Below are positions 1 to 64,000 of a DNA stretch of 64,000 nucleotides, piece after piece (the stretch's first letter is position 1; each line of letters begins with the position of its first letter). The notes below the pieces were generated by a model, which was not told the DNA's origin, made no database searches, and saw only the letters and a list, made by a program, of their open reading frames with translations. The DNA lies in contig NZ_LT906662.1 of NCBI RefSeq assembly GCF_900205865.1, positions 930,001 to 994,000 of the forward strand. The letters run 5' to 3'. The DNA comes from Thermoanaerobacterium sp. RBIITD. GTDB lineage: Bacteria > Bacillota > Thermoanaerobacteria > Thermoanaerobacterales > Thermoanaerobacteraceae. A program made the position numbers and the translations under genes.

Positions 1-421
1 TGTTGCTATCTTCTGGGATATGTTCAAGGTCAAGTACTGTAAATTGATTTATCTTTAGCTCGAGATATTTTATAAGGGACTGATAAAATATCTCCTCACA
101 TCCATATCTAACTATAAAGTCAAGGTAATCGCTGTTATTTGAACCTATGAATTTTATCCTTCTTATAGGTAGTCCCATTTCACCAAATGTAATCATAAAT
201 GGTGCTATGCCTATCGGCCTGTAGTCATCCATTATAAGTAATACCCAAAGCTTTTTCCCGTAACCAAAATATTTCCACCAATTTATGACCCATTCAAATG
301 TATTAAAAGGATACATTTTTGAGTTTTCCTCAAGCTCATGCCAAATATCCTCTATACTAAGTAACGCCCTCACATTTGTAATAATCTTTATCTCTATGTC
401 AAGTATTTTTCTTTCATCCAT
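1..421 (-). CDS. BcsL/CelD-like GNAT acetyltransferase, N-terminal part (runs off window)
   Basis: Reading leftwards from the ATG at 421 gives about 140 residues without a stop, to the window edge. The product begins MDERKILDIEIK and contains FNTFEWVINWWKYFG and later IKFIGSNNSDYLDF. This is the pattern of the CelD/BcsL-type acyltransferases (GNAT fold) that modify polysaccharide or envelope components. The start is supported by GGAGG eight bases upstream. The gene overlaps the 3' end of the DedA gene by 28 bases, so the two are probably co-transcribed with dedA first. The catalytic half is outside the window, so the substrate cannot be judged. Confidence 0.65.
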   Translation of the reverse strand, partial: MDERKILDIEIKIITNVRALLSIEDIWHELEENSKMYPFNTFEWVINWWKYFGYGKKLWVLLIMDDYRPIGIAPFMITFGEMGLPIRRIKFIGSNNSDYLDFIVRYGCEEIFYQSLIKYLELKINQFTVLDLEHIPEDSN

Positions 422-1014
422 AAGAACAACCTCCAGACGATATACATAAATATGATAAATCCACCCAACATTGCAAAATACCACCACCATGGATATTCTT
501 TTCCTATTATATTTATTTTTAAGAGCTGCAATGAGGCAAGATATGAAACATATGTCCAAAACGCTGACCACAAAAGGTCCCCCATAGCCGAATAGACAAA
601 AAATGACTTAAAATCCATGTGTGTAATGCCAGAAGCCCATATCGCCGGTGTTCTAGGTAGCCCAATAAGGCGGCTTATGAGATTCGTCATGCCTCCATAT
701 TTTGAAAACCACTTGTCCATACCTTCCAAGTCTTTTGCTGTTATCTTTAAAATATGTCCGTATTTTTCTATAAATGGCCTGCCGCTTTTTGCCCCTATTA
801 TATAAGCTATTGTATTGCCTACAACATTTCCAAATGCTGCTATAAGTACAACAGATATAAAATTCATCTGTCCCTTTGATATGAGATATCCTGCCGCAAA
901 AAACAGTATTTCAACTGGGCCTGGCATGCCTGTACCTTCTATTATCAATGCTACAAAAAGAGCCAAATATCCATAATCAATTATCACTCTAAATAATATA
1001 TTTGTATTATCCAT
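394..1014 (-). CDS. DedA family membrane protein
   Basis: The product is a polytopic membrane protein of the DedA/SNARE-associated family (VTT domain), linked to lipid scrambling or flippase-like transport and membrane homeostasis. Family hallmarks are the EGTGMPGPVEILFFAAGYL stretch near the N terminus, the GN(V)VGNTIAYIIGAKSGRPF segment and the conserved SRLIGLPRTPAIWASG loop, followed by C-terminal hydrophobic helices. I use the ATG at 1014 (MDNTNILF, 206 aa). An in-frame ATG at 1098 would add 28 residues unusual for the family. A weak GGATGG precedes the chosen ATG. The exact substrate is unknown. Confidence 0.8.
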   Translation of the reverse strand: MDNTNILFRVIIDYGYLALFVALIIEGTGMPGPVEILFFAAGYLISKGQMNFISVVLIAAFGNVVGNTIAYIIGAKSGRPFIEKYGHILKITAKDLEGMDKWFSKYGGMTNLISRLIGLPRTPAIWASGITHMDFKSFFVYSAMGDLLWSAFWTYVSYLASLQLLKINIIGKEYPWWWYFAMLGGFIIFMYIVWRLFLWMKEKYLT

Positions 1015-1140
1015 ATATACCATCCATATTTCTATTCTATTTATAGTATACAGCTTTATAAAGAAATTTAAAAGTAAAAACAAAAATTTAAGTGTCAATT
1101 GGACTGGGTTATTGACAGCAATATTTAAAAATGTAAATAA

Positions 1141-1160
1141 GGGCTTGATAAATCAAGCCC
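1141..1160. terminator. Bidirectional terminator hairpin
   Basis: A perfect 9-bp inverted repeat (GGGCTTGAT / ATCAAGCCC) with a 2-base loop lies between the glgA-like stop and the dedA region, flanked by A- and T-rich tracts. It can end the galT-mak-glgA operon. The same stem sequence recurs at 6184-6203. Confidence 0.75.
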
Positions 1161-1186
1161 TTACATAATTCAAACCTTGCAAAATG

Positions 1187-2353
1187 TTAAATTCTATATT
1201 TGTCAACGACATCTTGATACATATCATAAGTCTTCTTTGCTATTGACTCCCAGCTAAACATCTCTTCAACGCGCTTTCTTCCATTTTCACCAAACATCAA
1301 AGTTAAATCCTTATTATTGAGAAGCGTATTTATGTGATTAGCTAATTCTAAAGAATTACCCGGTTCAACTAAAAAGCCAGTCTCACCATCGACAACTACT
1401 TCTTTTATACCACCTGTAGCACTTGCCACGACCGGTGTCTTACATGCCATTGCCTCGAGATTTATGATACCGAATGGTTCATAAACAGACGGGCATACAA
1501 AAACTTCTGCATTGCTGTATAGTTCTATAATTTCTTCCTTTGTTACCATCTTATTAATCCAAATAATATTTGGATAAAGTTTTACCTTCTCTTCCATCTC
1601 TAGCTTTATCTCTTCTGTATCTGGTGATGATGCACATAAAACAACTTTGACATCTTTAGGAAGATATTTTACTGCATCAATGAGATGTATTATGCCCTTT
1701 TGCCTCGAAATTCTTCCAACAAAGAGAATGTATCTATCATCAATACCGTATTTTGCTCTAGCTATATTCTTATCTGTTTTCTGATACTGGTTTAAATCTA
1801 TGCCATTATAAATAACTTCAATCTTTTCTTCCGGTACATTATAGCATTTCATTATGTCATCCTTTGAACCATTTGAAACCGCTATAATCTTATCTGCCGC
1901 TTCGATCCCCGTCTTCTCCATCCACGAACTTAAATGATACCCATTTCCAAGCTGCTCTTCTTTCCAAGGGCGCAACGGCTCGAGGCTGTGAATTGTTACC
2001 ACAAGTGGAATATTGTAAAGCATTTTTGCAAAAAAGCCTGCCATAAATGTGTACCATGTATGGCAGTGAACAATGTTAGATGTAATCGGATCTTTTACCA
2101 TTGCAAGGTCTGTTGATAATGGTCCCAATGCCTTTTGATATCTACTATCAGAACCTTCTTTTAATAACTCCCAATTTTTATAACCTTTTACAGACAAATG
2201 ATCACCACTAACATTTTGATCACCGAAACACCTTACATCGACATCCATAAGTTTCGCAAGTTCCCTTGTCAAATAATCTACATGAACACCAGCACCACCA
2301 TATATATTAGGCGGATATTCATTTGTAAATAAAGTAACTTTTAGTTTACCCAT
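1187..2353 (-). CDS. glgA: Glycogen synthase-like glycosyltransferase, GT4 (Corynebacterium-type GlgA/GlgM)
   Basis: A 388-residue GT-B enzyme. The N-terminal acceptor domain opens LKVTLFTNEYPPNIYGGAGV, and the C-terminal donor domain has the GT4 signature SVYEPFGIINLEAMAC followed by ATGGIKEVVVDGETGFLV. This matches the GlgA form of actinobacteria and some Firmicutes, which uses ADP-glucose and can make maltose-1-phosphate. It is not the GT5 glycogen synthase. The ATG at 2353 is chosen because GGAGGAGG sits just upstream. An in-frame start at 2371 lacks a site. The start overlaps the end of the maltokinase-like gene by 8 bases, which suggests translational coupling. A terminator follows at 1141. 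Alternative: a generic GT4 sugar transferase. Confidence 0.75.
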   Translation of the reverse strand: MGKLKVTLFTNEYPPNIYGGAGVHVDYLTRELAKLMDVDVRCFGDQNVSGDHLSVKGYKNWELLKEGSDSRYQKALGPLSTDLAMVKDPITSNIVHCHTWYTFMAGFFAKMLYNIPLVVTIHSLEPLRPWKEEQLGNGYHLSSWMEKTGIEAADKIIAVSNGSKDDIMKCYNVPEEKIEVIYNGIDLNQYQKTDKNIARAKYGIDDRYILFVGRISRQKGIIHLIDAVKYLPKDVKVVLCASSPDTEEIKLEMEEKVKLYPNIIWINKMVTKEEIIELYSNAEVFVCPSVYEPFGIINLEAMACKTPVVASATGGIKEVVVDGETGFLVEPGNSLELANHINTLLNNKDLTLMFGENGRKRVEEMFSWESIAKKTYDMYQDVVDKYRI

Positions 2354-3926
2354 AATATGCCTCCTCCACATCGACTCTTTTATTTTTAAGACCTTCTATA
2401 CATTCTATAATTCCTTTAAGAGGTATCTTAAACCATGTAGGTCTGTTATTAACCTCATAAATTGCTTCGAATAATGCCTTATCTAATTTATACAGAGCTA
2501 TTATAGCATCAAAATGTTCCACATCAGGTATCAAATCCGGTGTAACGGACTTTATAGTATTTATATAATTATCGATAAATATATTAGTTACAACATCTGC
2601 CCATATAGATAAAAGATTTTCTACATTCTTTATATCATAGCCTTTATTCGGTAAGCTATCCTTGTATTCAAAATACGCCGAATATGCCGCGTAATTAAAG
2701 GATCTTATCATACCAGCTACATCCTTTAATGGGGACAAATGCTTGCTTCTTTCGCAAATTGATTTTGTTGGTTCCCCTTCAAAATCTATTAAGACATAGC
2801 CATAATTTGTCTTTAGTATCTGTTCTAGGTGTAAATCACCGTGGCACCTTATATATTTTCCAAAATTCGGCATGTATTGTTTTATATTGCTGATTTTTTT
2901 CAATAAAAATTCCTTATTCGTGGAAATCTTTTTAACCATGTCATTTACTTCACTATCATATATTCCACATTTTATATAATTAAAAAGAAGATTAAGATTT
3001 GTTATAATTTCATTTGAAAGGTTATCTATATCTGATTCTTTCGGCTCTGCAACGCCAAAATTTTTATCTTTAACCGCCGACAACCTTATGTGCATATTTG
3101 CAATCATCAATGACATTTCTTTTACTTCTTTAAGATAGTCATTACAATTTTCGTAAATATAGCTTAAATCAATCTTATTCCCCTTGTATTTTACTAGAAA
3201 ATCTTTTAAATAATCTTGTGTATACTGCCACATATCAGCAATATTATCTATATATTCCGCAATCATAGATATAGTATAAATATTGTTGTCACTATCAACG
3301 TATAGAAAATATCCCCTTATATCTTGCACATTTGAAAAACCGCTTTTCCTAAGCATGTACGTCATCTCAAGGTCTGGATTTAAACCATGTACCATTCTTC
3401 TAAAAGTCTTTATTATCTCATTTTTTTTCAAAAGCGTAAGGCTGTTGCTAGATTTATTGTTAAGCCTTTCTGAATTATATATGTCATATGTCAAAAGTCT
3501 ATGTGGCACAAGCTTTGCACCAGACACAAAATCTATATTTTTTCCCTCTAACAAAATTCGATCCATACATCTTATATATTCTATATCATCAACCGCATCA
3601 TAGATGTATGCCGTAAAATTATCACCTTCATATGAGATTAAATAGTCATTACTTAACATATTCTTTCTTATAATTAAAGGAAAATAATAGCGCGACTTTC
3701 TTTCATCTGCATTCAACGATTTTACAATAAAATCTATAAATGCAGCAATGATAATAATTGATTCATCGATATACAATATCGCATAATCATAAAGACATTT
3801 GTCTACAATATTAAGAGCTTTTTCTTGAAACCATCTAAATCCTCGAATCTTCTCATTATCAATATTTCTGACAATCACACCAAGTTTAGATGGTAATCCT
3901 TCGAACCCTTCCTCTCCCTTTTTCAT
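2346..3926 (-). CDS. Maltokinase-like phosphotransferase
   Basis: A 526-residue protein of the aminoglycoside-phosphotransferase-like kinase fold. The C-terminal half has CHGDLHLEQIL, then VLIDFEGEP and LSPLKDVAGMIRSFNYAAY. These correspond to the catalytic HGD loop, the DFEGEP metal site and the SPLRDVAGMLRSF motif of maltokinases (Mak/Pep2), which make maltose-1-phosphate from maltose and ATP. The N-terminal part (RWFQEKALNI) resembles the Mak N-cap domain. The ATG at 3926 is chosen because AAAGGA lies nine bases upstream; the upstream TTG/ATG codons sit within that site. The gene lies 26 bp after galT and overlaps the glycosyltransferase start, so it forms an operon on maltose/glucan metabolism. 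No treS or glgE is in the window. Confidence 0.68.
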   Translation of the reverse strand: MKKGEEGFEGLPSKLGVIVRNIDNEKIRGFRWFQEKALNIVDKCLYDYAILYIDESIIIIAAFIDFIVKSLNADERKSRYYFPLIIRKNMLSNDYLISYEGDNFTAYIYDAVDDIEYIRCMDRILLEGKNIDFVSGAKLVPHRLLTYDIYNSERLNNKSSNSLTLLKKNEIIKTFRRMVHGLNPDLEMTYMLRKSGFSNVQDIRGYFLYVDSDNNIYTISMIAEYIDNIADMWQYTQDYLKDFLVKYKGNKIDLSYIYENCNDYLKEVKEMSLMIANMHIRLSAVKDKNFGVAEPKESDIDNLSNEIITNLNLLFNYIKCGIYDSEVNDMVKKISTNKEFLLKKISNIKQYMPNFGKYIRCHGDLHLEQILKTNYGYVLIDFEGEPTKSICERSKHLSPLKDVAGMIRSFNYAAYSAYFEYKDSLPNKGYDIKNVENLLSIWADVVTNIFIDNYINTIKSVTPDLIPDVEHFDAIIALYKLDKALFEAIYEVNNRPTWFKIPLKGIIECIEGLKNKRVDVEEAYYG

Positions 3927-3952
3927 ATATATCATTCCTTTCAATGCTCAAA

Positions 3953-4918
3953 TTATAGTCTTAGGATAGATGCAGCTTCTTCTGGTGGTGTCGGATTTAT
4001 ATATGCACCTGTTGCAAGCTCAAAACCTGCTGCAGTCGTAAGCCTCGGCAGTATTTCTATGTGCCAATGATAATCACGGCTTTCTCCAACTGGCAATGTA
4101 TGAACAACAACATTGTATGGTGGATAGTTAAATATATCCTCGTATTTCTTTATAAGAGGTTGAAGCAGTGTTGCTATGCTCTTTACATCATTTTCATCTA
4201 AGCTATTAAAGCTCCTCATATGATTCTTTGGTAAAATCCATGTCTCATACGGAAACTGTGATGCATATGGACAAATGACTATAAATCTATCATTTTCTGC
4301 TACTACTCGTGTATTCACCTTTTTCTCATCGCGGATCATATCACAATATGGACATGTACCCGTTTTGTTTTTGTAATCTTCTGTGCCTTCTATTTCTTTT
4401 TCGATTATTTCCGGTACAAATGGTACAGCAATTATCTGCCAGTGTCCATGCTCCAATGAGGCTCCACCATGAAGACCAAAATTTTTAAACATCTGAACAT
4501 ATTTAATATTTTCATCTTTTACAATATCATCGTACCTTTCTATCAATGCCTTTATAATATTTTCAACATCCTTCAAATCTAATTGTCCTAATGTTTTGTC
4601 ATGGTTTGGTGTCTCTACTATAATCTCTGCAACACCATAGCCAGCCTTGTTTTTGTACAAATCGATGTCATTGTTTGTCTTTGCATCTTTACTAAATGCC
4701 GCAAATTTGTTATTAAATCCTCTCAAAGTCCACATGCCTTTTTCATCTTTGAACTCTATCAATGTCGGCGGTGTCATATGCTCATTTCCCGGGCAAAACG
4801 GGCAAACACCACCTGCCCTTTCCACATCAGTTATTTTAAAGTCATGGGGCCTTTTACCTCTTTCTGTTGATATAATTGTAGCTTTTCCTGTTACAATATC
4901 ATATCTTATTTCAGACAT
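3953..4918 (-). CDS. galT: Galactose-1-phosphate uridylyltransferase family protein (GalT-like)
   Basis: A 321-residue histidine-triad-superfamily nucleotidyltransferase. Two zinc-type cysteine pairs are visible: CPFC near residue 39 and CPYC in the C-terminal half. The active-site motif appears as HGHWQ (canonical HPHGQ), after GASLE. A second HWHIEILPR motif lies near the C terminus. Classical activity swaps uridylyl between UDP-glucose and galactose-1-phosphate in the Leloir pathway. The variant triad and the neighbours (maltokinase-like, ADP-glucose-type glycosyltransferase) leave room for an ADP-glucose phosphorylase-like role. It is the first gene of a three-gene operon; the start is supported by AGGAGAG upstream. 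No galK or galE is nearby. Confidence 0.78.
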   Translation of the reverse strand: MSEIRYDIVTGKATIISTERGKRPHDFKITDVERAGGVCPFCPGNEHMTPPTLIEFKDEKGMWTLRGFNNKFAAFSKDAKTNNDIDLYKNKAGYGVAEIIVETPNHDKTLGQLDLKDVENIIKALIERYDDIVKDENIKYVQMFKNFGLHGGASLEHGHWQIIAVPFVPEIIEKEIEGTEDYKNKTGTCPYCDMIRDEKKVNTRVVAENDRFIVICPYASQFPYETWILPKNHMRSFNSLDENDVKSIATLLQPLIKKYEDIFNYPPYNVVVHTLPVGESRDYHWHIEILPRLTTAAGFELATGAYINPTPPEEAASILRL

Positions 4919-5178
4919 ACAAGATCTCTCCTACTTTTAAACTTACAAAAGCTTATAATGCAAGCGTTTGTCACTTTCGGTTAAAAAAATACCGTTGGTA
5001 AAAAATACGCTAAAGCTTAAATATCTAAATTGTAAGTTAATTTATGTGCAACCGAGTGCATTTCCTAACTATATAATATACTTTTTTAAGAAAAATGTCA
5101 ATCAAAATTTTAGTCATATAAAAAGGAAGGCTCAATTATAATTTATTATGGCTATTTATAAAAAAGGAGCTGTTAATC

Positions 5179-6174
5179 TTGGCCTTTTTGGTAATAATGG
5201 TTTCAATGAGCTTATTATTAATATTAATCTCATGCATTTGTTTCACAAATGCAGTTGAGTGGTTAGGAAAAAAGCTTCATCTTAGCCAGGGTGTAATTGG
5301 CAGTATATTTGCAGCTGTAGGTACCGCCATGCCAGAAACCATCATACCTATAATCGCAATTGTATTTCATAAAGGTCAAACATCCGATGAGATAGGTGTT
5401 GGTGCAATTGTTGGTGCGCCATTTATGCTATCGACATTGGGGTTTTTAGTTACAGGCGCATCTGTCATAATATACGCATTATTTAGAAAAAGAAATCTTG
5501 CAATGAATCCTTCATTAAGTGGATTTTACAGGGATATCTCATATTTCATCGTTATATATTCAATAGCTATAGTAACATCTTTCATAAATAAATATGTAAG
5601 CATAAAAAGTGTTGTCGCTACATTGCTTATCCTATCATATGCATTATATATTGCGCATACATTTTCATCAAAACACGAAGCATGTGACAATGTAGGTGAA
5701 CTGTATCTTTCAAAGTATTTAAAACTTAATGTATCATTTCAACTGATAGTAATTCAGCTTTGTTTCGCATTATTTGGTATAGCATACGGTGCACATGTTT
5801 TTATCAAGTATACTGAGCAGTTGTCAGCCGTAATTGGTGTACCTCCGGCAATCCTTTCTCTCATAATTACACCTATTGCGACAGAACTACCAGAAAAGCT
5901 TAATTCAATCCTTTGGATAGGGCAAAAAAAGGACACCCTTGCACTTGGAAACATAACAGGTGCAATGGTATTTCAATCATCAGTACCTGTTGCAATTGGA
6001 ATGATTTTTACACCATGGAATTTATCTGGATTGACTTTGCTTACAACAATATTGGCACTGCTTTCTTCATACATTGACTTGGTTTTTGTAGTTGGAAGAA
6101 AATATATAAGTCCTTTTATACTTTTGCTTGGTGGTGTCTTTTATGGAGTATTCTTATTTGCATTATTGGGATAA
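5179..6174 (+). CDS. Sodium/calcium exchanger-type membrane protein (CaCA superfamily)
   Basis: A 331-residue integral membrane protein with about ten hydrophobic segments. It has the two alpha-repeats typical of Ca2+/cation antiporters: one around AAVGTAMPETIIPIIA near residue 50 and an inverted one around ITPIATELPEKLNSILW near residue 230. Each carries the acidic residue expected for ion binding. It should sit in the cytoplasmic membrane and exchange Na+ or H+ for Ca2+ or another divalent ion. The start is a TTG with AAAGGAG ten bases upstream. It stands alone on the plus strand in this left part, ending at the hairpin 6184-6203. Confidence 0.78.
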   Translation: MAFLVIMVSMSLLLILISCICFTNAVEWLGKKLHLSQGVIGSIFAAVGTAMPETIIPIIAIVFHKGQTSDEIGVGAIVGAPFMLSTLGFLVTGASVIIYALFRKRNLAMNPSLSGFYRDISYFIVIYSIAIVTSFINKYVSIKSVVATLLILSYALYIAHTFSSKHEACDNVGELYLSKYLKLNVSFQLIVIQLCFALFGIAYGAHVFIKYTEQLSAVIGVPPAILSLIITPIATELPEKLNSILWIGQKKDTLALGNITGAMVFQSSVPVAIGMIFTPWNLSGLTLLTTILALLSSYIDLVFVVGRKYISPFILLLGGVFYGVFLFALLG

Positions 6175-6183
6175 AATATAAAT

Positions 6184-6203
6184 GGGCTTGATATATCAAG
6201 CCC
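6184..6203. terminator. Bidirectional terminator hairpin between convergent genes
   Basis: A perfect inverted repeat GGGCTTGATA / TATCAAGCCC lies between the antiporter stop (plus strand) and the flavin reductase stop (minus strand). It has the same stem as the hairpin at 1141-1160, so it can serve both genes. Confidence 0.8.
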
Positions 6204-6258
6204 TAAAACTTAAAATAAAATATATATTCAATAAAATCAAGCCACTTTTATATAGGCA

Positions 6259-6765
6259 TTAATTCTCAGCTATATAGCAGGCTACGATTTCGCCAAAATA
6301 CATAGTATGATAGTCAGGATACCATTTTTTATCGATATTCGCATCAAGATTTTCCTTAATCATATCCTGTTTATATACGACTTTGCATTCGTAGTGTAAA
6401 GAACATTCTCCTATTACAGGTGTTTCAATCTTTTGTGAAGGAACAGCCGTTAGGTTGCACTCCTTAAATTTATCATAGTCCCTTCCCGATTTAGTTCCGC
6501 AAAAAGCTATTGCTTTCCTTAAGTCTTCATTTAAAGGAATGTTAACTGTGAATTCACCTGATTTTTCTATTTGATTGTGTGTAAATCGAGATTCTCTCAC
6601 AGCAACAACAAATATTGGCTTACCCCAAAAATAAGTTATACCTCCCCAGCCGATTATCATAGTATTCAATTTATCTGCTTTAGTTGTCAAAAATATTCCA
6701 CTTGAAGTAAGCTTTTGATTAACCTCTTTTATGTACATATCATATGGTACTTCTTTAATACCCAT
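6259..6765 (-). CDS. Flavin reductase family protein (FMN-binding split barrel)
   Basis: A 168-residue protein of the flavin-reductase-like split-barrel family. Visible features are LTTKADKLNTMIIGWGGITYFWGKP (flavin-binding strand region), FVVAVRESRFTHN, and SGEFTVNIP followed by CGTKSGRDYDKF. Such proteins bind FMN and reduce free flavin with NAD(P)H, or act as small flavoproteins. The partner is not shown by context. The ATG at 6765 is used because GGAGGG lies upstream; an upstream in-frame start at 6816 would add 17 residues of unlikely sequence. It is monocistronic and convergent with the antiporter. Confidence 0.78.
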   Translation of the reverse strand: MGIKEVPYDMYIKEVNQKLTSSGIFLTTKADKLNTMIIGWGGITYFWGKPIFVVAVRESRFTHNQIEKSGEFTVNIPLNEDLRKAIAFCGTKSGRDYDKFKECNLTAVPSQKIETPVIGECSLHYECKVVYKQDMIKENLDANIDKKWYPDYHTMYFGEIVACYIAEN

Positions 6766-6908
6766 TAATATCCCTCCAATTAATATTTTAATTTTTTCAC
6801 GTATTAATTTTAACAAAAATGTTTTTAAAAACCTAATTTTTTATGCTGTATAAATCTTACATTTCCCACTTTGACATAATATAAATTTTATAAAATATTA
6901 GATAATTA

Positions 6909-7040
6909 CATTGACATCTCTTGATGAATTTTTGAAGGTGGAGCCATCAAATAAATCTGACCATCAATAAGCTCAATTCTTTCATCTTCAGGCCAATTCT
7001 CATAATCTTTTTCAGAATAATTATTTTTATTAATTCTACT
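6909..7040 (-). pseudogene. Uma2-family (DUF820) nuclease remnant
   Basis: On the minus strand a roughly 40-codon open stretch encodes YSEKDYENWPEDERIELIDG followed by QIYLMAPPSKIHQEMSM and a stop. This is the start of the PD-(D/E)XK-like Uma2 family, normally about 180 residues. A stop lies directly upstream in frame and there is no start codon or downstream part. It is a decayed fragment between the flavin reductase and the paraslipin operon. Confidence 0.55.
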
Positions 7041-7088
7041 TCATATACTATATCATATTTTTATTTATTCAATATGTGAAATATTAAA

Positions 7089-7109
7089 CCCCTTATAATC
7101 TATAAGGGG
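7089..7109 (-). terminator. Terminator of the nfeD-paraslipin operon
   Basis: CCCCTTATA and TATAAGGGG form an 9-bp stem with a 3-base loop just past the paraslipin stop. A T-rich tract follows on the minus strand. Confidence 0.75.
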
Positions 7110-7121
7110 CTTCAACATCTT

Positions 7122-8054
7122 TTATTGTTTTTTAATTAAATCAGCTATTGCCGAGATGCTTCCAAGTGTATCAACTAATTTATCAGGTATTATAAGCTTA
7201 TTTGCAGGATTCTTGGCCATTTCCTGCAGCGCATCTATCTGCTTCAATGCTATTACAGTTTCATTTGTGCCAGAATCAATAATTGCTTTATTGACTAACT
7301 CTATTGCTCTCGCCTGTGCTTCTGCTATTGCCTCGATAGCATTTGCTTTACCTTCTGCCTCCAATACCTGAGATTGTTTTAAACCTTCTGCACGCCTTAT
7401 GTTTGCTTCTTTCTCTGCCTCAGCCTCAAGAATCTTTGCCTGCTTTTGACCTTCCGCAATAGCTATAGCACTTTGCTTTTCACCTTCTGCCTGAAGGATA
7501 GCTGCACGCTTATCTCTCTCTGCTTTCATCTGCTTTTCCATTGCTTGCCTTATCTCATCAGGCGGTGTTATATCCTTTATTTCAACTGAAAGTATTTTAA
7601 TACCATATGCATCTGTCAGCTGGTCTATTACTTTCAAAAGTACAGCATTAATTTTATCCCTTCCTGATAAAACTTCATCTAGTGTCATATCACCAATAAT
7701 ATTTCTCATGTTTGTAATTGTAGAATATATTATACCAGCCCTGTAATTTTCTATATTGTATATAGCATCTCTCGCATTCATGACTTTGTAGAATATGACA
7801 TTATCAACCGAAATTTTAACATTATCTTTTGTTATAACATTTTGTGGTTCAATATCAAGGATTTGCTGTTTTGTCGATACCTTTGCACGCACGTAATCAA
7901 CAAAAGGTATCACAAAATGCCAGCCCGGTTCCAATACTTTGTAAAATTGTCCAAGCCTTTCAATAACATATACATAGCCTGTCTGAACAACTTTTAATGA
8001 TGCTATGACAGCGATCAAAATTAATAGTAATAAAATCAACAGTGCGACAAACAT
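7122..8054 (-). CDS. SPFH/stomatin-like protein (paraslipin, QmcA/YbbK type)
   Basis: A 310-residue membrane-anchored scaffold of the SPFH (stomatin/prohibitin/flotillin/HflK) family. It has one N-terminal hydrophobic segment (residues about 1-22), then the SPFH domain with YVYVIERLGQFYKVLEPGWH and ENYRAGIIYSTITNMRN. A long alanine/glutamate-rich coiled coil (repeated AEGEKQ/AEGLKQ-like units, about residues 170-250) would drive oligomerisation. Such proteins organise membrane microdomains and modulate proteases. Its start overlaps the stop of the NfeD gene by one base, the standard NfeD-slipin pairing. GGAGGAA precedes the ATG. Confidence 0.88.
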   Translation of the reverse strand: MFVALLILLLLILIAVIASLKVVQTGYVYVIERLGQFYKVLEPGWHFVIPFVDYVRAKVSTKQQILDIEPQNVITKDNVKISVDNVIFYKVMNARDAIYNIENYRAGIIYSTITNMRNIIGDMTLDEVLSGRDKINAVLLKVIDQLTDAYGIKILSVEIKDITPPDEIRQAMEKQMKAERDKRAAILQAEGEKQSAIAIAEGQKQAKILEAEAEKEANIRRAEGLKQSQVLEAEGKANAIEAIAEAQARAIELVNKAIIDSGTNETVIALKQIDALQEMAKNPANKLIIPDKLVDTLGSISAIADLIKKQ

Positions 8055-8518
8055 TATTCTTCCTCCAATCTCTTAACAATTAATTTATTGCCTGAAAGTC
8101 CAGTGATAACTGCAATGTCACCTTCCTTTAAAGGAGTTTCAGTCTGAACCGTCCAGTATATCCCGTTAAAAAACACCTGCCCCTCTTTTTCAATATTATT
8201 GTTGATATTAATTTTTTTACCAATATAGTTATCTTCATATGGATATGTTTTGGGTATATTTTTAAAAGCCTTCCTTATATATTTATAAGTTAAAATAAGC
8301 GATAAACTTCCAACAATAAGGAATATAGATATCTGTATTACTAATTCTAAATCCAGTAAATATGCACATATAGCTAAAAATGCACCGATTGAAAAATTAA
8401 AGAAAATAAAATTGCTTGTTATTAAATCAATAATAATTCCTGCAACCATTATGGTTATCCATAATATTAATACACTATCCGTATTTTTACCCCCCTTTTG
8501 TTTCAGATTTGTATGCAA
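8054..8518 (-). CDS. NfeD family membrane protein
   Basis: A protein of up to 154 residues with several N-terminal transmembrane helices and a C-terminal OB-fold-like domain. The C-terminal domain contains GQVFFNGIYWTVQTETPLKEGDIAVITGLSGN. This is the short NfeD form that partners slipins. The start is uncertain: the leftmost in-frame start is a TTG at 8518 without a clear site, while AGGGGGG at about codon 8 would instead favour a shorter product starting at the GTG of codon 16. The stop overlaps the paraslipin ATG. Confidence 0.8.
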   Translation of the reverse strand: MHTNLKQKGGKNTDSVLILWITIMVAGIIIDLITSNFIFFNFSIGAFLAICAYLLDLELVIQISIFLIVGSLSLILTYKYIRKAFKNIPKTYPYEDNYIGKKININNNIEKEGQVFFNGIYWTVQTETPLKEGDIAVITGLSGNKLIVKRLEEE

Positions 8519-8883
8519 TTAACATGAGATGAATTTAATATGAGTATATCACAGTATATGAAAATATTAAAGTATTTAGAATAAATAGATAACAGATATT
8601 TTTACTGGAATTGTATCATTTTGAATTTACTTAGAGTATTGGAAAACCAATTAATTATTAGGTCACAATTTTAGTTGCAATCCCCTTACTCCATGAAATT
8701 CTAGCATTTAATTTCTAATTTTTTATTAGGTCTTTATAATTAATGGGTTATCCCATTATCTTCTATAATTAGTCTTTCGTCTCTTATATCCTCAATAATG
8801 TCTATTTGTAACATTCGTTTCTTTCTAAAGCCTAGTATGCATCTAAAAAAAATATAATTACATTAGATTAAATGTTATTATCA
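8519..8883. other. AT-rich intergenic stretch without recognised gene
   Basis: This stretch follows the nfeD upstream region and precedes the transposase remnant. I see scattered stops in all frames and no family motif. It presumably contains the nfeD promoter and old IS flank. Confidence 0.4.
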
Positions 8884-9480
8884 TGAACATTGAACTGTTT
8901 CTATGCCTGTAGGACTATGAAGAAAACAATGGTTTAAATGCCATTCTGTCTTTAATTGATGAAAAGCATTGTTTTCTATATCCCATCTTTTATGCATTAT
9001 CTTCCATAATTTTTTGCTAAGATATATTTATTTATTGTTATAATCCATCCTTCTTTAAGTTATTCCTTATATTCAGTATGTATTTCTTCTATATACTTTA
9101 AGAATTTTACTTTTATTTTGGAATCTGTCATTTCAAAATTGTCTTTATTCCAATCTTTAAATTTTATATATTTTTTACTTCCATGATTTGTAGTCCATTT
9201 TTTATCACTCTCGCTACTTTTAAATAAAGATAGTACATCTTTTACAATTAGGAGCTATTTATCCTTTACTCTTACTACCGCATCAATTCCTTTAGAAAGA
9301 ATTTCTTTTATCCAGCTAGATTTATAAAATAGCGCATCTGTTACTACTATATCTGCAAAATTGTTTTAAATAACTTTTATTCATCTTAAGCATCCTTTTT
9401 TTGATTTTTTGATAAAACTATTATAAAAAGCATGCTATTATTATGCAATTTTTTCTCTATAATTTCCAGTAAAAATCGGA
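8884..9480 (-). pseudogene. Degenerate IS4-like (DDE) transposase
   Basis: Minus-strand translation gives in order ADIVVTDALFYKSSWIKEIL, GIDAVVRVKDK, LLIVKDVLSLF, WNKDNFEM, then KRWDIENNAFHQLKTEW and HCFLH. This is the order of conserved blocks of IS4-type transposases: the TDALY second Asp and the RWDIEN Glu region. Several in-frame stops (TAG/TAA) and one or more frameshifts interrupt it, and the N-terminal DNA-binding part is missing. It is dead. Confidence 0.65.
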
Positions 9481-9595
9481 TTGTATTTGTCAAGTGAAAA
9501 GTGGTTCTCCCGTAAATTTGGTGAAAAGCAATTAACCTTAATAAAGATTATTTATACTTATAAAAATGAAATATTATGTATTATTATGACTGACT

Positions 9596-9760
9596 TAAGA
9601 TTAATTTTTTTTATAAAATTTCTATATTTGCTCTTCCATACATTTGTCTTTTCAACATTTTTAATTTGTTTACTAATCCTTCTGTTAAACAATTGCTGTA
9701 ATTATAAATAATAAAATTCTTCACTGCATTTATATCTCTTAAAATTCCGTTTTAAAGCTA
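9596..9760 (-). pseudogene. ISL3-family transposase C-terminal remnant
   Basis: One minus-strand frame reads NGILRDINAVKNFIIYNYSN, then CLTEGLVNKLKMLKRQMYGRAN. This is the ISL3 C-terminal block (SNG-EG-VNRLK-IKR-MYGRA), with a stop just after. Only about 55 codons remain. It lies between the IS4-like remnant and the GH51 gene. Confidence 0.6.
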
Positions 9761-9826
9761 ATAATTTCCATTATGCCAAAATCATCACATTCATTAATAT
9801 TATTCTTTTGGCTATAATAATAAATA

Positions 9827-12188
<2,362 letters not shown>

Positions 12189-12317
12189 TTATTAACTTCA
12201 TACACAATAATTAATTCATATAATATTTTTGCTATATTAATTATTGTATAAATTAATTCATATTATGTCTTTTAGTTTAAACTATATATTCAAAAAAATA
12301 ATTGTTACATTAATATC

Positions 12318-13118
12318 TTACTTAAAATAAACAGTTTCACCAGAATTTATTTTTACTGATTCACCATCTACATCAATCCATACCGGAATTGATGATGGAT
12401 TAGTTATTATTTTACGATCAACACTAAACTTCAAGTTCTTTAAAGCATTTATATAATCCACTATTTCAATATTAGTAGCAAACCACACTGACTCGTCAGA
12501 AGATGCCATTTTGCAAAATTCTTCTATTGCATTCCAGTTATTATGGTTATTGAATTCATAGCTATGTCCCCACACATAAAACAATAACATCTGTCTTTTA
12601 TCATTTGAATTTTTAAATTCTTTCCACTTTTCTATTAAATCTTGATTGTGGTGACATGTTGGATGCCATTCTAAAAAATTATTAGGCAATTTAAAACCTC
12701 TCGTTGATATTGTCGTTCTAGAATATTCAATGCCAAACGATGGAAGGCTTTTCATTAGTATATCATTATAATCGCCAAAAGGGTATGCCATGCCACGTAC
12801 CTGATAACCTACTAATGTTTCGAGATTCTTTCTATCTTCTAATATTTGCTCTGCTAAATCTTCTAAAGGAATTAAAGTTAAATATGGATGATTTAATGAA
12901 TGAACTGCAACTTCATGATTTTTATATAAATCTTTTATTTCAGAACTATTTATAAAAGGTTCCCTATCAAAATTACCAGAGTTTAAATTAAAAGTCCCTT
13001 TGATCCCGTATTTATTAAATATTTCAATTAGTTTCCTATCAAAGATTTGTCCATCGTCGTAGCTCATTGTCAACGCCTTTCTCTTTCCACCTGGATAATA
13101 ATTAAACTTTACTTTCAT
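12318..13118 (-). CDS. Polysaccharide deacetylase family protein (CE4-like fold)
   Basis: A 266-residue NodB-homology protein. Motif 1 is ALTMSYDDG (catalytic base and metal Asp) near residue 20, and motif 2 is AVHSLNHPYL with the His-x3-His metal pair near residue 93. RGMAYPFGDYND is motif 3, and HSYEF a later His. There is no signal peptide, so it would act in the cytosol, perhaps on acetylated or N-acetylated oligosaccharides. AAAGGAGAG precedes the ATG. It lies between GH2 and the broken hydrolase, all on one strand. The substrate is not deducible. Confidence 0.8.
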   Translation of the reverse strand: MKVKFNYYPGGKRKALTMSYDDGQIFDRKLIEIFNKYGIKGTFNLNSGNFDREPFINSSEIKDLYKNHEVAVHSLNHPYLTLIPLEDLAEQILEDRKNLETLVGYQVRGMAYPFGDYNDILMKSLPSFGIEYSRTTISTRGFKLPNNFLEWHPTCHHNQDLIEKWKEFKNSNDKRQMLLFYVWGHSYEFNNHNNWNAIEEFCKMASSDESVWFATNIEIVDYINALKNLKFSVDRKIITNPSSIPVWIDVDGESVKINSGETVYFK

Positions 13119-13143
13119 TATTTTCTCTCCTTTTGTTAATTTT

Positions 13144-14919
13144 CTATTTATTCATATAATATTGTTGAACTATATAAAAAGCTTTTTTTCTGTACTTCTT
13201 ATCAATAGCTAATAAACCTTTTAGATTAAATCCCCTTTGAAATTGATTTAATCTTCTAGGAGTTCTAAAATCAAACAAAATCCATGGAGATACGCCTTTA
13301 ATATAATCTATTTTATCAATTATCTCAAATTGGCGAATATATATATTCTCTTGACACTCTTCTGTAAATAATTCATCTACAGTACCATGATGTCCTGCTA
13401 ATGCATCACCACCCATTTCTGAAATTATAACTGGCTTTTTAGGATTACTATTGTTAAAAATCAATTTTAATTTATTAAAATCTCTGTCATACCAGCCATA
13501 ATATTCGTTTATTCCTATTATATCTAAAAATTGTGTCAATTTGTCATCTATTTTTAGCTCTTCTATATTTACAAGACATGCAGCTGAAACAAGCCTACTG
13601 GAATCAAGCTCTTTACATCTTTTAGCTAATTTGCACATAAAGTTTAGTCTTTCATCAGTATTAGGAGTTTCATTACCGACTGACCAAATTATTACGCTTG
13701 CTCTGTTTCTATCTCTAATAATTAACTCACTTAGTTGATTATAAGCATTTTCATAGGCTTCTTCATTAGAAAAGTCTATTGCCCAATATACTGGAATCTC
13801 TTCCCATAATAATATTCCTAGTTTGTCAGCTAATCTAGACTCTTTTTCACTATGAGGATAATGTGCTAGTCTAAAATAATTTCCATTTAACTCTTTTACT
13901 AATTTAAGATTTTCAATTATTTCTTCCTCAGAAACAGCTCGTCCATTTATAATACTTTCTTCGTGTTCTGAAACACCTTTTAAAAAGATTTCTTTGCCAT
14001 TTAATAGAATTTTAGTACCTAAAGTTTTAATTTCTCTGAAACCTATCTCTTCATTAATTTTATCATTCTTATACTTTAACTGCACTTGATATAATTTAGG
14101 GTTTTCCGGTGACCAAAGAATTGGGAATGCTTCAAATTCAATTTCTCCTTTTTTTGTTATTGGATCTATCTTTATATCTTTTTCTAAACCAAGCTCAGGA
14201 ATTATTAAATTGCAATCATCTGTTTTTTCGCCATCTATTTCTACTGAAACATGAATGCGGTTAAAATTGCTATTTGGAATAAGATAAATATAAAAATCCT
14301 TAATATAATCTTTAGGTACCCTTATTAATTCAATTGAACGATATATTCCTCCATAATTAAACCAGTCTGTATTCAAAGCAGGTACACCATTTTTAACTCT
14401 TGTATTGTTTACCATTATCAATATTCTATTTTCTTTTTCTAAAAAATCAGTAATCTCTACAAAAAAGGGAGTATATCCACCTATGTGTCTTGCTATTAAT
14501 TTTTTATTTAACCATATTCTACACTCATAGTTAGCAGCTCCAATTTTTAAAAAAACTCTCTCATCAGGTGATCCTTTATAAAATGTAAATTTTCTTGTAT
14601 ACCATGTTGTTCCTTCATAATAAAGATATTCTTTTTTCACCATATTCCAATTTGAAGGTACTTTAACTTTTTCCCATTCATCAAAATTAAAGTCAACTGG
14701 TATATCTCTTCCCAAATCATCTTTTGTAATCTCTTCAAAAAATTTATTTCTTATACCAGAATCATATATATCTATTGCAAAATTCCACAAACCATCTAAT
14801 TTTTCTGTTTTTCTCGAAGCCGTATTTATCATCGACTTCCAATCGGCCGGCACTATTTGGTAATCAGCATCATAATCTTCATTGTGTATGTGTTCAGATG
14901 ATAATTTATTATTGTTCAT
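13144..14919 (-). CDS. GH2 glycosidase (beta-glucuronidase/beta-galactosidase type)
   Basis: A 591-residue GH2 enzyme with the usual order: N-terminal sugar-binding jelly roll, immunoglobulin-like domain, and TIM barrel. The acid/base is E417 in WSVGNETPN and the nucleophile E501 in IISEMGGDA. FDFRTPRRLNQFQRGFNLKGLL near the C terminus and the short length resemble beta-glucuronidases more than LacZ. In RG-I degradation it would remove terminal beta-glucuronic acid or beta-galactose from side chains. It is cytosolic. AAGGAGG precedes the ATG; it is 30 bp after GH42. Confidence 0.88.
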   Translation of the reverse strand: MNNNKLSSEHIHNEDYDADYQIVPADWKSMINTASRKTEKLDGLWNFAIDIYDSGIRNKFFEEITKDDLGRDIPVDFNFDEWEKVKVPSNWNMVKKEYLYYEGTTWYTRKFTFYKGSPDERVFLKIGAANYECRIWLNKKLIARHIGGYTPFFVEITDFLEKENRILIMVNNTRVKNGVPALNTDWFNYGGIYRSIELIRVPKDYIKDFYIYLIPNSNFNRIHVSVEIDGEKTDDCNLIIPELGLEKDIKIDPITKKGEIEFEAFPILWSPENPKLYQVQLKYKNDKINEEIGFREIKTLGTKILLNGKEIFLKGVSEHEESIINGRAVSEEEIIENLKLVKELNGNYFRLAHYPHSEKESRLADKLGILLWEEIPVYWAIDFSNEEAYENAYNQLSELIIRDRNRASVIIWSVGNETPNTDERLNFMCKLAKRCKELDSSRLVSAACLVNIEELKIDDKLTQFLDIIGINEYYGWYDRDFNKLKLIFNNSNPKKPVIISEMGGDALAGHHGTVDELFTEECQENIYIRQFEIIDKIDYIKGVSPWILFDFRTPRRLNQFQRGFNLKGLLAIDKKYRKKAFYIVQQYYMNK

Positions 14920-14949
14920 AACAATACCTCCTTAATGTATTGTCGCAAA

Positions 14950-17010
14950 TTATAATCTTTCAAGTATTTTAAACCCATATGGTGTCAATGTTATTTTTTG
15001 GCTTATCATATCTCCTGACAACAAATCAGAAAATTTCATATCTTTTATATTTACTACTTTTTGCTCATGTGTGAAATTTAACAAAAATACAAATTTCCTT
15101 TTGCCATCTGTTCTCTCTTGAACAGTAACTCCAATTGGTAAATCACAGTTTATCGACCTTTTTATATTCAAGAACTCAATTATTTTGCCATAAAAATCAT
15201 CGACAAAATCATCGTTATTTCTAAATGCTATATAATATGCTTTCCCATTGCCATAGTTATTGACAGTTACTGCAGGATAACCTGCATAAAAGTCTTCTTT
15301 ATACTTGGCTAAATCTTTTGCTCCCTCAAGATGAATAATTTCGCAAAGCTCTTTTGCTTTATATTCACCTTTAATGCCTAATTCATTAGTTTCATTAAAA
15401 ACTACACAATTTTCATCTTTATCGTGCAATCCATCTATTTCTTCGCTCCAAATCCCCAATACCTCTTTCAGAGGTCCAGGAAAACCACCCAAATAACAAA
15501 GATCATTTTCGTTTACTATGCCACTCCAATATGTCGTTACAAAAGTTCCACCATTTTTTACAAATTGTTTTATTCTTTCAACTACACCATCCTTTAACAT
15601 ATAAAGCATTGGAGCTATTAATAGCTTGTATCTATTAAAATCATTTTCCATGTCAATTACATCTACCGGAACACCTTTACTCCAAAATGGCCTATAGTGC
15701 GATTGGCATGTCAAAAGATAATCCTTTTTTTCTTGCCTTGGGCCTTTTGCATCTTCTATTGCCCAACTATTCTCCCAATCGTAAATTATGGCCACCTCTG
15801 GCTTTACAGATGTACCTATAATAGGATCTAACCTTTTTAGTATTTCGCCTACTTCTTTAACATCTTTAAATACTCTTGTTTTTTCATGTCCACAGTGATC
15901 TACTACTGCGCCATGAAATTTTTCAAATCCTCCTCTGCTTTTTCTCCATTGAAAATACTGAACAGTATCTGCTCCATGGGCAACTGCCTGTATTGATGAT
16001 AAAACATGCATTCCTGGTCTTTTTAATTTTGAAACAGGTTGCCAATTTGTAACACTTGGTGTGCTCTCCATCAGCATGAATGGCTGTCCACCTTTAAGGG
16101 AGCGATTGATGTCGTGGACAAATGCTGTTTTATATGCAACTACCCAATCCTCTTCGTTTCCATGCCAAGTTGGATAACTGTCCCATGATATGACATCAAG
16201 ATGTTTTGCAAATTTCCAATAGTTAAGTCCCGGAAAAGTCCCCATAAAATTAGTCGTTATAGGGATATTTGGTGTCAACTCTTTTAAAGGTGCAATCTCA
16301 TTTTTAAAAAAATCTATCGTCTGATCTGTTACAAATCTCTTGTAATCTAAGTTTAATCCATGTATCGTTGTTTCACCGTGTGGTGATGGAGTTTGTATCT
16401 GGGACCAATCTGTAAATGTATGGCTCCAAAAGTAGCTCCACCATTCATGATTTAATCTTTTTATATCGTTATCGTATTTTTTCTTAAGCCAAGTTCTGAA
16501 TGCTTCTTGACATAAATCGCAATGACAATCATTGCCGTATTCATTTGATATGTGCCAAGCTATTAATGCTGGGTGGTCTTTATATCTCTCTGCAAGTTTT
16601 CTATTAATATTTCTTACTTTTTCTCTGTATATTGGTGATGTAAAGCAATAATTTTTCCTGCCTCCAAAGAGATGCCTTACTCTATTTGAATCAACCTTCG
16701 CTATTTCTGGATACTTTTGCACAAGCCATGCCGGAGGTGCAGCACTAGGTGTTGCAAGTATGACATATATTCCATTATCATACAACTTGTCCATTATACG
16801 ATCCAGCCATTCAAATTGATAATTGCCTTCTTCTGGTTCTAAAGCAGCCCAAGCGAATATACCAAGGCTTACCACATTCCAATTGGCTAATTTCATCAAT
16901 CTTATATCTTCATCTAAAATTTTAGGATACTCTAACCACTGATCTGGATTATAATCTCCACCATGAAGAAAGTGTGGATATTTTTCGCTTATTGGCTTAT
17001 ACTCTCCCAT
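14950..17010 (-). CDS. Beta-galactosidase, GH42
   Basis: A 686-residue GH42 enzyme. The acid/base is E157 in WHISNEYG and the nucleophile E315 in FMLMESTPS. A zinc cluster is formed by C122 and the C162/C164/C167 triplet (DCHCDLC). The trimerisation domain and C-terminal beta domain follow. Cytosolic GH42 enzymes hydrolyse beta-1,4-galacto-oligosaccharides such as those from RG-I galactan side chains. AAGGAGG precedes the ATG. It is part of the GH95-GH42-GH2 run. Confidence 0.94.
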   Translation of the reverse strand: MGEYKPISEKYPHFLHGGDYNPDQWLEYPKILDEDIRLMKLANWNVVSLGIFAWAALEPEEGNYQFEWLDRIMDKLYDNGIYVILATPSAAPPAWLVQKYPEIAKVDSNRVRHLFGGRKNYCFTSPIYREKVRNINRKLAERYKDHPALIAWHISNEYGNDCHCDLCQEAFRTWLKKKYDNDIKRLNHEWWSYFWSHTFTDWSQIQTPSPHGETTIHGLNLDYKRFVTDQTIDFFKNEIAPLKELTPNIPITTNFMGTFPGLNYWKFAKHLDVISWDSYPTWHGNEEDWVVAYKTAFVHDINRSLKGGQPFMLMESTPSVTNWQPVSKLKRPGMHVLSSIQAVAHGADTVQYFQWRKSRGGFEKFHGAVVDHCGHEKTRVFKDVKEVGEILKRLDPIIGTSVKPEVAIIYDWENSWAIEDAKGPRQEKKDYLLTCQSHYRPFWSKGVPVDVIDMENDFNRYKLLIAPMLYMLKDGVVERIKQFVKNGGTFVTTYWSGIVNENDLCYLGGFPGPLKEVLGIWSEEIDGLHDKDENCVVFNETNELGIKGEYKAKELCEIIHLEGAKDLAKYKEDFYAGYPAVTVNNYGNGKAYYIAFRNNDDFVDDFYGKIIEFLNIKRSINCDLPIGVTVQERTDGKRKFVFLLNFTHEQKVVNIKDMKFSDLLSGDMISQKITLTPYGFKILERL

Positions 17011-17124
17011 AAATTTTCCTCCTTCAAAATATAAATTTTTTTACTTTAATATACAAACTTTAAACACATTTAATATTCGTACCTTCAATTTATCACCTAT
17101 GATTTCACCTATACATTTTATTTT

Positions 17125-19389
17125 CTACTGCTTAATAATTTTTAAATTGCTATCTAATTTCACCTTTTCAATTCCATCAAAATTTACATCGGTTGTTTTA
17201 TTTTTATATCTAATATAAACTTTATTAGTAAAGCCTGGTTCGATAGTTAAAACCTTTAAAACTCTGTTTTCCCATTCAATACTAACTTTATGTCCACCTC
17301 GAGCCTTCAACCCACTTATGCATCCATCTTCCCACTCTAGTGGCAACGCAGGCAATATTTCTAATATATCATCATGAGATTGTAATAACATCTCGGCAAT
17401 TCCAGCAATTGCACCAAAATTCCCATCAATCTGAAATGGTGGGTGATTATCTAGCAAGTTATGGAGAGTAGAGTTTTTAAGTAATTCTAAAATATTTTGG
17501 TATGCTTTCTCTCCATCATTCAAACGTGCATATAGGCAAATAATCCATGCTCTGCTCCACCCTGTATGGCCTGAACCAAATGAAAGTCTTCTTTCAAGAG
17601 TCTTTTTAGCTGCCTCAAAAAGCACAGGATCTTTCTCCTTTGTAATTTGGCTTTCCGGATATAATCCAAACAAATGTGAAATATGTCTATGCCCAGGTTC
17701 TGCTTCCTCATAATCTTCTATCCATTCTTGAATTTGTCCATATTTACCTATTTGAATATGAGGCAATTTACTCATTGCTTTTTCTAATTCTTTAATAAAA
17801 TCGAAGTCTTCATTCAGGATTTTAGCAGTTTTTATTATCCTTTCAAATAGAGCTTTTATTATCTGAATATCCATTGTTGGCGCATAAGTCAAACAGCAAA
17901 CATTTCCGTCTTGTAATACATACTTATTCTCTGGTGACAAAGATGGACACGTAACTAAATGTCCATTTTTATCTTCGATCATATAATCTAATAAAAATAG
18001 TGCTGCATCTTTCATAGTATTATAATGAGATTTTAAAAATTCAATATCACCTGTATATTCATAGTAATCCCATATATTAAGACATAGCCAAGCAGCACCC
18101 ATTGGCCAATAAGTTGCCGGCATGTAAACATCCTGTGGTGCTGTGTCGCCCCATATATCAGTATTATGATGTGCGCAAAAACCTCTGCAGCCATACATTT
18201 CCTTTGCTGTTTTGCTTCCTCTTTTTCTCATCTTTTCGATCAAGTCAAACAATGGCAAATGACATTCTGATAAATCACATATCTCAGCAGGCCAATAATT
18301 CATTTCTGTATTGATATTAATTGTATATTTACTATCCCAGGACGGCATCATATCCTTATTCCATATACCTTGCAAATTTGATGGTAAACTTCCCTTTCTA
18401 CTACTCGAAATCAGTAGATATCTGCCAAACTGAAAATACAATGCAATTAGTCCTAAATCAATTTCACCATCTTTTAAACGCTGCAATCTTTCAGATATAT
18501 CTATATCTATCTTATTTGCGTTATCATCCTTATTTCCAAGTTGAAATGAGACCCTATTAAAGAGTTTATTGTAATCTTCAATGTGATCTAGCAAAAGATT
18601 ATTATATCCTTTTCTTGCTGCATTTTTAAGAGTTTTTAAAGTTTTCTCAAAGTAGTCAATTTCCCTATATGTCGACATTGACGAAATTAAGAGAAAAACA
18701 GTAGTCGCATTTACCACAATTAATGTTTCACCAATAGAATAAACCTTTCCATCTTCTACTACCGCTTTAACCATACCGCAAAATGACAAGCCATTTTTTC
18801 CGCCATTTGACTTTTCAATATAAATAGTATCGTCTCCTATATGTCCGCTTCTATCTACGTATTTATCTTTTTCTCTTCTGAGATTTATTTTAAATGTAAG
18901 ATTATTTGCCTTACTCGATGTTAATTTGATTACAATTACATCATCCGGATACGAAGCAAAATATTCTCTTGTGAACTTTTCATTTCCTACTTTATATTCG
19001 ACTTTCACAATCGCATTTTTTAAATCCAGCTCACGTCTGTAGTTCTTTACACTATCTTCATCAATATTAGAATCTATATACAGAAAACCCAATGGTTCAT
19101 AATGTCCTTGACTTGGCGGAGTTCCTGTTAACGCAAATAATGATATTTCTTCAGCCTTTTTAATTTGGCCATTTAAAATAAGCTCCCGTATTTTAGATAA
19201 ATACTTTTTTGCATCTTTATTAATTCTTTCTAATGGTCCTCCTGACCAAATACTTTCTTCATTAAGTTGTACAATTTCCCTTTTTATAGTTCCATAAACC
19301 ATCGCTCCTAATCTTCCATTACCAATTGGTATAGCTATGTTCCAATCAATTGCAGGAGAATTAAAAGATATTTTTAAATCATCTTGCAA
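17125..19389 (-). CDS. Alpha-L-fucosidase/galactosidase family, GH95
   Basis: A 754-residue GH95 protein. The N-terminal beta domain opens FNSPAIDWNIAIPIGNGRLGAM with NEESIWSGGP. The helical barrel contains NINTEMNYWPAEICDLSEC, where the family's catalytic asparagines lie, and later GHTGWSRAWIICLYARL and IDGNFGAIAGIAEML with the Asp of the DGNFG motif. Family members cleave alpha-1,2-fucose or alpha-L-galactose; in a pectin region the latter is possible. No signal peptide. The start is TTG with AAGGGTGGG upstream. Specificity cannot be read from sequence. Confidence 0.9.
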   Translation of the reverse strand: MQDDLKISFNSPAIDWNIAIPIGNGRLGAMVYGTIKREIVQLNEESIWSGGPLERINKDAKKYLSKIRELILNGQIKKAEEISLFALTGTPPSQGHYEPLGFLYIDSNIDEDSVKNYRRELDLKNAIVKVEYKVGNEKFTREYFASYPDDVIVIKLTSSKANNLTFKINLRREKDKYVDRSGHIGDDTIYIEKSNGGKNGLSFCGMVKAVVEDGKVYSIGETLIVVNATTVFLLISSMSTYREIDYFEKTLKTLKNAARKGYNNLLLDHIEDYNKLFNRVSFQLGNKDDNANKIDIDISERLQRLKDGEIDLGLIALYFQFGRYLLISSSRKGSLPSNLQGIWNKDMMPSWDSKYTININTEMNYWPAEICDLSECHLPLFDLIEKMRKRGSKTAKEMYGCRGFCAHHNTDIWGDTAPQDVYMPATYWPMGAAWLCLNIWDYYEYTGDIEFLKSHYNTMKDAALFLLDYMIEDKNGHLVTCPSLSPENKYVLQDGNVCCLTYAPTMDIQIIKALFERIIKTAKILNEDFDFIKELEKAMSKLPHIQIGKYGQIQEWIEDYEEAEPGHRHISHLFGLYPESQITKEKDPVLFEAAKKTLERRLSFGSGHTGWSRAWIICLYARLNDGEKAYQNILELLKNSTLHNLLDNHPPFQIDGNFGAIAGIAEMLLQSHDDILEILPALPLEWEDGCISGLKARGGHKVSIEWENRVLKVLTIEPGFTNKVYIRYKNKTTDVNFDGIEKVKLDSNLKIIKQ

Positions 19390-19423
19390 ATTTTCCCACC
19401 CTTTCTAATTGACCTCTATTCAC

Positions 19424-22021
19424 TTATAGAAAATCTCCTATATACTCTAAAGCTAATATAACATTCAAAGACCATGTCGAAACAGTATTTGTCGAAATAA
19501 AAGGTATCTCTACATTTGTGTTTATTGTCATAGCAGAAAAATATTCTGTTTTATTTAAAAGAAATTTTATCCAAAAGTTTTTATCAACGTTTAATAGATT
19601 GTCCCAAACAATCTCAGCAAGTTCAGGTATATTTTCCAACTTTGCCGCAATGGCTGCTACTCCTAAATTAAATATGTTTAGTTTAAATCCATTATTAGGA
19701 ACTCCCCAACTTGTTAATATCTTATCTTTATTTAGTTTAAAATCTGTATAAAACAAACCTTGTTCGACAAGTAATCTTTCAAACTCCTTATCTCCAAAGT
19801 CTTTAGCAATTTCTAACCAGACAAATGGATTTCCAAAGCAAAAAACAAAATTCGCTCCACCCGTATATTCAATAGATTTCAGTTCAACTTTGTCGCAATC
19901 ATAATCAAATACGCCCCCAGATATAAAAGCAGCAGGATTATTTTTTAAAAAATTTATTATACTAACTATTTTTTGTTTATATTTTTCATCTTTAAATCTT
20001 TCCCATCTTACAAACCAGTTTGAACAGAATGCCATAACATCGGGTCCGACTCTAATATGGACTTTGTGTTCTTTATCATTTGTAAAATAAGTTCTCATAG
20101 GATCCATATTCACAACTGTATGATCTATGTCTTTAACTTCTTCCATTATATCTCCAATTCTTTCATCAGCTGTAAGATAATAATAAAATCTATGAAGATG
20201 TGCCATAGTTATTCGAGCTTCCTTACAACCACATCCCCAATGGATTACATTGTGCCTTGAACCTAAACCTTTATATTCACCCAAATGATACATATCAACT
20301 TCCGATGTATGTCTTGTCATTGCTTCAGCTAATTTAAATATATCAGCACGTCCAGTTCTTAAAAACATATACCATAGCCACATATTAGGAACAAGTTCTG
20401 TATTCTGCCATGCATAACCACCTACATCATATTTCCATGTGTGTCTTGTCGTATCATAGCTATGCATAATATCACCATAATTCCAAAATCCATACCATTT
20501 TCTTCTATCAACCTCTTCGATGTAAAACTCTACCATCTTTGCTAATAATTCTTCTACTTTCGCTTTTTTTGAATTATTCAAATCAGCCATGCCCCATACA
20601 CCAAATATTCCTGTTTTATGATAATACTCTGGATTGCTAACAAATATGTGAGTATAAGTCCCATTTTTAGCATAATCCAATAATTCCTCACTTGTTGGCA
20701 TCGCATCAAAGCAGTAAATGTAAAATTCATTTGTATTCGCTATACCATAAGGTGTACTTCTAATCTCATCAAAACCTTCATAAGATGATGAAGTATACGT
20801 CTTTGCATCATAATGCCTCAAATCCATAACTTCTCCAAAAGGGGACCATAACCACATTCTTAATGTAGCTTCTTGGGTAGTAATATCTTTCACTTCAAAT
20901 GCAGAAGGATACTTCTGCCAAAAATCTTTTTTACTTATTCCAATACCTCCACTTGAATCACCTACATATGCAAAGCCTAATGATCTTTCTCCTTCCGCAG
21001 CTTTTATATATGCACAGTTAGAAGATGTCCTTTTTTTTATGACATAATGTTCAGAAGAATCTTGTTGTAATAAAAAATCATTCCATTCCGGTGTGTGATA
21101 TAAATCTTCAAGATACTCTTTATCTTCATTTTTATTAAATTCAATTATCTCACCGTTTAATTGTTTTTGAAATAATTTATAGTATTTTTCTACCCTTAAT
21201 ATATCTATTAAATTTTTTGGTGATTCGCAAAATAATCCTGTATCCCCTCCAAATCTTACAAATCTATTGTACAAAGGTGAATTCATTTTTTTGATAAACT
21301 CAAAACCCAACCCTTTTATAAAATCTTGATTTGGGTTTCCATTATAAATAAATGTATGAACTACTTTAATAGTAGCTAAATCTGCATAAAAATAAAGTCT
21401 TATTTCAAAAGGTAGCCATCCTTGTTTAAAAGTTGAATTATCAAATTTCATCCGAGTATTTCGCAAATGCCTACCATTTATTTTTATTACACACCGTATT
21501 GGACCACTTTGCTCAACCACTGAACTTATTATCTCTGTTTCAAGCTCATCTTCAACTATTGTTTTTGAACCTAAAAAACTATTTTCCTTTTGTGTAATGC
21601 ATATATTTTTTATCCCACTACATATTTCTTTACCTTGTGCTTTTATAAATTCAATAATTTTATTTCCGCACTTATTAATTCTACACCTTATAGCTCCTGT
21701 ATCTATATCAATATATTGATTTTCATCAAATATTTTAATAACATTAGAGTTTTTAGTTTGTGATTCATTTATAGCTATATGCGCATATATCTCATCTCCA
21801 ACTTCTTTACTAACTACAGCTGCATGAGCAGTACATTTAATAGAACCATCAGACCAATATGAAAGAACCCAATTTTGCGTTGGAATTAAATTGCCATTAT
21901 TATCAGTAATTATTATATTCGAAGAATCATTTAATTTACCTTTTTCCCATGGAATACACCAAGTTGTGCCTATTTCATTAATTATAGGCTTATTTAACCA
22001 CTTTAATTTTACATCATTCAT
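19424..22021 (-). CDS. yetA: Exo-rhamnogalacturonan lyase-like protein, PL26 (PcRGLX/YetA family)
   Basis: An 865-residue protein matching the layout of B. subtilis YetA and the fungal PcRGLX exo-lyase: an N-terminal RIFT-barrel (LKWLNKPIINEIGTTWCIPW), a middle beta domain, and a C-terminal helical toroid. The toroid has KYDVGGYAWQNTELVPNMWLWY and GSRHNVIHWGCGCKEAR. Such enzymes cut RG-I oligosaccharides from the end by beta-elimination. No signal peptide, so cytosolic. The ATG at 22021 follows TTGGAGG directly; the earlier TTG at 22036 is part of that site. It is separated from PL11 by a strong hairpin. Activity of bacterial YetA-type proteins is inferred from the fungal enzyme. Confidence 0.8.
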   Translation of the reverse strand: MNDVKLKWLNKPIINEIGTTWCIPWEKGKLNDSSNIIITDNNGNLIPTQNWVLSYWSDGSIKCTAHAAVVSKEVGDEIYAHIAINESQTKNSNVIKIFDENQYIDIDTGAIRCRINKCGNKIIEFIKAQGKEICSGIKNICITQKENSFLGSKTIVEDELETEIISSVVEQSGPIRCVIKINGRHLRNTRMKFDNSTFKQGWLPFEIRLYFYADLATIKVVHTFIYNGNPNQDFIKGLGFEFIKKMNSPLYNRFVRFGGDTGLFCESPKNLIDILRVEKYYKLFQKQLNGEIIEFNKNEDKEYLEDLYHTPEWNDFLLQQDSSEHYVIKKRTSSNCAYIKAAEGERSLGFAYVGDSSGGIGISKKDFWQKYPSAFEVKDITTQEATLRMWLWSPFGEVMDLRHYDAKTYTSSSYEGFDEIRSTPYGIANTNEFYIYCFDAMPTSEELLDYAKNGTYTHIFVSNPEYYHKTGIFGVWGMADLNNSKKAKVEELLAKMVEFYIEEVDRRKWYGFWNYGDIMHSYDTTRHTWKYDVGGYAWQNTELVPNMWLWYMFLRTGRADIFKLAEAMTRHTSEVDMYHLGEYKGLGSRHNVIHWGCGCKEARITMAHLHRFYYYLTADERIGDIMEEVKDIDHTVVNMDPMRTYFTNDKEHKVHIRVGPDVMAFCSNWFVRWERFKDEKYKQKIVSIINFLKNNPAAFISGGVFDYDCDKVELKSIEYTGGANFVFCFGNPFVWLEIAKDFGDKEFERLLVEQGLFYTDFKLNKDKILTSWGVPNNGFKLNIFNLGVAAIAAKLENIPELAEIVWDNLLNVDKNFWIKFLLNKTEYFSAMTINTNVEIPFISTNTVSTWSLNVILALEYIGDFL

Positions 22022-22057
22022 ATATTTAGCCTCCAAGTTATAATATTTTAATTTATA

Positions 22058-22084
22058 GCCACAGGAGTAATATACTCCTGTGGC
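22058..22084 (-). terminator. Hairpin between PL11 and PL26 genes
   Basis: GCCACAGGAGTA and TACTCCTGTGGC make a near-perfect 12-bp stem, followed on the minus strand by ATAAATTAAAATATT. It lies 26 bases past the PL11 stop. It should terminate or attenuate, or protect the 3' end of, the PL11 transcript. Confidence 0.8.
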
Positions 22085-22109
22085 ATAATTTAAAAATGTT
22101 TTTCCCCAC

Positions 22110-24005
22110 CTATTTAGTCTCCCTATTAGAAACTAAATAAATATCTGGTTTTGGTGGAGTAGACATGCCCTCACCAAGATAAAAGCTTGTATGTGGTGGT
22201 TGGTTATACGCTACATTTTGCCATGCAATCCCTAATCTATATACTGGATCATGCATCAACGTGTATATACGATGATTAGTAATACTTGTAGTTGTATAAA
22301 TACGAAGTTCATTACTATCCGCAGTTTTCCAAATAACTTCTTCTCTCCAGTCACCTAATATATCTGCTTGCAAACAAGGTGTAGCTTTTGTACCATTGTT
22401 TGAGGTACAATCTTCTGCAATAAATAAATTAATAGTTTGATTATTAATATAATCCCATTTATCAATTCTATTTGAATCAAGTAATTCACGAAGTAAATCT
22501 CCATCCCACCATACAGCAAAATTTACTGATGAAGGTTTATTATCACTGATTTTTTGACCTTTACAATTATATAAACCATACGGGCCAGCTGCCCACATCT
22601 CTTCTCCTTGATATCTAGGATCAATATCTGCTGATAAGCCTCGTCCTGTATCTTTGGTTGTAGGTAAACCCCAAATTATTTCACCTGTTTTAGCATCATG
22701 TAATTCTATACCATCATTTGATGGTACTTCATGAACTTGAAACACCTCAAGTCCTTGTCTACTTGGATCTAAATCACCTACATGCATAGCATCACCATGT
22801 CCTAAACCTGTACTATAAAGTCCTTTTCCATTATCATCAATCACACACGACCCATAGATAATTTCATCCTTTCCATCGTTGTCAACATCTGCTACGCTTA
22901 AATTATGATTACCTTGTCCTGCATATTTTGAATTCCCTGGATCATTGCTATCAAATCTCCATAATTTTGTAAGTTTACCATCTCTCCAATTATATGCTAC
23001 AAGAACCGTCCTCGTATAGTAACCACGTGCCATTACCAAACTCGGCCTTCTTCCATCAAGGTAAGCAACGGCTGCCAAAAAACGATCTACACGATTTCCA
23101 TAGTTATCACCCCAATCTGAAACATTGCCTCTAGGTGGATCATAATCTGTAGTTGCCAATGCCTTTCCTGTCTTTCCATCAAATATGGTAAGGTATTCCG
23201 GTCCCGAAAGTATTCGTCCCTTCTCATTACGATAGTCAGCATTAGGATCACCAATTATATTACCTGTACCATCAATAGTTCCATCAGCGGTTTTACAAGC
23301 AATTTCAGCTCTTCCATCACCGTCAAAATCATAAACTAGAAATTGAGTATAATGTGCACCTGCACGTATATTCCTTCCTAAATCAATTCTCCACATAAAT
23401 TTTCCATTAAGCTTATACGCATCAAGATATACATCACCTGTATATCCATCTTGAGAATTATCTTTTGAATTTGAAGGATCCCATTTAAGTATGATTTCAT
23501 ATTGACCATCACCATCTAAATCACCAACACTAGCATCATTTGCGCTATAAGTATACGATACACCATCTGGCGTAATTCCGTCTGCTGGTTTTTTAAGAGG
23601 AATTGAAAGATAGTTTTTATCTAACACTTTTACTTTCTCTGAAGGTTTCATTTCTTTACCATTGACGACAGCACGAACATAATAAATTGAATTTAAGCTA
23701 CCATTATGATCTAAATAATTAGTACTATCAATTACAGGCGAATGATTAACTTTTTTTCCATTGCGATAAACATTAAAAGAAATATTATCAGGTTCGGTAC
23801 CTAACAATCGCCAACTTAAGTAAACTCCATTATCTACTTTAACAGCTATTAACCCTCTATCTAGATATTCCATCTGTCGTTTCATTTCTACCATATTATT
23901 TGTGATTTCCTCCTTTGAATTAATCTGTTTCACCATTCCTAGTGATAATGTCGGAAGTACAAAAACAAGTATAATCATAGTAAGCATAAAAGTTCTCTTA
24001 AACAT
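22110..24005 (-). CDS. Secreted rhamnogalacturonan lyase, PL11
   Basis: A 631-residue PL11 enzyme (YesW/YesX relatives). An N-terminal signal peptide of about 24 residues (MFKRTFMLTMIILVFVLP) is clear. Then comes MEYLDRGLIAVKVDNGVYLSWRLLGTEP, typical of the family, and an eight-bladed propeller with calcium loops such as GDLDGDGQYEI, DFDGDGRAEI and DVDNDGKDEI. The C-terminal HTSFYLGEGM is also conserved. It cleaves the RG-I backbone by beta-elimination outside the cell. It is the only exported enzyme I see here. GGGAGGG precedes the ATG. Confidence 0.94.
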   Translation of the reverse strand: MFKRTFMLTMIILVFVLPTLSLGMVKQINSKEEITNNMVEMKRQMEYLDRGLIAVKVDNGVYLSWRLLGTEPDNISFNVYRNGKKVNHSPVIDSTNYLDHNGSLNSIYYVRAVVNGKEMKPSEKVKVLDKNYLSIPLKKPADGITPDGVSYTYSANDASVGDLDGDGQYEIILKWDPSNSKDNSQDGYTGDVYLDAYKLNGKFMWRIDLGRNIRAGAHYTQFLVYDFDGDGRAEIACKTADGTIDGTGNIIGDPNADYRNEKGRILSGPEYLTIFDGKTGKALATTDYDPPRGNVSDWGDNYGNRVDRFLAAVAYLDGRRPSLVMARGYYTRTVLVAYNWRDGKLTKLWRFDSNDPGNSKYAGQGNHNLSVADVDNDGKDEIIYGSCVIDDNGKGLYSTGLGHGDAMHVGDLDPSRQGLEVFQVHEVPSNDGIELHDAKTGEIIWGLPTTKDTGRGLSADIDPRYQGEEMWAAGPYGLYNCKGQKISDNKPSSVNFAVWWDGDLLRELLDSNRIDKWDYINNQTINLFIAEDCTSNNGTKATPCLQADILGDWREEVIWKTADSNELRIYTTTSITNHRIYTLMHDPVYRLGIAWQNVAYNQPPHTSFYLGEGMSTPPKPDIYLVSNRETK

Positions 24006-24257
24006 TTTATTTCCCTCCCTTTATTTAATTTTGTAGTCTTATTATTTATGTCGTACTTAAATTAATCTATAAATTTTATTAAAGCAATGTGCTCAACTCA
24101 TTTCTAAATATTTTGGTATTGCATTTATGTAACTTTACAAGTAGTTTTATATATTTAGTTTTGTTTTAACTTCTACTTCATATTTAATTGTGAATATATT
24201 AATGATTCATAATGCTGTTATATAACATAAATACCTATCAAATATTTATTGTTTAAC

Positions 24258-26771
24258 TTAATTTTCATTTATATATGCCATGATTCTTACAGGCCCCAAT
24301 AATCCTGAAGAAATCATTTCACTATCAAATTTCATTGTCATTGCTAGATAAAAGTTTTTATTAGATTCTTTCTTTAACTTTTCTGCCACCTTAGTATCAC
24401 CCAATATTTTTGATGCAGGCGTATTTCTAACTTCAAATCTTATTGAATTTTTACCTGGTTTTAATAAATCGGTAATATCCCATCTGTAAGGTCTCCACGC
24501 TCGTGAACCTAATTCTTTTTCATTCAGCCAAGCTCGAATAGAATACATCACTTGATCGCATTCAAGAAAATACCTATTACGTGTTTTAAGCATATTATCA
24601 GGCAGATTAAACTCTTTGTAATAATAAACTGCACCTGAATAATTAGGATAACCAAATTGTTGCCAGCTCATAAGATAATTTTCTATTTCATCATTGCCTA
24701 TTTTTATAAACCATAAATCATTCGATAAATCAATTACTATTTGCCCATCATTAATAAGAAATTCTTTATCTTTTACCATAGGGAGGTTTTCCCCTATAAC
24801 TATAAACTTTGATTCAAAAGGTTCTAATATAAGAGGTATTTTAACATATTTATCTTCTACTGTTGTAGAACTGATAGCCTTTATTTCACCTATTTCTGCA
24901 TCCCATATCTGTACATTACCAGTACCTTTAACTAATACATTTGTTGAAATTTTTATTTCTTTTTCATTAAAAAAGAAATAAAAGTCTATATTTTCTAATT
25001 GTCTATGAACGTACTTAATAGATGGATAATAATCACTAATTTTAACATCTAAAAATGGTAATCTTTTTATAGTATTGATACACTCTTCTGTTGTAGATTT
25101 CCATAAAAAGAACGTCATATCAGCATAATAGCAAGAATCAAGAAAATTTCTTTCTACTATTAAAGGTGGTTTATCCCCTAAATAAATGACTTTTTTGCCC
25201 TTTAAAGCAAAATCACGTAAATGTCCATATACTTTTTGTGATATAGCACTTATTTTCGGTATAATAATACAACTATATTTTGATATTAAATCCAAACAAA
25301 TACTCTCATCATCTACAAAATCAAAGTCCATCTGATGTTCTAATAATTCCCTTGATATATCTAACACATCTTCTAATGCTTCTTTATCTTCAAGCCACAT
25401 ACTTAATGTCGAAAAATACACTCCAATATGTACTGAAGGTTTACCTGACGACAAAAGATAACAAATCCTATTTATATATTTTATAATAACGGGAAAATTA
25501 ACTGATTGGGGATTTTCTTTTCCCTTATCCACGAATTCTGTTGTTAAGAAATAGTTAATGCCACGTACGGCCTGATAATCTATTACCCATTTTGCCTGTT
25601 CAATAGTAAGACCATTACCATATACTGCAAAACTTTCACTAAATGCCCTATTTTTCTCATATAAATGTGCAACTGAAGAAGCTAATTTAGGAAAATCCGC
25701 AATTTTATCCATCCATATCTGACGCCATATAACATCTACAGCTGGAAGTTGCACATATCGCATACATCTAAAAAAATCCCCTTCACTTTGTATTAATTGC
25801 ATAAGCATGTCTTCATGGTTTAGATGTACAATATACTTAAGATTATTTTTTTCACACCATTCTACTTGAGGCTTAAAAAAATTTTCACGAAACAATAATG
25901 ACCATACGTCCCAATAATCAGCTTTTGCCTTTCGTACATCTTCTGAAATAATTGGAGAAAAAAAATATGGTATATAAGGCTTTATATCATAACCCTTTTC
26001 TCTCTCAAATATATCAAAAATACTATTCGTCCATGGTATACCTTCAATGCTATAATCCGGTTCATCTCCAAAAAAACCTAGGACTGTTTTGCCAAACTCT
26101 TCTCCTATATATTTTTTATATTTCTCATGTACATCATAAATAAATTGACAAGTAGCACGTTTATCAAGATAATCACATAAAGAATAAGTGGTATCTTTAG
26201 CCCCAGTTGGATGATGAACATATCTAGTAGGTGACGTAACATATTCCCATTTAACTATCATAACTTTCCAATATCCTTTTGGTGCTATCCAATCTAATTT
26301 TCCATTTCCTGTATCAAGTAATATAACCTGATTTGTCTCATTTTCTACAGCCAATACACCAATAGTATTAGATTTAAGCGCTCTTATTATTTTTGTACCT
26401 TCTTTTACTTTTATTTTTTCATCCAATACCAGTGCTTTCATGCAAAGCTCTCGATGTTTTCTAGTAAATTCCCCACCAGCAAAACCACTAGGATAACTAC
26501 CTTCATCTGCTATCCAAATCCGTAAATCTCTTTTTTTTGCTTCATTAATTGCAAACTGAATTTTTTTAAACCATTCATATGTTAGATAAGTCGGTACAAC
26601 TCCATATCCAGCTCCTATAAGTACCTGCCTTATCCCCAACGACTGTACTTCGTCAAGTTCATTACAAATTCTTTTCTCACTCATTGAACCTGACCATATC
26701 CACCAGTGTACAAGACTATACTTATAAGAAGGATTTTGAAAATCTTTTGATAAATTTGTAATATTATTCAT
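24258..26771 (-). CDS. GH106-like glycosidase (putative alpha-L-rhamnosidase), first copy
   Basis: An 837-residue cytosolic protein. Its opening, SLVHWWIWSGSMSEKRICNE followed by EVQSLGIRQVLIGAGYG, and the motifs IADEGSYPSGFAGGEF, GFFGDEPDYSIEGIPW and YFLTTEFVDKG fit the Glyco_hydro_106-type TIM-barrel proteins. The C-terminal SRAWRPYRWDITDLLKPGKN is a GH2-like sugar-binding jelly roll. GH106 removes alpha-L-rhamnose, sensible after PL11 and GH4. AAAGGTGAA precedes the ATG. It is only distantly related to the 1037-residue protein at 34842-37955, so substrates may differ. Specificity is inferred. Confidence 0.62.
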   Translation of the reverse strand: MNNITNLSKDFQNPSYKYSLVHWWIWSGSMSEKRICNELDEVQSLGIRQVLIGAGYGVVPTYLTYEWFKKIQFAINEAKKRDLRIWIADEGSYPSGFAGGEFTRKHRELCMKALVLDEKIKVKEGTKIIRALKSNTIGVLAVENETNQVILLDTGNGKLDWIAPKGYWKVMIVKWEYVTSPTRYVHHPTGAKDTTYSLCDYLDKRATCQFIYDVHEKYKKYIGEEFGKTVLGFFGDEPDYSIEGIPWTNSIFDIFEREKGYDIKPYIPYFFSPIISEDVRKAKADYWDVWSLLFRENFFKPQVEWCEKNNLKYIVHLNHEDMLMQLIQSEGDFFRCMRYVQLPAVDVIWRQIWMDKIADFPKLASSVAHLYEKNRAFSESFAVYGNGLTIEQAKWVIDYQAVRGINYFLTTEFVDKGKENPQSVNFPVIIKYINRICYLLSSGKPSVHIGVYFSTLSMWLEDKEALEDVLDISRELLEHQMDFDFVDDESICLDLISKYSCIIIPKISAISQKVYGHLRDFALKGKKVIYLGDKPPLIVERNFLDSCYYADMTFFLWKSTTEECINTIKRLPFLDVKISDYYPSIKYVHRQLENIDFYFFFNEKEIKISTNVLVKGTGNVQIWDAEIGEIKAISSTTVEDKYVKIPLILEPFESKFIVIGENLPMVKDKEFLINDGQIVIDLSNDLWFIKIGNDEIENYLMSWQQFGYPNYSGAVYYYKEFNLPDNMLKTRNRYFLECDQVMYSIRAWLNEKELGSRAWRPYRWDITDLLKPGKNSIRFEVRNTPASKILGDTKVAEKLKKESNKNFYLAMTMKFDSEMISSGLLGPVRIMAYINEN

Positions 26772-26792
26772 TTCACCTTTTTATTTCACACC

Positions 26793-27431
26793 TCACAGCT
26801 TGATATAACTCCTTAGTGACACTATCTTATCTTTTATCTCTTCTATTACTAAGCGTGCTATCTCGTATGCTCCAAATTCACTAAAATGTGTATTATCTTC
26901 AATACCATTAGGATAATCACTATATTCTTCGGGAGATGCATAAATAAATAATTTTTTTGTTCCATCAGGGCCATAATAATTAAAAAGCCTTTCACTTTTC
27001 TCATTAAGGTCTATTAAAAATGCATCTTCTTCACTTGCTAGTTGCCTCATGGCATCGGGATATTGCCTTAAAGTGTTAATAATTTTGCCATTTTCATCAA
27101 AAAAACGTCTATGCATGGGTGTAATTAGAACAGAAATAGCTCTTCTTTCTCTAGCTTTATCTATATATACTTTTAACATTTCTTTATATGTTGAATAAGG
27201 TTCAGTATGACGTGAATCTTCTTTTTGATCATTATGACCAAACTGTATAAAAAGGTAATCTCCTTCCTTTATTCTATTTATTATATAATCGAGTCGTCCT
27301 TCTTCTATGAAACTCTTAGTAGACCTACCAGAATACGCATAATTAGCAACAGCAACTTTACTAGTAAAAAAACATGGAATTACCTGTCCCCATCCTGTAA
27401 ACGGCTCCTTTTCTTGGAAGTATAAATTAAA
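26793..27431 (-). pseudogene. Rhamnogalacturonan acetylesterase (CE12, SGNH) missing its N terminus
   Basis: An open frame from 27431 to 26793 encodes GWGQVIPCFF, YSGRSTKSFIEEGRLDYI, GDYLFIQFGHNDQKED and later DNTHFSEFGAYEIARLV. These are SGNH blocks II (Gly), III (Asn) and V (Asp-His) of CE12. Block I (GDSTV with the nucleophile Ser) should precede GWGQ by about 20-25 residues, but a TAA lies four codons before FQEKEPFTGWGQ and no GDS motif exists in any frame up to the GH4 stop at 27527. No start codon or ribosome site sits at the front. It cannot be catalytic as it stands. It lies between GH4 and the GH106-like gene. Confidence 0.8.
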
Positions 27432-27526
27432 TTATCTAATTATTAAATAATGAAAGCAAATATATTTTATCTATTTAAATTCTCATTTATAGCATACAAA
27501 TTTACAAAGCATTTTTATTCTTTTAA

Positions 27527-28888
27527 TTACCAATTCTTTAGATACTCCTTAGTATTCTCAAACATTTCATCAAATAATTTTTTTGCATCATTATAAGTTA
27601 ATTTTCTAACCATTGGATCATTTAATAAGGCATGTAAAGCTAAATCCTTATCTTTTTTTATTGTAGCTTCTATAATCATTTTCTGGTTTATAATATGTGG
27701 TGCTAATAATATATTTACTGTATCAGGTAATTCCCCGGAAATAACTGGACTAATTCTATCTTTTGTAAAATATGCATTAGTCTCAACGACTATATTTTTT
27801 TCTATTCCCTTAATTTGACCATAATTTGGAAGATTGACATTTGTGATTAAATCTCCTAAACCAACAAGGGCCTTAATTTGTTTAACGCCTTCTTCACCAG
27901 ATGGTGATATCTTAAAATTTTCTTCTCCTTTTGCCATCTTTTGACTTTTCTTTATTAATTCTTCTCTATTTTTTATTCTCCAAGATACTGGAGTAAGATG
28001 AAATTTCCATTTTTTTACTGTTTCTGGATTTTCTAGATAACCTAATTGTGGTACAAATTCAGTTAAATGTCTATCGCCTGCTGCTGCTATAATTCTATAT
28101 TTTTTAAATAAATCAAATTTTACTTTATTAGCCGAACTAGTATAACTACTTTGCCAACTTACTTCCCCTTCATATCCTGTATCAAAATATTTATCTACAA
28201 ATTTTTCATATATAGGAATTAAATCAATATCTTTATAAGTAGCTTTATCTATCCAAGTGAAGTGATTAATTCCAAGCACATTTGTTTTTATATCTTCTCT
28301 TGAACATTCAATATCTTCAATTTCCTTAGCAGCTTTTACTATCAAATTTTGTGTAGAAAACACTTCATGACAACATCCAAATGCTTTAATTTTTGGAAAT
28401 GTATTATAAAGAGTTCTGACACACAAAGCCATTGGATTAGTATAGTTAATTACCCATGCATCTGGACAATATTCCTTTATTTTATTGGCAAATTCAACGA
28501 ATATTGGAATTGTTCTTAATGCTCTAAATAAACCTCCAGGACCAGTTGTATCACCAACCGATTGATATATTCCATATTTTTCAGGAGTATGGACATCTGA
28601 TGCCATTTCATTAAAAGTACCAGGTAATATTGAAATAATAACAAAGTTAGCATCTTTTAATGCTGATTCTATATTATTTACAGCTGTATAAAACCACTGA
28701 CTTTTTAAATTATTACCAATAGTTTCATTTGTTTTGGCTGCTTCATAATCTATATCATATAAATATACAGTCCCTGAAAGAGATTGTTCTAAAGATAGGT
28801 CTGACATCAATCTCCATGCCCATCCTCTTGAGCCTCCTCCAATATAAGCTATTTTTATTTCATCAACTTTATCACCGTCAAATCTCAT
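27527..28888 (-). CDS. lplD: GH4 alpha-galacturonidase-like, copy A (divergent)
   Basis: A 453-residue NAD- and Mn-dependent GH4 enzyme resembling LplD. The N-terminal Rossmann motif is AYIGGGSRGWAWRL, the metal ligands are C172/C173 in FGCCHEVF and H209 in GINHFTWID, and VINYTNPMALCVRTL is the family block. GH4 acts through 3-keto intermediates; LplD-type members remove GalA from the non-reducing end of pectic oligosaccharides. It follows the importer genes after a strong hairpin, the lplA-lplD order. GAGAGGTG precedes the ATG. It is clearly more divergent than the two other copies in the window. Confidence 0.87.
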   Translation of the reverse strand: MRFDGDKVDEIKIAYIGGGSRGWAWRLMSDLSLEQSLSGTVYLYDIDYEAAKTNETIGNNLKSQWFYTAVNNIESALKDANFVIISILPGTFNEMASDVHTPEKYGIYQSVGDTTGPGGLFRALRTIPIFVEFANKIKEYCPDAWVINYTNPMALCVRTLYNTFPKIKAFGCCHEVFSTQNLIVKAAKEIEDIECSREDIKTNVLGINHFTWIDKATYKDIDLIPIYEKFVDKYFDTGYEGEVSWQSSYTSSANKVKFDLFKKYRIIAAAGDRHLTEFVPQLGYLENPETVKKWKFHLTPVSWRIKNREELIKKSQKMAKGEENFKISPSGEEGVKQIKALVGLGDLITNVNLPNYGQIKGIEKNIVVETNAYFTKDRISPVISGELPDTVNILLAPHIINQKMIIEATIKKDKDLALHALLNDPMVRKLTYNDAKKLFDEMFENTKEYLKNW

Positions 28889-29182
28889 TTATAAGCACCT
28901 CTCATTTTAATTTTAGATTTTTATATTTATAAAATTATATCTGTTAAATTTCTATTATTAATATTTTTATTCTTAAAATAATAAAACTTAATAAATATTT
29001 TAATGCTATTTTTGATACTATTAAAAAATTTTTTAATGTTTAAATTAATTGTTAACTATTATAATCCCAACTACAAAATCTCGCTAATAAAATATGTTAA
29101 TATACAAGCATGGATACAAAAAGATTAATTTTATTTTATAAATAACTATAAATTATGCTACCCCTTAATAAAAAATGCATAC
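28889..29182. other. AT-rich gap upstream of GH4 copy A
   Basis: Apart from a TATAAT-like element on the minus strand near 28930-28945 without a good -35 box, I see no gene or repeat. It may hold a weak separate promoter for GH4 copy A. Confidence 0.35.
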
Positions 29183-29231
29183 CTCACACCTGTAAATAAT
29201 TTATAAAATCTTTAACAGGTGTGAGAATTGC
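29176..29231 (-). terminator. Long-stem terminator after the binding-protein gene
   Basis: CTCACACCTGT and ACAGGTGTGAG pair as an 11-bp stem (29183-29193 with 29215-29225), with an outer ATGCA/TGCAT pairing. On the minus strand a TTTTTTATT tract follows. It lies 15 bases past the solute-binding-protein stop and likely sets the ratio of transporter to downstream enzyme mRNA. Confidence 0.8.
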
Positions 29232-29245
29232 ATTATTATAAACTA

Positions 29246-30811
29246 TTATTTCGTAAGAGAAGACATATTACCTTTATATTTTTTATATAATTCATTAACT
29301 TCTTTAATAACTTTATCTCCTCCAGTCTTACGCCATAACTCTATAGCAGACTGAAAGCCTTTTTCATCAATTTGTCCACTTATAAACTTAATTCTTGCAT
29401 CATTTATAATATTATCTAATTGTGTTCCTACTTGTGCATATGTTGCTGATTGAGAAATGAAAGGAGCTGCAGGATTAGAAACTGCTATATCTGCATTTTT
29501 CTGGATAGTTTCTGTTTGTTTTTTATAAATTGGTGTACCATATCTAGGTGTCGCATTTTCCGGTGGAATAAATGTTAAAAGTTGATTTAAATCATGATAT
29601 TCTCTCTCAACAGACGCAGGTAAATTTGTAATAGGGTCAATTCCTCCTTCTTTTAAATTATAATGCCTTCCTTCGATTCCATAGCCTAATAAATCCTGCA
29701 TCTTCTTATCTCCGAGTTTATCAAAAAAAGCTAAAACCTTTTTTAAATCATCTTCAGTTTTCACACTCTTCTTTGATATTAAAAACACACCATTATAGCC
29801 TGAAGTAGCAAGTGTTCTTAGCCCTTTAGGACCTTCCACAGATTGCAATACATCCCAATTAGCTTTTGTACCAGCATTATCAAATTTTGTCTGTAACCGG
29901 CTTGCATCATCCAAAACATCAACTTTAACTCCAGCTTTTCCGTTTACATAGAAATCATCCCATTTACCAGGATCTACAGTAGCAAAATCCGGATTGATTA
30001 AGCCTTCTTTAAATATTTTTCTTAGAAATTGCAAACCATTCAAATATTCGTTTGTAAAAAATGATGGCACTAATTTTCCGCTTCCGTCATCTCCCCAACC
30101 ATTAGGTGCTCCAAGCCAAGTTTGTATAATATCAAATGGTCCACTATATTTTGTTACTATCATGCCATAGGTATCTTTTTTACCGTCTTTGTCAGGATCA
30201 TTATAAGTAAAAGCTTTGAGAACGTTATAAAAATCATCAATTGTCTTGGGCTCCTGAAGTCCAAGGTTATCCAACCAATCTTTTCTAATTATTATACCAT
30301 TTCTCCCTAAATCTCTACCTCTATATATACTGTATATTTTACCATCAATAGATGTATTCCATAATATTGTTGGATTTACCTTGCTTAAATTAGGATAATC
30401 CTTTAAATATGGCCCAACCTCCCAAAAAGCTCCTGCTTTAGCTGCGTTGACTATACTTGGTGTTATTTGATATACAAGTGTTACCATTGGTAAATCACCA
30501 CTTGCTAATATAGTATTAACTTTATCATTATACGAAGAGTTTGGCACGAAATTTATCTCTACATTTGTATTAGTGTATTTCTCCATCTCTTTTAGTACAG
30601 GACTATCACTTGGCGCAGGATCTGGAAAATAACTTGAAGCCATTATTGAAATTGTAAAAGGCTTCTCTGCATTTGTAGTTTTAGAAGTTTTGCTGCTACT
30701 ACTGCTACTGCTGCTATTAGAATTTCCACAGCCAGCTATCATTGAGACTATCAATAGGAGTACCAATGAGATTGATATTAATTTTTTTGAAGTTCTGTTA
30801 AAACTTTTCAT
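29246..30811 (-). CDS. Oligosaccharide ABC transporter lipoprotein, substrate binding (LplA/YtcQ type)
   Basis: A 521-residue extracellular binding protein. A lipoprotein signal peptide ends at the lipobox MIAGC, after which comes a Ser/Thr-rich linker. The mature part has EKYTNTNVEINFVPNSSYND, GLQEPKTIDDFYNVLKAFTY with NDPDKDGKKDTYG (calcium-like loop), typical of LplA/YtcQ. It would capture RG-I oligosaccharides released by PL11. It is preceded by both permease genes; no ATPase is present, as usual for this class (a shared MsmX-like ATPase). AAAGGGG precedes the ATG. Confidence 0.9.
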   Translation of the reverse strand: MKSFNRTSKKLISISLVLLLIVSMIAGCGNSNSSSSSSSSKTSKTTNAEKPFTISIMASSYFPDPAPSDSPVLKEMEKYTNTNVEINFVPNSSYNDKVNTILASGDLPMVTLVYQITPSIVNAAKAGAFWEVGPYLKDYPNLSKVNPTILWNTSIDGKIYSIYRGRDLGRNGIIIRKDWLDNLGLQEPKTIDDFYNVLKAFTYNDPDKDGKKDTYGMIVTKYSGPFDIIQTWLGAPNGWGDDGSGKLVPSFFTNEYLNGLQFLRKIFKEGLINPDFATVDPGKWDDFYVNGKAGVKVDVLDDASRLQTKFDNAGTKANWDVLQSVEGPKGLRTLATSGYNGVFLISKKSVKTEDDLKKVLAFFDKLGDKKMQDLLGYGIEGRHYNLKEGGIDPITNLPASVEREYHDLNQLLTFIPPENATPRYGTPIYKKQTETIQKNADIAVSNPAAPFISQSATYAQVGTQLDNIINDARIKFISGQIDEKGFQSAIELWRKTGGDKVIKEVNELYKKYKGNMSSLTK

Positions 30812-31061
30812 TTTGAAAATCCCCTTTCTTAATTATTTTAAATTACTGCAAAATATCGTAGTTTTATACAATTGATATCTTGCATATATTTTCAAAGGAT
30901 TTCACCACTTTTGCTTAATCTATTTATATTCAAAATATAAAGGTTAACAAAAATGGATTTATCCTTATGAAAATCAGTATTATATAATTAATTTTCATTA
31001 ATTCATTTTACAAATATAACTTTATAACATCATGATAACATTTGTTAAATAAAATACCACC

Positions 31062-31940
31062 TTATCCTTTTAATGAACCTATCATTATGCCTTTAACAAA
31101 ATATTTTTGTAAAAATGGATAAACTAACATTATAGGCACTGTAGCAATAATTATAACTGCCATTCTCATAGATGCTGCAGGCGGTACATAATTAGGGTCT
31201 GTTAATGACTGATAATTAGACATAATACCAGAAGAATTCATGACTATATTTTGCAACGTCACTTGAATAGGCCACTTATTTGAATCATTTAAATATAGAA
31301 GAGCATTAAAAAATGCATTCCAATTTCCTACTCCATAAAATAAGGCAAATGTAGCAAGTATTGGTTTAGATAGTGGTAAAACAATCCTTCCTAATATTTG
31401 CAAATCATTGCAACCATCTATTTTTGCTGCTTCTTCTAATTCTGTAGGAAACTGCTTAAAATAATTTACTACTATAAAAAGATTAAAAGGACTGATAGCT
31501 CCAGGAAGCCACAATGCCCAATAGGTATTTAACATTCCTAAGGATTTTACCAATAGATATGTAGGAATCATACCACCACTAAAAATCATACAAAATATTA
31601 TACCATTAATAATCACATTTTTCCCTATAACATTTTTTGATAAAAAATATGCCAAAGTAAATGTAAAAAACAAATTTATTAACGTACCTATTATTGTAAT
31701 ATAAACGGAATTAAATAAGCTTCGTATAACTACCGATGAAGAAAATACATATTTATATGCATCTAAAGTAAACTTATGCGGAATCAAATAGAATGATCTA
31801 ACAGCAATTTCAGCATCTGTAGAAAAAGAAGCTGCTAATACATAAATAAAAGGTACTAATGTTGTTATAGCAATTAATCCTAAAAATGCATAGTTGAAAA
31901 TATCAAACAAATGACTACTTAATCCTTTTTTTGCAAACAT
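31062..31940 (-). CDS. ABC transporter permease, MalG-like (LplC/YtcP type)
   Basis: A 292-residue inner-membrane permease with six predicted hydrophobic segments. The EAA loop that contacts the ATPase is visible as ELEEAAKIDGCNDLQILGRIVLP. The C terminus PFLQKYFVKGIMIGSLKG is typical of the MalG/LplC group. It lies between the LplB-like permease and the binding protein, all co-oriented. AAAGGAG lies eight bases before the ATG at 31940; an ATG at 31946 is too close to that site. Confidence 0.92.
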   Translation of the reverse strand: MFAKKGLSSHLFDIFNYAFLGLIAITTLVPFIYVLAASFSTDAEIAVRSFYLIPHKFTLDAYKYVFSSSVVIRSLFNSVYITIIGTLINLFFTFTLAYFLSKNVIGKNVIINGIIFCMIFSGGMIPTYLLVKSLGMLNTYWALWLPGAISPFNLFIVVNYFKQFPTELEEAAKIDGCNDLQILGRIVLPLSKPILATFALFYGVGNWNAFFNALLYLNDSNKWPIQVTLQNIVMNSSGIMSNYQSLTDPNYVPPAASMRMAVIIIATVPIMLVYPFLQKYFVKGIMIGSLKG

Positions 31941-31994
31941 ATACATTACTCCTTTTTATTTTTAGTCTATACATAAGTCTATATATATTAGTTT

Positions 31995-32948
31995 TTAGAA
32001 TAAAGACGTCTCTCCGACTTTTTTAGCAAAGTAATTTGCAGCTTGTATTAATATAAATCCTACTATTGATTTAAAAAACCCAACTGCTGTACTATAACTA
32101 AAAGACCCTTGAAGAACTCCCATTGAATATACATAAGTATCAAATACTTCAGCTACTTCGCGGTTTAAAGAATTCATCATCAAATATATTTGTTCAAATC
32201 CTGTGTCTAAAACACTCCCTAATCTCAAAATTAATAAGATAACAATTGTTCCTATTAGAGATGGTAATGTTATATACCATATACGTTGAAACCTTGTTGC
32301 ACCATCAACAATAGCTGCTTCATATAATTCCGGATTTATGCTTGTTAACGTTGCCAAATATATTATTGTTCCCCAGCCAGTTTCCTTCCATATATTCTGA
32401 CTTACTATAATAGTCCTAAACCATTTTGGATCAGAAAGAAAAGCTATTTTATGTCCTGTCAAATTGATTAGCATATTATTTATTGCACCTCCATCTGTTG
32501 TTAATAGCACATAAGTTATACTTGCTACTACAACCATGGATATAAAATGTGGCACATATATGGCAGTCTGTACTGCGCGTTTATAGCTAGAAACTCGTAC
32601 TTCATTAATAAGTATAGCTAAAATAATTGGTAATGGAAAACAAAAAATTATATTATAAAAAGATATCAGCAAAGTATTTCTCAATAATTCTGTAAAAATA
32701 GGATTAGTAAAAAGGTTTTTAAATTGTTCTAGTCCAACCCATTTACTACCTGTAAAGCCCAAAAATGGATTATAATCTTGAAATGCAATAATTAAACCAC
32801 CCATTGGTATGTATCTAAATATTATAAAATACAATATTCCAGGTATTCCTAATATATAAATCCATTTATCTTTCTTTAATATCTTAAGTATTCTTTTCTT
32901 TTTATTATCTTTGCTTTTTGATACTTTCTTCATTGCACTATCTACCAT
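31995..32948 (-). CDS. ABC transporter permease, MalF-like (LplB/YteP type)
   Basis: A 317-residue permease. After a basic N terminus (SKSKDNKKKRILKILKK), the first membrane segment reads IYILGIPGILYFIIFRYIPM, and the EAA loop is ELYEAAIVDGATRFQRIWYITLP. GVLQGSFSYSTAVGFF near the end is typical of LplB-type sugar permeases. First gene of the importer operon. AGGAGGAG precedes the ATG. It forms a heterodimer with the 31062-31940 product. Confidence 0.92.
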   Translation of the reverse strand: MVDSAMKKVSKSKDNKKKRILKILKKDKWIYILGIPGILYFIIFRYIPMGGLIIAFQDYNPFLGFTGSKWVGLEQFKNLFTNPIFTELLRNTLLISFYNIIFCFPLPIILAILINEVRVSSYKRAVQTAIYVPHFISMVVVASITYVLLTTDGGAINNMLINLTGHKIAFLSDPKWFRTIIVSQNIWKETGWGTIIYLATLTSINPELYEAAIVDGATRFQRIWYITLPSLIGTIVILLILRLGSVLDTGFEQIYLMMNSLNREVAEVFDTYVYSMGVLQGSFSYSTAVGFFKSIVGFILIQAANYFAKKVGETSLF

Positions 32949-33327
32949 TTATAGCTCCTCCTATATATAAATTATTCTTTTTTGCAGTCGTTAACATCAA
33001 AATTATTTCATCACATGGCTCAATTTTGTGTTGACATTTACAGTAATAAAAAGTAACAAAATATTTTGATATATTTATGTTGTTAATTTAATCTGGAAGC
33101 AAGTTATAGTTAAATATTTTTAAAAAGTTCTTATTGAAAAATCATAAATAACAATTTCAAAAAATTTTTTTCTCTCTTTAACATCTTTTAACTTGAATTC
33201 GGCAAGTGACGAGTAAATTAAAAATTAAATTTCTACGAATGTAAAAAATCGGTGTCTTGTTATAAGTTTTGTATATTAATACTGTATATTTACGTTGAAA
33301 TCCCAAACACTATGTAGTTTTTGCAGT
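32949..33327. other. Importer leader/promoter region and IS flank
   Basis: A TTGATG / AATAAT pair with 18 bp spacing on the minus strand (about 32965-32995) is a possible weak promoter for the importer. The rest is AT-rich without a gene. A stretch near 33190-33235 (GGCAAGTGACGAGTAAATT) resembles one end of the element at 38064. Confidence 0.35.
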
Positions 33328-33680
33328 TAGCATCCTTTTCTACGATATAACAAAGCTAACCGTCTACTTAACATGTCGATCTCTATTATCTGGTGTGTTC
33401 TATGTATTACCTCTGTTAGGCAAAGTACCATTAGTGGCAGTTTTTTGCGTATAATTACAATCTTGCGTTGTTTATCCCATTTAGACATTTTTGCATGTAT
33501 TTTATTTACACTAAAGGTTTCATATTTCAGTCCAAGGATAAAAGTGCACCTTTTGATTTACATAGTCTATAAAGCATCTTATCCATGCATGGTTTTTAGC
33601 TTTCATAACATATTCATATCCTTTGATTCAAAGTACAACATCTCATTATAATCAAATGCTCCACAGTCAGCATGTACTCG
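33328..33680 (-). pseudogene. Degenerate IS1380-like transposase fragment
   Basis: Minus-strand frames give RVHADCGAFDYNEMLYFESK, then KAKNHAW, KVHFYPWTE and VNKIHAKMSKWDKQRKIVII, then RRLALLYRRKGC. The RADSGF-like block and the W(D)KQRKIV block are in the order seen in IS1380-type DDE transposases. At least one frameshift and several stops are present. Only about 115 codons are left. Confidence 0.45.
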
Positions 33681-33806
33681 TTAAACCCTCTTTTCTTTTG
33701 TAAAATTAAGTGTTAAATTCATACATTTTGCCATCTTTCAATTTCACTTACCGAATATAAATTTAATTAATAAATCATAATCAAAATCTTTTAAATTTAT
33801 TAATAT

Positions 33807-34060
33807 ATTCGACATGTTTTATAAAATTTCTTCTTGTATTTTATTTTTTCTTGTGCTTTTTTGTTTTATATTCTTGTTTTATATTTTTTATATTTAATAT
33901 ATTCGACATGTTTTATAAAATTCCTCCTTGTATTTTATTTTTTCTTGTGTTTTTTTGTTTTATATTTTTGTTTTATATTTTTTATATTTAATATATTCGA
34001 CATGTTTTATAAAATTCCTTCTTGTATTTTATTTTTCTTGTGCTTTTTTGTTTTATATTT
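33807..34060. repeat. 94-bp tandem repeat, about 2.7 copies
   Basis: Units start at 33807, 33901 and 33995 with ATTCGACATGTTTTATAAAA; the period is exactly 94 bases. Copies differ by a few substitutions, and the third degenerates after about 65 bases with a one-base deletion. The plus strand is T-rich. It lies just downstream of the SGNH esterase gene. It is not spaced like CRISPR repeats. Confidence 0.85.
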
Positions 34061-34103
34061 TTTATTTTATAATTTCTATAGCTTGATACTTATCATAATT
34101 TTA

Positions 34104-34826
34104 TTAAAGCATTATCATTTCAAAAAGTAACCACGCAAATAATTTATGCATTTCACGAGTTGGATGATTGATTAAATTTGACAGTAAACGTGTAGTGTCA
34201 ACACCCATTCCATATAATTTTTTCCATTTATCATAACCATCACAAATAACTATATTTTCCTTTTCACACAAACCTTTTGCATTTTCAATGTATAAATCAA
34301 ATATACCACTCATTTGGCTCTCCATATTAAATTTTGCCATTTCAATAATTTTATCTCCTATTAGCATAGGTGATATGTATGTATTTTTCATATTTGGTGT
34401 CATAAAAATAACTTCAATTTTGTTTTTCTTAAGAACACTAAATATATTAAACAATGACCCTATATATTCATCTAATCCTTCTTTTCCTCTATTACTATCA
34501 TTTAACCCATAGCATATAACAACTAAATCAGGATTAAATTTTAAGACATCTCGTTCAAGTCTTAACCAGCCATTTTGCGCTGTATCTCCGCTAATTCCTG
34601 AATTGATAATGTTTAGTGATGCATAAGGGAAAAAATTATTTATCATTTTTCTAAATTGAGAATGATAGACTGCTTCAAAATCAAAATTTACTTCAATGTT
34701 TTTATCCTTGCCCTCATATAATTCAAAACATCCATGTGTTATACTATCACCCAGAAAAACTATTGTAGGCGAAGGATATTGATGACAATTTCTATTTTTT
34801 TGCATTATCTTTTCTCTTATAAACAC
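34104..34826 (-). CDS. SGNH/GDSL hydrolase (putative carbohydrate esterase)
   Basis: A 240-residue cytosolic SGNH hydrolase. Block I is VFLGDSITHG (nucleophile Ser), block II GISGDTAQNG, block III CYGLNDSNRG, and block V NHPTREMH with the catalytic His. Such enzymes often deacetylate oligosaccharides; in this region acetylated GalA of RG-I is a sensible target. The start is GTG with TTGGAGGT seven bases upstream. It directly follows the 1037-residue GH106-like gene (15 bp), so they are likely one transcript. It may cover the job lost in the broken CE12 gene. Confidence 0.8.
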   Translation of the reverse strand: MFIREKIMQKNRNCHQYPSPTIVFLGDSITHGCFELYEGKDKNIEVNFDFEAVYHSQFRKMINNFFPYASLNIINSGISGDTAQNGWLRLERDVLKFNPDLVVICYGLNDSNRGKEGLDEYIGSLFNIFSVLKKNKIEVIFMTPNMKNTYISPMLIGDKIIEMAKFNMESQMSGIFDLYIENAKGLCEKENIVICDGYDKWKKLYGMGVDTTRLLSNLINHPTREMHKLFAWLLFEMIML

Positions 34827-34841
34827 GTTAAAACCTCCAAT

Positions 34842-37800
34842 TTATAAGCCTTTAATAACCGACAATATCTTATGTGTTTTCGGATCTATACATTCGCCTT
34901 CAAATAAAGCTAATAGTGAAGTCTTTACATCAAGCCTTAATACTATTTTATTCCCTTTTATCAATTCAGATGGTACATCCCAAAAATAAGGCTGCCAACA
35001 TCTTGTCCCTATAAAATGGTCATTTATATACATACTAATAGCATCATTTACATTTTCAGTTAAATAAAAACGTATAAAATTTATACCATTTGGTAAATCT
35101 GAAATATTTATCTCTTTTTTGTACGCTATTGTTCCAGCAAAAAATGGTATACCATTTTCAACATTTCTATTGAAAAATCCTTCGCTCGAAGATTGAGAAA
35201 TAAGCCATTTATTTTCTATTTTATATACACCAATCTTTCCAAAGATATAAATTGGAGTTAAAAGTCCATCATAAGGTTCGTCAGTACATATATTAACTTT
35301 AATAACATTTTCTCCAATATTTACATATCTGCTTATTTCACATGCTAAATTATTCTCTATATAAAATTTCATAACTTGGAATTCATCCGGTGTAATTTTA
35401 TGACCATTGAGCTCTATATACCAATCCCCTTTTATACTTTCTTCTTCTATGACAAGCCAAAGTTCATTATCTTTTATGTTTGAAATAAATGAAGACTCAT
35501 AAATTATGTGCAGCGGTGAAAGCAGTAATTCCTTAGCGCATCCAAATGAACTTTTTGTCTTTATTAATACTGGAATTCTTGATTCTTCTATTTGATCTAT
35601 TATCGGCTTAGCATGTATGAAATTCTTTGTTTCAAATACAATGTTTGATTCATCAATGGATTGCACTTTTAACTTCCAGTCATCTATCCTAAATGGATTC
35701 AATCTATCTAAATCTATCTTCCATATAGAGTCGACATTTATTCTTTGCTCAAATAAATTATCTCTTTTACTTTGTTCTTCATTGCTTATTGCCTCTATCA
35801 TCAAAAGATATGATTGATATGGCAAAAATTTAATATTAAAACTTATTTCCTCTTTCCCATTATTAACAAGATGTAAGTTTATATCCTCCATATCTAATAT
35901 TGACTTAATGTTAAATTCTTTAAAATTAATTATCTTTTTATTAAGTTTTAATATACATTTTTCTTCATATGCTGTAGGATTTACTATAAATAATAACTTT
36001 TTTGAACTGTCTTCGTATAATGTACTTAAAATTTTACACTCATCTTTTTCCGCTAATATTTCAATATAATTTTTATAAATTTTATGAATTATGTTTGAAA
36101 TATCTTCTATACTTCCTACAAAATAACATTCATAATTTAACTTAATTGTAGTTAAATTTTGGGAATCTAGATACTTATAAGCAATTCCCAATGCATCTAT
36201 ATTAAAGAGGGTATTTATTTTACTTGTAATATCCATTCCATTAATATTTTGAAACGGCATACAACCAACAAAAATTATTTTACAACCGCTCAAAATTAAA
36301 TCTTCTATCTTTTCCCACGCTTGCTTTTCAATATTTGAAATTGGCGGTATTATCATAATTTCATACTTCTCATCTTTATAACATATATTACCTTCATACG
36401 CATAAAAATCATTTATTAAAGATTGATCAACTACATAATAATCAATATGATCTTTTAACAAATATTCTTGAAGTCTACAGAAATCTTTTGCATACTTTTC
36501 TCTTATGTTTTTTTCAGTAAAAGAAATCCACTGTGTTTGAATGGGATCAAGCAATAATATATCAACTTTTCTTTTAAATTTACTTAATATTTGCGTCAGT
36601 TTTAAAACATAATCAGAAAGAACATCTTGATTCTGCCACCAAGGCATTTGTAAAAATTCAGAAGGTGGTGCATCATGTTTTTTTAGACCATTTGCCGAGT
36701 AATAGTAAGCATGAGGAACAAACATATTTATTCCTTGTTCTATAAGCCAATCATAGATCCATTTCATGTCCTGTATCGTCATACTCCAACCAATACTATG
36801 GAAGCATTCACACAATGCTCTTTCTTTTTTATAAAAATATGCAGCAGAAGAAGCAATCTTAGGATTTGCACGATAATTTTCAGATATTATCATAGGATTA
36901 TCGCCTGCTTTTTGATGCCCAGCATCAACGCCAGGAATATCCATATATTGTAATTGAGAACTTCTTAAAATTGGCTTTTCGCCAACATATAATAAATTAT
37001 TTCTATGACACCAATCAAATATTTGCTTATCATAACTATTAATAAATGTATCTACCACAACATCCCAAAATTGATATTTGATCTCTGTTATATTATTATT
37101 AAAAACACCATTTGATATTAATTTGGGAAGATTTTCAATTAAATTGTACCCATATTTATTTTCAAAAATTGACGCAACTTTTTTGGACCACGGTATTTTA
37201 CCTCCAAACGGAGCAGTTTCATCTGTATAAATTCCTTTAATTGTTTTGCCAAACTCGTGACCAAGAAATTTTTTATATTTTTCATGAGTCAATTGAATAA
37301 ATAATTTTATAGCATCTTTATTCAATGGATCAATAAATGTCCCAAAAAATTTAAATTCTTTAAGTGGATACTGGTAAAAAACAAATAATTTCCACTTTCC
37401 AGATGGTGCTTTCCATCTAAGTACTTTAATGGGGTTGCCCGTAAAATATCTTTTCTTATTATAATACGTAAGTCCACTTTCTTGATAAATGTGGTCTTTA
37501 TAAATTATACCAATACGATCACTTAAATCTATAAAAGAATTCCAATTTACTAAGCCATCATTTATTTGATACGCACCTGCAAATAAAATATCTGATAACG
37601 GAAGTTCAATATTAACTTCTTCACCAAAAGATATTTCTTTAGTCTTATAATCTAATATAAACGCTTGATATTCAGGATTCCGGGCAATAACTTCTCCAGC
37701 AGCTATACCGCTTGGATACGGATATTCGTCGTATAACCAAACCTCCATATTATATCTTTTAGCAGTTTCAACTGCAATCGAAACTTTTTTAAACCATTCA

Positions 37801-37955
37801 TCTGACAAATATGGAATATTCAATCCTTGTCGTGGATGAATAAAAAAACCTCCAATGCCTTTCTCATTCATTTCTTTTATTTGTGATACAATTTGTTTAT
37901 CTTTCATATTGCCATTCCAAAACCAAAACGGTTTGATCTTATAATTTATATCCAT
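34842..37955 (-). CDS. Large GH106-like glycosidase, second copy
   Basis: A 1037-residue protein without signal peptide. The front reads IKPFWFWNGNMKDKQIVSQI then GIGGFFIHPRQG, followed by EVWLYDEYPYPSGIAAGEVI, IKGIYTDETAPFGGKIPW and FVPHAYYYSANG. These correspond in order to the barrel motifs of the GH106-like protein at 24258, but overall identity looks low. The C terminus has TRCWQPYFWDVPSELIKGNK, a GH2-like jelly roll. I infer a glycosidase, perhaps a rhamnosidase for a different linkage. GAGGTG lies eight bases before the ATG at 37955; the GTG inside that site is not the start. Confidence 0.6.
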   Translation of the reverse strand: MDINYKIKPFWFWNGNMKDKQIVSQIKEMNEKGIGGFFIHPRQGLNIPYLSDEWFKKVSIAVETAKRYNMEVWLYDEYPYPSGIAAGEVIARNPEYQAFILDYKTKEISFGEEVNIELPLSDILFAGAYQINDGLVNWNSFIDLSDRIGIIYKDHIYQESGLTYYNKKRYFTGNPIKVLRWKAPSGKWKLFVFYQYPLKEFKFFGTFIDPLNKDAIKLFIQLTHEKYKKFLGHEFGKTIKGIYTDETAPFGGKIPWSKKVASIFENKYGYNLIENLPKLISNGVFNNNITEIKYQFWDVVVDTFINSYDKQIFDWCHRNNLLYVGEKPILRSSQLQYMDIPGVDAGHQKAGDNPMIISENYRANPKIASSAAYFYKKERALCECFHSIGWSMTIQDMKWIYDWLIEQGINMFVPHAYYYSANGLKKHDAPPSEFLQMPWWQNQDVLSDYVLKLTQILSKFKRKVDILLLDPIQTQWISFTEKNIREKYAKDFCRLQEYLLKDHIDYYVVDQSLINDFYAYEGNICYKDEKYEIMIIPPISNIEKQAWEKIEDLILSGCKIIFVGCMPFQNINGMDITSKINTLFNIDALGIAYKYLDSQNLTTIKLNYECYFVGSIEDISNIIHKIYKNYIEILAEKDECKILSTLYEDSSKKLLFIVNPTAYEEKCILKLNKKIINFKEFNIKSILDMEDINLHLVNNGKEEISFNIKFLPYQSYLLMIEAISNEEQSKRDNLFEQRINVDSIWKIDLDRLNPFRIDDWKLKVQSIDESNIVFETKNFIHAKPIIDQIEESRIPVLIKTKSSFGCAKELLLSPLHIIYESSFISNIKDNELWLVIEEESIKGDWYIELNGHKITPDEFQVMKFYIENNLACEISRYVNIGENVIKVNICTDEPYDGLLTPIYIFGKIGVYKIENKWLISQSSSEGFFNRNVENGIPFFAGTIAYKKEINISDLPNGINFIRFYLTENVNDAISMYINDHFIGTRCWQPYFWDVPSELIKGNKIVLRLDVKTSLLALFEGECIDPKTHKILSVIKGL

Positions 37956-38063
37956 TTGTTTTTGCACCTCGTATAAAACAAATTGTTATGCTTTCATCAA
38001 CAATTTACAATAATACTAAAAAATATTATAGGAACTAAACAATTGTAAACATTCTTTAACTCT

Positions 38064-38190
38064 GACTTAAATCTAGATTTAGCAAGTAAGCCGGTGAATT
38101 ATTAATTATATTAGATTTCTATTGCAAAAATTTCAACTTAAAATACAGCCATATCAATACTGAAGAGCTACTTGCCAAATCTAACTTAAA
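38064..38190. repeat. MITE-like element with imperfect terminal inverted repeats
   Basis: The left end ACTTAAATCTAGATTTAGCA and the reverse complement of the right end (TTTAAGTTAGATTTGGCA, continuing AGTA in both) match over about 22 bases with a one-base gap. The 80-base core has no gene. Parts of it resemble the flank of the transposase remnant near 33190-33310. It sits between GH4 copy B and the GH106-like gene. No target duplication could be verified by eye. Confidence 0.4.
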
Positions 38191-38216
38191 TTTATATTCT
38201 ATTTACAGATAGAAAA

Positions 38217-39603
38217 TCATATATTCCATCCATTAAGATATTCTTTTGTATTCTCGAGCATTTCTTTAAATAATTTTTTCGCATCTTTAAGAGATATTGT
38301 AACTAGCGGATCATTTACAAAAGCACTAAAAGCTAAATTATAATCTTTCTTTAAAGCAGCCTTTAATATAGTTTCTTGATTATAAACCTGCCTCAACACA
38401 AGACTATTTACGTTATTAGGTAATTTCCCTGATAATATAGGCTTTAACTTATTTCCTGAAAATAAAGCATTTGTTTCTACAACCGAACCATATGGTATAC
38501 CCTCAATTTGGCCATAATTTGGTATATTAACATTTGTTACTAAATCACCTAGACCTAATAAAGCTTTAATTTGTTTAACACCTTCTTCCCCAGTTTCCTT
38601 TAACTCAAATTTTTCTTCACCCGATATAAGCTTTTTACTTCTTTCAAGTCTACGTTTCAAATCCTCTTTTCTCCAACTTACAGGAGTTAAGCCAAACATC
38701 CACTCTCCAACAGTCTCTGGATCCTTCAAATACCAATACCCTGGTACAAATTCCGCCAGATGTCTATCCCCTGCTGCAGCAATTATTCCATATCTTAAAA
38801 ATAAATCAAATTTTACTCTTTCTGCAGACGCAAATGAATTATTCATCCAATTATTGTTAACATCACTAATAAATCCACTTTCATAGTATTTATCTACAAA
38901 TTGTTTATACACAGGCATTAAATCTATACCTTTATATCTTGCTTTATCGATCCATGTAAAATGATTTATTCCAAGAACATTTATTTTTATATCTTCCCTC
39001 GAAACGTTATTAATACCTTTTATGTCCTGTAAAACTCGTGATAATAGTTTTTGGGTTCCAAAAACTTCATGGCAACATCCAAATGCTTTAATTTGAGGGA
39101 AAACTTCGTACAATGTCCTGACGCAAAGTGTCATAGGATTAGTATAATTTATAACCCATGCATCCGGGCAATACTCCTTAATTGCATTAGCTATATCAAC
39201 AAACATAGGAATTGTCCTTAAAGCTCTAACTATTCCTCCCGGTCCTACAGTATCACCTACAGATTGATAAATGCCATACTTTTCAGGTGTATGAACATCA
39301 GATTCCATCTCGTCAAACGTTCCAGGCAAAATAGATATTATGACAAAATCAGTACCTTTTAGTGATTCTTCTAACGTCTCGCAAGCTTTATATAACCATT
39401 TACCTTTAACATCCTGACGTTTTGATAATGAATTACCAATTATTTCATTGTCATGGGCTGCATCATAATCAATGTCATATAACTTTACCGTACCAGAAAT
39501 GCTCTCCTCCTTTGCTAAATCGGTCATCAAACTCCATGCCCATTGACCCACCTCCAATATATGCAATATTTAAATCTTTTACTTTAGAATCAATATATTC
39601 CAT
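38217..39603 (-). pseudogene. lplD: GH4 alpha-galacturonidase-like, copy B, with frameshift in NAD-binding loop
   Basis: The gene starts at the ATG 39603 (GGAGGTTGA upstream) with MEYIDSKVKDLNIAYIGGGS, then loses frame: five bases are missing relative to copy C at about 39545, where SRGWAW should follow. From there a second frame runs intact to 38217 (WAWSLMTDLAKEESISGTVK, FGCCHEVFG, GINHFTWID). Apart from the deletion it is very similar to copy C at 53759. The lost residues are part of the Rossmann glycine loop, so even an internal start would give a protein lacking the dinucleotide site. A sequencing error is the alternative. Confidence 0.78.
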
Positions 39604-39649
39604 AAAAATCAACCTCCAAATTTATTATTTGTTATATTACAAGCCACAT

Positions 39650-40720
39650 TTATTCAACCTTAATTGCACTAGTCTGTGCATCTAATGCTAGCTCTATAGC
39701 TTTAAATATGTGCTCTTGCGTCATGGCATTTTCCGTCCTGTTTAAGCAGTCCAGTATTAATTCACCAAAGAAAGGAAATCCCACTTTCCCCTTTACATCC
39801 ATATGATATTCGCCATCTTTATTTGCTAAGTACACGTGGTCTGTCGTATTTTCTCTAGCAACATCGATGTACTTTCTAAGCTCTATATATCCATCTGTTC
39901 CTAATATAAATAACCTTCCATCGCCCCATGTGCCAAGCCCGTCTGGAGTGAACCAATCTAACCTGAAATAGCCTGTTGCACCATTATCGCCAACTAGTGT
40001 CACATCGCCAAAGTCCTCAAAAGTAGGGTACTGTTTATGATTGTAATTTGCTACTTTTGCTGATTGGACCTTTGCATCTTTTGCACCTGTGAAAAACAAA
40101 AATTGCTCTATCTGATGGCTTCCTATGTCGCACAGTATTCCTCCAAATTTGTCTTTTTCGTAAAACCAATCTGGCCTTCCTTTTCCTTCTCTATGCGGTC
40201 CCATGCCAATGACTTGTATTACTCGTCCTATTGCTCCTTTTTCTACCAATTGTCCTGCATAGACAGATGCTTCATTGTGAAGTCTTTCACCATAGTAGAC
40301 AGCATATTTTCTCTTTGTCTTTTTCACTTTGTCTTTAGCTTGCTCCAGTTGTTCTCTTGTTGTCATAGGCGGCTTGTCTGCAAAGTAGTCTTTGCCAGCA
40401 TCCATAGCTTTTAAGCCTATAGCGCATCTTTCTGATGGTATTGCAGCACTTGCTACCAATTTAACTGAGTTATCCATCAGAATTTCATCTTCTTCTCTGG
40501 CCTTTTTGGCAGTAGGAAATGCTTTTATGAATCTTTCAACTTTCTCTGGGTCTTTGTCATATACCCATTTTACTTCAGCACCTGCTTCTATTAGTCCTTT
40601 TGTCATTCCATATATGTGCCCATGATCTAGTCCAATTGCTGCAAATTCAAAATCTCCTTCACTGCAGACTTTTTGAGCCCTGCTTTTTGGCATATAGTAC
40701 ATACCGTTTTCTCTGCTCAT
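39650..40720 (-). CDS. Gfo/Idh/MocA family oxidoreductase 1
   Basis: A 356-residue protein of the Gfo/Idh/MocA family. The N-terminal Rossmann part is FAAIGLDHGHIYGMTKGLIE, an unusual glycine pattern with His residues. The catalytic Lys lies in YFADKPPMTT (normally EKP) and the second catalytic block is ILCDIGSHQIEQFLFFTG. Such enzymes oxidise or reduce sugar or sugar-acid hydroxyls with NAD(P). It is in the run between the zinc dehydrogenase and GH4 copy B. GAAGGAA precedes the ATG. Substrate unknown; GlyGly-less nucleotide motif deserves notice. Confidence 0.85.
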   Translation of the reverse strand: MSRENGMYYMPKSRAQKVCSEGDFEFAAIGLDHGHIYGMTKGLIEAGAEVKWVYDKDPEKVERFIKAFPTAKKAREEDEILMDNSVKLVASAAIPSERCAIGLKAMDAGKDYFADKPPMTTREQLEQAKDKVKKTKRKYAVYYGERLHNEASVYAGQLVEKGAIGRVIQVIGMGPHREGKGRPDWFYEKDKFGGILCDIGSHQIEQFLFFTGAKDAKVQSAKVANYNHKQYPTFEDFGDVTLVGDNGATGYFRLDWFTPDGLGTWGDGRLFILGTDGYIELRKYIDVARENTTDHVYLANKDGEYHMDVKGKVGFPFFGELILDCLNRTENAMTQEHIFKAIELALDAQTSAIKVE

Positions 40721-40796
40721 TTGTATTCCTTCTTCCTAGATTTAAGCTACAATTTTAATACACATTTATAAGTTATATTGATTATCTAGCCTATGC

Positions 40797-42008
40797 TCAT
40801 TTTTTAAATAAATCAAATTTCTCATAATTTTTCATACTAACCTTTTCCGTCTTTCTCCCCCAATTAACATTCATTTCTGAAAATAGTTTTTTGTTTTCGC
40901 TTGCATATTTAATTATCTCTCTTATATTCTTGATATAAGTAAATTTTTTCCCATTTTCTATGTTAACTTCGATAAACTCACTAGGAATATCAAAAATTTT
41001 TTTAGATGACTCAAAAGCCCCATTAGATGCAAGTACAAAATTTCTCGTAATTTCAACTGGGCAATATAATTCTTTACCTTCAAATAAATGTTCTATCATA
41101 TTTTCATATATCTTAACAAATAAATCTTCTTTACCACCATCATATACTTCTTCATTCCCATCAAAATATTTTATAAGCAATTTGTTATCATAGTTCCAAT
41201 ATACCTTTGCTTCTTCAGCATCAATAATTATATATGGCGTCTCTTCTTGCATATTACATAGTGTCGAATAATAATATATTTCTATACCTTTTGTAGTTAC
41301 TATCTTAACACAAGCTGTATCCTCACCTTCAATTCTGTGTCCATGATACAGCTCTGAAATTACCTCTTTGGGTTCTCCACCTCCTTTTTCTGAGGACTCA
41401 GCTATAATTAATTCATTATTCAATAGATGAGCTAACGGATTATTAATTGACCCATCTAATACATAATTATTATTAACAACTAGCTTACCGGCCCAATTAT
41501 TTCTTTGGTAATAACTATCATCTCTTTTCCAACAGCCAACGCCTATAATTGCTCTAATCTTTCCTAACTTTCCTGATTTAATATATTCGATAAGTTTTCT
41601 AAAAGCTTTACCAGAAGTATTTTGAAAATCAACTGCGCAAATCTTATTGTAATTTCTTTTTGCTTCAATTATTGCATCAATATCTTGAATTGTAACAGCA
41701 GGTGGTTTTTCTAACAACACATTAAATCCTTGTTTTATTGCGTCTATTGCCATTTGAGCATGAAAATGAATAGGTGTAGAAATAACTACAAAATCCAAAT
41801 CTTTCATTTCATTTAACATTTGCCTATAATCTTTATAATATTTAACTCCATTTAATGATAATTTATTTATTATATCTTTATTTTTCTCATAATTTACTTC
41901 AGCAATAGCTTTTAAATTCACCTTTTTCCCTTCTAATAAGCTTATTGATCTTAAATGAATACTACCAAAGCCACTAATTCCTATTAAACCTATTCCTGCT
42001 AAATTCAA
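40797..42008 (-). CDS. Gfo/Idh/MocA family oxidoreductase 2
   Basis: A 403-residue NAD(P)-dependent oxidoreductase. The nucleotide motif GIGLIGISGFGSIHLRSI is canonical, followed by DFVVISTPIHFHAQMAIDAI and the catalytic LLEKPPAVT. It belongs to the same superfamily as its neighbour but to a different branch. GAGAGG is placed eight bases before a TTG at 42008; the ATG at 42017 abuts that site and is less likely. Part of the rhamnose-linked operon, 25 bp after the zinc dehydrogenase. Substrate not known. Confidence 0.85.
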   Translation of the reverse strand: MNLAGIGLIGISGFGSIHLRSISLLEGKKVNLKAIAEVNYEKNKDIINKLSLNGVKYYKDYRQMLNEMKDLDFVVISTPIHFHAQMAIDAIKQGFNVLLEKPPAVTIQDIDAIIEAKRNYNKICAVDFQNTSGKAFRKLIEYIKSGKLGKIRAIIGVGCWKRDDSYYQRNNWAGKLVVNNNYVLDGSINNPLAHLLNNELIIAESSEKGGGEPKEVISELYHGHRIEGEDTACVKIVTTKGIEIYYYSTLCNMQEETPYIIIDAEEAKVYWNYDNKLLIKYFDGNEEVYDGGKEDLFVKIYENMIEHLFEGKELYCPVEITRNFVLASNGAFESSKKIFDIPSEFIEVNIENGKKFTYIKNIREIIKYASENKKLFSEMNVNWGRKTEKVSMKNYEKFDLFKK

Positions 42009-42033
42009 AATGCTCATCCTCTCACTATTGATT

Positions 42034-43122
42034 TTAAGGTATCAATACAGACTTTACTGTACTTCTATTTGCCATATCCATCAAAGCTTGTGTAGCTTCA
42101 GATAATTTATATTTATTTGTTATCATTTTTTTAAACAATTCCTTATTATTTAATACTAAATTAGCTGCCATATAAAGATGTTTTGTATCACTTACCCAAA
42201 TACCTTGATATCTTAAATTTTTTCTTGTTATATCATAATAACAATCAATTGTCACTGTGCCATTTGGATCGCCAAAACCAAGCGACAAATAATTTCCTCC
42301 ATTTCTAACTAACTTAATTCCTTCGCTAACTGCAGATGGATGACCTACCGCTTCAATTGCTAAATCTACACCCTTTCCTTTTGTTATATCCATAATAATT
42401 TCTTTTCTTTGCTCTAATGTAGTTAACTTTCTATCAAGCACAATAGTTGCACCAAATTCCTTACACATATTTAATCTTTCTTTCGTGCCACCAATTACAA
42501 CAATATTTTGTGCTCCATATTCTTTAGCAAACAATATCGCATAAAGTCCAATAGGTCCTGGACCTTGGATTAAAACAGTATCACCAATATCAGGTGAAAT
42601 AGTGTCAAATGCATGTGCACATGTTGCTCCAGAACATGATGCTGACACTAATACTTCTGGTTCAATATTACTTTCTATCTTTAACACTTTGGTATTTTGG
42701 TCAAGATATATATATTCAGAATAGCATCCTCTCAAATAAGGTGGTTGATTGCATCCCACACTTATTCCATATGTCCATCTGTCTTGGCACAAATATGGTT
42801 CCTTTTTAACTGTACAATAATAACATTTACCACAAGTTACGCCTCTATCCCAAATTATTAAATCCCCTTCTTTTAGCTCATAACCATAAATATCTTCCCA
42901 ATTTCCTGAAATCGCTTCAACCCGACCAACACCTTCATGACCAACAATCATTGGTAATTTCGCTCTTGGATCATTACCTTTGAATATATGTGCATCAGAT
43001 CCACATACTCCAGCAGCTTCTATCTTAACTAAAAGCTCACCATCTTTTGGTAATTTCAATTCAAATTCCCTCATAACAAGAGGTTTATTGAATTCTTCGA
43101 GAACCATTGCACGTGCTTTCAT
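42034..43122 (-). CDS. Zinc-dependent medium-chain dehydrogenase
   Basis: A 362-residue MDR-family dehydrogenase. The catalytic zinc site starts at AAGVCGSDAHIF with GHEGVGRVEA; the structural zinc site is GVTCGKCYYCTVKKEPYLC; the Rossmann motif is LIQGPGPIGLYAILFAKEYG. It resembles threonine/sorbitol-type dehydrogenases. In this operon it could reduce lactaldehyde formed from rhamnose, or oxidise a polyol or sugar. Its ATG directly abuts the TAG of the flavoprotein gene; GGAGGCG lies in the end of that gene. Confidence 0.88.
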   Translation of the reverse strand: MKARAMVLEEFNKPLVMREFELKLPKDGELLVKIEAAGVCGSDAHIFKGNDPRAKLPMIVGHEGVGRVEAISGNWEDIYGYELKEGDLIIWDRGVTCGKCYYCTVKKEPYLCQDRWTYGISVGCNQPPYLRGCYSEYIYLDQNTKVLKIESNIEPEVLVSASCSGATCAHAFDTISPDIGDTVLIQGPGPIGLYAILFAKEYGAQNIVVIGGTKERLNMCKEFGATIVLDRKLTTLEQRKEIIMDITKGKGVDLAIEAVGHPSAVSEGIKLVRNGGNYLSLGFGDPNGTVTIDCYYDITRKNLRYQGIWVSDTKHLYMAANLVLNNKELFKKMITNKYKLSEATQALMDMANRSTVKSVLIP

Positions 43123-44922
43123 CTATATCGCCTCCAAATCTTGCGGCTTTATAGGTTCAATCCTATTTACTTCAATTTCGTTTTTTTTGTTATCAAGTTT
43201 GCAAACGTGATAAAAATTATATTTCTCATTTCTTGGCTTCGGCAATAAATCATCATATCTTTCAAACATAAGATGTGGTCCACGGCTTTCCTTACGTAAT
43301 ATACAACTTTTTACAATAGATTCCGAAGTCAGAAGCATATTTTTAAACTCTAAAAGACTTGTATATTCAATTGGTTTTATTTGTTTTGCTTTTAATTCAT
43401 TTATAATGTCTAATGCTATTTGTAAACCATCAGGATACCTTATTACGCTTGCATATAAATCCATTATATTTCTAAGCTTTTCTTTTGCTTTTTCTAATTT
43501 TATTCCACTTTGGGAAATAAAATCTTTATAACTTTCAAATATATAACGTGCTTTAAGAAGTCCAACATCCTCGTCTAAATCTACACTTAAAGAAAATTCA
43601 AAAGCATTTTCCCCTGCAATTTTGCCAAAAACCTGAGTATCCAAAAGTGAATTCCCACCTGGTCTATTTGCTCCATGTTGCCCCCCTGCACATTCACCAC
43701 ATGCATATAAACCTGCAACATTTGTTTGAGCTTTCTGTCTTATTTTTACTCCACCTTGAAAATGTTGAATAGATGGTTTAATTTCCAATAGATCCTTTTT
43801 TAGATCTATTCCCCTTTCTGAAAACCACTTTATCGTTTGCGGATTTATTTCTTGTAATCTATCAATTGGAGTTAATCTACAACTCGTCAATTCCTTTATC
43901 TCATCATAATATTTCTTTTTTAAATCATCTCTTAAATATTCAAATTTAAATCCACTAGGGTTCTGTTTAAAATCCAGAAAAACTCTATTTCCCCTCATTA
44001 TTTCCCTAAAAACAGCAACATCTATATTCCAAGTTTTGTGTTCAGCACTAATTGGCCATGTTGAACCTTTTTCAAATATATCATAAAACGTTATACCATA
44101 GTTAATTAAAAATTCTTCTCCATTTTCATTAATAAACCTTGGTATACATCTCATTATACTTCCAGAACACGCAATCTTTGTTTTTGGTGATGCTAAACCA
44201 ATTTGAATGAATTCCATATTAACAAGCTCTGCACCAGCCCTTAATGCCATTGCATATCCATCACCGGTCATCCTTATTGGATAAACATTATTGCCATAAA
44301 TCTCCCCTGCTCCACCTGTTGCTAATATTACAGATTTTGCAAGAATAATTATTTCATGTTCATCTATAAACCCAACTGCACCAAAAACTTTATTATTTGC
44401 TACAATTAAGTCACTTACCATTACATTTTCTAAAACTTCAATTTCTTTAATTTTACTAATTCTTTTCATAAGAGCCTGTTCTATTTGAACTGCAGTATCA
44501 GGCCCAGTAAAACAAGCCCGAGCATATATCGAACCATCAGTTACAAACTGAGACGGTATATCATTTTCTTTGACAAATGGTACTCCTAATTTTTCTAAAT
44601 AATAATAAGCTTCTGATGAATTTTTTGCTAAAACTTCAGCCAAGTCATAGTCGGAAACAAATCCGCCAATCTCATAAATGTCTCTAGCGTGGTATTTCCA
44701 ATTATCATTTAATCGTGGACTAGTTGTAGGAAGTGTTACATGAAAAGCCATTCTATCGGAATAGGCTAATGCGGTTGTACCACAAGCTCCAAGTCTTCCT
44801 TTAACTGCAATAATTATTTTTATATTTTTCTTTGAATTATATGCTCTTTCATAAGCTGCAATTGCCGCTCTAAGTCCTGCACCACCACCACCTATTACCA
44901 AAACGTCAGCTTTATATATCAC
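43123..44922 (-). CDS. Fumarate reductase/APS reductase-like FAD flavoprotein
   Basis: A 599-residue flavoprotein of the fumarate reductase/succinate dehydrogenase/aspartate oxidase group. The FAD-binding motif is DVLVIGGGGAGLRAAIAAYE; IMRCIPRFINENGEEFL lies where the active-site arginine region is; SIQHFQGGVKI and GLYACGECAGGQHGANRPGG close the FAD domain. The GTG at 44922 is chosen because AGGAG lies nine bases upstream. It starts one base after the stop of the PreA-like gene, so the two are tightly coupled and may form a complex. No membrane subunit or separate FrdB is present. Its substrate is unknown. Confidence 0.82.
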   Translation of the reverse strand: MIYKADVLVIGGGGAGLRAAIAAYERAYNSKKNIKIIIAVKGRLGACGTTALAYSDRMAFHVTLPTTSPRLNDNWKYHARDIYEIGGFVSDYDLAEVLAKNSSEAYYYLEKLGVPFVKENDIPSQFVTDGSIYARACFTGPDTAVQIEQALMKRISKIKEIEVLENVMVSDLIVANNKVFGAVGFIDEHEIIILAKSVILATGGAGEIYGNNVYPIRMTGDGYAMALRAGAELVNMEFIQIGLASPKTKIACSGSIMRCIPRFINENGEEFLINYGITFYDIFEKGSTWPISAEHKTWNIDVAVFREIMRGNRVFLDFKQNPSGFKFEYLRDDLKKKYYDEIKELTSCRLTPIDRLQEINPQTIKWFSERGIDLKKDLLEIKPSIQHFQGGVKIRQKAQTNVAGLYACGECAGGQHGANRPGGNSLLDTQVFGKIAGENAFEFSLSVDLDEDVGLLKARYIFESYKDFISQSGIKLEKAKEKLRNIMDLYASVIRYPDGLQIALDIINELKAKQIKPIEYTSLLEFKNMLLTSESIVKSCILRKESRGPHLMFERYDDLLPKPRNEKYNFYHVCKLDNKKNEIEVNRIEPIKPQDLEAI

Positions 44923-44923
44923 T

Positions 44924-46069
44924 TTAATTTCTCTCCTTTTCAACCATTGAAATTGCATTAACAGGACAAACCTCAATGCATAATCCACACCCATCACAAT
45001 TTTCTTTTATCATAAATTTTTCTTCATCGCTTTTAATTGCATCATATATACAAACATTAAAACACTTTCCACAACCAATACATTTGTCCTTATTTATACT
45101 TGCAGCTCCCCAATGTCTTCTATCAACCGATTCCATATCAAGAATTTTATCACAAACTTTGCCTTTAAAATCACTAATGTTGCTATATCCTTTCCTATCT
45201 AAATATTGTTCTAAATATTTATTTATTTGTTTTATTACATCATAACCATTTAAAAATACTGTTGTAACAATTTGAACAGCAGATGCTCCAGATAATATGT
45301 ATTTAATAGCATCTTCACCATTCATTACGCCACCACTAGCACTTATACTACACTTTAATTTAGGCGATACAGCACTTATCCATCTTAACCCATACATAAT
45401 GGCCCACGGCCCACCATGTCCTGCATATCCACCATGTAAAATTGGTATCTCTTTTTCTATATCTATATCAAGACCTGTAAATCTATTAAACATAACAAGC
45501 CCATCAGCTCCTGCCTGTTCTAGCCTCAATGCATCGGATCCTGGATTTGCAGATTGCGGTGTCATTTTGGGTATTACAGGTATCTTAACGTTATGTTTAA
45601 CAATATGCGTTGTATGCACCATTTCTTCAATAATGTTCATACCAGACATAATGTGTACTCCATGAGGGCATGAAAGATTAAGCTCTATTGCATCAGCTCC
45701 CGCTTTCTCCATTAATTTGCTATATTCAATCCATGCATCATCCGTATAACAATTAATACTAGCTATAACAGGTATACTCAATTTTTGTTTTACATTAAAA
45801 ATAAATTCTGCATATTCTTGTGGATTCAATTCACTTGCCTGCTCATATGTGTAAAACGTAAATGTATTAGTATGTTTTACTATCTTAAATCGAGGTGTCG
45901 GTGATTTTCTAGATATTTCCTTTTGAAATAAACTTTTAGTTACTACAGCACCTGCTCCGCATTCTTCCGCTCTTTGCAACAATTCAATAGAACCAGTTAT
46001 ACCAGCAGAACCTATAATTATAGGCGTTTTAAGCTTTAAATTAGCATAAGTCGTAGATAAATTTAACAT
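44924..46069 (-). CDS. PreA-like dihydroorotate dehydrogenase-fold protein with two 4Fe-4S clusters
   Basis: A 381-residue protein. Residues about 1-300 are a DHOD/PreA-type FMN TIM barrel with AIELNLSCPHGVHIMSG (the Cys is the general acid in dihydropyrimidine dehydrogenase) and SISASGGVMNGEDAIKYILS. The C terminus is a ferredoxin domain with CIGCGKCFNVC and CDGCGLCIEVC, each binding a 4Fe-4S cluster. It could pass electrons to the next-door flavoprotein. In PreT-PreA the partner is PreT; here it is a fumarate-reductase-like protein, an unusual pairing. AGGGGGAAA precedes the ATG. It follows rhaB. Confidence 0.82.
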   Translation of the reverse strand: MLNLSTTYANLKLKTPIIIGSAGITGSIELLQRAEECGAGAVVTKSLFQKEISRKSPTPRFKIVKHTNTFTFYTYEQASELNPQEYAEFIFNVKQKLSIPVIASINCYTDDAWIEYSKLMEKAGADAIELNLSCPHGVHIMSGMNIIEEMVHTTHIVKHNVKIPVIPKMTPQSANPGSDALRLEQAGADGLVMFNRFTGLDIDIEKEIPILHGGYAGHGGPWAIMYGLRWISAVSPKLKCSISASGGVMNGEDAIKYILSGASAVQIVTTVFLNGYDVIKQINKYLEQYLDRKGYSNISDFKGKVCDKILDMESVDRRHWGAASINKDKCIGCGKCFNVCIYDAIKSDEEKFMIKENCDGCGLCIEVCPVNAISMVEKERN

Positions 46070-46122
46070 TTTTATTTCCCCCTCATAAAGATTTATAACT
46101 AAAAATAATAAAAATTTGTATA

Positions 46123-47553
46123 CTATTCAATTGGTGTAGAATACCTCTCTTGTTCTATAGAATTCTTTATTATCTTTCTGCCCTCTTTTAAATCTTTTAT
46201 AAATCCCAATCCTATAAGTTGAACTATGCTATTACCATAAACAGATGCTTCTATCGGTCCAGTTACGACTGTCTTACCTGTAATGTCCGCAGTTAATTTG
46301 CATAAGAACTTATCCTGAATTCCTCCGCCGACCATTTGAATAGTATCTATATTTTTACCAGTTATCTCTTCTAAATGATTTACGCAATTTTTATATTGCT
46401 CTACTATGCCATTGTATGCAGCTCTTGCAATATCACCCATGTCTTGTGGTAAACCCTGCCCTGTCTGAATGCAATATTGTTTTATAGCTTCAACCATGTT
46501 ATCAGGTGCCATAAATAATCTATCATCAGGATTTATTATAAATTCTTTGTGCTTAGATTTAGATGCTATCTGGCTGATTTCTGAAAATCCTATTTTTATA
46601 CCATTTGAATTCCAACTTTGTTTTAATTGCTGAATTATCCATAATCCATTAATATTTTTCAATAATCTTATATATCCTTCCACACCGCCTTCATTTGTAA
46701 AATTATATTTTTTTGTATATTCATTTATTAAAGGATGATCGCTTTCAATACCTAATAGCGACCATGTTCCGCAACTCAAATAAGCACTTGTACTGCTTTC
46801 AAGCGGTGTACCTGCAACTGCTGAAGCCGTATCATGACTTCCAACAGAAATCACTGGAACATTAGATAGTCCCGTTTCTTCCCGAATTTCTTTTGTTAAA
46901 TAACCTATTATATTCCCAGGCATTAATATTTTTTGAAAAATGCCTTCCGGTAAATTTAACTTTTTTATAAGATCGATCGCCCAATCTTTTTTTTCAGCAT
47001 CTAACATCTGAGAAGTTGAAGCTACAGTATATTCGTTATATTTCTCATGTGTAAGATAAAAATTAAATAAATCTGGTATAAATAATAATGTCCTCGCATT
47101 ATTCAATAATTCTGGACGTCTTGTTAAATCACAATACAATTGAAATATTGTATTAAATTCCATAAACTGTATACCAGTAACATTATAAATCTCTTCTAAT
47201 GGCAATATCTTTTCAACATCTTTTATTATTCCATTTGTTCTTTGATCTCTGTAATGAACCGGGTTTGATATCAATTGATCATTTTTATCAAGCAACCCAT
47301 AATCAACGCCCCATGTGTCTATGCCAATACTTGATATTTTAATTTTTCTTTTGGATATTAATTTTAATCCGTTTTTTAATTCATGAAAAAGTCTTAAAAA
47401 ATCCCAATAAAGTGTTCGTCCCATTCTAACTGGTTCATTTTGGAATCGATAAACTTCTTCAAGTGTAATTTTTTCGCCATCAAATTTCGACAACATAAGG
47501 CGTCCATTTGAAGCACCAAAATCAAAAGATAAATTATATACCTCATCTTTCAT
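46123..47553 (-). CDS. rhaB: L-rhamnulokinase
   Basis: A 476-residue FGGY-family kinase. It has the N-terminal ATPase motif FDFGASNGRLML, the rhamnulokinase-type IGIDTWGVDYGLLD, NPVHYRDQRT, and ACGTWSLLG-like SCGTWSLLGIESDHP with MVGGGIQDKFLCKLTAD. It phosphorylates L-rhamnulose to rhamnulose-1-phosphate with ATP in the cytosol. It follows rhaA after 171 bp and precedes the redox cassette. GAGGATGG lies upstream of the ATG with a rather long spacer. Confidence 0.94.
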   Translation of the reverse strand: MKDEVYNLSFDFGASNGRLMLSKFDGEKITLEEVYRFQNEPVRMGRTLYWDFLRLFHELKNGLKLISKRKIKISSIGIDTWGVDYGLLDKNDQLISNPVHYRDQRTNGIIKDVEKILPLEEIYNVTGIQFMEFNTIFQLYCDLTRRPELLNNARTLLFIPDLFNFYLTHEKYNEYTVASTSQMLDAEKKDWAIDLIKKLNLPEGIFQKILMPGNIIGYLTKEIREETGLSNVPVISVGSHDTASAVAGTPLESSTSAYLSCGTWSLLGIESDHPLINEYTKKYNFTNEGGVEGYIRLLKNINGLWIIQQLKQSWNSNGIKIGFSEISQIASKSKHKEFIINPDDRLFMAPDNMVEAIKQYCIQTGQGLPQDMGDIARAAYNGIVEQYKNCVNHLEEITGKNIDTIQMVGGGIQDKFLCKLTADITGKTVVTGPIEASVYGNSIVQLIGLGFIKDLKEGRKIIKNSIEQERYSTPIE

Positions 47554-47724
47554 AATTAACTATACCATCCTCTAAGTTTTTTAATTATTTCTTGATTTAT
47601 TTAAATAATAATTTAAATAGAATAATAATACTTAAAAACAATTTAGTTCTTCAACCTACAAAAGATAAAAGCTTTTCAACTTTTTCAAATTTATAAAAAT
47701 GGTTTGCTTTAATTAAACAATAAT

Positions 47725-49002
47725 TTAATTCCTATGTTTAAGAACTTTATTTTCGTACTCATCTACCAAGTTTATCCACGATGTTCCAATCGGAACATTT
47801 TTATCCATGCAGTATTTATTCCATACAGCATAAAACGGCAATGCTTTAAATTCCTCCATCAATGCAAGCCTGTTACCTAAATTTCCTTTGTTCTCTTGTT
47901 CAACAAGCAAATGTGTAGGTTCCAGCAAAGATATTAAAATCGCTTTTAATGTAGCCCTTGCTCCTACAACCCATGCTGCTATTCTATTAATACTTGCATC
48001 AAAAAAATCAAGAGCAATATATACTTTATCGTATGCATTGCATCTTTTTATTTCTTTAGCTAATGAAAGTAATTCGTCATTTAATATAACAACATGATCA
48101 CTATCCCAGCGCACTCCACGACTTACATGTATCAAAAGATTATCACTAAATGTCAAAATTGATGATATTTTATCGGCTACGCTTTCTGTAGGATGAAAAT
48201 GTCCCATATCAAGACATAGCATTATATTATTCTTTAGAGCATAGCCAAGATAGAATTCATGTGATCCAACAACATAACTTTCGGATCCTATACCAAAAAG
48301 TTTGCTTTCAACAGAATCTAACATATTTGACTTTTCATATTTTACTGCAAATATCTCATCCAAAGATTCTTTAAGAAGCTTACGATGCTCAATTCGATTA
48401 GCAGGTAGATCTTTTGAACCATCAGGGATCCAAATATTATTAACACATTGATTGTTTAACTCTTTGCCAATTGCATTTGCTATTTCACGACTTCTTTTAC
48501 CATGATTTATCCAAAATTTTCGAATCTTATCATCCTTACTTGATAAAGTATAACCCGAATTCGCTTTTTGATGTGAAAAAAATGTTGGATTGAAATCAAG
48601 CCCAATTCCTTTCTCTTTTGCCCAATCTATCCATTTTTTAAAATGTTCAATTGATATCTGATCTCTGTCAACAAATTCGCCATCAGTTTCTGCATATATT
48701 GCATGTAAATTTACCCTATGTTTGCCTGGTATAAGACTTAAAGCCATTTCAATATCTTCCCTTAGTTCAGCACCATTTCTCGCTCTACCCGGCCAATTTC
48801 CTGTCGCAACTATTCCTCCTCCAGTTAGTCCATTAACACCTTCTTCAAAACCAATTACATCATCGCCCTGCCAACAATGAATTGAGATGTGTATTTTATC
48901 CATCTCTTTTAAGATTTCATCAGTATTAACACCGAATTCTGCATACATTTCTTTTGCATGATCATAAGCACTGTAAACTTTATCTTCATCTACTCTATAC
49001 AT
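47725..49002 (-). CDS. rhaA: L-rhamnose isomerase
   Basis: A 425-residue RhaA. Family blocks are ISIHCWQGDDVIGFE, GGIVATGNWPGRARNGAELR, DFNPTFFSHQKANSGYTLSS and MLCLDMGHFHPTES, the last two holding metal ligands. It converts L-rhamnose to L-rhamnulose using a divalent metal. CAAGGGGAAG precedes the ATG. The neighbours are rhaM upstream and rhaB downstream. RhaA, rhaB, rhaM and the aldolase form a complete rhamnose-to-DHAP-plus-lactaldehyde route. Confidence 0.96.
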   Translation of the reverse strand: MYRVDEDKVYSAYDHAKEMYAEFGVNTDEILKEMDKIHISIHCWQGDDVIGFEEGVNGLTGGGIVATGNWPGRARNGAELREDIEMALSLIPGKHRVNLHAIYAETDGEFVDRDQISIEHFKKWIDWAKEKGIGLDFNPTFFSHQKANSGYTLSSKDDKIRKFWINHGKRSREIANAIGKELNNQCVNNIWIPDGSKDLPANRIEHRKLLKESLDEIFAVKYEKSNMLDSVESKLFGIGSESYVVGSHEFYLGYALKNNIMLCLDMGHFHPTESVADKISSILTFSDNLLIHVSRGVRWDSDHVVILNDELLSLAKEIKRCNAYDKVYIALDFFDASINRIAAWVVGARATLKAILISLLEPTHLLVEQENKGNLGNRLALMEEFKALPFYAVWNKYCMDKNVPIGTSWINLVDEYENKVLKHRN

Positions 49003-49207
49003 TTAAATCTTCCCCTTGATAATATTGTAATATTTTAATAAATATTATAATCTTGAAATTTTATAGTTTTTATAAAATTTGTCTCTGTTTATACTTTAAT
49101 ACCAAATTGTTTCTTCCTATTGAATTCTTAATATATAATTAAAACAACCATTTTTTCTAGAAAATATTATCCCATCAATAAGACTTGGCAGGTTTTTAAA
49201 AAATATA

Positions 49208-49534
49208 TTATTTTAAATAAAACACTTCACGCATAGGTTTTATTGGTTCTGTTTCACTAAAATCAAAAGATCCTTCCACCATTTTTGATGTAATAGCATT
49301 CCATTTATTGCATATTTCACTTTTTGCAATATAATCAAATGCAGCCTTAACATCATCACATTCAAAACAATAGAAAAATTGATTCCCATTTTGAAAAATT
49401 GAATAATTTCTTATTCCAGCCTTATGGTGTTCTTCTAATATTTCAGGCCATGGATTAAGGTGCATTTTTACATATTCATCTAAGTACTCTTCTTTTACTG
49501 TCCATGTCCAAGCAAATTTATTGCTATTAACCAT
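49208..49534 (-). CDS. rhaM: L-rhamnose mutarotase
   Basis: A 108-residue RhaM. The usual pattern is present: EYLDEYVKMHLNPWPEILEE with the His before WPE that acts in ring opening, NYSIFQNGNQFFYCFECDD, and a Trp-containing C-terminal part (CNKWNAITSKM). It interconverts alpha and beta rhamnose before RhaA. GGGAGGAG precedes the ATG. It directly follows a degraded binding-protein fragment and precedes rhaA. Confidence 0.93.
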   Translation of the reverse strand: MVNSNKFAWTWTVKEEYLDEYVKMHLNPWPEILEEHHKAGIRNYSIFQNGNQFFYCFECDDVKAAFDYIAKSEICNKWNAITSKMVEGSFDFSETEPIKPMREVFYLK

Positions 49535-49559
49535 TTAAAACACTCCTCCCTAAACGCCT

Positions 49560-49800
49560 CATGCGTTTATGCAAGAGGCCAAACCTCCCATCTTCGAATT
49601 TATCTTCAACATTACCAGTAGTTTTTTCTTTAAATAAAGCGTCTGCTATATACCCTGCAAGGTACACAACATCAATTGAGTTCCACAGATACACCTACTG
49701 GCAAACAACATTTTTAATGTGTGCAGCCATTTCGCTATTTACAATCTCAGAAATATCATCTTTTTTTACTCGATTCAGTAACTCTCTTATTAGTACTGCA
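49560..49800 (-). pseudogene. RhaS-like sugar ABC binding protein, C-terminal remnant
   Basis: In one minus-strand frame the stretch reads SEIVNSEMAAHIKNVVCQ, an in-frame TAG, then VYLWNSIDVVYLAGYIADAL and FEDGRFGLL. This matches the C terminus of rhamnose-type binding proteins (SEMA-Y-KNG, LWNPIDLGYL-VYAA-AL). The rest of the gene, its permeases and ATPase are absent. The aldolase frame overlaps the fragment's 5' part. A deletion presumably removed a RhaS transport system here. Confidence 0.6.
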
Positions 49801-50484
49801 TTCCAATGTATTACATAAATCACCAGGATGTCTCCCCTGTATACCAAGTTTTTGCCTTATTTCATAGAGACGCGCTACCTGACTATCAGATAATTCCTTT
49901 GGACCTCCAAGAAGTGTAGAAATGAAAGTCAATTTTGCATAAAACTCAAGTGATTCCATTTTATAATATGCACTTATTAAATCTGCTCCGTATGTCAATG
50001 CGCCATGATTTTCCAAAAGCAACGCATCATAATTCTGCAGATATTTAGATATAGCATCTGGTATTTCATTAGTAGAAGGTGTTCCATATTCTGCTATCGG
50101 TACACAACCCAGTGAAATGACCGCTTCCGGCATTATCGGCTTTGTAAGTGGAATACCCGCGATTGCAAAGCTTGTTCCATATGGTGGATGCGCATGAACA
50201 ACAGATTTTACATCTGGCCTTTCTTTGTATACTCTTAAATGCATTTTTATTTCTGATGACGGTTTATATTTTCCTGTTGATGATAAAACCTCTCCGTTCA
50301 TATTAACTTTAACCAACATATCTGGCGTCATAAAACCTTTACTAACTCCCGTTGGTGTAGCTATTATTTCGTTGTCATTTATCTTTACCGTAATATTACC
50401 ATCATTTGCTGCTACAAATCCATTCATATAGATACGCTTTCCTATTTCGCAAATTTGCTTTTTAACCTCATATTCCGAAAACAC
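49756..50484 (-). CDS. Class II aldolase (FucA/RhaD-type), probable rhamnulose-1-phosphate aldolase
   Basis: A 242-residue zinc class II aldolase/adducin-family enzyme. FVAANDGNITVKIND and IIATPTGVSKG form the phosphate-binding start, SEIKMHLRVYKERPDVKSVVHAHPPY holds the catalytic Glu and zinc His pair, and ALLLENHGALTYGADL the third His. From the operon it should cleave rhamnulose-1-phosphate to dihydroxyacetone phosphate and lactaldehyde. The last 18 residues (after GRHPGDLC) read out of frame into the binding-protein remnant, so the natural C terminus may be replaced. Start GTG with AGGGGGT upstream. Fuculose-1-phosphate is the alternative substrate. Confidence 0.88.
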   Translation of the reverse strand: MFSEYEVKKQICEIGKRIYMNGFVAANDGNITVKINDNEIIATPTGVSKGFMTPDMLVKVNMNGEVLSSTGKYKPSSEIKMHLRVYKERPDVKSVVHAHPPYGTSFAIAGIPLTKPIMPEAVISLGCVPIAEYGTPSTNEIPDAISKYLQNYDALLLENHGALTYGADLISAYYKMESLEFYAKLTFISTLLGGPKELSDSQVARLYEIRQKLGIQGRHPGDLCNTLECSTNKRVTESSKKR

Positions 50485-50504
50485 TTATAGACCCCCTTTT
50501 AATT

Positions 50505-50520
50505 TGTTGTTTTATTTTTG
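50505..50520 (-). promoter_or_regulatory. DeoR operator-like AAAACAACA in rha leader
   Basis: On the minus strand AAAACAACA (50505-50513) with a neighbouring AACAAAAA lies between the promoter and the aldolase start. The same word occurs in four copies upstream of the DeoR gene (51430-51510). Likely regulator binding site; inferred. Confidence 0.45.
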
Positions 50521-50539
50521 TTTTTCTTCGTTTTATTTT

Positions 50540-50568
50540 ATTTTAGCAATGTATTTCTAGAATGTCAA
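50540..50568 (-). promoter_or_regulatory. Sigma-A promoter of the rhamnose operon
   Basis: TTGACA at 50568-50563 and TAAAAT at 50545-50540 on the minus strand are separated by exactly 17 bases, upstream of the aldolase GTG at 50484. It is the best promoter match in the window and would drive aldolase-rhaM-rhaA and perhaps the genes beyond. Confidence 0.75.
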
Positions 50569-50587
50569 TAATAATTTGCATATAAAA

Positions 50588-50612
50588 TAAAAAAAATCCA
50601 CAAAATGCGTGG
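50588..50612 (-). terminator. Weak hairpin after DeoR gene
   Basis: TTCCAC and GTGGA pair (with a 7-base loop) just past the DeoR stop, followed on the minus strand by TTTTTTTTATTTTAT. The stem is short, but the T tract is long, so a modest terminator is plausible. Confidence 0.55.
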
Positions 50613-50617
50613 AACAA

Positions 50618-51379
50618 TTAGCAATACATTAATCTAATATTTTGTTTTTGCAAAAATTCTTCCCATTCAAGCGATAATTTTCTGTCAGTAAACAAGTAAT
50701 CTACTTTGTTAAAATCCAACATTTTTACAAATGATGATTTATCAAATTTTGTATGATCCACCAACAGAAATACTTTTTCTGCTGCGTTCGCCATTGCTTT
50801 CTTTATTTCTGCTTCCATTTCATTGGACTCGGTAATTCCTCTATCCATATCAAAACCCTTACATGAAATTATCGCCTTGTCTACACAAAAATTTTTTATT
50901 GCATCTTCCGCCCAGTGCCCAATTAACGACATGGAATTAGCTTTTAATACTCCTCCTGTTGATATTACTTTACAATCCTTTGCATTTGAAAGCTCAAATA
51001 TCACTTTTTCCGAATTTGTTATAACTGTAATTTTCCTTTTAAATTTTATTTGTTTTGCAACTTGAAGTACGGTAGAGCTTGAATCAAACAACAGCGTATC
51101 ACCGTCTTCAATATTTTCAGCTACTTTAAGCCCTATTGTCTGTTTACCTTCAATATTCGTTATTTCCCTAATATTGAGGGGTATATCCACGCTTGTGCTT
51201 TCGTTTATTACTGCCCCACCATAGGTCCTTTTTAAAAGTCCTTCAGATTCAAGCTTTTCCAAATCTCTCCTTATTGTTTCTTCCGTTACTTTAAAAAGTT
51301 TGCTCAACTCTGGAACTAAAACACTTTGATTTTCCTGTAATAAACTCATAATCCTTTTTCTGCGTTCTATAGCAAGCAT
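50618..51379 (-). CDS. DeoR family transcriptional regulator
   Basis: A 253-residue DeoR-type repressor. An N-terminal winged helix (ERRKRIMSLLQENQSVLVPE, then VTEETIRRDLEKLESEGLLKRTYGG) is followed by a sugar-phosphate-sensing isomerase-like domain with DGDTLLFDSSSTVLQVAK, VITNSEKVIFEL and LLVDHTKFDKSS. It sits directly upstream of the rhamnose operon on the same strand, so control by rhamnulose-1-phosphate or a related ester is likely. TGGAGGA precedes the ATG. Its promoter overlaps a set of AAAACAAYA repeats, which suggests autoregulation. Confidence 0.9.
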   Translation of the reverse strand: MLAIERRKRIMSLLQENQSVLVPELSKLFKVTEETIRRDLEKLESEGLLKRTYGGAVINESTSVDIPLNIREITNIEGKQTIGLKVAENIEDGDTLLFDSSSTVLQVAKQIKFKRKITVITNSEKVIFELSNAKDCKVISTGGVLKANSMSLIGHWAEDAIKNFCVDKAIISCKGFDMDRGITESNEMEAEIKKAMANAAEKVFLLVDHTKFDKSSFVKMLDFNKVDYLFTDRKLSLEWEEFLQKQNIRLMYC

Positions 51380-51409
51380 ATCATATTCCTCCAGATTTAT
51401 TTTAATTCA

Positions 51410-51510
51410 ATTATAGACTAAGATTTAACAAAAAACAACATCTGCAAAAATATAAAATTTAAAACAACAGCTATCAAAAAACAATATAAATTAATACACA
51501 AAAAACAATA
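51410..51510 (-). promoter_or_regulatory. DeoR promoter with four operator-like repeats
   Basis: On the minus strand TTGTTT (51438-51433) and TATAAT (51415-51410) are 17 bases apart. On the plus strand AAAACAACA or AAAACAATA occurs four times, with ACAA cores at about 51435, 51464, 51480 and 51505. The first overlaps the -35 box. This is the arrangement expected of an autoregulated DeoR gene. Confidence 0.55.
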
Positions 51511-51715
51511 TAGTTAAATACCTTAAAAATCGATTTAAATTACTTATAGATTTATTTGACTTTTAAAAAAATTAATGCGTAATTATTTATAAAGATTTTT
51601 GTTTATATTACATTTTATTTACTTTTATTTTAATGTAATTGTAAAGTTACATCAATATGTTTTCTGAATTAACACTCTTTTCGCTAATCTTTTTTGAGGA
51701 TCTCCAGGCATTAAT

Positions 51716-52150
51716 GGAGGTTACCTACATGAACAAGCAAATTTCATTTTTTAATTTTTGCTAGTTTTAATCAACTTGTAAAAAACACTAAGCCACAACT
51801 ACTAGATCTCTTTGATAAATTTGTTGATATTGATGAACTATTACCTTTATCTTGGATCAACCACTATTACAGGATACTGACCAAACATGCTAATTCACTA
51901 TATTGACGTAACTCCTCCAATGCTTTATATCATTGATACTAATACTTTAGTTATTTATCAGAAATAAATTTAGCAGTAAGTTTTATTTGCTTTGTAAAAA
52001 TCTGTTCCTTTATAATTAGGTTCATCATTCAAAGAAATCGCAAAACCTTTAAATCTGATTTTTTCTTAGCAGATGCTGCTCATTTTCTACCATTCATCAC
52101 AAGATAGTTATACAATTACCTATATAAACAAATCCAGTACAACATAAATC
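51716..52150 (+). pseudogene. Degenerate transposase, IS1182/IS5-like, fragments
   Basis: On the plus strand, frames give QLVKNTKPQLLDLFDKFVDI then DELLPLSWINHYYRILTKH, resembling the N-terminal region of IS1182-like transposases, and about 300 bases later RNRKTFKSDFFLADAAH, resembling the second-Asp block. Stops and frameshifts are many and the middle is mostly lost. It occupies the gap between the DeoR promoter and uxaC. The family assignment is uncertain; the rest of the gap is AT-rich and shows no gene. Confidence 0.42.
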
Positions 52151-52285
52151 TATGTTTTACTGGATTTTATCAAGAGTTAATTATAATATTTATATTTTAC
52201 ATAAACTTAAAAATTTCTGCATGAAAATTAATAATTAATTATAGCTTTGTAATAAACCTCTTTTTACAATAATAATATAACATTG

Positions 52286-53686
52286 CTAAAACTTAAAATA
52301 TTCTTTGGCATTATAATAGCATATATCTTTGACAATTTTTCCCAATAGCTCCATGTCATATGGAACTTCTCCATTTTCTACCCATTCACCAATTAAATTG
52401 CAAAGCAATCTTCTAAAATATTCATGCCTTGTATATGACAAAAAACTTCTTGAATCTGTTAACATTCCAACAAAGCGGCTTAATAAGCCAGTATTGGCAA
52501 CTGTTTTCAACTGCTCCAAAATCCCATCTTTATTGTCGTTAAACCACCAAGCTGATCCCAACTGCATCTTTCCAGGTATTCCACTCCCTTGAAAGCTCCC
52601 AATAATACTTCCAAGTACATAATTATCATTTGGATTTAATGAATATACTATTGTTTTAGGTAATGAATTTTCCATTTCTAAAGTATTTAAATATTGACAT
52701 ACATGATATGCAATATTGTTATCATTTATAGAATCGTAACCAGTATCAGGGCCAAGCACTTTAAACATTTTTGAATTATTATTTCTTAATGCATTTATAT
52801 GCAATTGCATTGCCCATCCCAATTTTGAATAAAGTCTGCCTAAAAAAATCAGAGTATATGTTTTATACTTTTCTATTTCCTCTTCACTTAATTTTTCATT
52901 ATGTATTGCTTTATTAAAAATTACAGATACTTCATCCTTAGTTGTCCACCTATAAACTATGTTGTCTAATGCATGATCTGATAATCTACACCCATTAGCA
53001 TGAAAATAATTTACCCTGGATTCTAAAGCTTCTAAAAAGTCATCATAATTTTTTATGGTTTTTCCATAAACATGGCTTAATTTATCAATCCATAGCAAAA
53101 AAGTATCTTTTTCAATTTGAATTCCCTTATCAGGTCTAAATGCAGGGATAACCTTGACATCAAAATCTTTGCATTTTTTTAGTTTTATATGATACTCAAG
53201 GTTATCAACTGGATCATCTGTTGTACATATTACCTCCACATTTGATTTTTTTATTATATCTCTTGCTCCAAAACCTTCTTTATTTAATAAGGCATTTGTT
53301 TTTTCCCAAATAGCTGGTGCTGTTTTTTCATTTAAAATTTCGTAAATTCCAAAATATCTTTGCAGTTCTAAGTGGGTCCACTCATATAGTGGATTGCCGA
53401 TTGTCATTGGAACAGTTTTAGCCCATGCCATAAATTTATCATAATCACTTCCATCACCGGTAATGTACTTTTCATCAATACCATTCGCTCTCATTAAACG
53501 CCATTTGTAATGATCACCATATAACCATATTTCAGTTATATTTTTGAATTTTTTATTTTCATATATTTCTTTTGGATTTAAGTGGCAGTGATAATCAATT
53601 ATTGGCATATCCTTTGCATAATTTTCATAAAGGTCTTTTGCTACTCTATTTGATAATAAAAAGTCTTCATTCATGAATTTATTCAA
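52286..53686 (-). CDS. uxaC: Glucuronate/galacturonate isomerase
   Basis: A 466-residue UxaC of the amidohydrolase-like fold. PIIDYHCHLNPKEIYENK holds the metal His-x-His near the N terminus; WLYGDHYKWRLMRANGI, CTTDDPVDNLEYH, FRPDKG and MLTDSRSFLSYTRHEYFRR are family blocks. It isomerises D-galacturonate to tagaturonate. GAGGTG lies six bases before a TTG at 53686, which gives a start like that of B. subtilis UxaC. It is 72 bp downstream of GH4 copy C, so substrate release and first catabolic step share a transcript. Confidence 0.95.
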   Translation of the reverse strand: MNKFMNEDFLLSNRVAKDLYENYAKDMPIIDYHCHLNPKEIYENKKFKNITEIWLYGDHYKWRLMRANGIDEKYITGDGSDYDKFMAWAKTVPMTIGNPLYEWTHLELQRYFGIYEILNEKTAPAIWEKTNALLNKEGFGARDIIKKSNVEVICTTDDPVDNLEYHIKLKKCKDFDVKVIPAFRPDKGIQIEKDTFLLWIDKLSHVYGKTIKNYDDFLEALESRVNYFHANGCRLSDHALDNIVYRWTTKDEVSVIFNKAIHNEKLSEEEIEKYKTYTLIFLGRLYSKLGWAMQLHINALRNNNSKMFKVLGPDTGYDSINDNNIAYHVCQYLNTLEMENSLPKTIVYSLNPNDNYVLGSIIGSFQGSGIPGKMQLGSAWWFNDNKDGILEQLKTVANTGLLSRFVGMLTDSRSFLSYTRHEYFRRLLCNLIGEWVENGEVPYDMELLGKIVKDICYYNAKEYFKF

Positions 53687-53758
53687 TATTAACACCTCAT
53701 TTCATAATTCGTAATCAAAATCCAATGAAAGGATTTAACTCCATTATACAACTAATTT

Positions 53759-55150
53759 TTATAAATTCCATCCATTAAGATATTCTTTTGTATTCTCAAG
53801 CATACTATTAAATAGCTCCTTGGCATCATTTAGAGATATTGTAACAAGGGGATCATTTACAAAAGCACCAAAAGCCATATCATAGTCTTTCTTCAAAGCA
53901 GCTTTTAGTGTTGCCTCTTGATTATAAACCTGCCTCAGGACAAGGCTATTAACAGCATCAGGTAATCTTCCAGCTAAAACAGGTTTCAATCTATTACTCG
54001 AAAATAAAGCATTTGTTTCTACAACAGCACCATACGGTATTCCTTCAATCTGACCATAATTTGGCATATTGACATTTGTCACTAAATCTTCAAGACCCAG
54101 CAATGCTTTTATTTGTTTGACGCCTTCTTCACCTGTATCTTTTAGCTCAAATTTTTCTTCGCCTGATACGAGCTTTTTACTCCTTTCAAGCCTATGTTTT
54201 AGATCTTCTATTCTCCAGCTTACAGGTGTTAAACCAAACATCCACTCTTTAACAGTCTCAGGGTCTTTGAGATACCAATAACCTGGTACAAACTCTGCAA
54301 GGTGCCTATCACCTGCTGCCGCAATTATACCATATCTTAAGAACAGGTCAAATTTGACTCTTTCAGCAGAAACAAATGAATTATTCATCCAATTGTCATT
54401 TTCATTTCCTTGAAAACCACTTTCATAGTATTTATCCACGAATTCTTTGTATATAGGCATTAAATCTATACCCTTATATCTGGCATTATCAATCCATGTA
54501 AAATGATTTATTCCAAGAACATTTATTTTTATATCTTTCCTTGGAACCTCATCAATACCTTTTATATCCATTAAAGCTTTTGATAAAAGTTTTTGTGTTC
54601 CAAATACTTCATGGCAGCATCCAAATGCTTTTATCTGTGGAAATACTTCATATAATGTCCTTACGCAAAGTGTCATTGGATTAGTATAATTTATTACCCA
54701 TGCATTCGGACAATACTCCTTAATTGCCTTAGCTATATCTACAAACATAGGTATAGTCCTCAAAGCTCTTACGATTCCACCAGGTCCTACAGTATCACCA
54801 ACGGATTGGTAAATCCCATATTTTTCAGGCATGTGTACATCTGATTCCATTTCTTTGAATGTTCCAGGTAGAATAGATATTATTACAAAATCAGCATCTG
54901 ACAGTGCTTCTTTAAGAGATTCATATGCTTTATACTTCCATTTCCCTTTAACATCTTCACGTCCTGATAATGAATTGCCTATTAATTCATTATCATGTGC
55001 TGCTTTATAATCTATGTCATATAGTTTTACTGTGCCTGAAATACTTCCTTCCTGCGCTAAATCGCTCATCAGATTCCATGCCCAGCCTCTTGATCCACCT
55101 CCTATATATGCTATATTTAAATCCTTTACTTTATCATCAACATATCTCAT
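53759..55150 (-). CDS. lplD: GH4 alpha-galacturonidase-like, copy C (intact)
   Basis: A 463-residue intact GH4 enzyme. It has AYIGGGSRGWAWNLMSDLAQ (NAD loop), FGCCHEVFG and GINHFTWID (Mn ligands), and AAAGDRHLAEFVPGYWYL. It is nearly the same as the broken copy B and fairly distant from copy A. It should release GalA from the non-reducing end of pectic oligosaccharides, the substrate of UxaC encoded next. The ATG at 55150 is used (MRYVDDKVKDL). It is transcribed divergently from the AraC gene, from a conserved 86-bp control region. Confidence 0.93.
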   Translation of the reverse strand: MRYVDDKVKDLNIAYIGGGSRGWAWNLMSDLAQEGSISGTVKLYDIDYKAAHDNELIGNSLSGREDVKGKWKYKAYESLKEALSDADFVIISILPGTFKEMESDVHMPEKYGIYQSVGDTVGPGGIVRALRTIPMFVDIAKAIKEYCPNAWVINYTNPMTLCVRTLYEVFPQIKAFGCCHEVFGTQKLLSKALMDIKGIDEVPRKDIKINVLGINHFTWIDNARYKGIDLMPIYKEFVDKYYESGFQGNENDNWMNNSFVSAERVKFDLFLRYGIIAAAGDRHLAEFVPGYWYLKDPETVKEWMFGLTPVSWRIEDLKHRLERSKKLVSGEEKFELKDTGEEGVKQIKALLGLEDLVTNVNMPNYGQIEGIPYGAVVETNALFSSNRLKPVLAGRLPDAVNSLVLRQVYNQEATLKAALKKDYDMAFGAFVNDPLVTISLNDAKELFNSMLENTKEYLNGWNL

Positions 55151-55178
55151 GCAAATCAACTCCTAGATTATTATTTAT

Positions 55179-55264
55179 TTTTATTATAAAGCAAATAAAG
55201 ACAATTATCAGTACATTTTTTGCTTAATTACATTGCTTTTATACATTTATTGACTTATAATAGA
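55179..55264. promoter_or_regulatory. Divergent promoter/operator between lplD copy C and araC
   Basis: Leftward promoter for lplD: CTGATA (55211-55206) and TATAAT (55188-55183), spacing 17. Rightward for the AraC gene: TTGCTT (55233-55238) and TATAAT (55256-55261), spacing 17. TTGCTT also occurs at 55220-55225. The whole stretch is repeated, without gaps, at 59256-59341 upstream of uxaB (about 9 differences in 86). Confidence 0.8.
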
Positions 55265-55295
55265 TGTAGATTAGTATAAATATAGGGTGAAAAAT

Positions 55296-56129
55296 ATGGA
55301 TTCAGGGCTTAAAAAAGATTTCGATATAGAATACCTTAAAGAACATAAATCTATAAATATGCCATCACAGCACTTTCATGATTATTTTGAAATATATTAT
55401 CAGCTATCAGGGCAGAGATATTATTTTATTGATGATAGGGTATATTATGTTAAAGAAGGTGATATTGTTCTCATTAATAGTTATGCCCTGCATAAAACTG
55501 CTTATGCAGGTACACCAAACTACAGCAGGATTTTAATTTATTTTAGGAAAAGCTTTCTTGATGGTTTTCTGCAAAATATAAATGATATAGACTTATTTTA
55601 TTGTTTTGAAAAAAAAATTAATATCATCTCGATTAATTTAAGCAGCCAATCATATGTAGAAGGTATTTTATTTAAAATGCTTGATGAAAACAAAAAACGT
55701 GAATCAGGCTATTTAAGTATCTCAAAAATTTATTTGATTGAATTATTAATATTTTTATCAAGATATGCTCTTAATTCTCCTGTAAAAGATATACGCTATC
55801 ATAATATAATGCATAAAAAAATATCGGAAGCTGTACAGTTTATAAATGCTAATTACAACAAAACATTTTCCTTAAAAGAAATTTCACAAATGTTTAATAT
55901 AAGTCCTTTTTATTTTTGTAGAATATTTAAAAAAGTTACAGGCTTTACATTCATAGAATATTTAAATGCTATAAGAATTAAACATGCACAGCTTCTTTTA
56001 AAAGAATCAGATCAAAGTATTACAGAAATAGCTCAAAAAGTCGGCTTTGAAAGCGGAACACATTTTAGCAGGGTTTTTAAAAATATTATGCACATATCTC
56101 CTTTAAAATACAGAAAGAAATATAAATAA
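55296..56129 (+). CDS. AraC family transcriptional regulator
   Basis: A 277-residue regulator. The N-terminal cupin contains PSQHFHDYFEIYYQLSGQRY and YYVKEGDIVLINSYALHKT; the C-terminal double helix-turn-helix contains FSLKEISQMFNISPFYFCRI and ITEIAQKVGFESGTHFSRVF. AGGGTGA lies before the ATG at 55296. It lies divergent from lplD copy C and between the two galacturonate transcription units. It is the likely activator of lplD-uxaC and uxaB-uxaA, sensing galacturonate or a derivative through the cupin domain. The inducer is inferred. Confidence 0.9.
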   Translation: MDSGLKKDFDIEYLKEHKSINMPSQHFHDYFEIYYQLSGQRYYFIDDRVYYVKEGDIVLINSYALHKTAYAGTPNYSRILIYFRKSFLDGFLQNINDIDLFYCFEKKINIISINLSSQSYVEGILFKMLDENKKRESGYLSISKIYLIELLIFLSRYALNSPVKDIRYHNIMHKKISEAVQFINANYNKTFSLKEISQMFNISPFYFCRIFKKVTGFTFIEYLNAIRIKHAQLLLKESDQSITEIAQKVGFESGTHFSRVFKNIMHISPLKYRKKYK

Positions 56130-56249
56130 TATATTTTGCGCTAATCTGACTTTAGTACCCCTCTAAACTTTATATTGTTTGTCACCTATGCTTAACCATA
56201 TGTCAAATGCAGTTGGGTTGAAAATACTTAAAGCTATTATTGAATAAAA

Positions 56250-57737
56250 TCATAATGTAATGCCTGATTTAAATATGGCTAATTCTCTAAAATTATTTAT
56301 TTCATTATTTACTTTTTTCCCACTTGCAACACTTATAATCAATTTAATTAGATTTTCTATTAGAATATCTATAGAAGTATTTTCAATCATACTACCTGCA
56401 TTAAAATCAATCCAATGTGGTTTTAATTTATATAGATCTGTATTTGTCGATATCTTTACAGTAGGTACAAATGTCCCAAAAGGTGTACCTCTACCTGTTG
56501 AAAATAATACCATCTGACACCCTGATGCAGCTAATGCTGATGTGGAAACCATATCATTTCCCGGCGCGCTTAAGAGGTTTAAACCATGTTTCTTTAATGT
56601 TTCACCATATTTTAGTACATCGACTACTGATTCAGTACCGGCTTTTTGAATGCATCCCAATGATTTATCTTCAAGTGTCGTTATACCACCCGCTTTATTG
56701 CCAGGCGAAGGGTTTTCATATACAGGTTGATTAAACTTCATATAATATTCTTTAAAATCATTGATTAAATTGACCTCTTTTTTAAACACTTCTTCGTTTA
56801 TAGCCCTTTCCATAAGTATGGTTTCAGCACCAAACATTTCAGGCACTTCTGTTAAAACTGTCGTACCCCCCTGAGCTATGATAAAGTCTGATATCTTTCC
56901 GATGAGATTATTTGCTGTTATTCCAGAAAACCCATCAGAGCCACCACATTTAAGCCCTATCTTTAATTCAGATAATGGTATTTCTTCTCTTTTGTCATTT
57001 TTCATATTGTCATATAGTTCTTTTAATAATGACACACCTTCATCTATCTCATCATTCACTTCCTGTATTACTAAAAATTTTATTCTTTTCTCATCATAGT
57101 TTCCAAGATATTTTTTAAATTCACTTATATAATTGTTTTCACATCCAAGTCCTAATACCAATACTCCACCTGCATTTGGATGCTTTGCAACATTACATAA
57201 TATTGTCCTTGTATTAGCATGGTCATCGCCAAGCTGTGAGCAACCATAATTATGCTTTAAGACATTTGTATTATCTATTTGAAGTTTACCTATTTCTGAT
57301 TTAAATTTTTTCATTATATTATCTGCTATTCCATTTACACAGCCAACAGTCGGAACTATCCATAATTCATTTCTTATACCGACATTTCCATCTATCCTTT
57401 TATAGCCATTAAAAGTTAGATTTTTATTTTCAAAGGTGTTTTTTATAAGCTTTTGATTAAATCTATATTCATTTATACCACTTAAGTTTGTTTTTATATT
57501 ATGTGTATGAACCCATTCGCCTTCTTTTATAACTTTTATCGCATGTCCTATTGGAAAACCATATTTTATAATTTTTTCATTTGTATTTATATTTTTAATT
57601 GCTATTTTATGCCCTCTATTAACATCATCAATTAATTTTATTTTTTTGTTGTCAACTTCTATAAAATCATTTTTTGCTAAATCCTGAAGTGCAACAACAA
57701 CATTGTCATTATCATCAATTTTAATAAATTTTTTCAT
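56250..57737 (-). CDS. uxaA: Altronate dehydratase
   Basis: A 495-residue full-length UxaA with the short N-terminal SAF domain (VVALQDLAKNDFIEVDNKK, HKIAIKNIN) and the large C-terminal domain (NLTFNGYKRIDGNVGIRNEL, GCSQLGDDHANTRTI, LKCGGSDGFSGITANN). It dehydrates D-altronate to 2-keto-3-deoxygluconate with iron. It follows uxaB by 18 bp and is convergent with the AraC gene. AAGGGTGA precedes the ATG. No KDG kinase or aldolase gene is in view. Confidence 0.95.
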   Translation of the reverse strand: MKKFIKIDDNDNVVVALQDLAKNDFIEVDNKKIKLIDDVNRGHKIAIKNINTNEKIIKYGFPIGHAIKVIKEGEWVHTHNIKTNLSGINEYRFNQKLIKNTFENKNLTFNGYKRIDGNVGIRNELWIVPTVGCVNGIADNIMKKFKSEIGKLQIDNTNVLKHNYGCSQLGDDHANTRTILCNVAKHPNAGGVLVLGLGCENNYISEFKKYLGNYDEKRIKFLVIQEVNDEIDEGVSLLKELYDNMKNDKREEIPLSELKIGLKCGGSDGFSGITANNLIGKISDFIIAQGGTTVLTEVPEMFGAETILMERAINEEVFKKEVNLINDFKEYYMKFNQPVYENPSPGNKAGGITTLEDKSLGCIQKAGTESVVDVLKYGETLKKHGLNLLSAPGNDMVSTSALAASGCQMVLFSTGRGTPFGTFVPTVKISTNTDLYKLKPHWIDFNAGSMIENTSIDILIENLIKLIISVASGKKVNNEINNFRELAIFKSGITL

Positions 57738-57755
57738 AAGATTTCACCCTTAGTA

Positions 57756-59204
57756 TTATAAAGTTTTTAAAACTGCATCTTTTATTCCTATTTTTTCAAT
57801 CATTATTAAATCATCCGATACAGCATCAGTTAATCCCTCTATTTTATTAAGATCCATCTTCCAATTCTTTTCATAAGATAATACAGACCTAACTATATTT
57901 TTTAAACCTTCTTCGGTTCCATCATAATTGCTCCATAATGTTTTATACAAGAATAGTATATCTGGATTATCAGCTAAATTAATATTCTCACCATTTCTTT
58001 TACCTTTATAAAATTCAATTAATGCCGCAAGTGAAAATACTAATTTTTTTGGAAGTTCTTTTTTTCTATTTATATATTCCAAAAGGGATGGTAAATCCCT
58101 TGTTTCAAATTTTGACATTGAATTCAATGCAATACTCATCAGATAATGTTTTATAAACGGATTTTTAAATCTTTCTAGTACGTCATCGGCAAACTGGAGT
58201 AATTCTTCTTTTGGTAAATCAAGTGTTGGTATTATTTCATCATATATTACTCCCTTTACGAATTTACCTATTACTTCATGCTCAACTGCTTCTTTTACAG
58301 TATTAAGACCATATAGATAGGCAACCGGAACTAAAGCAGTATGTGCTCCATTCAAAATCCTCACTTTTCTTGTCCTGTATGGTTCTACATCATTGACAAA
58401 TTTTACATTAAGGCCGGCTTTGTCAACCGGAAATTCATTTTTTATCCACTGAGGTCCTTCTATTACCCATAAATGAAATAACTCACCGACATCAACGAGG
58501 CTATCTTCATATCCAAGTTCCTCCGTAATTTCATTAATGGTATCCTTTGGATATCCAGGTACAATCCTGTCTACTAAGGTATTTGTAAAAATATTCGCTG
58601 TATTTATCCAATTAGTAAAATCATTATTTAGATTCCATAATTTTGAATATTTTAGAACTATTTCCTTAAGCTTGTCGCCATTCCTGTCTATTAGTTCACA
58701 TGGCATTATTATTAAGCCCTTTTCTTTGTCACCATTAAAAAATACAAATCTTTTATATAAAAAAGCAGTAAGTTTTCCCGGATAACTATTTTGCGGTTTA
58801 TCTTCCAATTTGTCATTTTCATCGAATTCAATACCTGCTTCAGTAGTATTTGAAATAATGAACCTGATTTGCGGATTTTCTGCAAGATTTATGAATTCTT
58901 CATAATTTTTATAAGGATCTATACCCCTGCTTATACTATTTATGATGGAATGCTCTTTTATTGGTTTGCCATTCTTCACGCCCTGCAAATATAATGTATA
59001 TAATCCATCTTGTTTATTTAATACATCCACACGACCTGTTTTAATTGGTTGGATCACTACTACGCTACCGTCAAAACCTGCTTCTTTATTCATTTTATCG
59101 ATCTGCCAATCTACAAAAGCCCTTAAAAAATTGCCCTCACCAAATTGTAGTATTTTTTCCGGATACGTTTTATAATTTTTGTAAATACTCTTATTTAATC
59201 TCAT
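57756..59204 (-). CDS. uxaB: Tagaturonate reductase (altronate oxidoreductase)
   Basis: A 482-residue long-chain polyol dehydrogenase-type reductase. [20 protein letters not shown] is the N-terminal nucleotide-binding part; [24 protein letters not shown] and [20 protein letters not shown] (with the catalytic Lys/Asn/His region) are family blocks. It reduces tagaturonate to altronate with NADH. GGAGGAA precedes the ATG. It is the first gene of uxaB-uxaA and is preceded by a copy of the lplD control region, so both galacturonate units share regulation. Confidence 0.95.
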
Positions 59205-59255
59205 GTTTATTCCTCCATATCACAAATATTGTTCTCGTTGTGCAATACATTTAAT

Positions 59256-59341
59256 TTTTATTATAAAGCAATTAAATACAATTATCAGTACATTTCTTGC
59301 TTATCTGCGTTGCTTTTATACATATATTGACTTGTAATAGA
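59256..59341 (-). promoter_or_regulatory. Second copy of the lplD/araC control region, upstream of uxaB
   Basis: Aligned without gaps to 55179-55264, about 90% identical. The leftward TATAAT (59265-59260) with CTGATA 17 bases upstream is kept and faces uxaB. The rightward -10 is TGTAAT instead of TATAAT and faces no plus-strand gene. TTGCTT repeats are kept. Confidence 0.8.
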
Positions 59342-59397
59342 AAAGATTTATTTAAGGTTTTTCACTGTATAAATTGCCATTCTATAATTTAAAATAA

Positions 59398-60270
59398 TTA
59401 CTCTATCTCCCTTTCATCCACCTTGATGAAAATAGGCCTCTCCTTTCCCCTTTCATTGGGTGTGTGTATTGTAAGCATGAGTTCTCCTTCAAAAGTTCTA
59501 AACAGCATACCGTGGCCGCCGTCCCTTGAAAATATAGGAGTTTCTTCATTAACCCACGGGCCAAGAATTTTTCCTGTTGTGGAATGGGCAATTCCTATTG
59601 CATAAGTATTGTTTTCAACAAAGCTCGACCATATCATAAGAAGTTTTCCATTTGATGATTTGTATATAAAAGGCCCGTCTGTTACAAAACAATCATGACC
59701 GTCTACGACTTTTATGCTTTTTGCCCAATGAGCATCTGAGGCTTTAAAAAGCGTTACAGGTTTGCTTGCGGCCGATTTTAAATCTCCTGTTAATTTTGCT
59801 GCACATATTTCTCCGTCATATATCTGTACCCATTCATGGCAAAATATAATCCAAGGCTCCCCATTTTCATCTATAAATAGAGTACCATCAAGGCACATCC
59901 ATTCCTTTGGAGTCACAGGACCCATACTCCATGGAGTGAAAGGCCCTGTTATTTTATTAGAAGATAATATCTGCGTACCTCTATTTTTGCCATCTGCAAT
60001 GAAAGTTGCAAGCATGTAATATCTTCCATTATATTTGTGGACTTCAGGAGCCCAAAAGTTTCTATCCCATCCAAAATCTTTTCTCGGACGAAATGCTACA
60101 AATGGTCCTTCAAAGTTCTCAAGATCAGTGGTTGTGTAATAATCAAAACCCGTTGCTTTCTCATCGTTCCAGCAATTAATATCAGTTGTCCCAAACAAAT
60201 AATATTTTTTTTCTTCCTTCATGGGTACAATAAAAGGATCTCTTATATAAATGTCTTCTCGTTTAATCAT
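59398..60270 (-). CDS. Glycoside hydrolase family 43 protein
   Basis: A 290-residue cytosolic single-domain five-bladed propeller enzyme. The start ATG at 60270 has TTGGAGG upstream. The base Asp is probably in DIYIRDPFIV; the central Asp in MCLDGTLFIDENGEPW; HEWVQIYDGEICAAKL and VTDGPFIYKSSNGKLLMIW are the later blocks, the last one having D where many GH43 show EGP. Family activities are arabinosidase, arabinanase, xylosidase or galactosidase. It follows the six-hairpin protein in an operon with the sensor kinase, so it should target a side chain of the inducing glycan. Confidence 0.85.
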   Translation of the reverse strand: MIKREDIYIRDPFIVPMKEEKKYYLFGTTDINCWNDEKATGFDYYTTTDLENFEGPFVAFRPRKDFGWDRNFWAPEVHKYNGRYYMLATFIADGKNRGTQILSSNKITGPFTPWSMGPVTPKEWMCLDGTLFIDENGEPWIIFCHEWVQIYDGEICAAKLTGDLKSAASKPVTLFKASDAHWAKSIKVVDGHDCFVTDGPFIYKSSNGKLLMIWSSFVENNTYAIGIAHSTTGKILGPWVNEETPIFSRDGGHGMLFRTFEGELMLTIHTPNERGKERPIFIKVDEREIE

Positions 60271-60296
60271 GTGTAATACCTCCAATTTAAATCAAA

Positions 60297-62363
60297 TTAC
60301 ATCATAGGCTCTAAACCTTCCCATTCAACATTCCACTTTCCATCCCTAGGAAATCCAGGAGCATTCTTTTCATGGCAGCCGTCCCAGCCTGAGGCCATCA
60401 TAGCAACAGCTGTCAGAAGTCCACCATTTCCAGGTAAATATACTGGCAAGTCATCATTTGGAATCTGGCTGTTGTGACCATTTGGCATATAAGTGTTTTT
60501 TGGACACTCCATAAGAAGTACATCTACTGCTATTTCAGGTTCTTCAAGTCTGGCAGCTGTCATAGCAATCATTGGAAAATCCCATCCCCACATTTCTTCC
60601 ATTTGCCAGGAGTCTAATACCTTATTCAATGTATTTTTCATTATGCCTTTATCAACTTTGTGACCGGGAAGTACTCCCAAAGCTCCAAGCATTGAAGGAT
60701 GGTCAAAATTAAACTTAGTAAATGTATCCGAACATCTTTCATGGGATAAATATACTCCATCTTTAACAGGGAGGGAAGCCATTTTCTCTGAGATCTGCTG
60801 CCATATTGGATTGATGCTAAGACCCATGCGTAATCTCCAGTTATTTGCTATTTGTAATGCAAATGAAAAGTACTCTAGCTCAAATGTCGGGTTAATGGCT
60901 ACATCAGGATCATGATTTTCCTGTACAGGAATTAAAGGAGGCCCAAGTACATATCTGTCATTGTCTTTATCATATATCGTATATGAGGCAAGAAAGTCTG
61001 CGGTTTCAAATACTATATCCTTAAAAATATCCAATGTTTCAGGACATGGCTTATCCCTGTAAATAAGTTCTCCATACATAATTGGATGGGGCTGCTGCCA
61101 TATAAGCAATGGGCCTATAGATGAAGGACTATCAATACCATTTGGCCCCACCATCTTAGGCCAGCGGGCACCTTTGTAGCCTTGGGATTTTGCTAAATTT
61201 TTGGCCTCATGGAGTATATATTTGTACCACCACATACTCTTTCTAAGTAAATAAGTTCTTCCCCATAGTGCAAAATGTGCAACATGCCACAAATGCATCT
61301 CAAGGTGAAATTTGCCATACCAACTGTTGCATGTAAGCCCAGTCTCTTGAGGCGGCATGGAACCAGAACATTGTATGGCTGTAAGGTATTGTGAAAGTAC
61401 AACCCTTCTTTCCAGTTCAAAAGCCCTATTGTCAGTACATTTTGAAAAGTCTATAGCACCACCGTTATTCCAAAATCGTCTCCAGTGCTTCTTACAGAGA
61501 TTTTCACTTTCTTCAAATAAAGGCATATGCCCATATGGCCTGGATTTAGAAAATAAGCATGAAAAATTAAAGCTGTCTTCATTTTTACACTGACTCACCG
61601 TAAAATAGTTTTTGCCTTTCCTTTTTACATTGACTCCATCTGAAAATCCAATTCTCACAAAATAAAAATCTCTGTCAAGTGTCCTCATTAGGTCCATGAT
61701 ATTTTCACTATAGTCTATAATATCTGTATTATGTAGTTCATCGTGGGTCCAGTCTGCTCCTGATTTCTCAGGTGAGCCATATGGAAATTTAATATCCACT
61801 GAAAGACGACCTTTTTTAATGAGATCTGACTTCACAGAAATTGCTATTATATCTTTTTCAGGATGGCAAAGAGTTTTCACAATCACAGGTATTCCTTCCA
61901 CCTTAAATTCACTTGTCAAAATACCATTCCATAGGTCCAATGTTTGATTGATTTCCTCGATACACTCTATTTTGGCTTTGTCACCATTGGAAAGGGTTAT
62001 ATTCAGCCCTATATTTCCTAAATGAAACCTGTGAGGATTAACCCTGAGCCAATCAAATATTTCCTCCTGATTATCTCTCAATGTCGCATATCCCACTTTT
62101 CGTCCGTATGTATTGTAATATTTAAGCTTTAAATCCTTTATGGTGTAAAATCCCTCTTCATTCTTAGCAGGAATTGTATGAAATCCCCACTGTACCATGG
62201 TACACAAGGGCACTACCTTATATTCATCAGAGAATGTTTGCATACCTGTTATATCAGCAGTAAATGCAATTTCCCCATTTCCTATCGATAGAGGAGATAG
62301 GATATCAACTTTGTTGAGAACTACATTGTGCCTATTTACTAATTCATATCGATTTATTGTCAT
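60297..62363 (-). CDS. Six-hairpin glycosidase-like protein of unknown specificity
   Basis: A 688-residue protein with a beta domain at the front (LSPLSIGNGEIAFTADITGM) and an alpha/alpha barrel with CNSWYGKFHLEMHLWHVAHF, GARWPKMVGPNG, WQQPHPIMYGELIYRD and EEMWGWDFPMIAMTAARL. The layout resembles clan GH-L and GH95-like six-hairpin enzymes, but I do not recognise a characterised family. No signal peptide. The ATG overlaps the end of the sensor kinase by 20 bases, with AAAGGAGG upstream, so it is translationally coupled, and GH43 follows after 26 bp. Substrate unknown. Confidence 0.72.
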   Translation of the reverse strand: MTINRYELVNRHNVVLNKVDILSPLSIGNGEIAFTADITGMQTFSDEYKVVPLCTMVQWGFHTIPAKNEEGFYTIKDLKLKYYNTYGRKVGYATLRDNQEEIFDWLRVNPHRFHLGNIGLNITLSNGDKAKIECIEEINQTLDLWNGILTSEFKVEGIPVIVKTLCHPEKDIIAISVKSDLIKKGRLSVDIKFPYGSPEKSGADWTHDELHNTDIIDYSENIMDLMRTLDRDFYFVRIGFSDGVNVKRKGKNYFTVSQCKNEDSFNFSCLFSKSRPYGHMPLFEESENLCKKHWRRFWNNGGAIDFSKCTDNRAFELERRVVLSQYLTAIQCSGSMPPQETGLTCNSWYGKFHLEMHLWHVAHFALWGRTYLLRKSMWWYKYILHEAKNLAKSQGYKGARWPKMVGPNGIDSPSSIGPLLIWQQPHPIMYGELIYRDKPCPETLDIFKDIVFETADFLASYTIYDKDNDRYVLGPPLIPVQENHDPDVAINPTFELEYFSFALQIANNWRLRMGLSINPIWQQISEKMASLPVKDGVYLSHERCSDTFTKFNFDHPSMLGALGVLPGHKVDKGIMKNTLNKVLDSWQMEEMWGWDFPMIAMTAARLEEPEIAVDVLLMECPKNTYMPNGHNSQIPNDDLPVYLPGNGGLLTAVAMMASGWDGCHEKNAPGFPRDGKWNVEWEGLEPMM

Positions 62364-64000
62364 GAGAAACCTCCTTTGATTTATATGGAAAGGTTATATA
62401 AACAGCAGTCCCCATTCCAAATTTGCTTCTAATTATTATATTATATTTATCATCATATAAGAGCTTCAGCCTTTCTTTTGTATTCATTAGGCCTATATGC
62501 TCTTGAAAATCAAAATCTGATTTAAGCTGCTCCCTTATCTGACTCAGTTTTTCCTTGCTTATTCCAAGGCCGTTATCTACAACTGCGATTTTTATTTCAC
62601 CATCACGCTTGTGTTTTATCCTGATTTTAATAACTCCCCTCCCTTCCTTTTCCTTTAAGCCATGATAAATAGAATTTTCAATAAGGTGTTGAAGCATAAG
62701 CTTCATTACCTTACATGGCAGCAGGCTCTCATCATAGTCCCACATTACTTCAAACTTGTCCCTATAACGTACTTTTAGTATATCAATATAGGATTTTGTG
62801 TTATCAATTTCCTCTTTTAAAGTTACAGTCTCATTTGGATTGCTAAGTAAATACTTTAAAATCTGGGACAAGTTTTCTATCATTTTTGTTACATTATTAG
62901 GCCCCCCTGTGAGTGCCAAAGTTTTTAAATAGATTGTTTCCATAGTATTAAACAAAAAATGTGGACTAATCTGAGACTGCAGAGCTAAAAGCTCCATGGC
63001 CTGCATCTTGTATTTTTTCTCAGACAGCTGCAATTTTAAATAATTTTGTTCCATGTAATTTGTAAGTATATTGTATGTTATATAGCTGTAATCATCCTTA
63101 TACTCTGGCGGTAAAGGCGGGAAAGCATTGGTAGATTTTGCAGAGTCTATAATGTCGATAATTTTCCTTATATTGGTATAATTCCTTTTGGTAATATTGT
63201 ACGTGAGGAATATCACAAATAAAATTGATAAGGCAAGCAATAATAAAGTAATCTTCAATAGCATTATAGGAACTCTATAAAGATATTCCCTCGGTACGAT
63301 GGATATATATTTTATATTGTAGTCTGCTGACTTTAATTCTGATATTATGTTGTTATCTTTATATTTATTGATATCCACAATGCTTGGGAAATTGCCGCTG
63401 CTATTTTGGCATATTAAGCGGTTATTTTCATCGAGAATAAGTACCTTTTGCTCGGGAATTATTGTCGAAGCATTGAGAAACCTTTCAATGTAGTCAAGGT
63501 ATATATTTAGCACCAATACTCCATCGCTTTTACCATTGTAAAGGTCGTTAACTTTCTTAAATATGCTAAGAACTCTTATTCCTTTTTCATTAAAGTTGTA
63601 TAATTTCAAATCTCTAACTTCTACCCATGACAGCTTGTCATCTGGAGAATTTAAAAAACTGTCAAACCATTTCTTGTCATAAAACCTATCAAGTGATGTA
63701 ATCCCATCTGAAGAAGCTAAAAAGTTTTTATTTGGGTTCTTGAAATAAAGATAGATAGATTGAATATATGGTTTTGAGAACGAAGTTGAATTAAGAAGGC
63801 TTTCAATCATATTAAGGCGCCATGTATCCTCAAGGGAATACTCAGAAGTATTTAAGATTCTTTTTAAATACATAGTCACATCTTTATTTGTACCAAAGGT
63901 TAAATAAATTTGATTAATCTCATTTAATAAAAACTCTACGTCCTCACTATTCCGCTTTAACGTTTCATTACTATTTTTATTTATTTCTTCGCTTACATAC
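62344..64000 (-). CDS. YesM-like sensor histidine kinase (start outside window)
   Basis: The frame is open from 62344 to the window edge and is cut at its 5' end. The extracellular sensor part includes YLKRILNTSEYSLEDTWRLN and LSWVEVRDLKLYN. One membrane helix (MLLKITLLLLALSILFVIFL) follows. The cytosolic part has the LytS/YesM phospho-His motif SQISPHFLFNTMETIYL, then the ATP-binding MLQHLIENSIYHGLKEKEGR, VDNGLGIS and GLMNTKERLKLLYD. YesM-YesN systems in bacilli sense pectic or other plant glycans and control RG genes. The partner regulator is not seen and is probably upstream, beyond the edge. It overlaps the six-hairpin gene. Confidence 0.88.
   Translation of the reverse strand, partial: YVSEEINKNSNETLKRNSEDVEFLLNEINQIYLTFGTNKDVTMYLKRILNTSEYSLEDTWRLNMIESLLNSTSFSKPYIQSIYLYFKNPNKNFLASSDGITSLDRFYDKKWFDSFLNSPDDKLSWVEVRDLKLYNFNEKGIRVLSIFKKVNDLYNGKSDGVLVLNIYLDYIERFLNASTIIPEQKVLILDENNRLICQNSSGNFPSIVDINKYKDNNIISELKSADYNIKYISIVPREYLYRVPIMLLKITLLLLALSILFVIFLTYNITKRNYTNIRKIIDIIDSAKSTNAFPPLPPEYKDDYSYITYNILTNYMEQNYLKLQLSEKKYKMQAMELLALQSQISPHFLFNTMETIYLKTLALTGGPNNVTKMIENLSQILKYLLSNPNETVTLKEEIDNTKSYIDILKVRYRDKFEVMWDYDESLLPCKVMKLMLQHLIENSIYHGLKEKEGRGVIKIRIKHKRDGEIKIAVVDNGLGISKEKLSQIREQLKSDFDFQEHIGLMNTKERLKLLYDDKYNIIIRSKFGMGTAVYITFPYKSKEVSHDNKSI

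Follow-up and report, generated by a model that had tools for sequence, protein, structure and literature searches.

Organization of the Redox Cassette

The window (the whole stretch of DNA analyzed, 64,000 nucleotides of contig NZ_LT906662.1 of Thermoanaerobacterium sp. RBIITD) contains a block of redox genes next to a rhamnulokinase-like gene, comprising the following features:

46123-47553, minus strand: rhaB-like rhamnulokinase (500.3 bits, cut-off 527.95), upstream context outside the module
44924-46069, minus strand: PreA-like protein, 381 aa (DHO_dh, 2.2e-28, and a 4Fe-4S dicluster domain)
43123-44922, minus strand: FLAVO, 599 aa counted from GTG (FAD_binding_2, 2.9e-43; Succ_DH_flav_C, 5.5e-9)
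42034-43122, minus strand: ZnDH, zinc-dependent medium-chain dehydrogenase, 362 aa (ADH_zinc_N, ADH_N)
40797-42017, minus strand: GfoA, Gfo/Idh/MocA dehydrogenase, 406 aa, fourth gene of the conserved block
39650-40720, minus strand: GfoB, second Gfo/Idh protein, module membership uncertain

Coordinates and domains confirmed the tight arrangement described in an earlier note on this DNA: rhaB is followed after 53 nt by the PreA-like gene, after 1 nt by FLAVO (its GTG lies one base past the PreA-like stop) and after 0 nt by ZnDH, whose ATG abuts the FLAVO stop. That note mentioned neither GfoA as a gene of the conserved block, which starts 16 nt past ZnDH, nor a second copy of the cassette in the same genome. 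GfoB lies 3' of GfoA in both copies and also adjoins GH67 in xylan clusters of the same genus that lack the cassette.

Neither the rhaB-PreA gap nor either of the two junctions within the cassette showed a terminator-like site, thus co-transcription with the rha genes is plausible. A promoter-like site (11/12) was located at 50568-50540, 5' of the aldolase gene; promoter-like sites in the region showed no excess over shuffled sequences (50 vs a shuffle mean of 64.9). Upstream, rhaA was the sole rhamnose gene above its curated cut-off (674.5 vs 572 bits), the mutarotase (47.5 vs 99.6 bits) and the class II aldolase scoring below theirs.

Identity of the Encoded Proteins

FLAVO forms a single conserved family, present in many phyla, in which most of the fumarate reductase catalytic residues have been lost. 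In an alignment of 42 rows, representing 41 different sequences and excluding the distant L053 and L054, QF.TDGS, QHFQGG and HGANRPGG were present in 42/42 rows each, SDRMAFH and CSGS in 41/42 each and ESRGPHL in 40/42. FLAVO shares the FAD and C-terminal domains of the complex II flavoproteins (E. coli FrdA 1kf6, TfrA, SdhA, L-aspartate oxidase, APS reductase alpha) and, like FrdA, a GANR motif with the carboxylate-binding arginine. Its predicted model, in which the GANR loop (residues 417-422) has a pLDDT below 50, matched the fold of FrdA 1kf6 with TM 0.78/0.81; the structure predictions were made from shallow alignments (18 and 8 sequences). In contrast, the position of the covalent-FAD histidine is non-His in FLAVO, and at the positions of the FrdA catalytic residues H232, T244, E245, H355, and R390 FLAVO has G, S, G, Q, and R, only R390 being retained; R287 could not be placed in the alignment.

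Identity of FLAVO as a known FrdA, NadB or AprA was ruled out by the curated models, since all scores were below cut-off: TfrA 329.9 (cut-off 718), sdhA_frdA 222.1 (567.3), fum_red_Fp 181.1 (932.7), nadB 193.1 (452.75), and AprA 145.2 (557) bits. Neither these models nor the alignment provided a close homolog of known function for the flavoprotein. An FrdB-like gene was not recognized in the block by inspection of the window ORFs and a domain scan, in agreement with the claim that FLAVO lacks an adjacent FrdB subunit, and a CxxCxxC motif scan of ORFs up to 6 kb from FLAVO detected mainly the PreA-like gene. We propose that FLAVO is a C-C dehydrogenase (or reductase) acting beside a carboxylate.

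The PreA-like protein carries two CxxCxxCxxxC motifs and combines an FMN TIM-barrel with a C-terminal 2x[4Fe-4S] ferredoxin domain, as in PreA, the C-terminal half of dihydropyrimidine dehydrogenase (1gt8, its best solved relative, profile E 1.5e-45) and class 1 dihydroorotate dehydrogenases. Its score of 228.6 against a PreA cut-off of 335 bits ruled out a known PreA, so that the view that the pair is neither known PreA nor FrdA was upheld. The loop aligned to that which holds the catalytic cysteine of pig dihydropyrimidine dehydrogenase contained no cysteine in 12/12 members. No preT adjoins the PreA-like gene in the window; a PreT-like part is fused to it in L032 (Pfam) and, based on comparable length and match, in L034 and L042. 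In other loci the PreA-like protein is replaced by an Oxidored_FMN barrel of the old yellow enzyme type (OYE; YqjM, 1z41), which is absent from the window cassette. The PreA-like protein is proposed to be the ene reductase of the module.

For ZnDH, the best solved relative was 1vj0 (E 7.3e-115 across the full length). It scored below the cut-offs of tdh (166.6 vs 458.35 bits), which rules out an L-threonine 3-dehydrogenase, and of HpnZ (174.9 vs 328.1 bits).

GfoA resembles P2B11 glucuronide-3-dehydrogenase (8tdi), WlbA (3q2i), DgpA and levoglucosan dehydrogenase in fold and N-terminal sequence, although curated glycoside-3-dehydrogenase cut-offs were not reached (BT_2158_fam, 72.5 vs 750 bits). 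Glucuronide-3-dehydrogenase was the best fold match, its 12 P2B11 chains taking Foldseek ranks 1-12 with the GfoA model, while 8tdi (about 21% identity) ranked fourth in the profile search. In the Thermotogota Gfo the 8tdi match was weak and DgpA was the top match. GfoA is proposed to be a sugar C3 dehydrogenase.

Distribution of the Module

The window cassette appears to be one instance of a widespread and apparently undescribed catabolic redox module, no description of which was found among the matches listed in searches of part of the literature. FLAVO was detected in 24 of 398 drawn genomes, another search gave 44 loci, and a separate one gave eight loci in Thermotogota. The Thermotogota loci, having been located by way of ZnDH, and L007 do not belong to the 60 FLAVO-found loci; both are counted in the 69-locus set. 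L035 (no FLAVO ORF called) and L080, L082, and L087 (repeats of L037, L052, and L051) were excluded from the locus counts. Because ORF calling was mechanical, some short or split genes may have escaped it. For many neighbors outside the Pfam/NCBIfam scans, the name given reflects resemblance to a member that was scanned or named by hand.

Of the FLAVO-found loci, 34 are flanked on each side by 5 kb or more. Within 8 kb on the same strand, 28 of these 34 carry ZnDH, 29 an FMN barrel (OYE 21, PreA 8, both 0), 24 ZnDH together with an FMN barrel, and 10 Gfo. The mutual exclusion of the two barrels suggests that the OYE-like barrel is functionally equivalent to the PreA-like protein, and the occurrence of two different FMN barrels in one slot is a clue to an ene-reduction step. 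The core of the module would be FLAVO and ZnDH plus a single FMN barrel, which can be a PreA-like protein with a ferredoxin domain, a PreA-PreT fusion or an OYE-like protein. A predicted Gfo/Idh sugar dehydrogenase joins this core in most PreA-type loci (10/15 among the 60), and a small cupin does so in some OYE-type loci. A role like that of KdgF, considered for this cupin, was set aside: its Pfam matches were Cupin_2 and, weakly, DMSP_lyase, and it matched no NCBIfam family at E 1e-30. In 7/8 Thermotogota FLAVO loci the order is TctC-TctA-Gfo-PreA-FLAVO-ZnDH, and ZnDH relatives occur without FLAVO in 5/13 Thermotogota loci, one of the five ending at a contig edge.

The coupling of these genes recurs in distant phyla, indicating that the arrangement is not due to chance and lending support to the joint function suggested in the earlier note. 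Pairing of the flavoprotein with an FMN barrel likewise recurred in other genomes, whereas the accompanying rha link did not, and an unsystematic look at the neighbors recognized no genes that would place the pair in pyrimidine or aspartate metabolism.

Probable Association With Uronate Metabolism and a Possible Route

The second copy in the genome lies in a glucuronoxylan cluster with GH10, GH67 alpha-glucuronidase, and GH52, about 15 kb from UxuA; dN/dS between the copies was 0.05-0.16 for five genes, and both copies look to be under selection. The window itself encodes glucuronate isomerase (667.5 bits, cut-off 387), tagaturonate reductase (725, cut-off 359) and an altronate/galactarate-dehydratase-family protein. 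Uronate, KDG or glucuronidase markers were present in 24/44 loci of at least 15 kb and in 0/20 control windows (from 16 FLAVO-bearing genomes, fewer genomes than the FLAVO loci), a contrast whose Fisher value of 1e-5 overstates the case, since the markers were picked post hoc, some queries came from the same loci and the loci are related. The markers were absent from 20/44 long loci, and without the g4, Thermotogota and own loci 14 had them vs 16 that did not. Examples are a glucuronate isomerase in L028 (510 bits, cut-off 387) and a beta-glucuronidase in L092 (855 bits, cut-off 544); GUS adjoins the module in 5/6 g4 loci and UxuA lies inside the fetched stretch in 4/8 Thermotogota FLAVO loci. 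Counted by genus, GH67 was found in 2/12 FLAVO-bearing genera and 11/266 overall; genome-wide co-occurrence with GH67, as with rhaA, gave no clear pointer to the substrate.

URO-D (MtaA/CmuA-like) proteins lie beside FLAVO in L083-L086 and L088, a hint of methyl-group transfer; the one scanned, from L086, scored below cut-offs.

Altogether, this is probably a uronate/glucuronate module rather than a rhamnose module, and the link to sugars of plant polysaccharides (pectin, xylan) raised in the earlier note is supported. We tentatively favor, at somewhat less than even chances, the reading that the module handles a glucuronate-type sugar acid, passing it on to the ordinary uronate/KDG pathway. 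We infer that its substrate class is a glucuronate-type acid beyond the reach of that pathway, perhaps 4-O-methyl-glucuronate.

A route can be envisaged in which Gfo would oxidize C3 and FLAVO, via its conserved carboxylate-binding arginine, would take hydrogen across C4-C5 beside the carboxylate; water would displace the C4 substituent, by then on a vinylogous ester, the FMN barrel would reduce C4=C5, with ferredoxin or NAD(P)H as electron donor, and ZnDH would reduce the C3 ketone. The net outcome would be a redox-neutral removal of the C4 substituent, with two NAD dehydrogenases and two flavoenzymes borrowing electrons and giving them back. The most economical substrate would be 4-O-methyl-D-glucuronate of xylan or arabinogalactan, converted to methanol and glucuronate. 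That this acid is the substrate of such a scheme is a speculative proposal, and an anaerobic, corrinoid-free, redox-neutral removal of the 4-O-methyl ether (or other C4 substituent) as methanol is similarly doubtful.

The levoglucosan pathway (LgdA-B1-B2-C) is likewise operon-encoded and redox-neutral, with C3 oxidation and later reduction; as described, it differs from the module in its genes and in having no flavoenzymes (PMC7676230). A scheme in which Gfo must carry out the C3 oxidation does not fit the loci that lack Gfo, and the FLAVO loci without a recognized FMN barrel (5/34) also count against it.

Alternative Explanations

A possible, if rather unlikely, alternative is that the module offers another path from an unsubstituted hexuronate, either galacturonate/tagaturonate or glucuronate, to KDG in place of classical steps. 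KDG kinase was present in 16/69 loci and KDPG aldolase in 12/69, and none of the 16 KDG-kinase loci had UxuA/UxaA within the fetched stretch, counting those dehydratase families only. In Caldicellulosiruptor, one report describes missing steps after UxaC for saturated galacturonate, a gap that two uncharacterized clusters under a DeoR-family regulator may fill (PMC8579813); such a regulator was not recognized in an unsystematic look at L089-L092, L094, and L095. Against this bypass, the ordinary enzymes encoded in the window and the UxuA of the genome imply that plain uronates require no bypass here, and UxuA lies near the module in the four Thermotogota loci.

It is improbable that glucuronosides are cleaved through 3-keto chemistry (oxidation, elimination, reduction) with the flavoenzymes handling a leftover enone. 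The GfoA fold match and the presence of DgpA and levoglucosan dehydrogenase among its relatives would fit this route, for which the levoglucosan sequence of oxidation, elimination, hydration, and reduction offers a precedent (PMC7676230). Conversely, 24/34 well-flanked FLAVO loci lack Gfo, hydrolytic glucuronidases already exist in the window genome and in 5/6 g4 loci, and a 3-keto lyase family was not recognized in the block.

Action on another polyhydroxy acid (cyclitol, quinate/shikimate-type), with uronate neighbors as merely one setting, is also judged improbable. AroE-like genes occur in L026, L037, L043, L052, and L081, CoA-transferase, enoyl-CoA hydratase, MaoC, and UbiD in single loci, and LIV- and TRAP-type transporters nearby; the CoA-type genes (L037, L031), UbiD (L052) and AroE-like genes fit other acids and speak against our proposal. 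However, each of the two window-genome copies sits in a plant-glycan cluster that also carries glucuronidase or pectin genes, GUS adjoins the module in those g4 loci, and the conserved FLAVO active site argues for a single substrate class.

The rhamnose connection remains to be weighed. A rha gene lay within 8 kb in 2/60 FLAVO-found loci, both truncated rhaB, and an intact one on the same strand in 0/60; xylan-cluster copies of the cassette are preceded only by a 144-148 aa rhaB remnant. The gene rhaA occurred in 8/24 FLAVO-bearing genomes of the 398-genome draw, the same eight (2/12 genera) that have GH67, and was adjacent only in the window genome, being on another contig than FLAVO in G002 and more than 1 Mb away in six further genomes; 16/24 lacked it at the cut used. 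A redox step in rhamnose catabolism or electron disposal during deoxysugar fermentation, as the earlier note had suggested, is therefore highly improbable on these distances and counts, in spite of the 53-nt gap to rhaB without a terminator-like site and the rhaB remnants, and a rhamnose-specific role was dropped. The link looks accidental, as the module often lies beside genes for glucuronic-acid-type sugars.

Concluding Remarks

Across many phyla of bacteria, most of them anaerobes, the module keeps a nearly invariant active site, suggesting that it probably performs one and the same reaction in many habitats, and the substrate class is now narrow enough to be assayed directly. Should the module indeed remove the methyl ether of 4-O-methyl-glucuronate, this would fill a gap in hemicellulose fermentation and would explain the anaerobic use of the methylated uronic acid from wood xylan.

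Cassette Organization and Genomic Setting

Downstream of rhaB, the window contains the following genes, the first three of which are referred to as the cassette:

44924-46069, minus strand, PreA-like protein, after rhaB
43123-44922, minus strand, FrdA-like flavoprotein (FLAVO), GTG start one base past the PreA-like stop
42034-43122, minus strand, zinc dehydrogenase (ZnDH), ATG abutting the FLAVO stop
40797-42017, minus strand, Gfo/Idh protein (GfoA), after ZnDH

On the 5' side, the same strand carries genes for a class II aldolase, a rhamnose mutarotase-like protein, RhaA and RhaB; among the rhamnose genes only rhaA passed its curated cut-off, rhaB falling just under. The gap between rhaB and the PreA-like gene measures 53 nt and no terminator-like site was found in it. 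The ORF coordinates agree with the earlier note's description of the gene order and of the tight coupling behind rhaB. Three GH4 glycosidase genes were observed in one pectin/rhamnogalacturonan region (27527-28888, 38217-39566, and 53759-55159), the last two being closely similar to each other as judged by eye.

The genome encodes a second cassette copy at C1:2371 kb (locus L007), with FLAVO copies 93% identical. It is preceded by GH10, GH67 alpha-glucuronidase, two Gfo proteins, GH52 and a transposase, and followed by GfoA, GfoB (another Gfo/Idh/MocA protein), GH52, GH39 and an acetylxylan esterase. Both copies look selected, because dN/dS between them is 0.115 for PreA, 0.159 for FLAVO, 0.069 for ZnDH, 0.126 for GfoA, and 0.046 for GfoB. 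Directly 5' of the second copy lies a rhaB remnant (C-terminal 148 aa, 82% identical to the rhaB of the window). In three genomes a truncated rhaB (C-terminal 144-148 aa) was observed 5' of the xylan-cluster cassette, at L007:12703-13149 and where loci L011 and L012 begin; in L007 and L012 a transposase gene comes before this remnant. The arrangement suggests that the cassette moved along with part of a rha operon. In L012 (974-2120) a frameshift or a sequencing error divides the PreA-like gene into two frames of 276 and 132 aa that overlap, and both L011 and L012 carry a truncated GfoB.

FLAVO is present in three of nine Thermoanaerobacterium genomes, and three genomes of the genus lacking it (G001, G008, and G004) retain the rest of the xylan cluster, with UxuA, GH67, Gfo, GfoB, and GH52 (L103-L105). 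A Gfo/GfoB pair was observed directly 3' of GH67 in five genomes of the genus (L103, L104, L105, L106, and L007), three of them without the cassette. The tie to rhamnose that the earlier note had proposed was not supported: of 60 loci found through FLAVO, two had a rha gene on its strand at a distance of up to 8 kb, in both cases a truncated rhaB, and in seven of the eight FLAVO genomes (of 24) that encode rhaA this gene and FLAVO lay either on separate contigs or over 1 Mb apart. The position in the window resembles one landing place of a cassette also found in xylan, rhamnogalacturonan and uronate loci.

Distribution and Partner Genes

One scan of genome contigs yielded 44 loci, whose titles name Bacillota, deltaproteobacteria, Aerophobetes, Latescibacterota, Planctomycetota, Chloroflexi, Thermotogota and others. 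Among 398 genomes drawn from the phylum, FLAVO was detected in 24, belonging to 12 of 266 genera and including six of the seven genomes of another genus of the same class (g4). ZnDH was found in 13 of 81 Thermotogota genomes (E 1e-60 or better); FLAVO accompanied it in eight of the 13 fetched loci, seven with the order TctC, TctA, Gfo, PreA, FLAVO, ZnDH and one (L131) in which no PreA ORF was called. The other five have ZnDH without FLAVO, L135 beginning at a contig end. These FLAVO-less ZnDH relatives (L123, L124, L125, L126, and L135) are about 52-55% identical.

For 60 loci found through FLAVO, leaving out L035 and three repeats, same-strand partner genes no more than 8 kb away were counted. 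The slot next to FLAVO is filled by an FMN barrel of either PreA type or old-yellow-enzyme-like (OYE) type, never both; loci without a recognised barrel (16) or ZnDH (18) are in many cases cut by contig ends.

Partner genes of FLAVO
All 60 loci: ZnDH 42, OYE-type barrel 29, PreA-type barrel 15, both barrels 0, Gfo 15
34 loci flanked by 5 kb or more on each side: ZnDH 28, OYE 21, PreA 8, both barrels 0, Gfo 10, rha gene 0; ZnDH plus barrel 24, no barrel 5, no ZnDH 6

L032 carries a fusion of the PreA part with a PreT-like part, and L034 and L042 resemble this fusion in length and match. Depending on architecture, the barrels filling the slot would be supplied with electrons by ferredoxin, by NAD(P)H acting through PreT, or by NAD(P)H without an intermediary. 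That architectures with differing expected electron sources fill one slot suggests that the barrel works as a separate reductase and not as an iron-sulphur subunit of FLAVO.

Relation to Known Enzymes

FLAVO scored far under the curated cut-offs for TfrA (329.9 vs 718 bits), sdhA_frdA (222.1 vs 567.3) and nadB (193.1 vs 452.75), and the PreA-like protein reached 228.6 bits against the PreA cut-off of 335; these known identities were rejected. The predicted fold of FLAVO is FrdA-like (AF2 mean pLDDT 88; 1kf6 TM 0.78/0.81) and the alignment retains the GANR-motif arginine, whereas G, S, G, and Q replace the FrdA catalytic residues H232, T244, E245, and H355. Unlike dihydropyrimidine dehydrogenase, 12 of 12 PreA-like members have no cysteine in the loop bearing the catalytic cysteine of that enzyme.

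Most FLAVO members beyond the genus are 43-54% identical to that of the window. In an alignment of 42 rows (41 distinct; L053 and L054, at 35 and 31%, excluded), QF.TDGS, RAC.TGP (with A in place of C in one row), QHFQGG, and HGANRPGG occur in all rows, SDRMAFH and CSGS in 41 each and ESRGPHL in 40. Such near-invariant motifs at this level of identity argue for one reaction on a narrow substrate class, as judged from sequence.

Evidence for a Probable Uronate Substrate

The neighbours point to glucuronate-type acids. GH67 adjoins the second cassette copy; its occurrence across genomes gives no clear signal either way, with eight of the 24 FLAVO genomes and two of the 12 genera encoding it. A beta-glucuronidase in L092 scored 855 bits (cut-off 544), with homologues in five of six g4 loci (fragmented in two), accompanied by rhamnogalacturonan-lyase and GH95 proteins. 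L028 encodes a glucuronate isomerase (510 bits vs 387) with KDG-kinase-like and KDPG-aldolase proteins, L086 has UxaA-like and UxaB-like genes, UxuA occurs in four Thermotogota loci, and tripartite carboxylate transporters (TctA/TctC, DctM) lie near the module where scanned. At least one uronate marker (UxuA, UxuB/UxaB, UxaA, UxaC, KDG kinase, KDPG aldolase, GH67, beta-glucuronidase, or KduI/IolB) was present in 29 of 69 loci. Markers were found in 24 of 44 loci of at least 15 kb vs none of 20 arbitrary windows from 16 FLAVO-bearing genomes (Fisher 1e-5), a count that favours the uronate link as support and not as proof, because markers were picked after the loci had been seen and the loci are related; omitting g4, Thermotogota and the second copy of the window genome, 14 of 30 long loci carry one.

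In a structural search with the GfoA model (pLDDT 89), the 12 chains of the glucuronide-3-dehydrogenase P2B11 (8tdi) were the 12 best Foldseek matches, with E values between 1.6e-24 and 3e-23 (1.3e-22 for the match after them) and about 21% identity. By sequence, 8tdi also ranks first for GfoA taken alone (6.8e-16); in a profile search it came fourth behind 3q2i, 3ec7, and 3q2k, of which 3q2i and 3q2k are WlbA with UDP-GlcNAcA. The Thermotogota Gfo matched DgpA best, with 8tdi near the bottom of the list.

URO-D proteins akin to MtaA/CmuA methyltransferases adjoin ZnDH/FLAVO in L083, L084, L085, L086, and L088 (under curated cut-offs in L086, which was scanned), possibly hinting at methyl-group handling. 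AroE-like (shikimate dehydrogenase family) genes around FLAVO in L026, L037, L043 (assigned by Pfam), L052, and L081 may point to other polyhydroxy acids.

A Proposed Route for a Modified Uronate

No description of the module was found among the matches listed in searches of open-access papers; a reconstruction of C. bescii sugar pathways leaves several clusters without assignment (PMC8579813).

The window encodes glucuronate isomerase (667.5 bits vs 387), tagaturonate reductase (725 vs 359), and a protein of the altronate/galactarate dehydratase family, and UxuA is encoded near the second copy, so that plain galacturonate and glucuronate already have a route. 4-O-Methyl-D-glucuronate is common to glucuronoxylan and to arabinogalactan/pectin side chains and should not be accepted by the ordinary uronate route. 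We advance, as a doubtful proposal, a scheme in which both the chemistry and this substrate are inferred. Gfo would oxidize the substrate to the C3 ketone, FLAVO would desaturate C4-C5, and water would expel methanol from the vinylogous ester left by desaturation, after which the barrel would reduce C4=C5 and ZnDH would reduce C3. In sum, methyl-glucuronate and water would be converted into glucuronate and methanol, by a scheme that employs all enzymes of the module.
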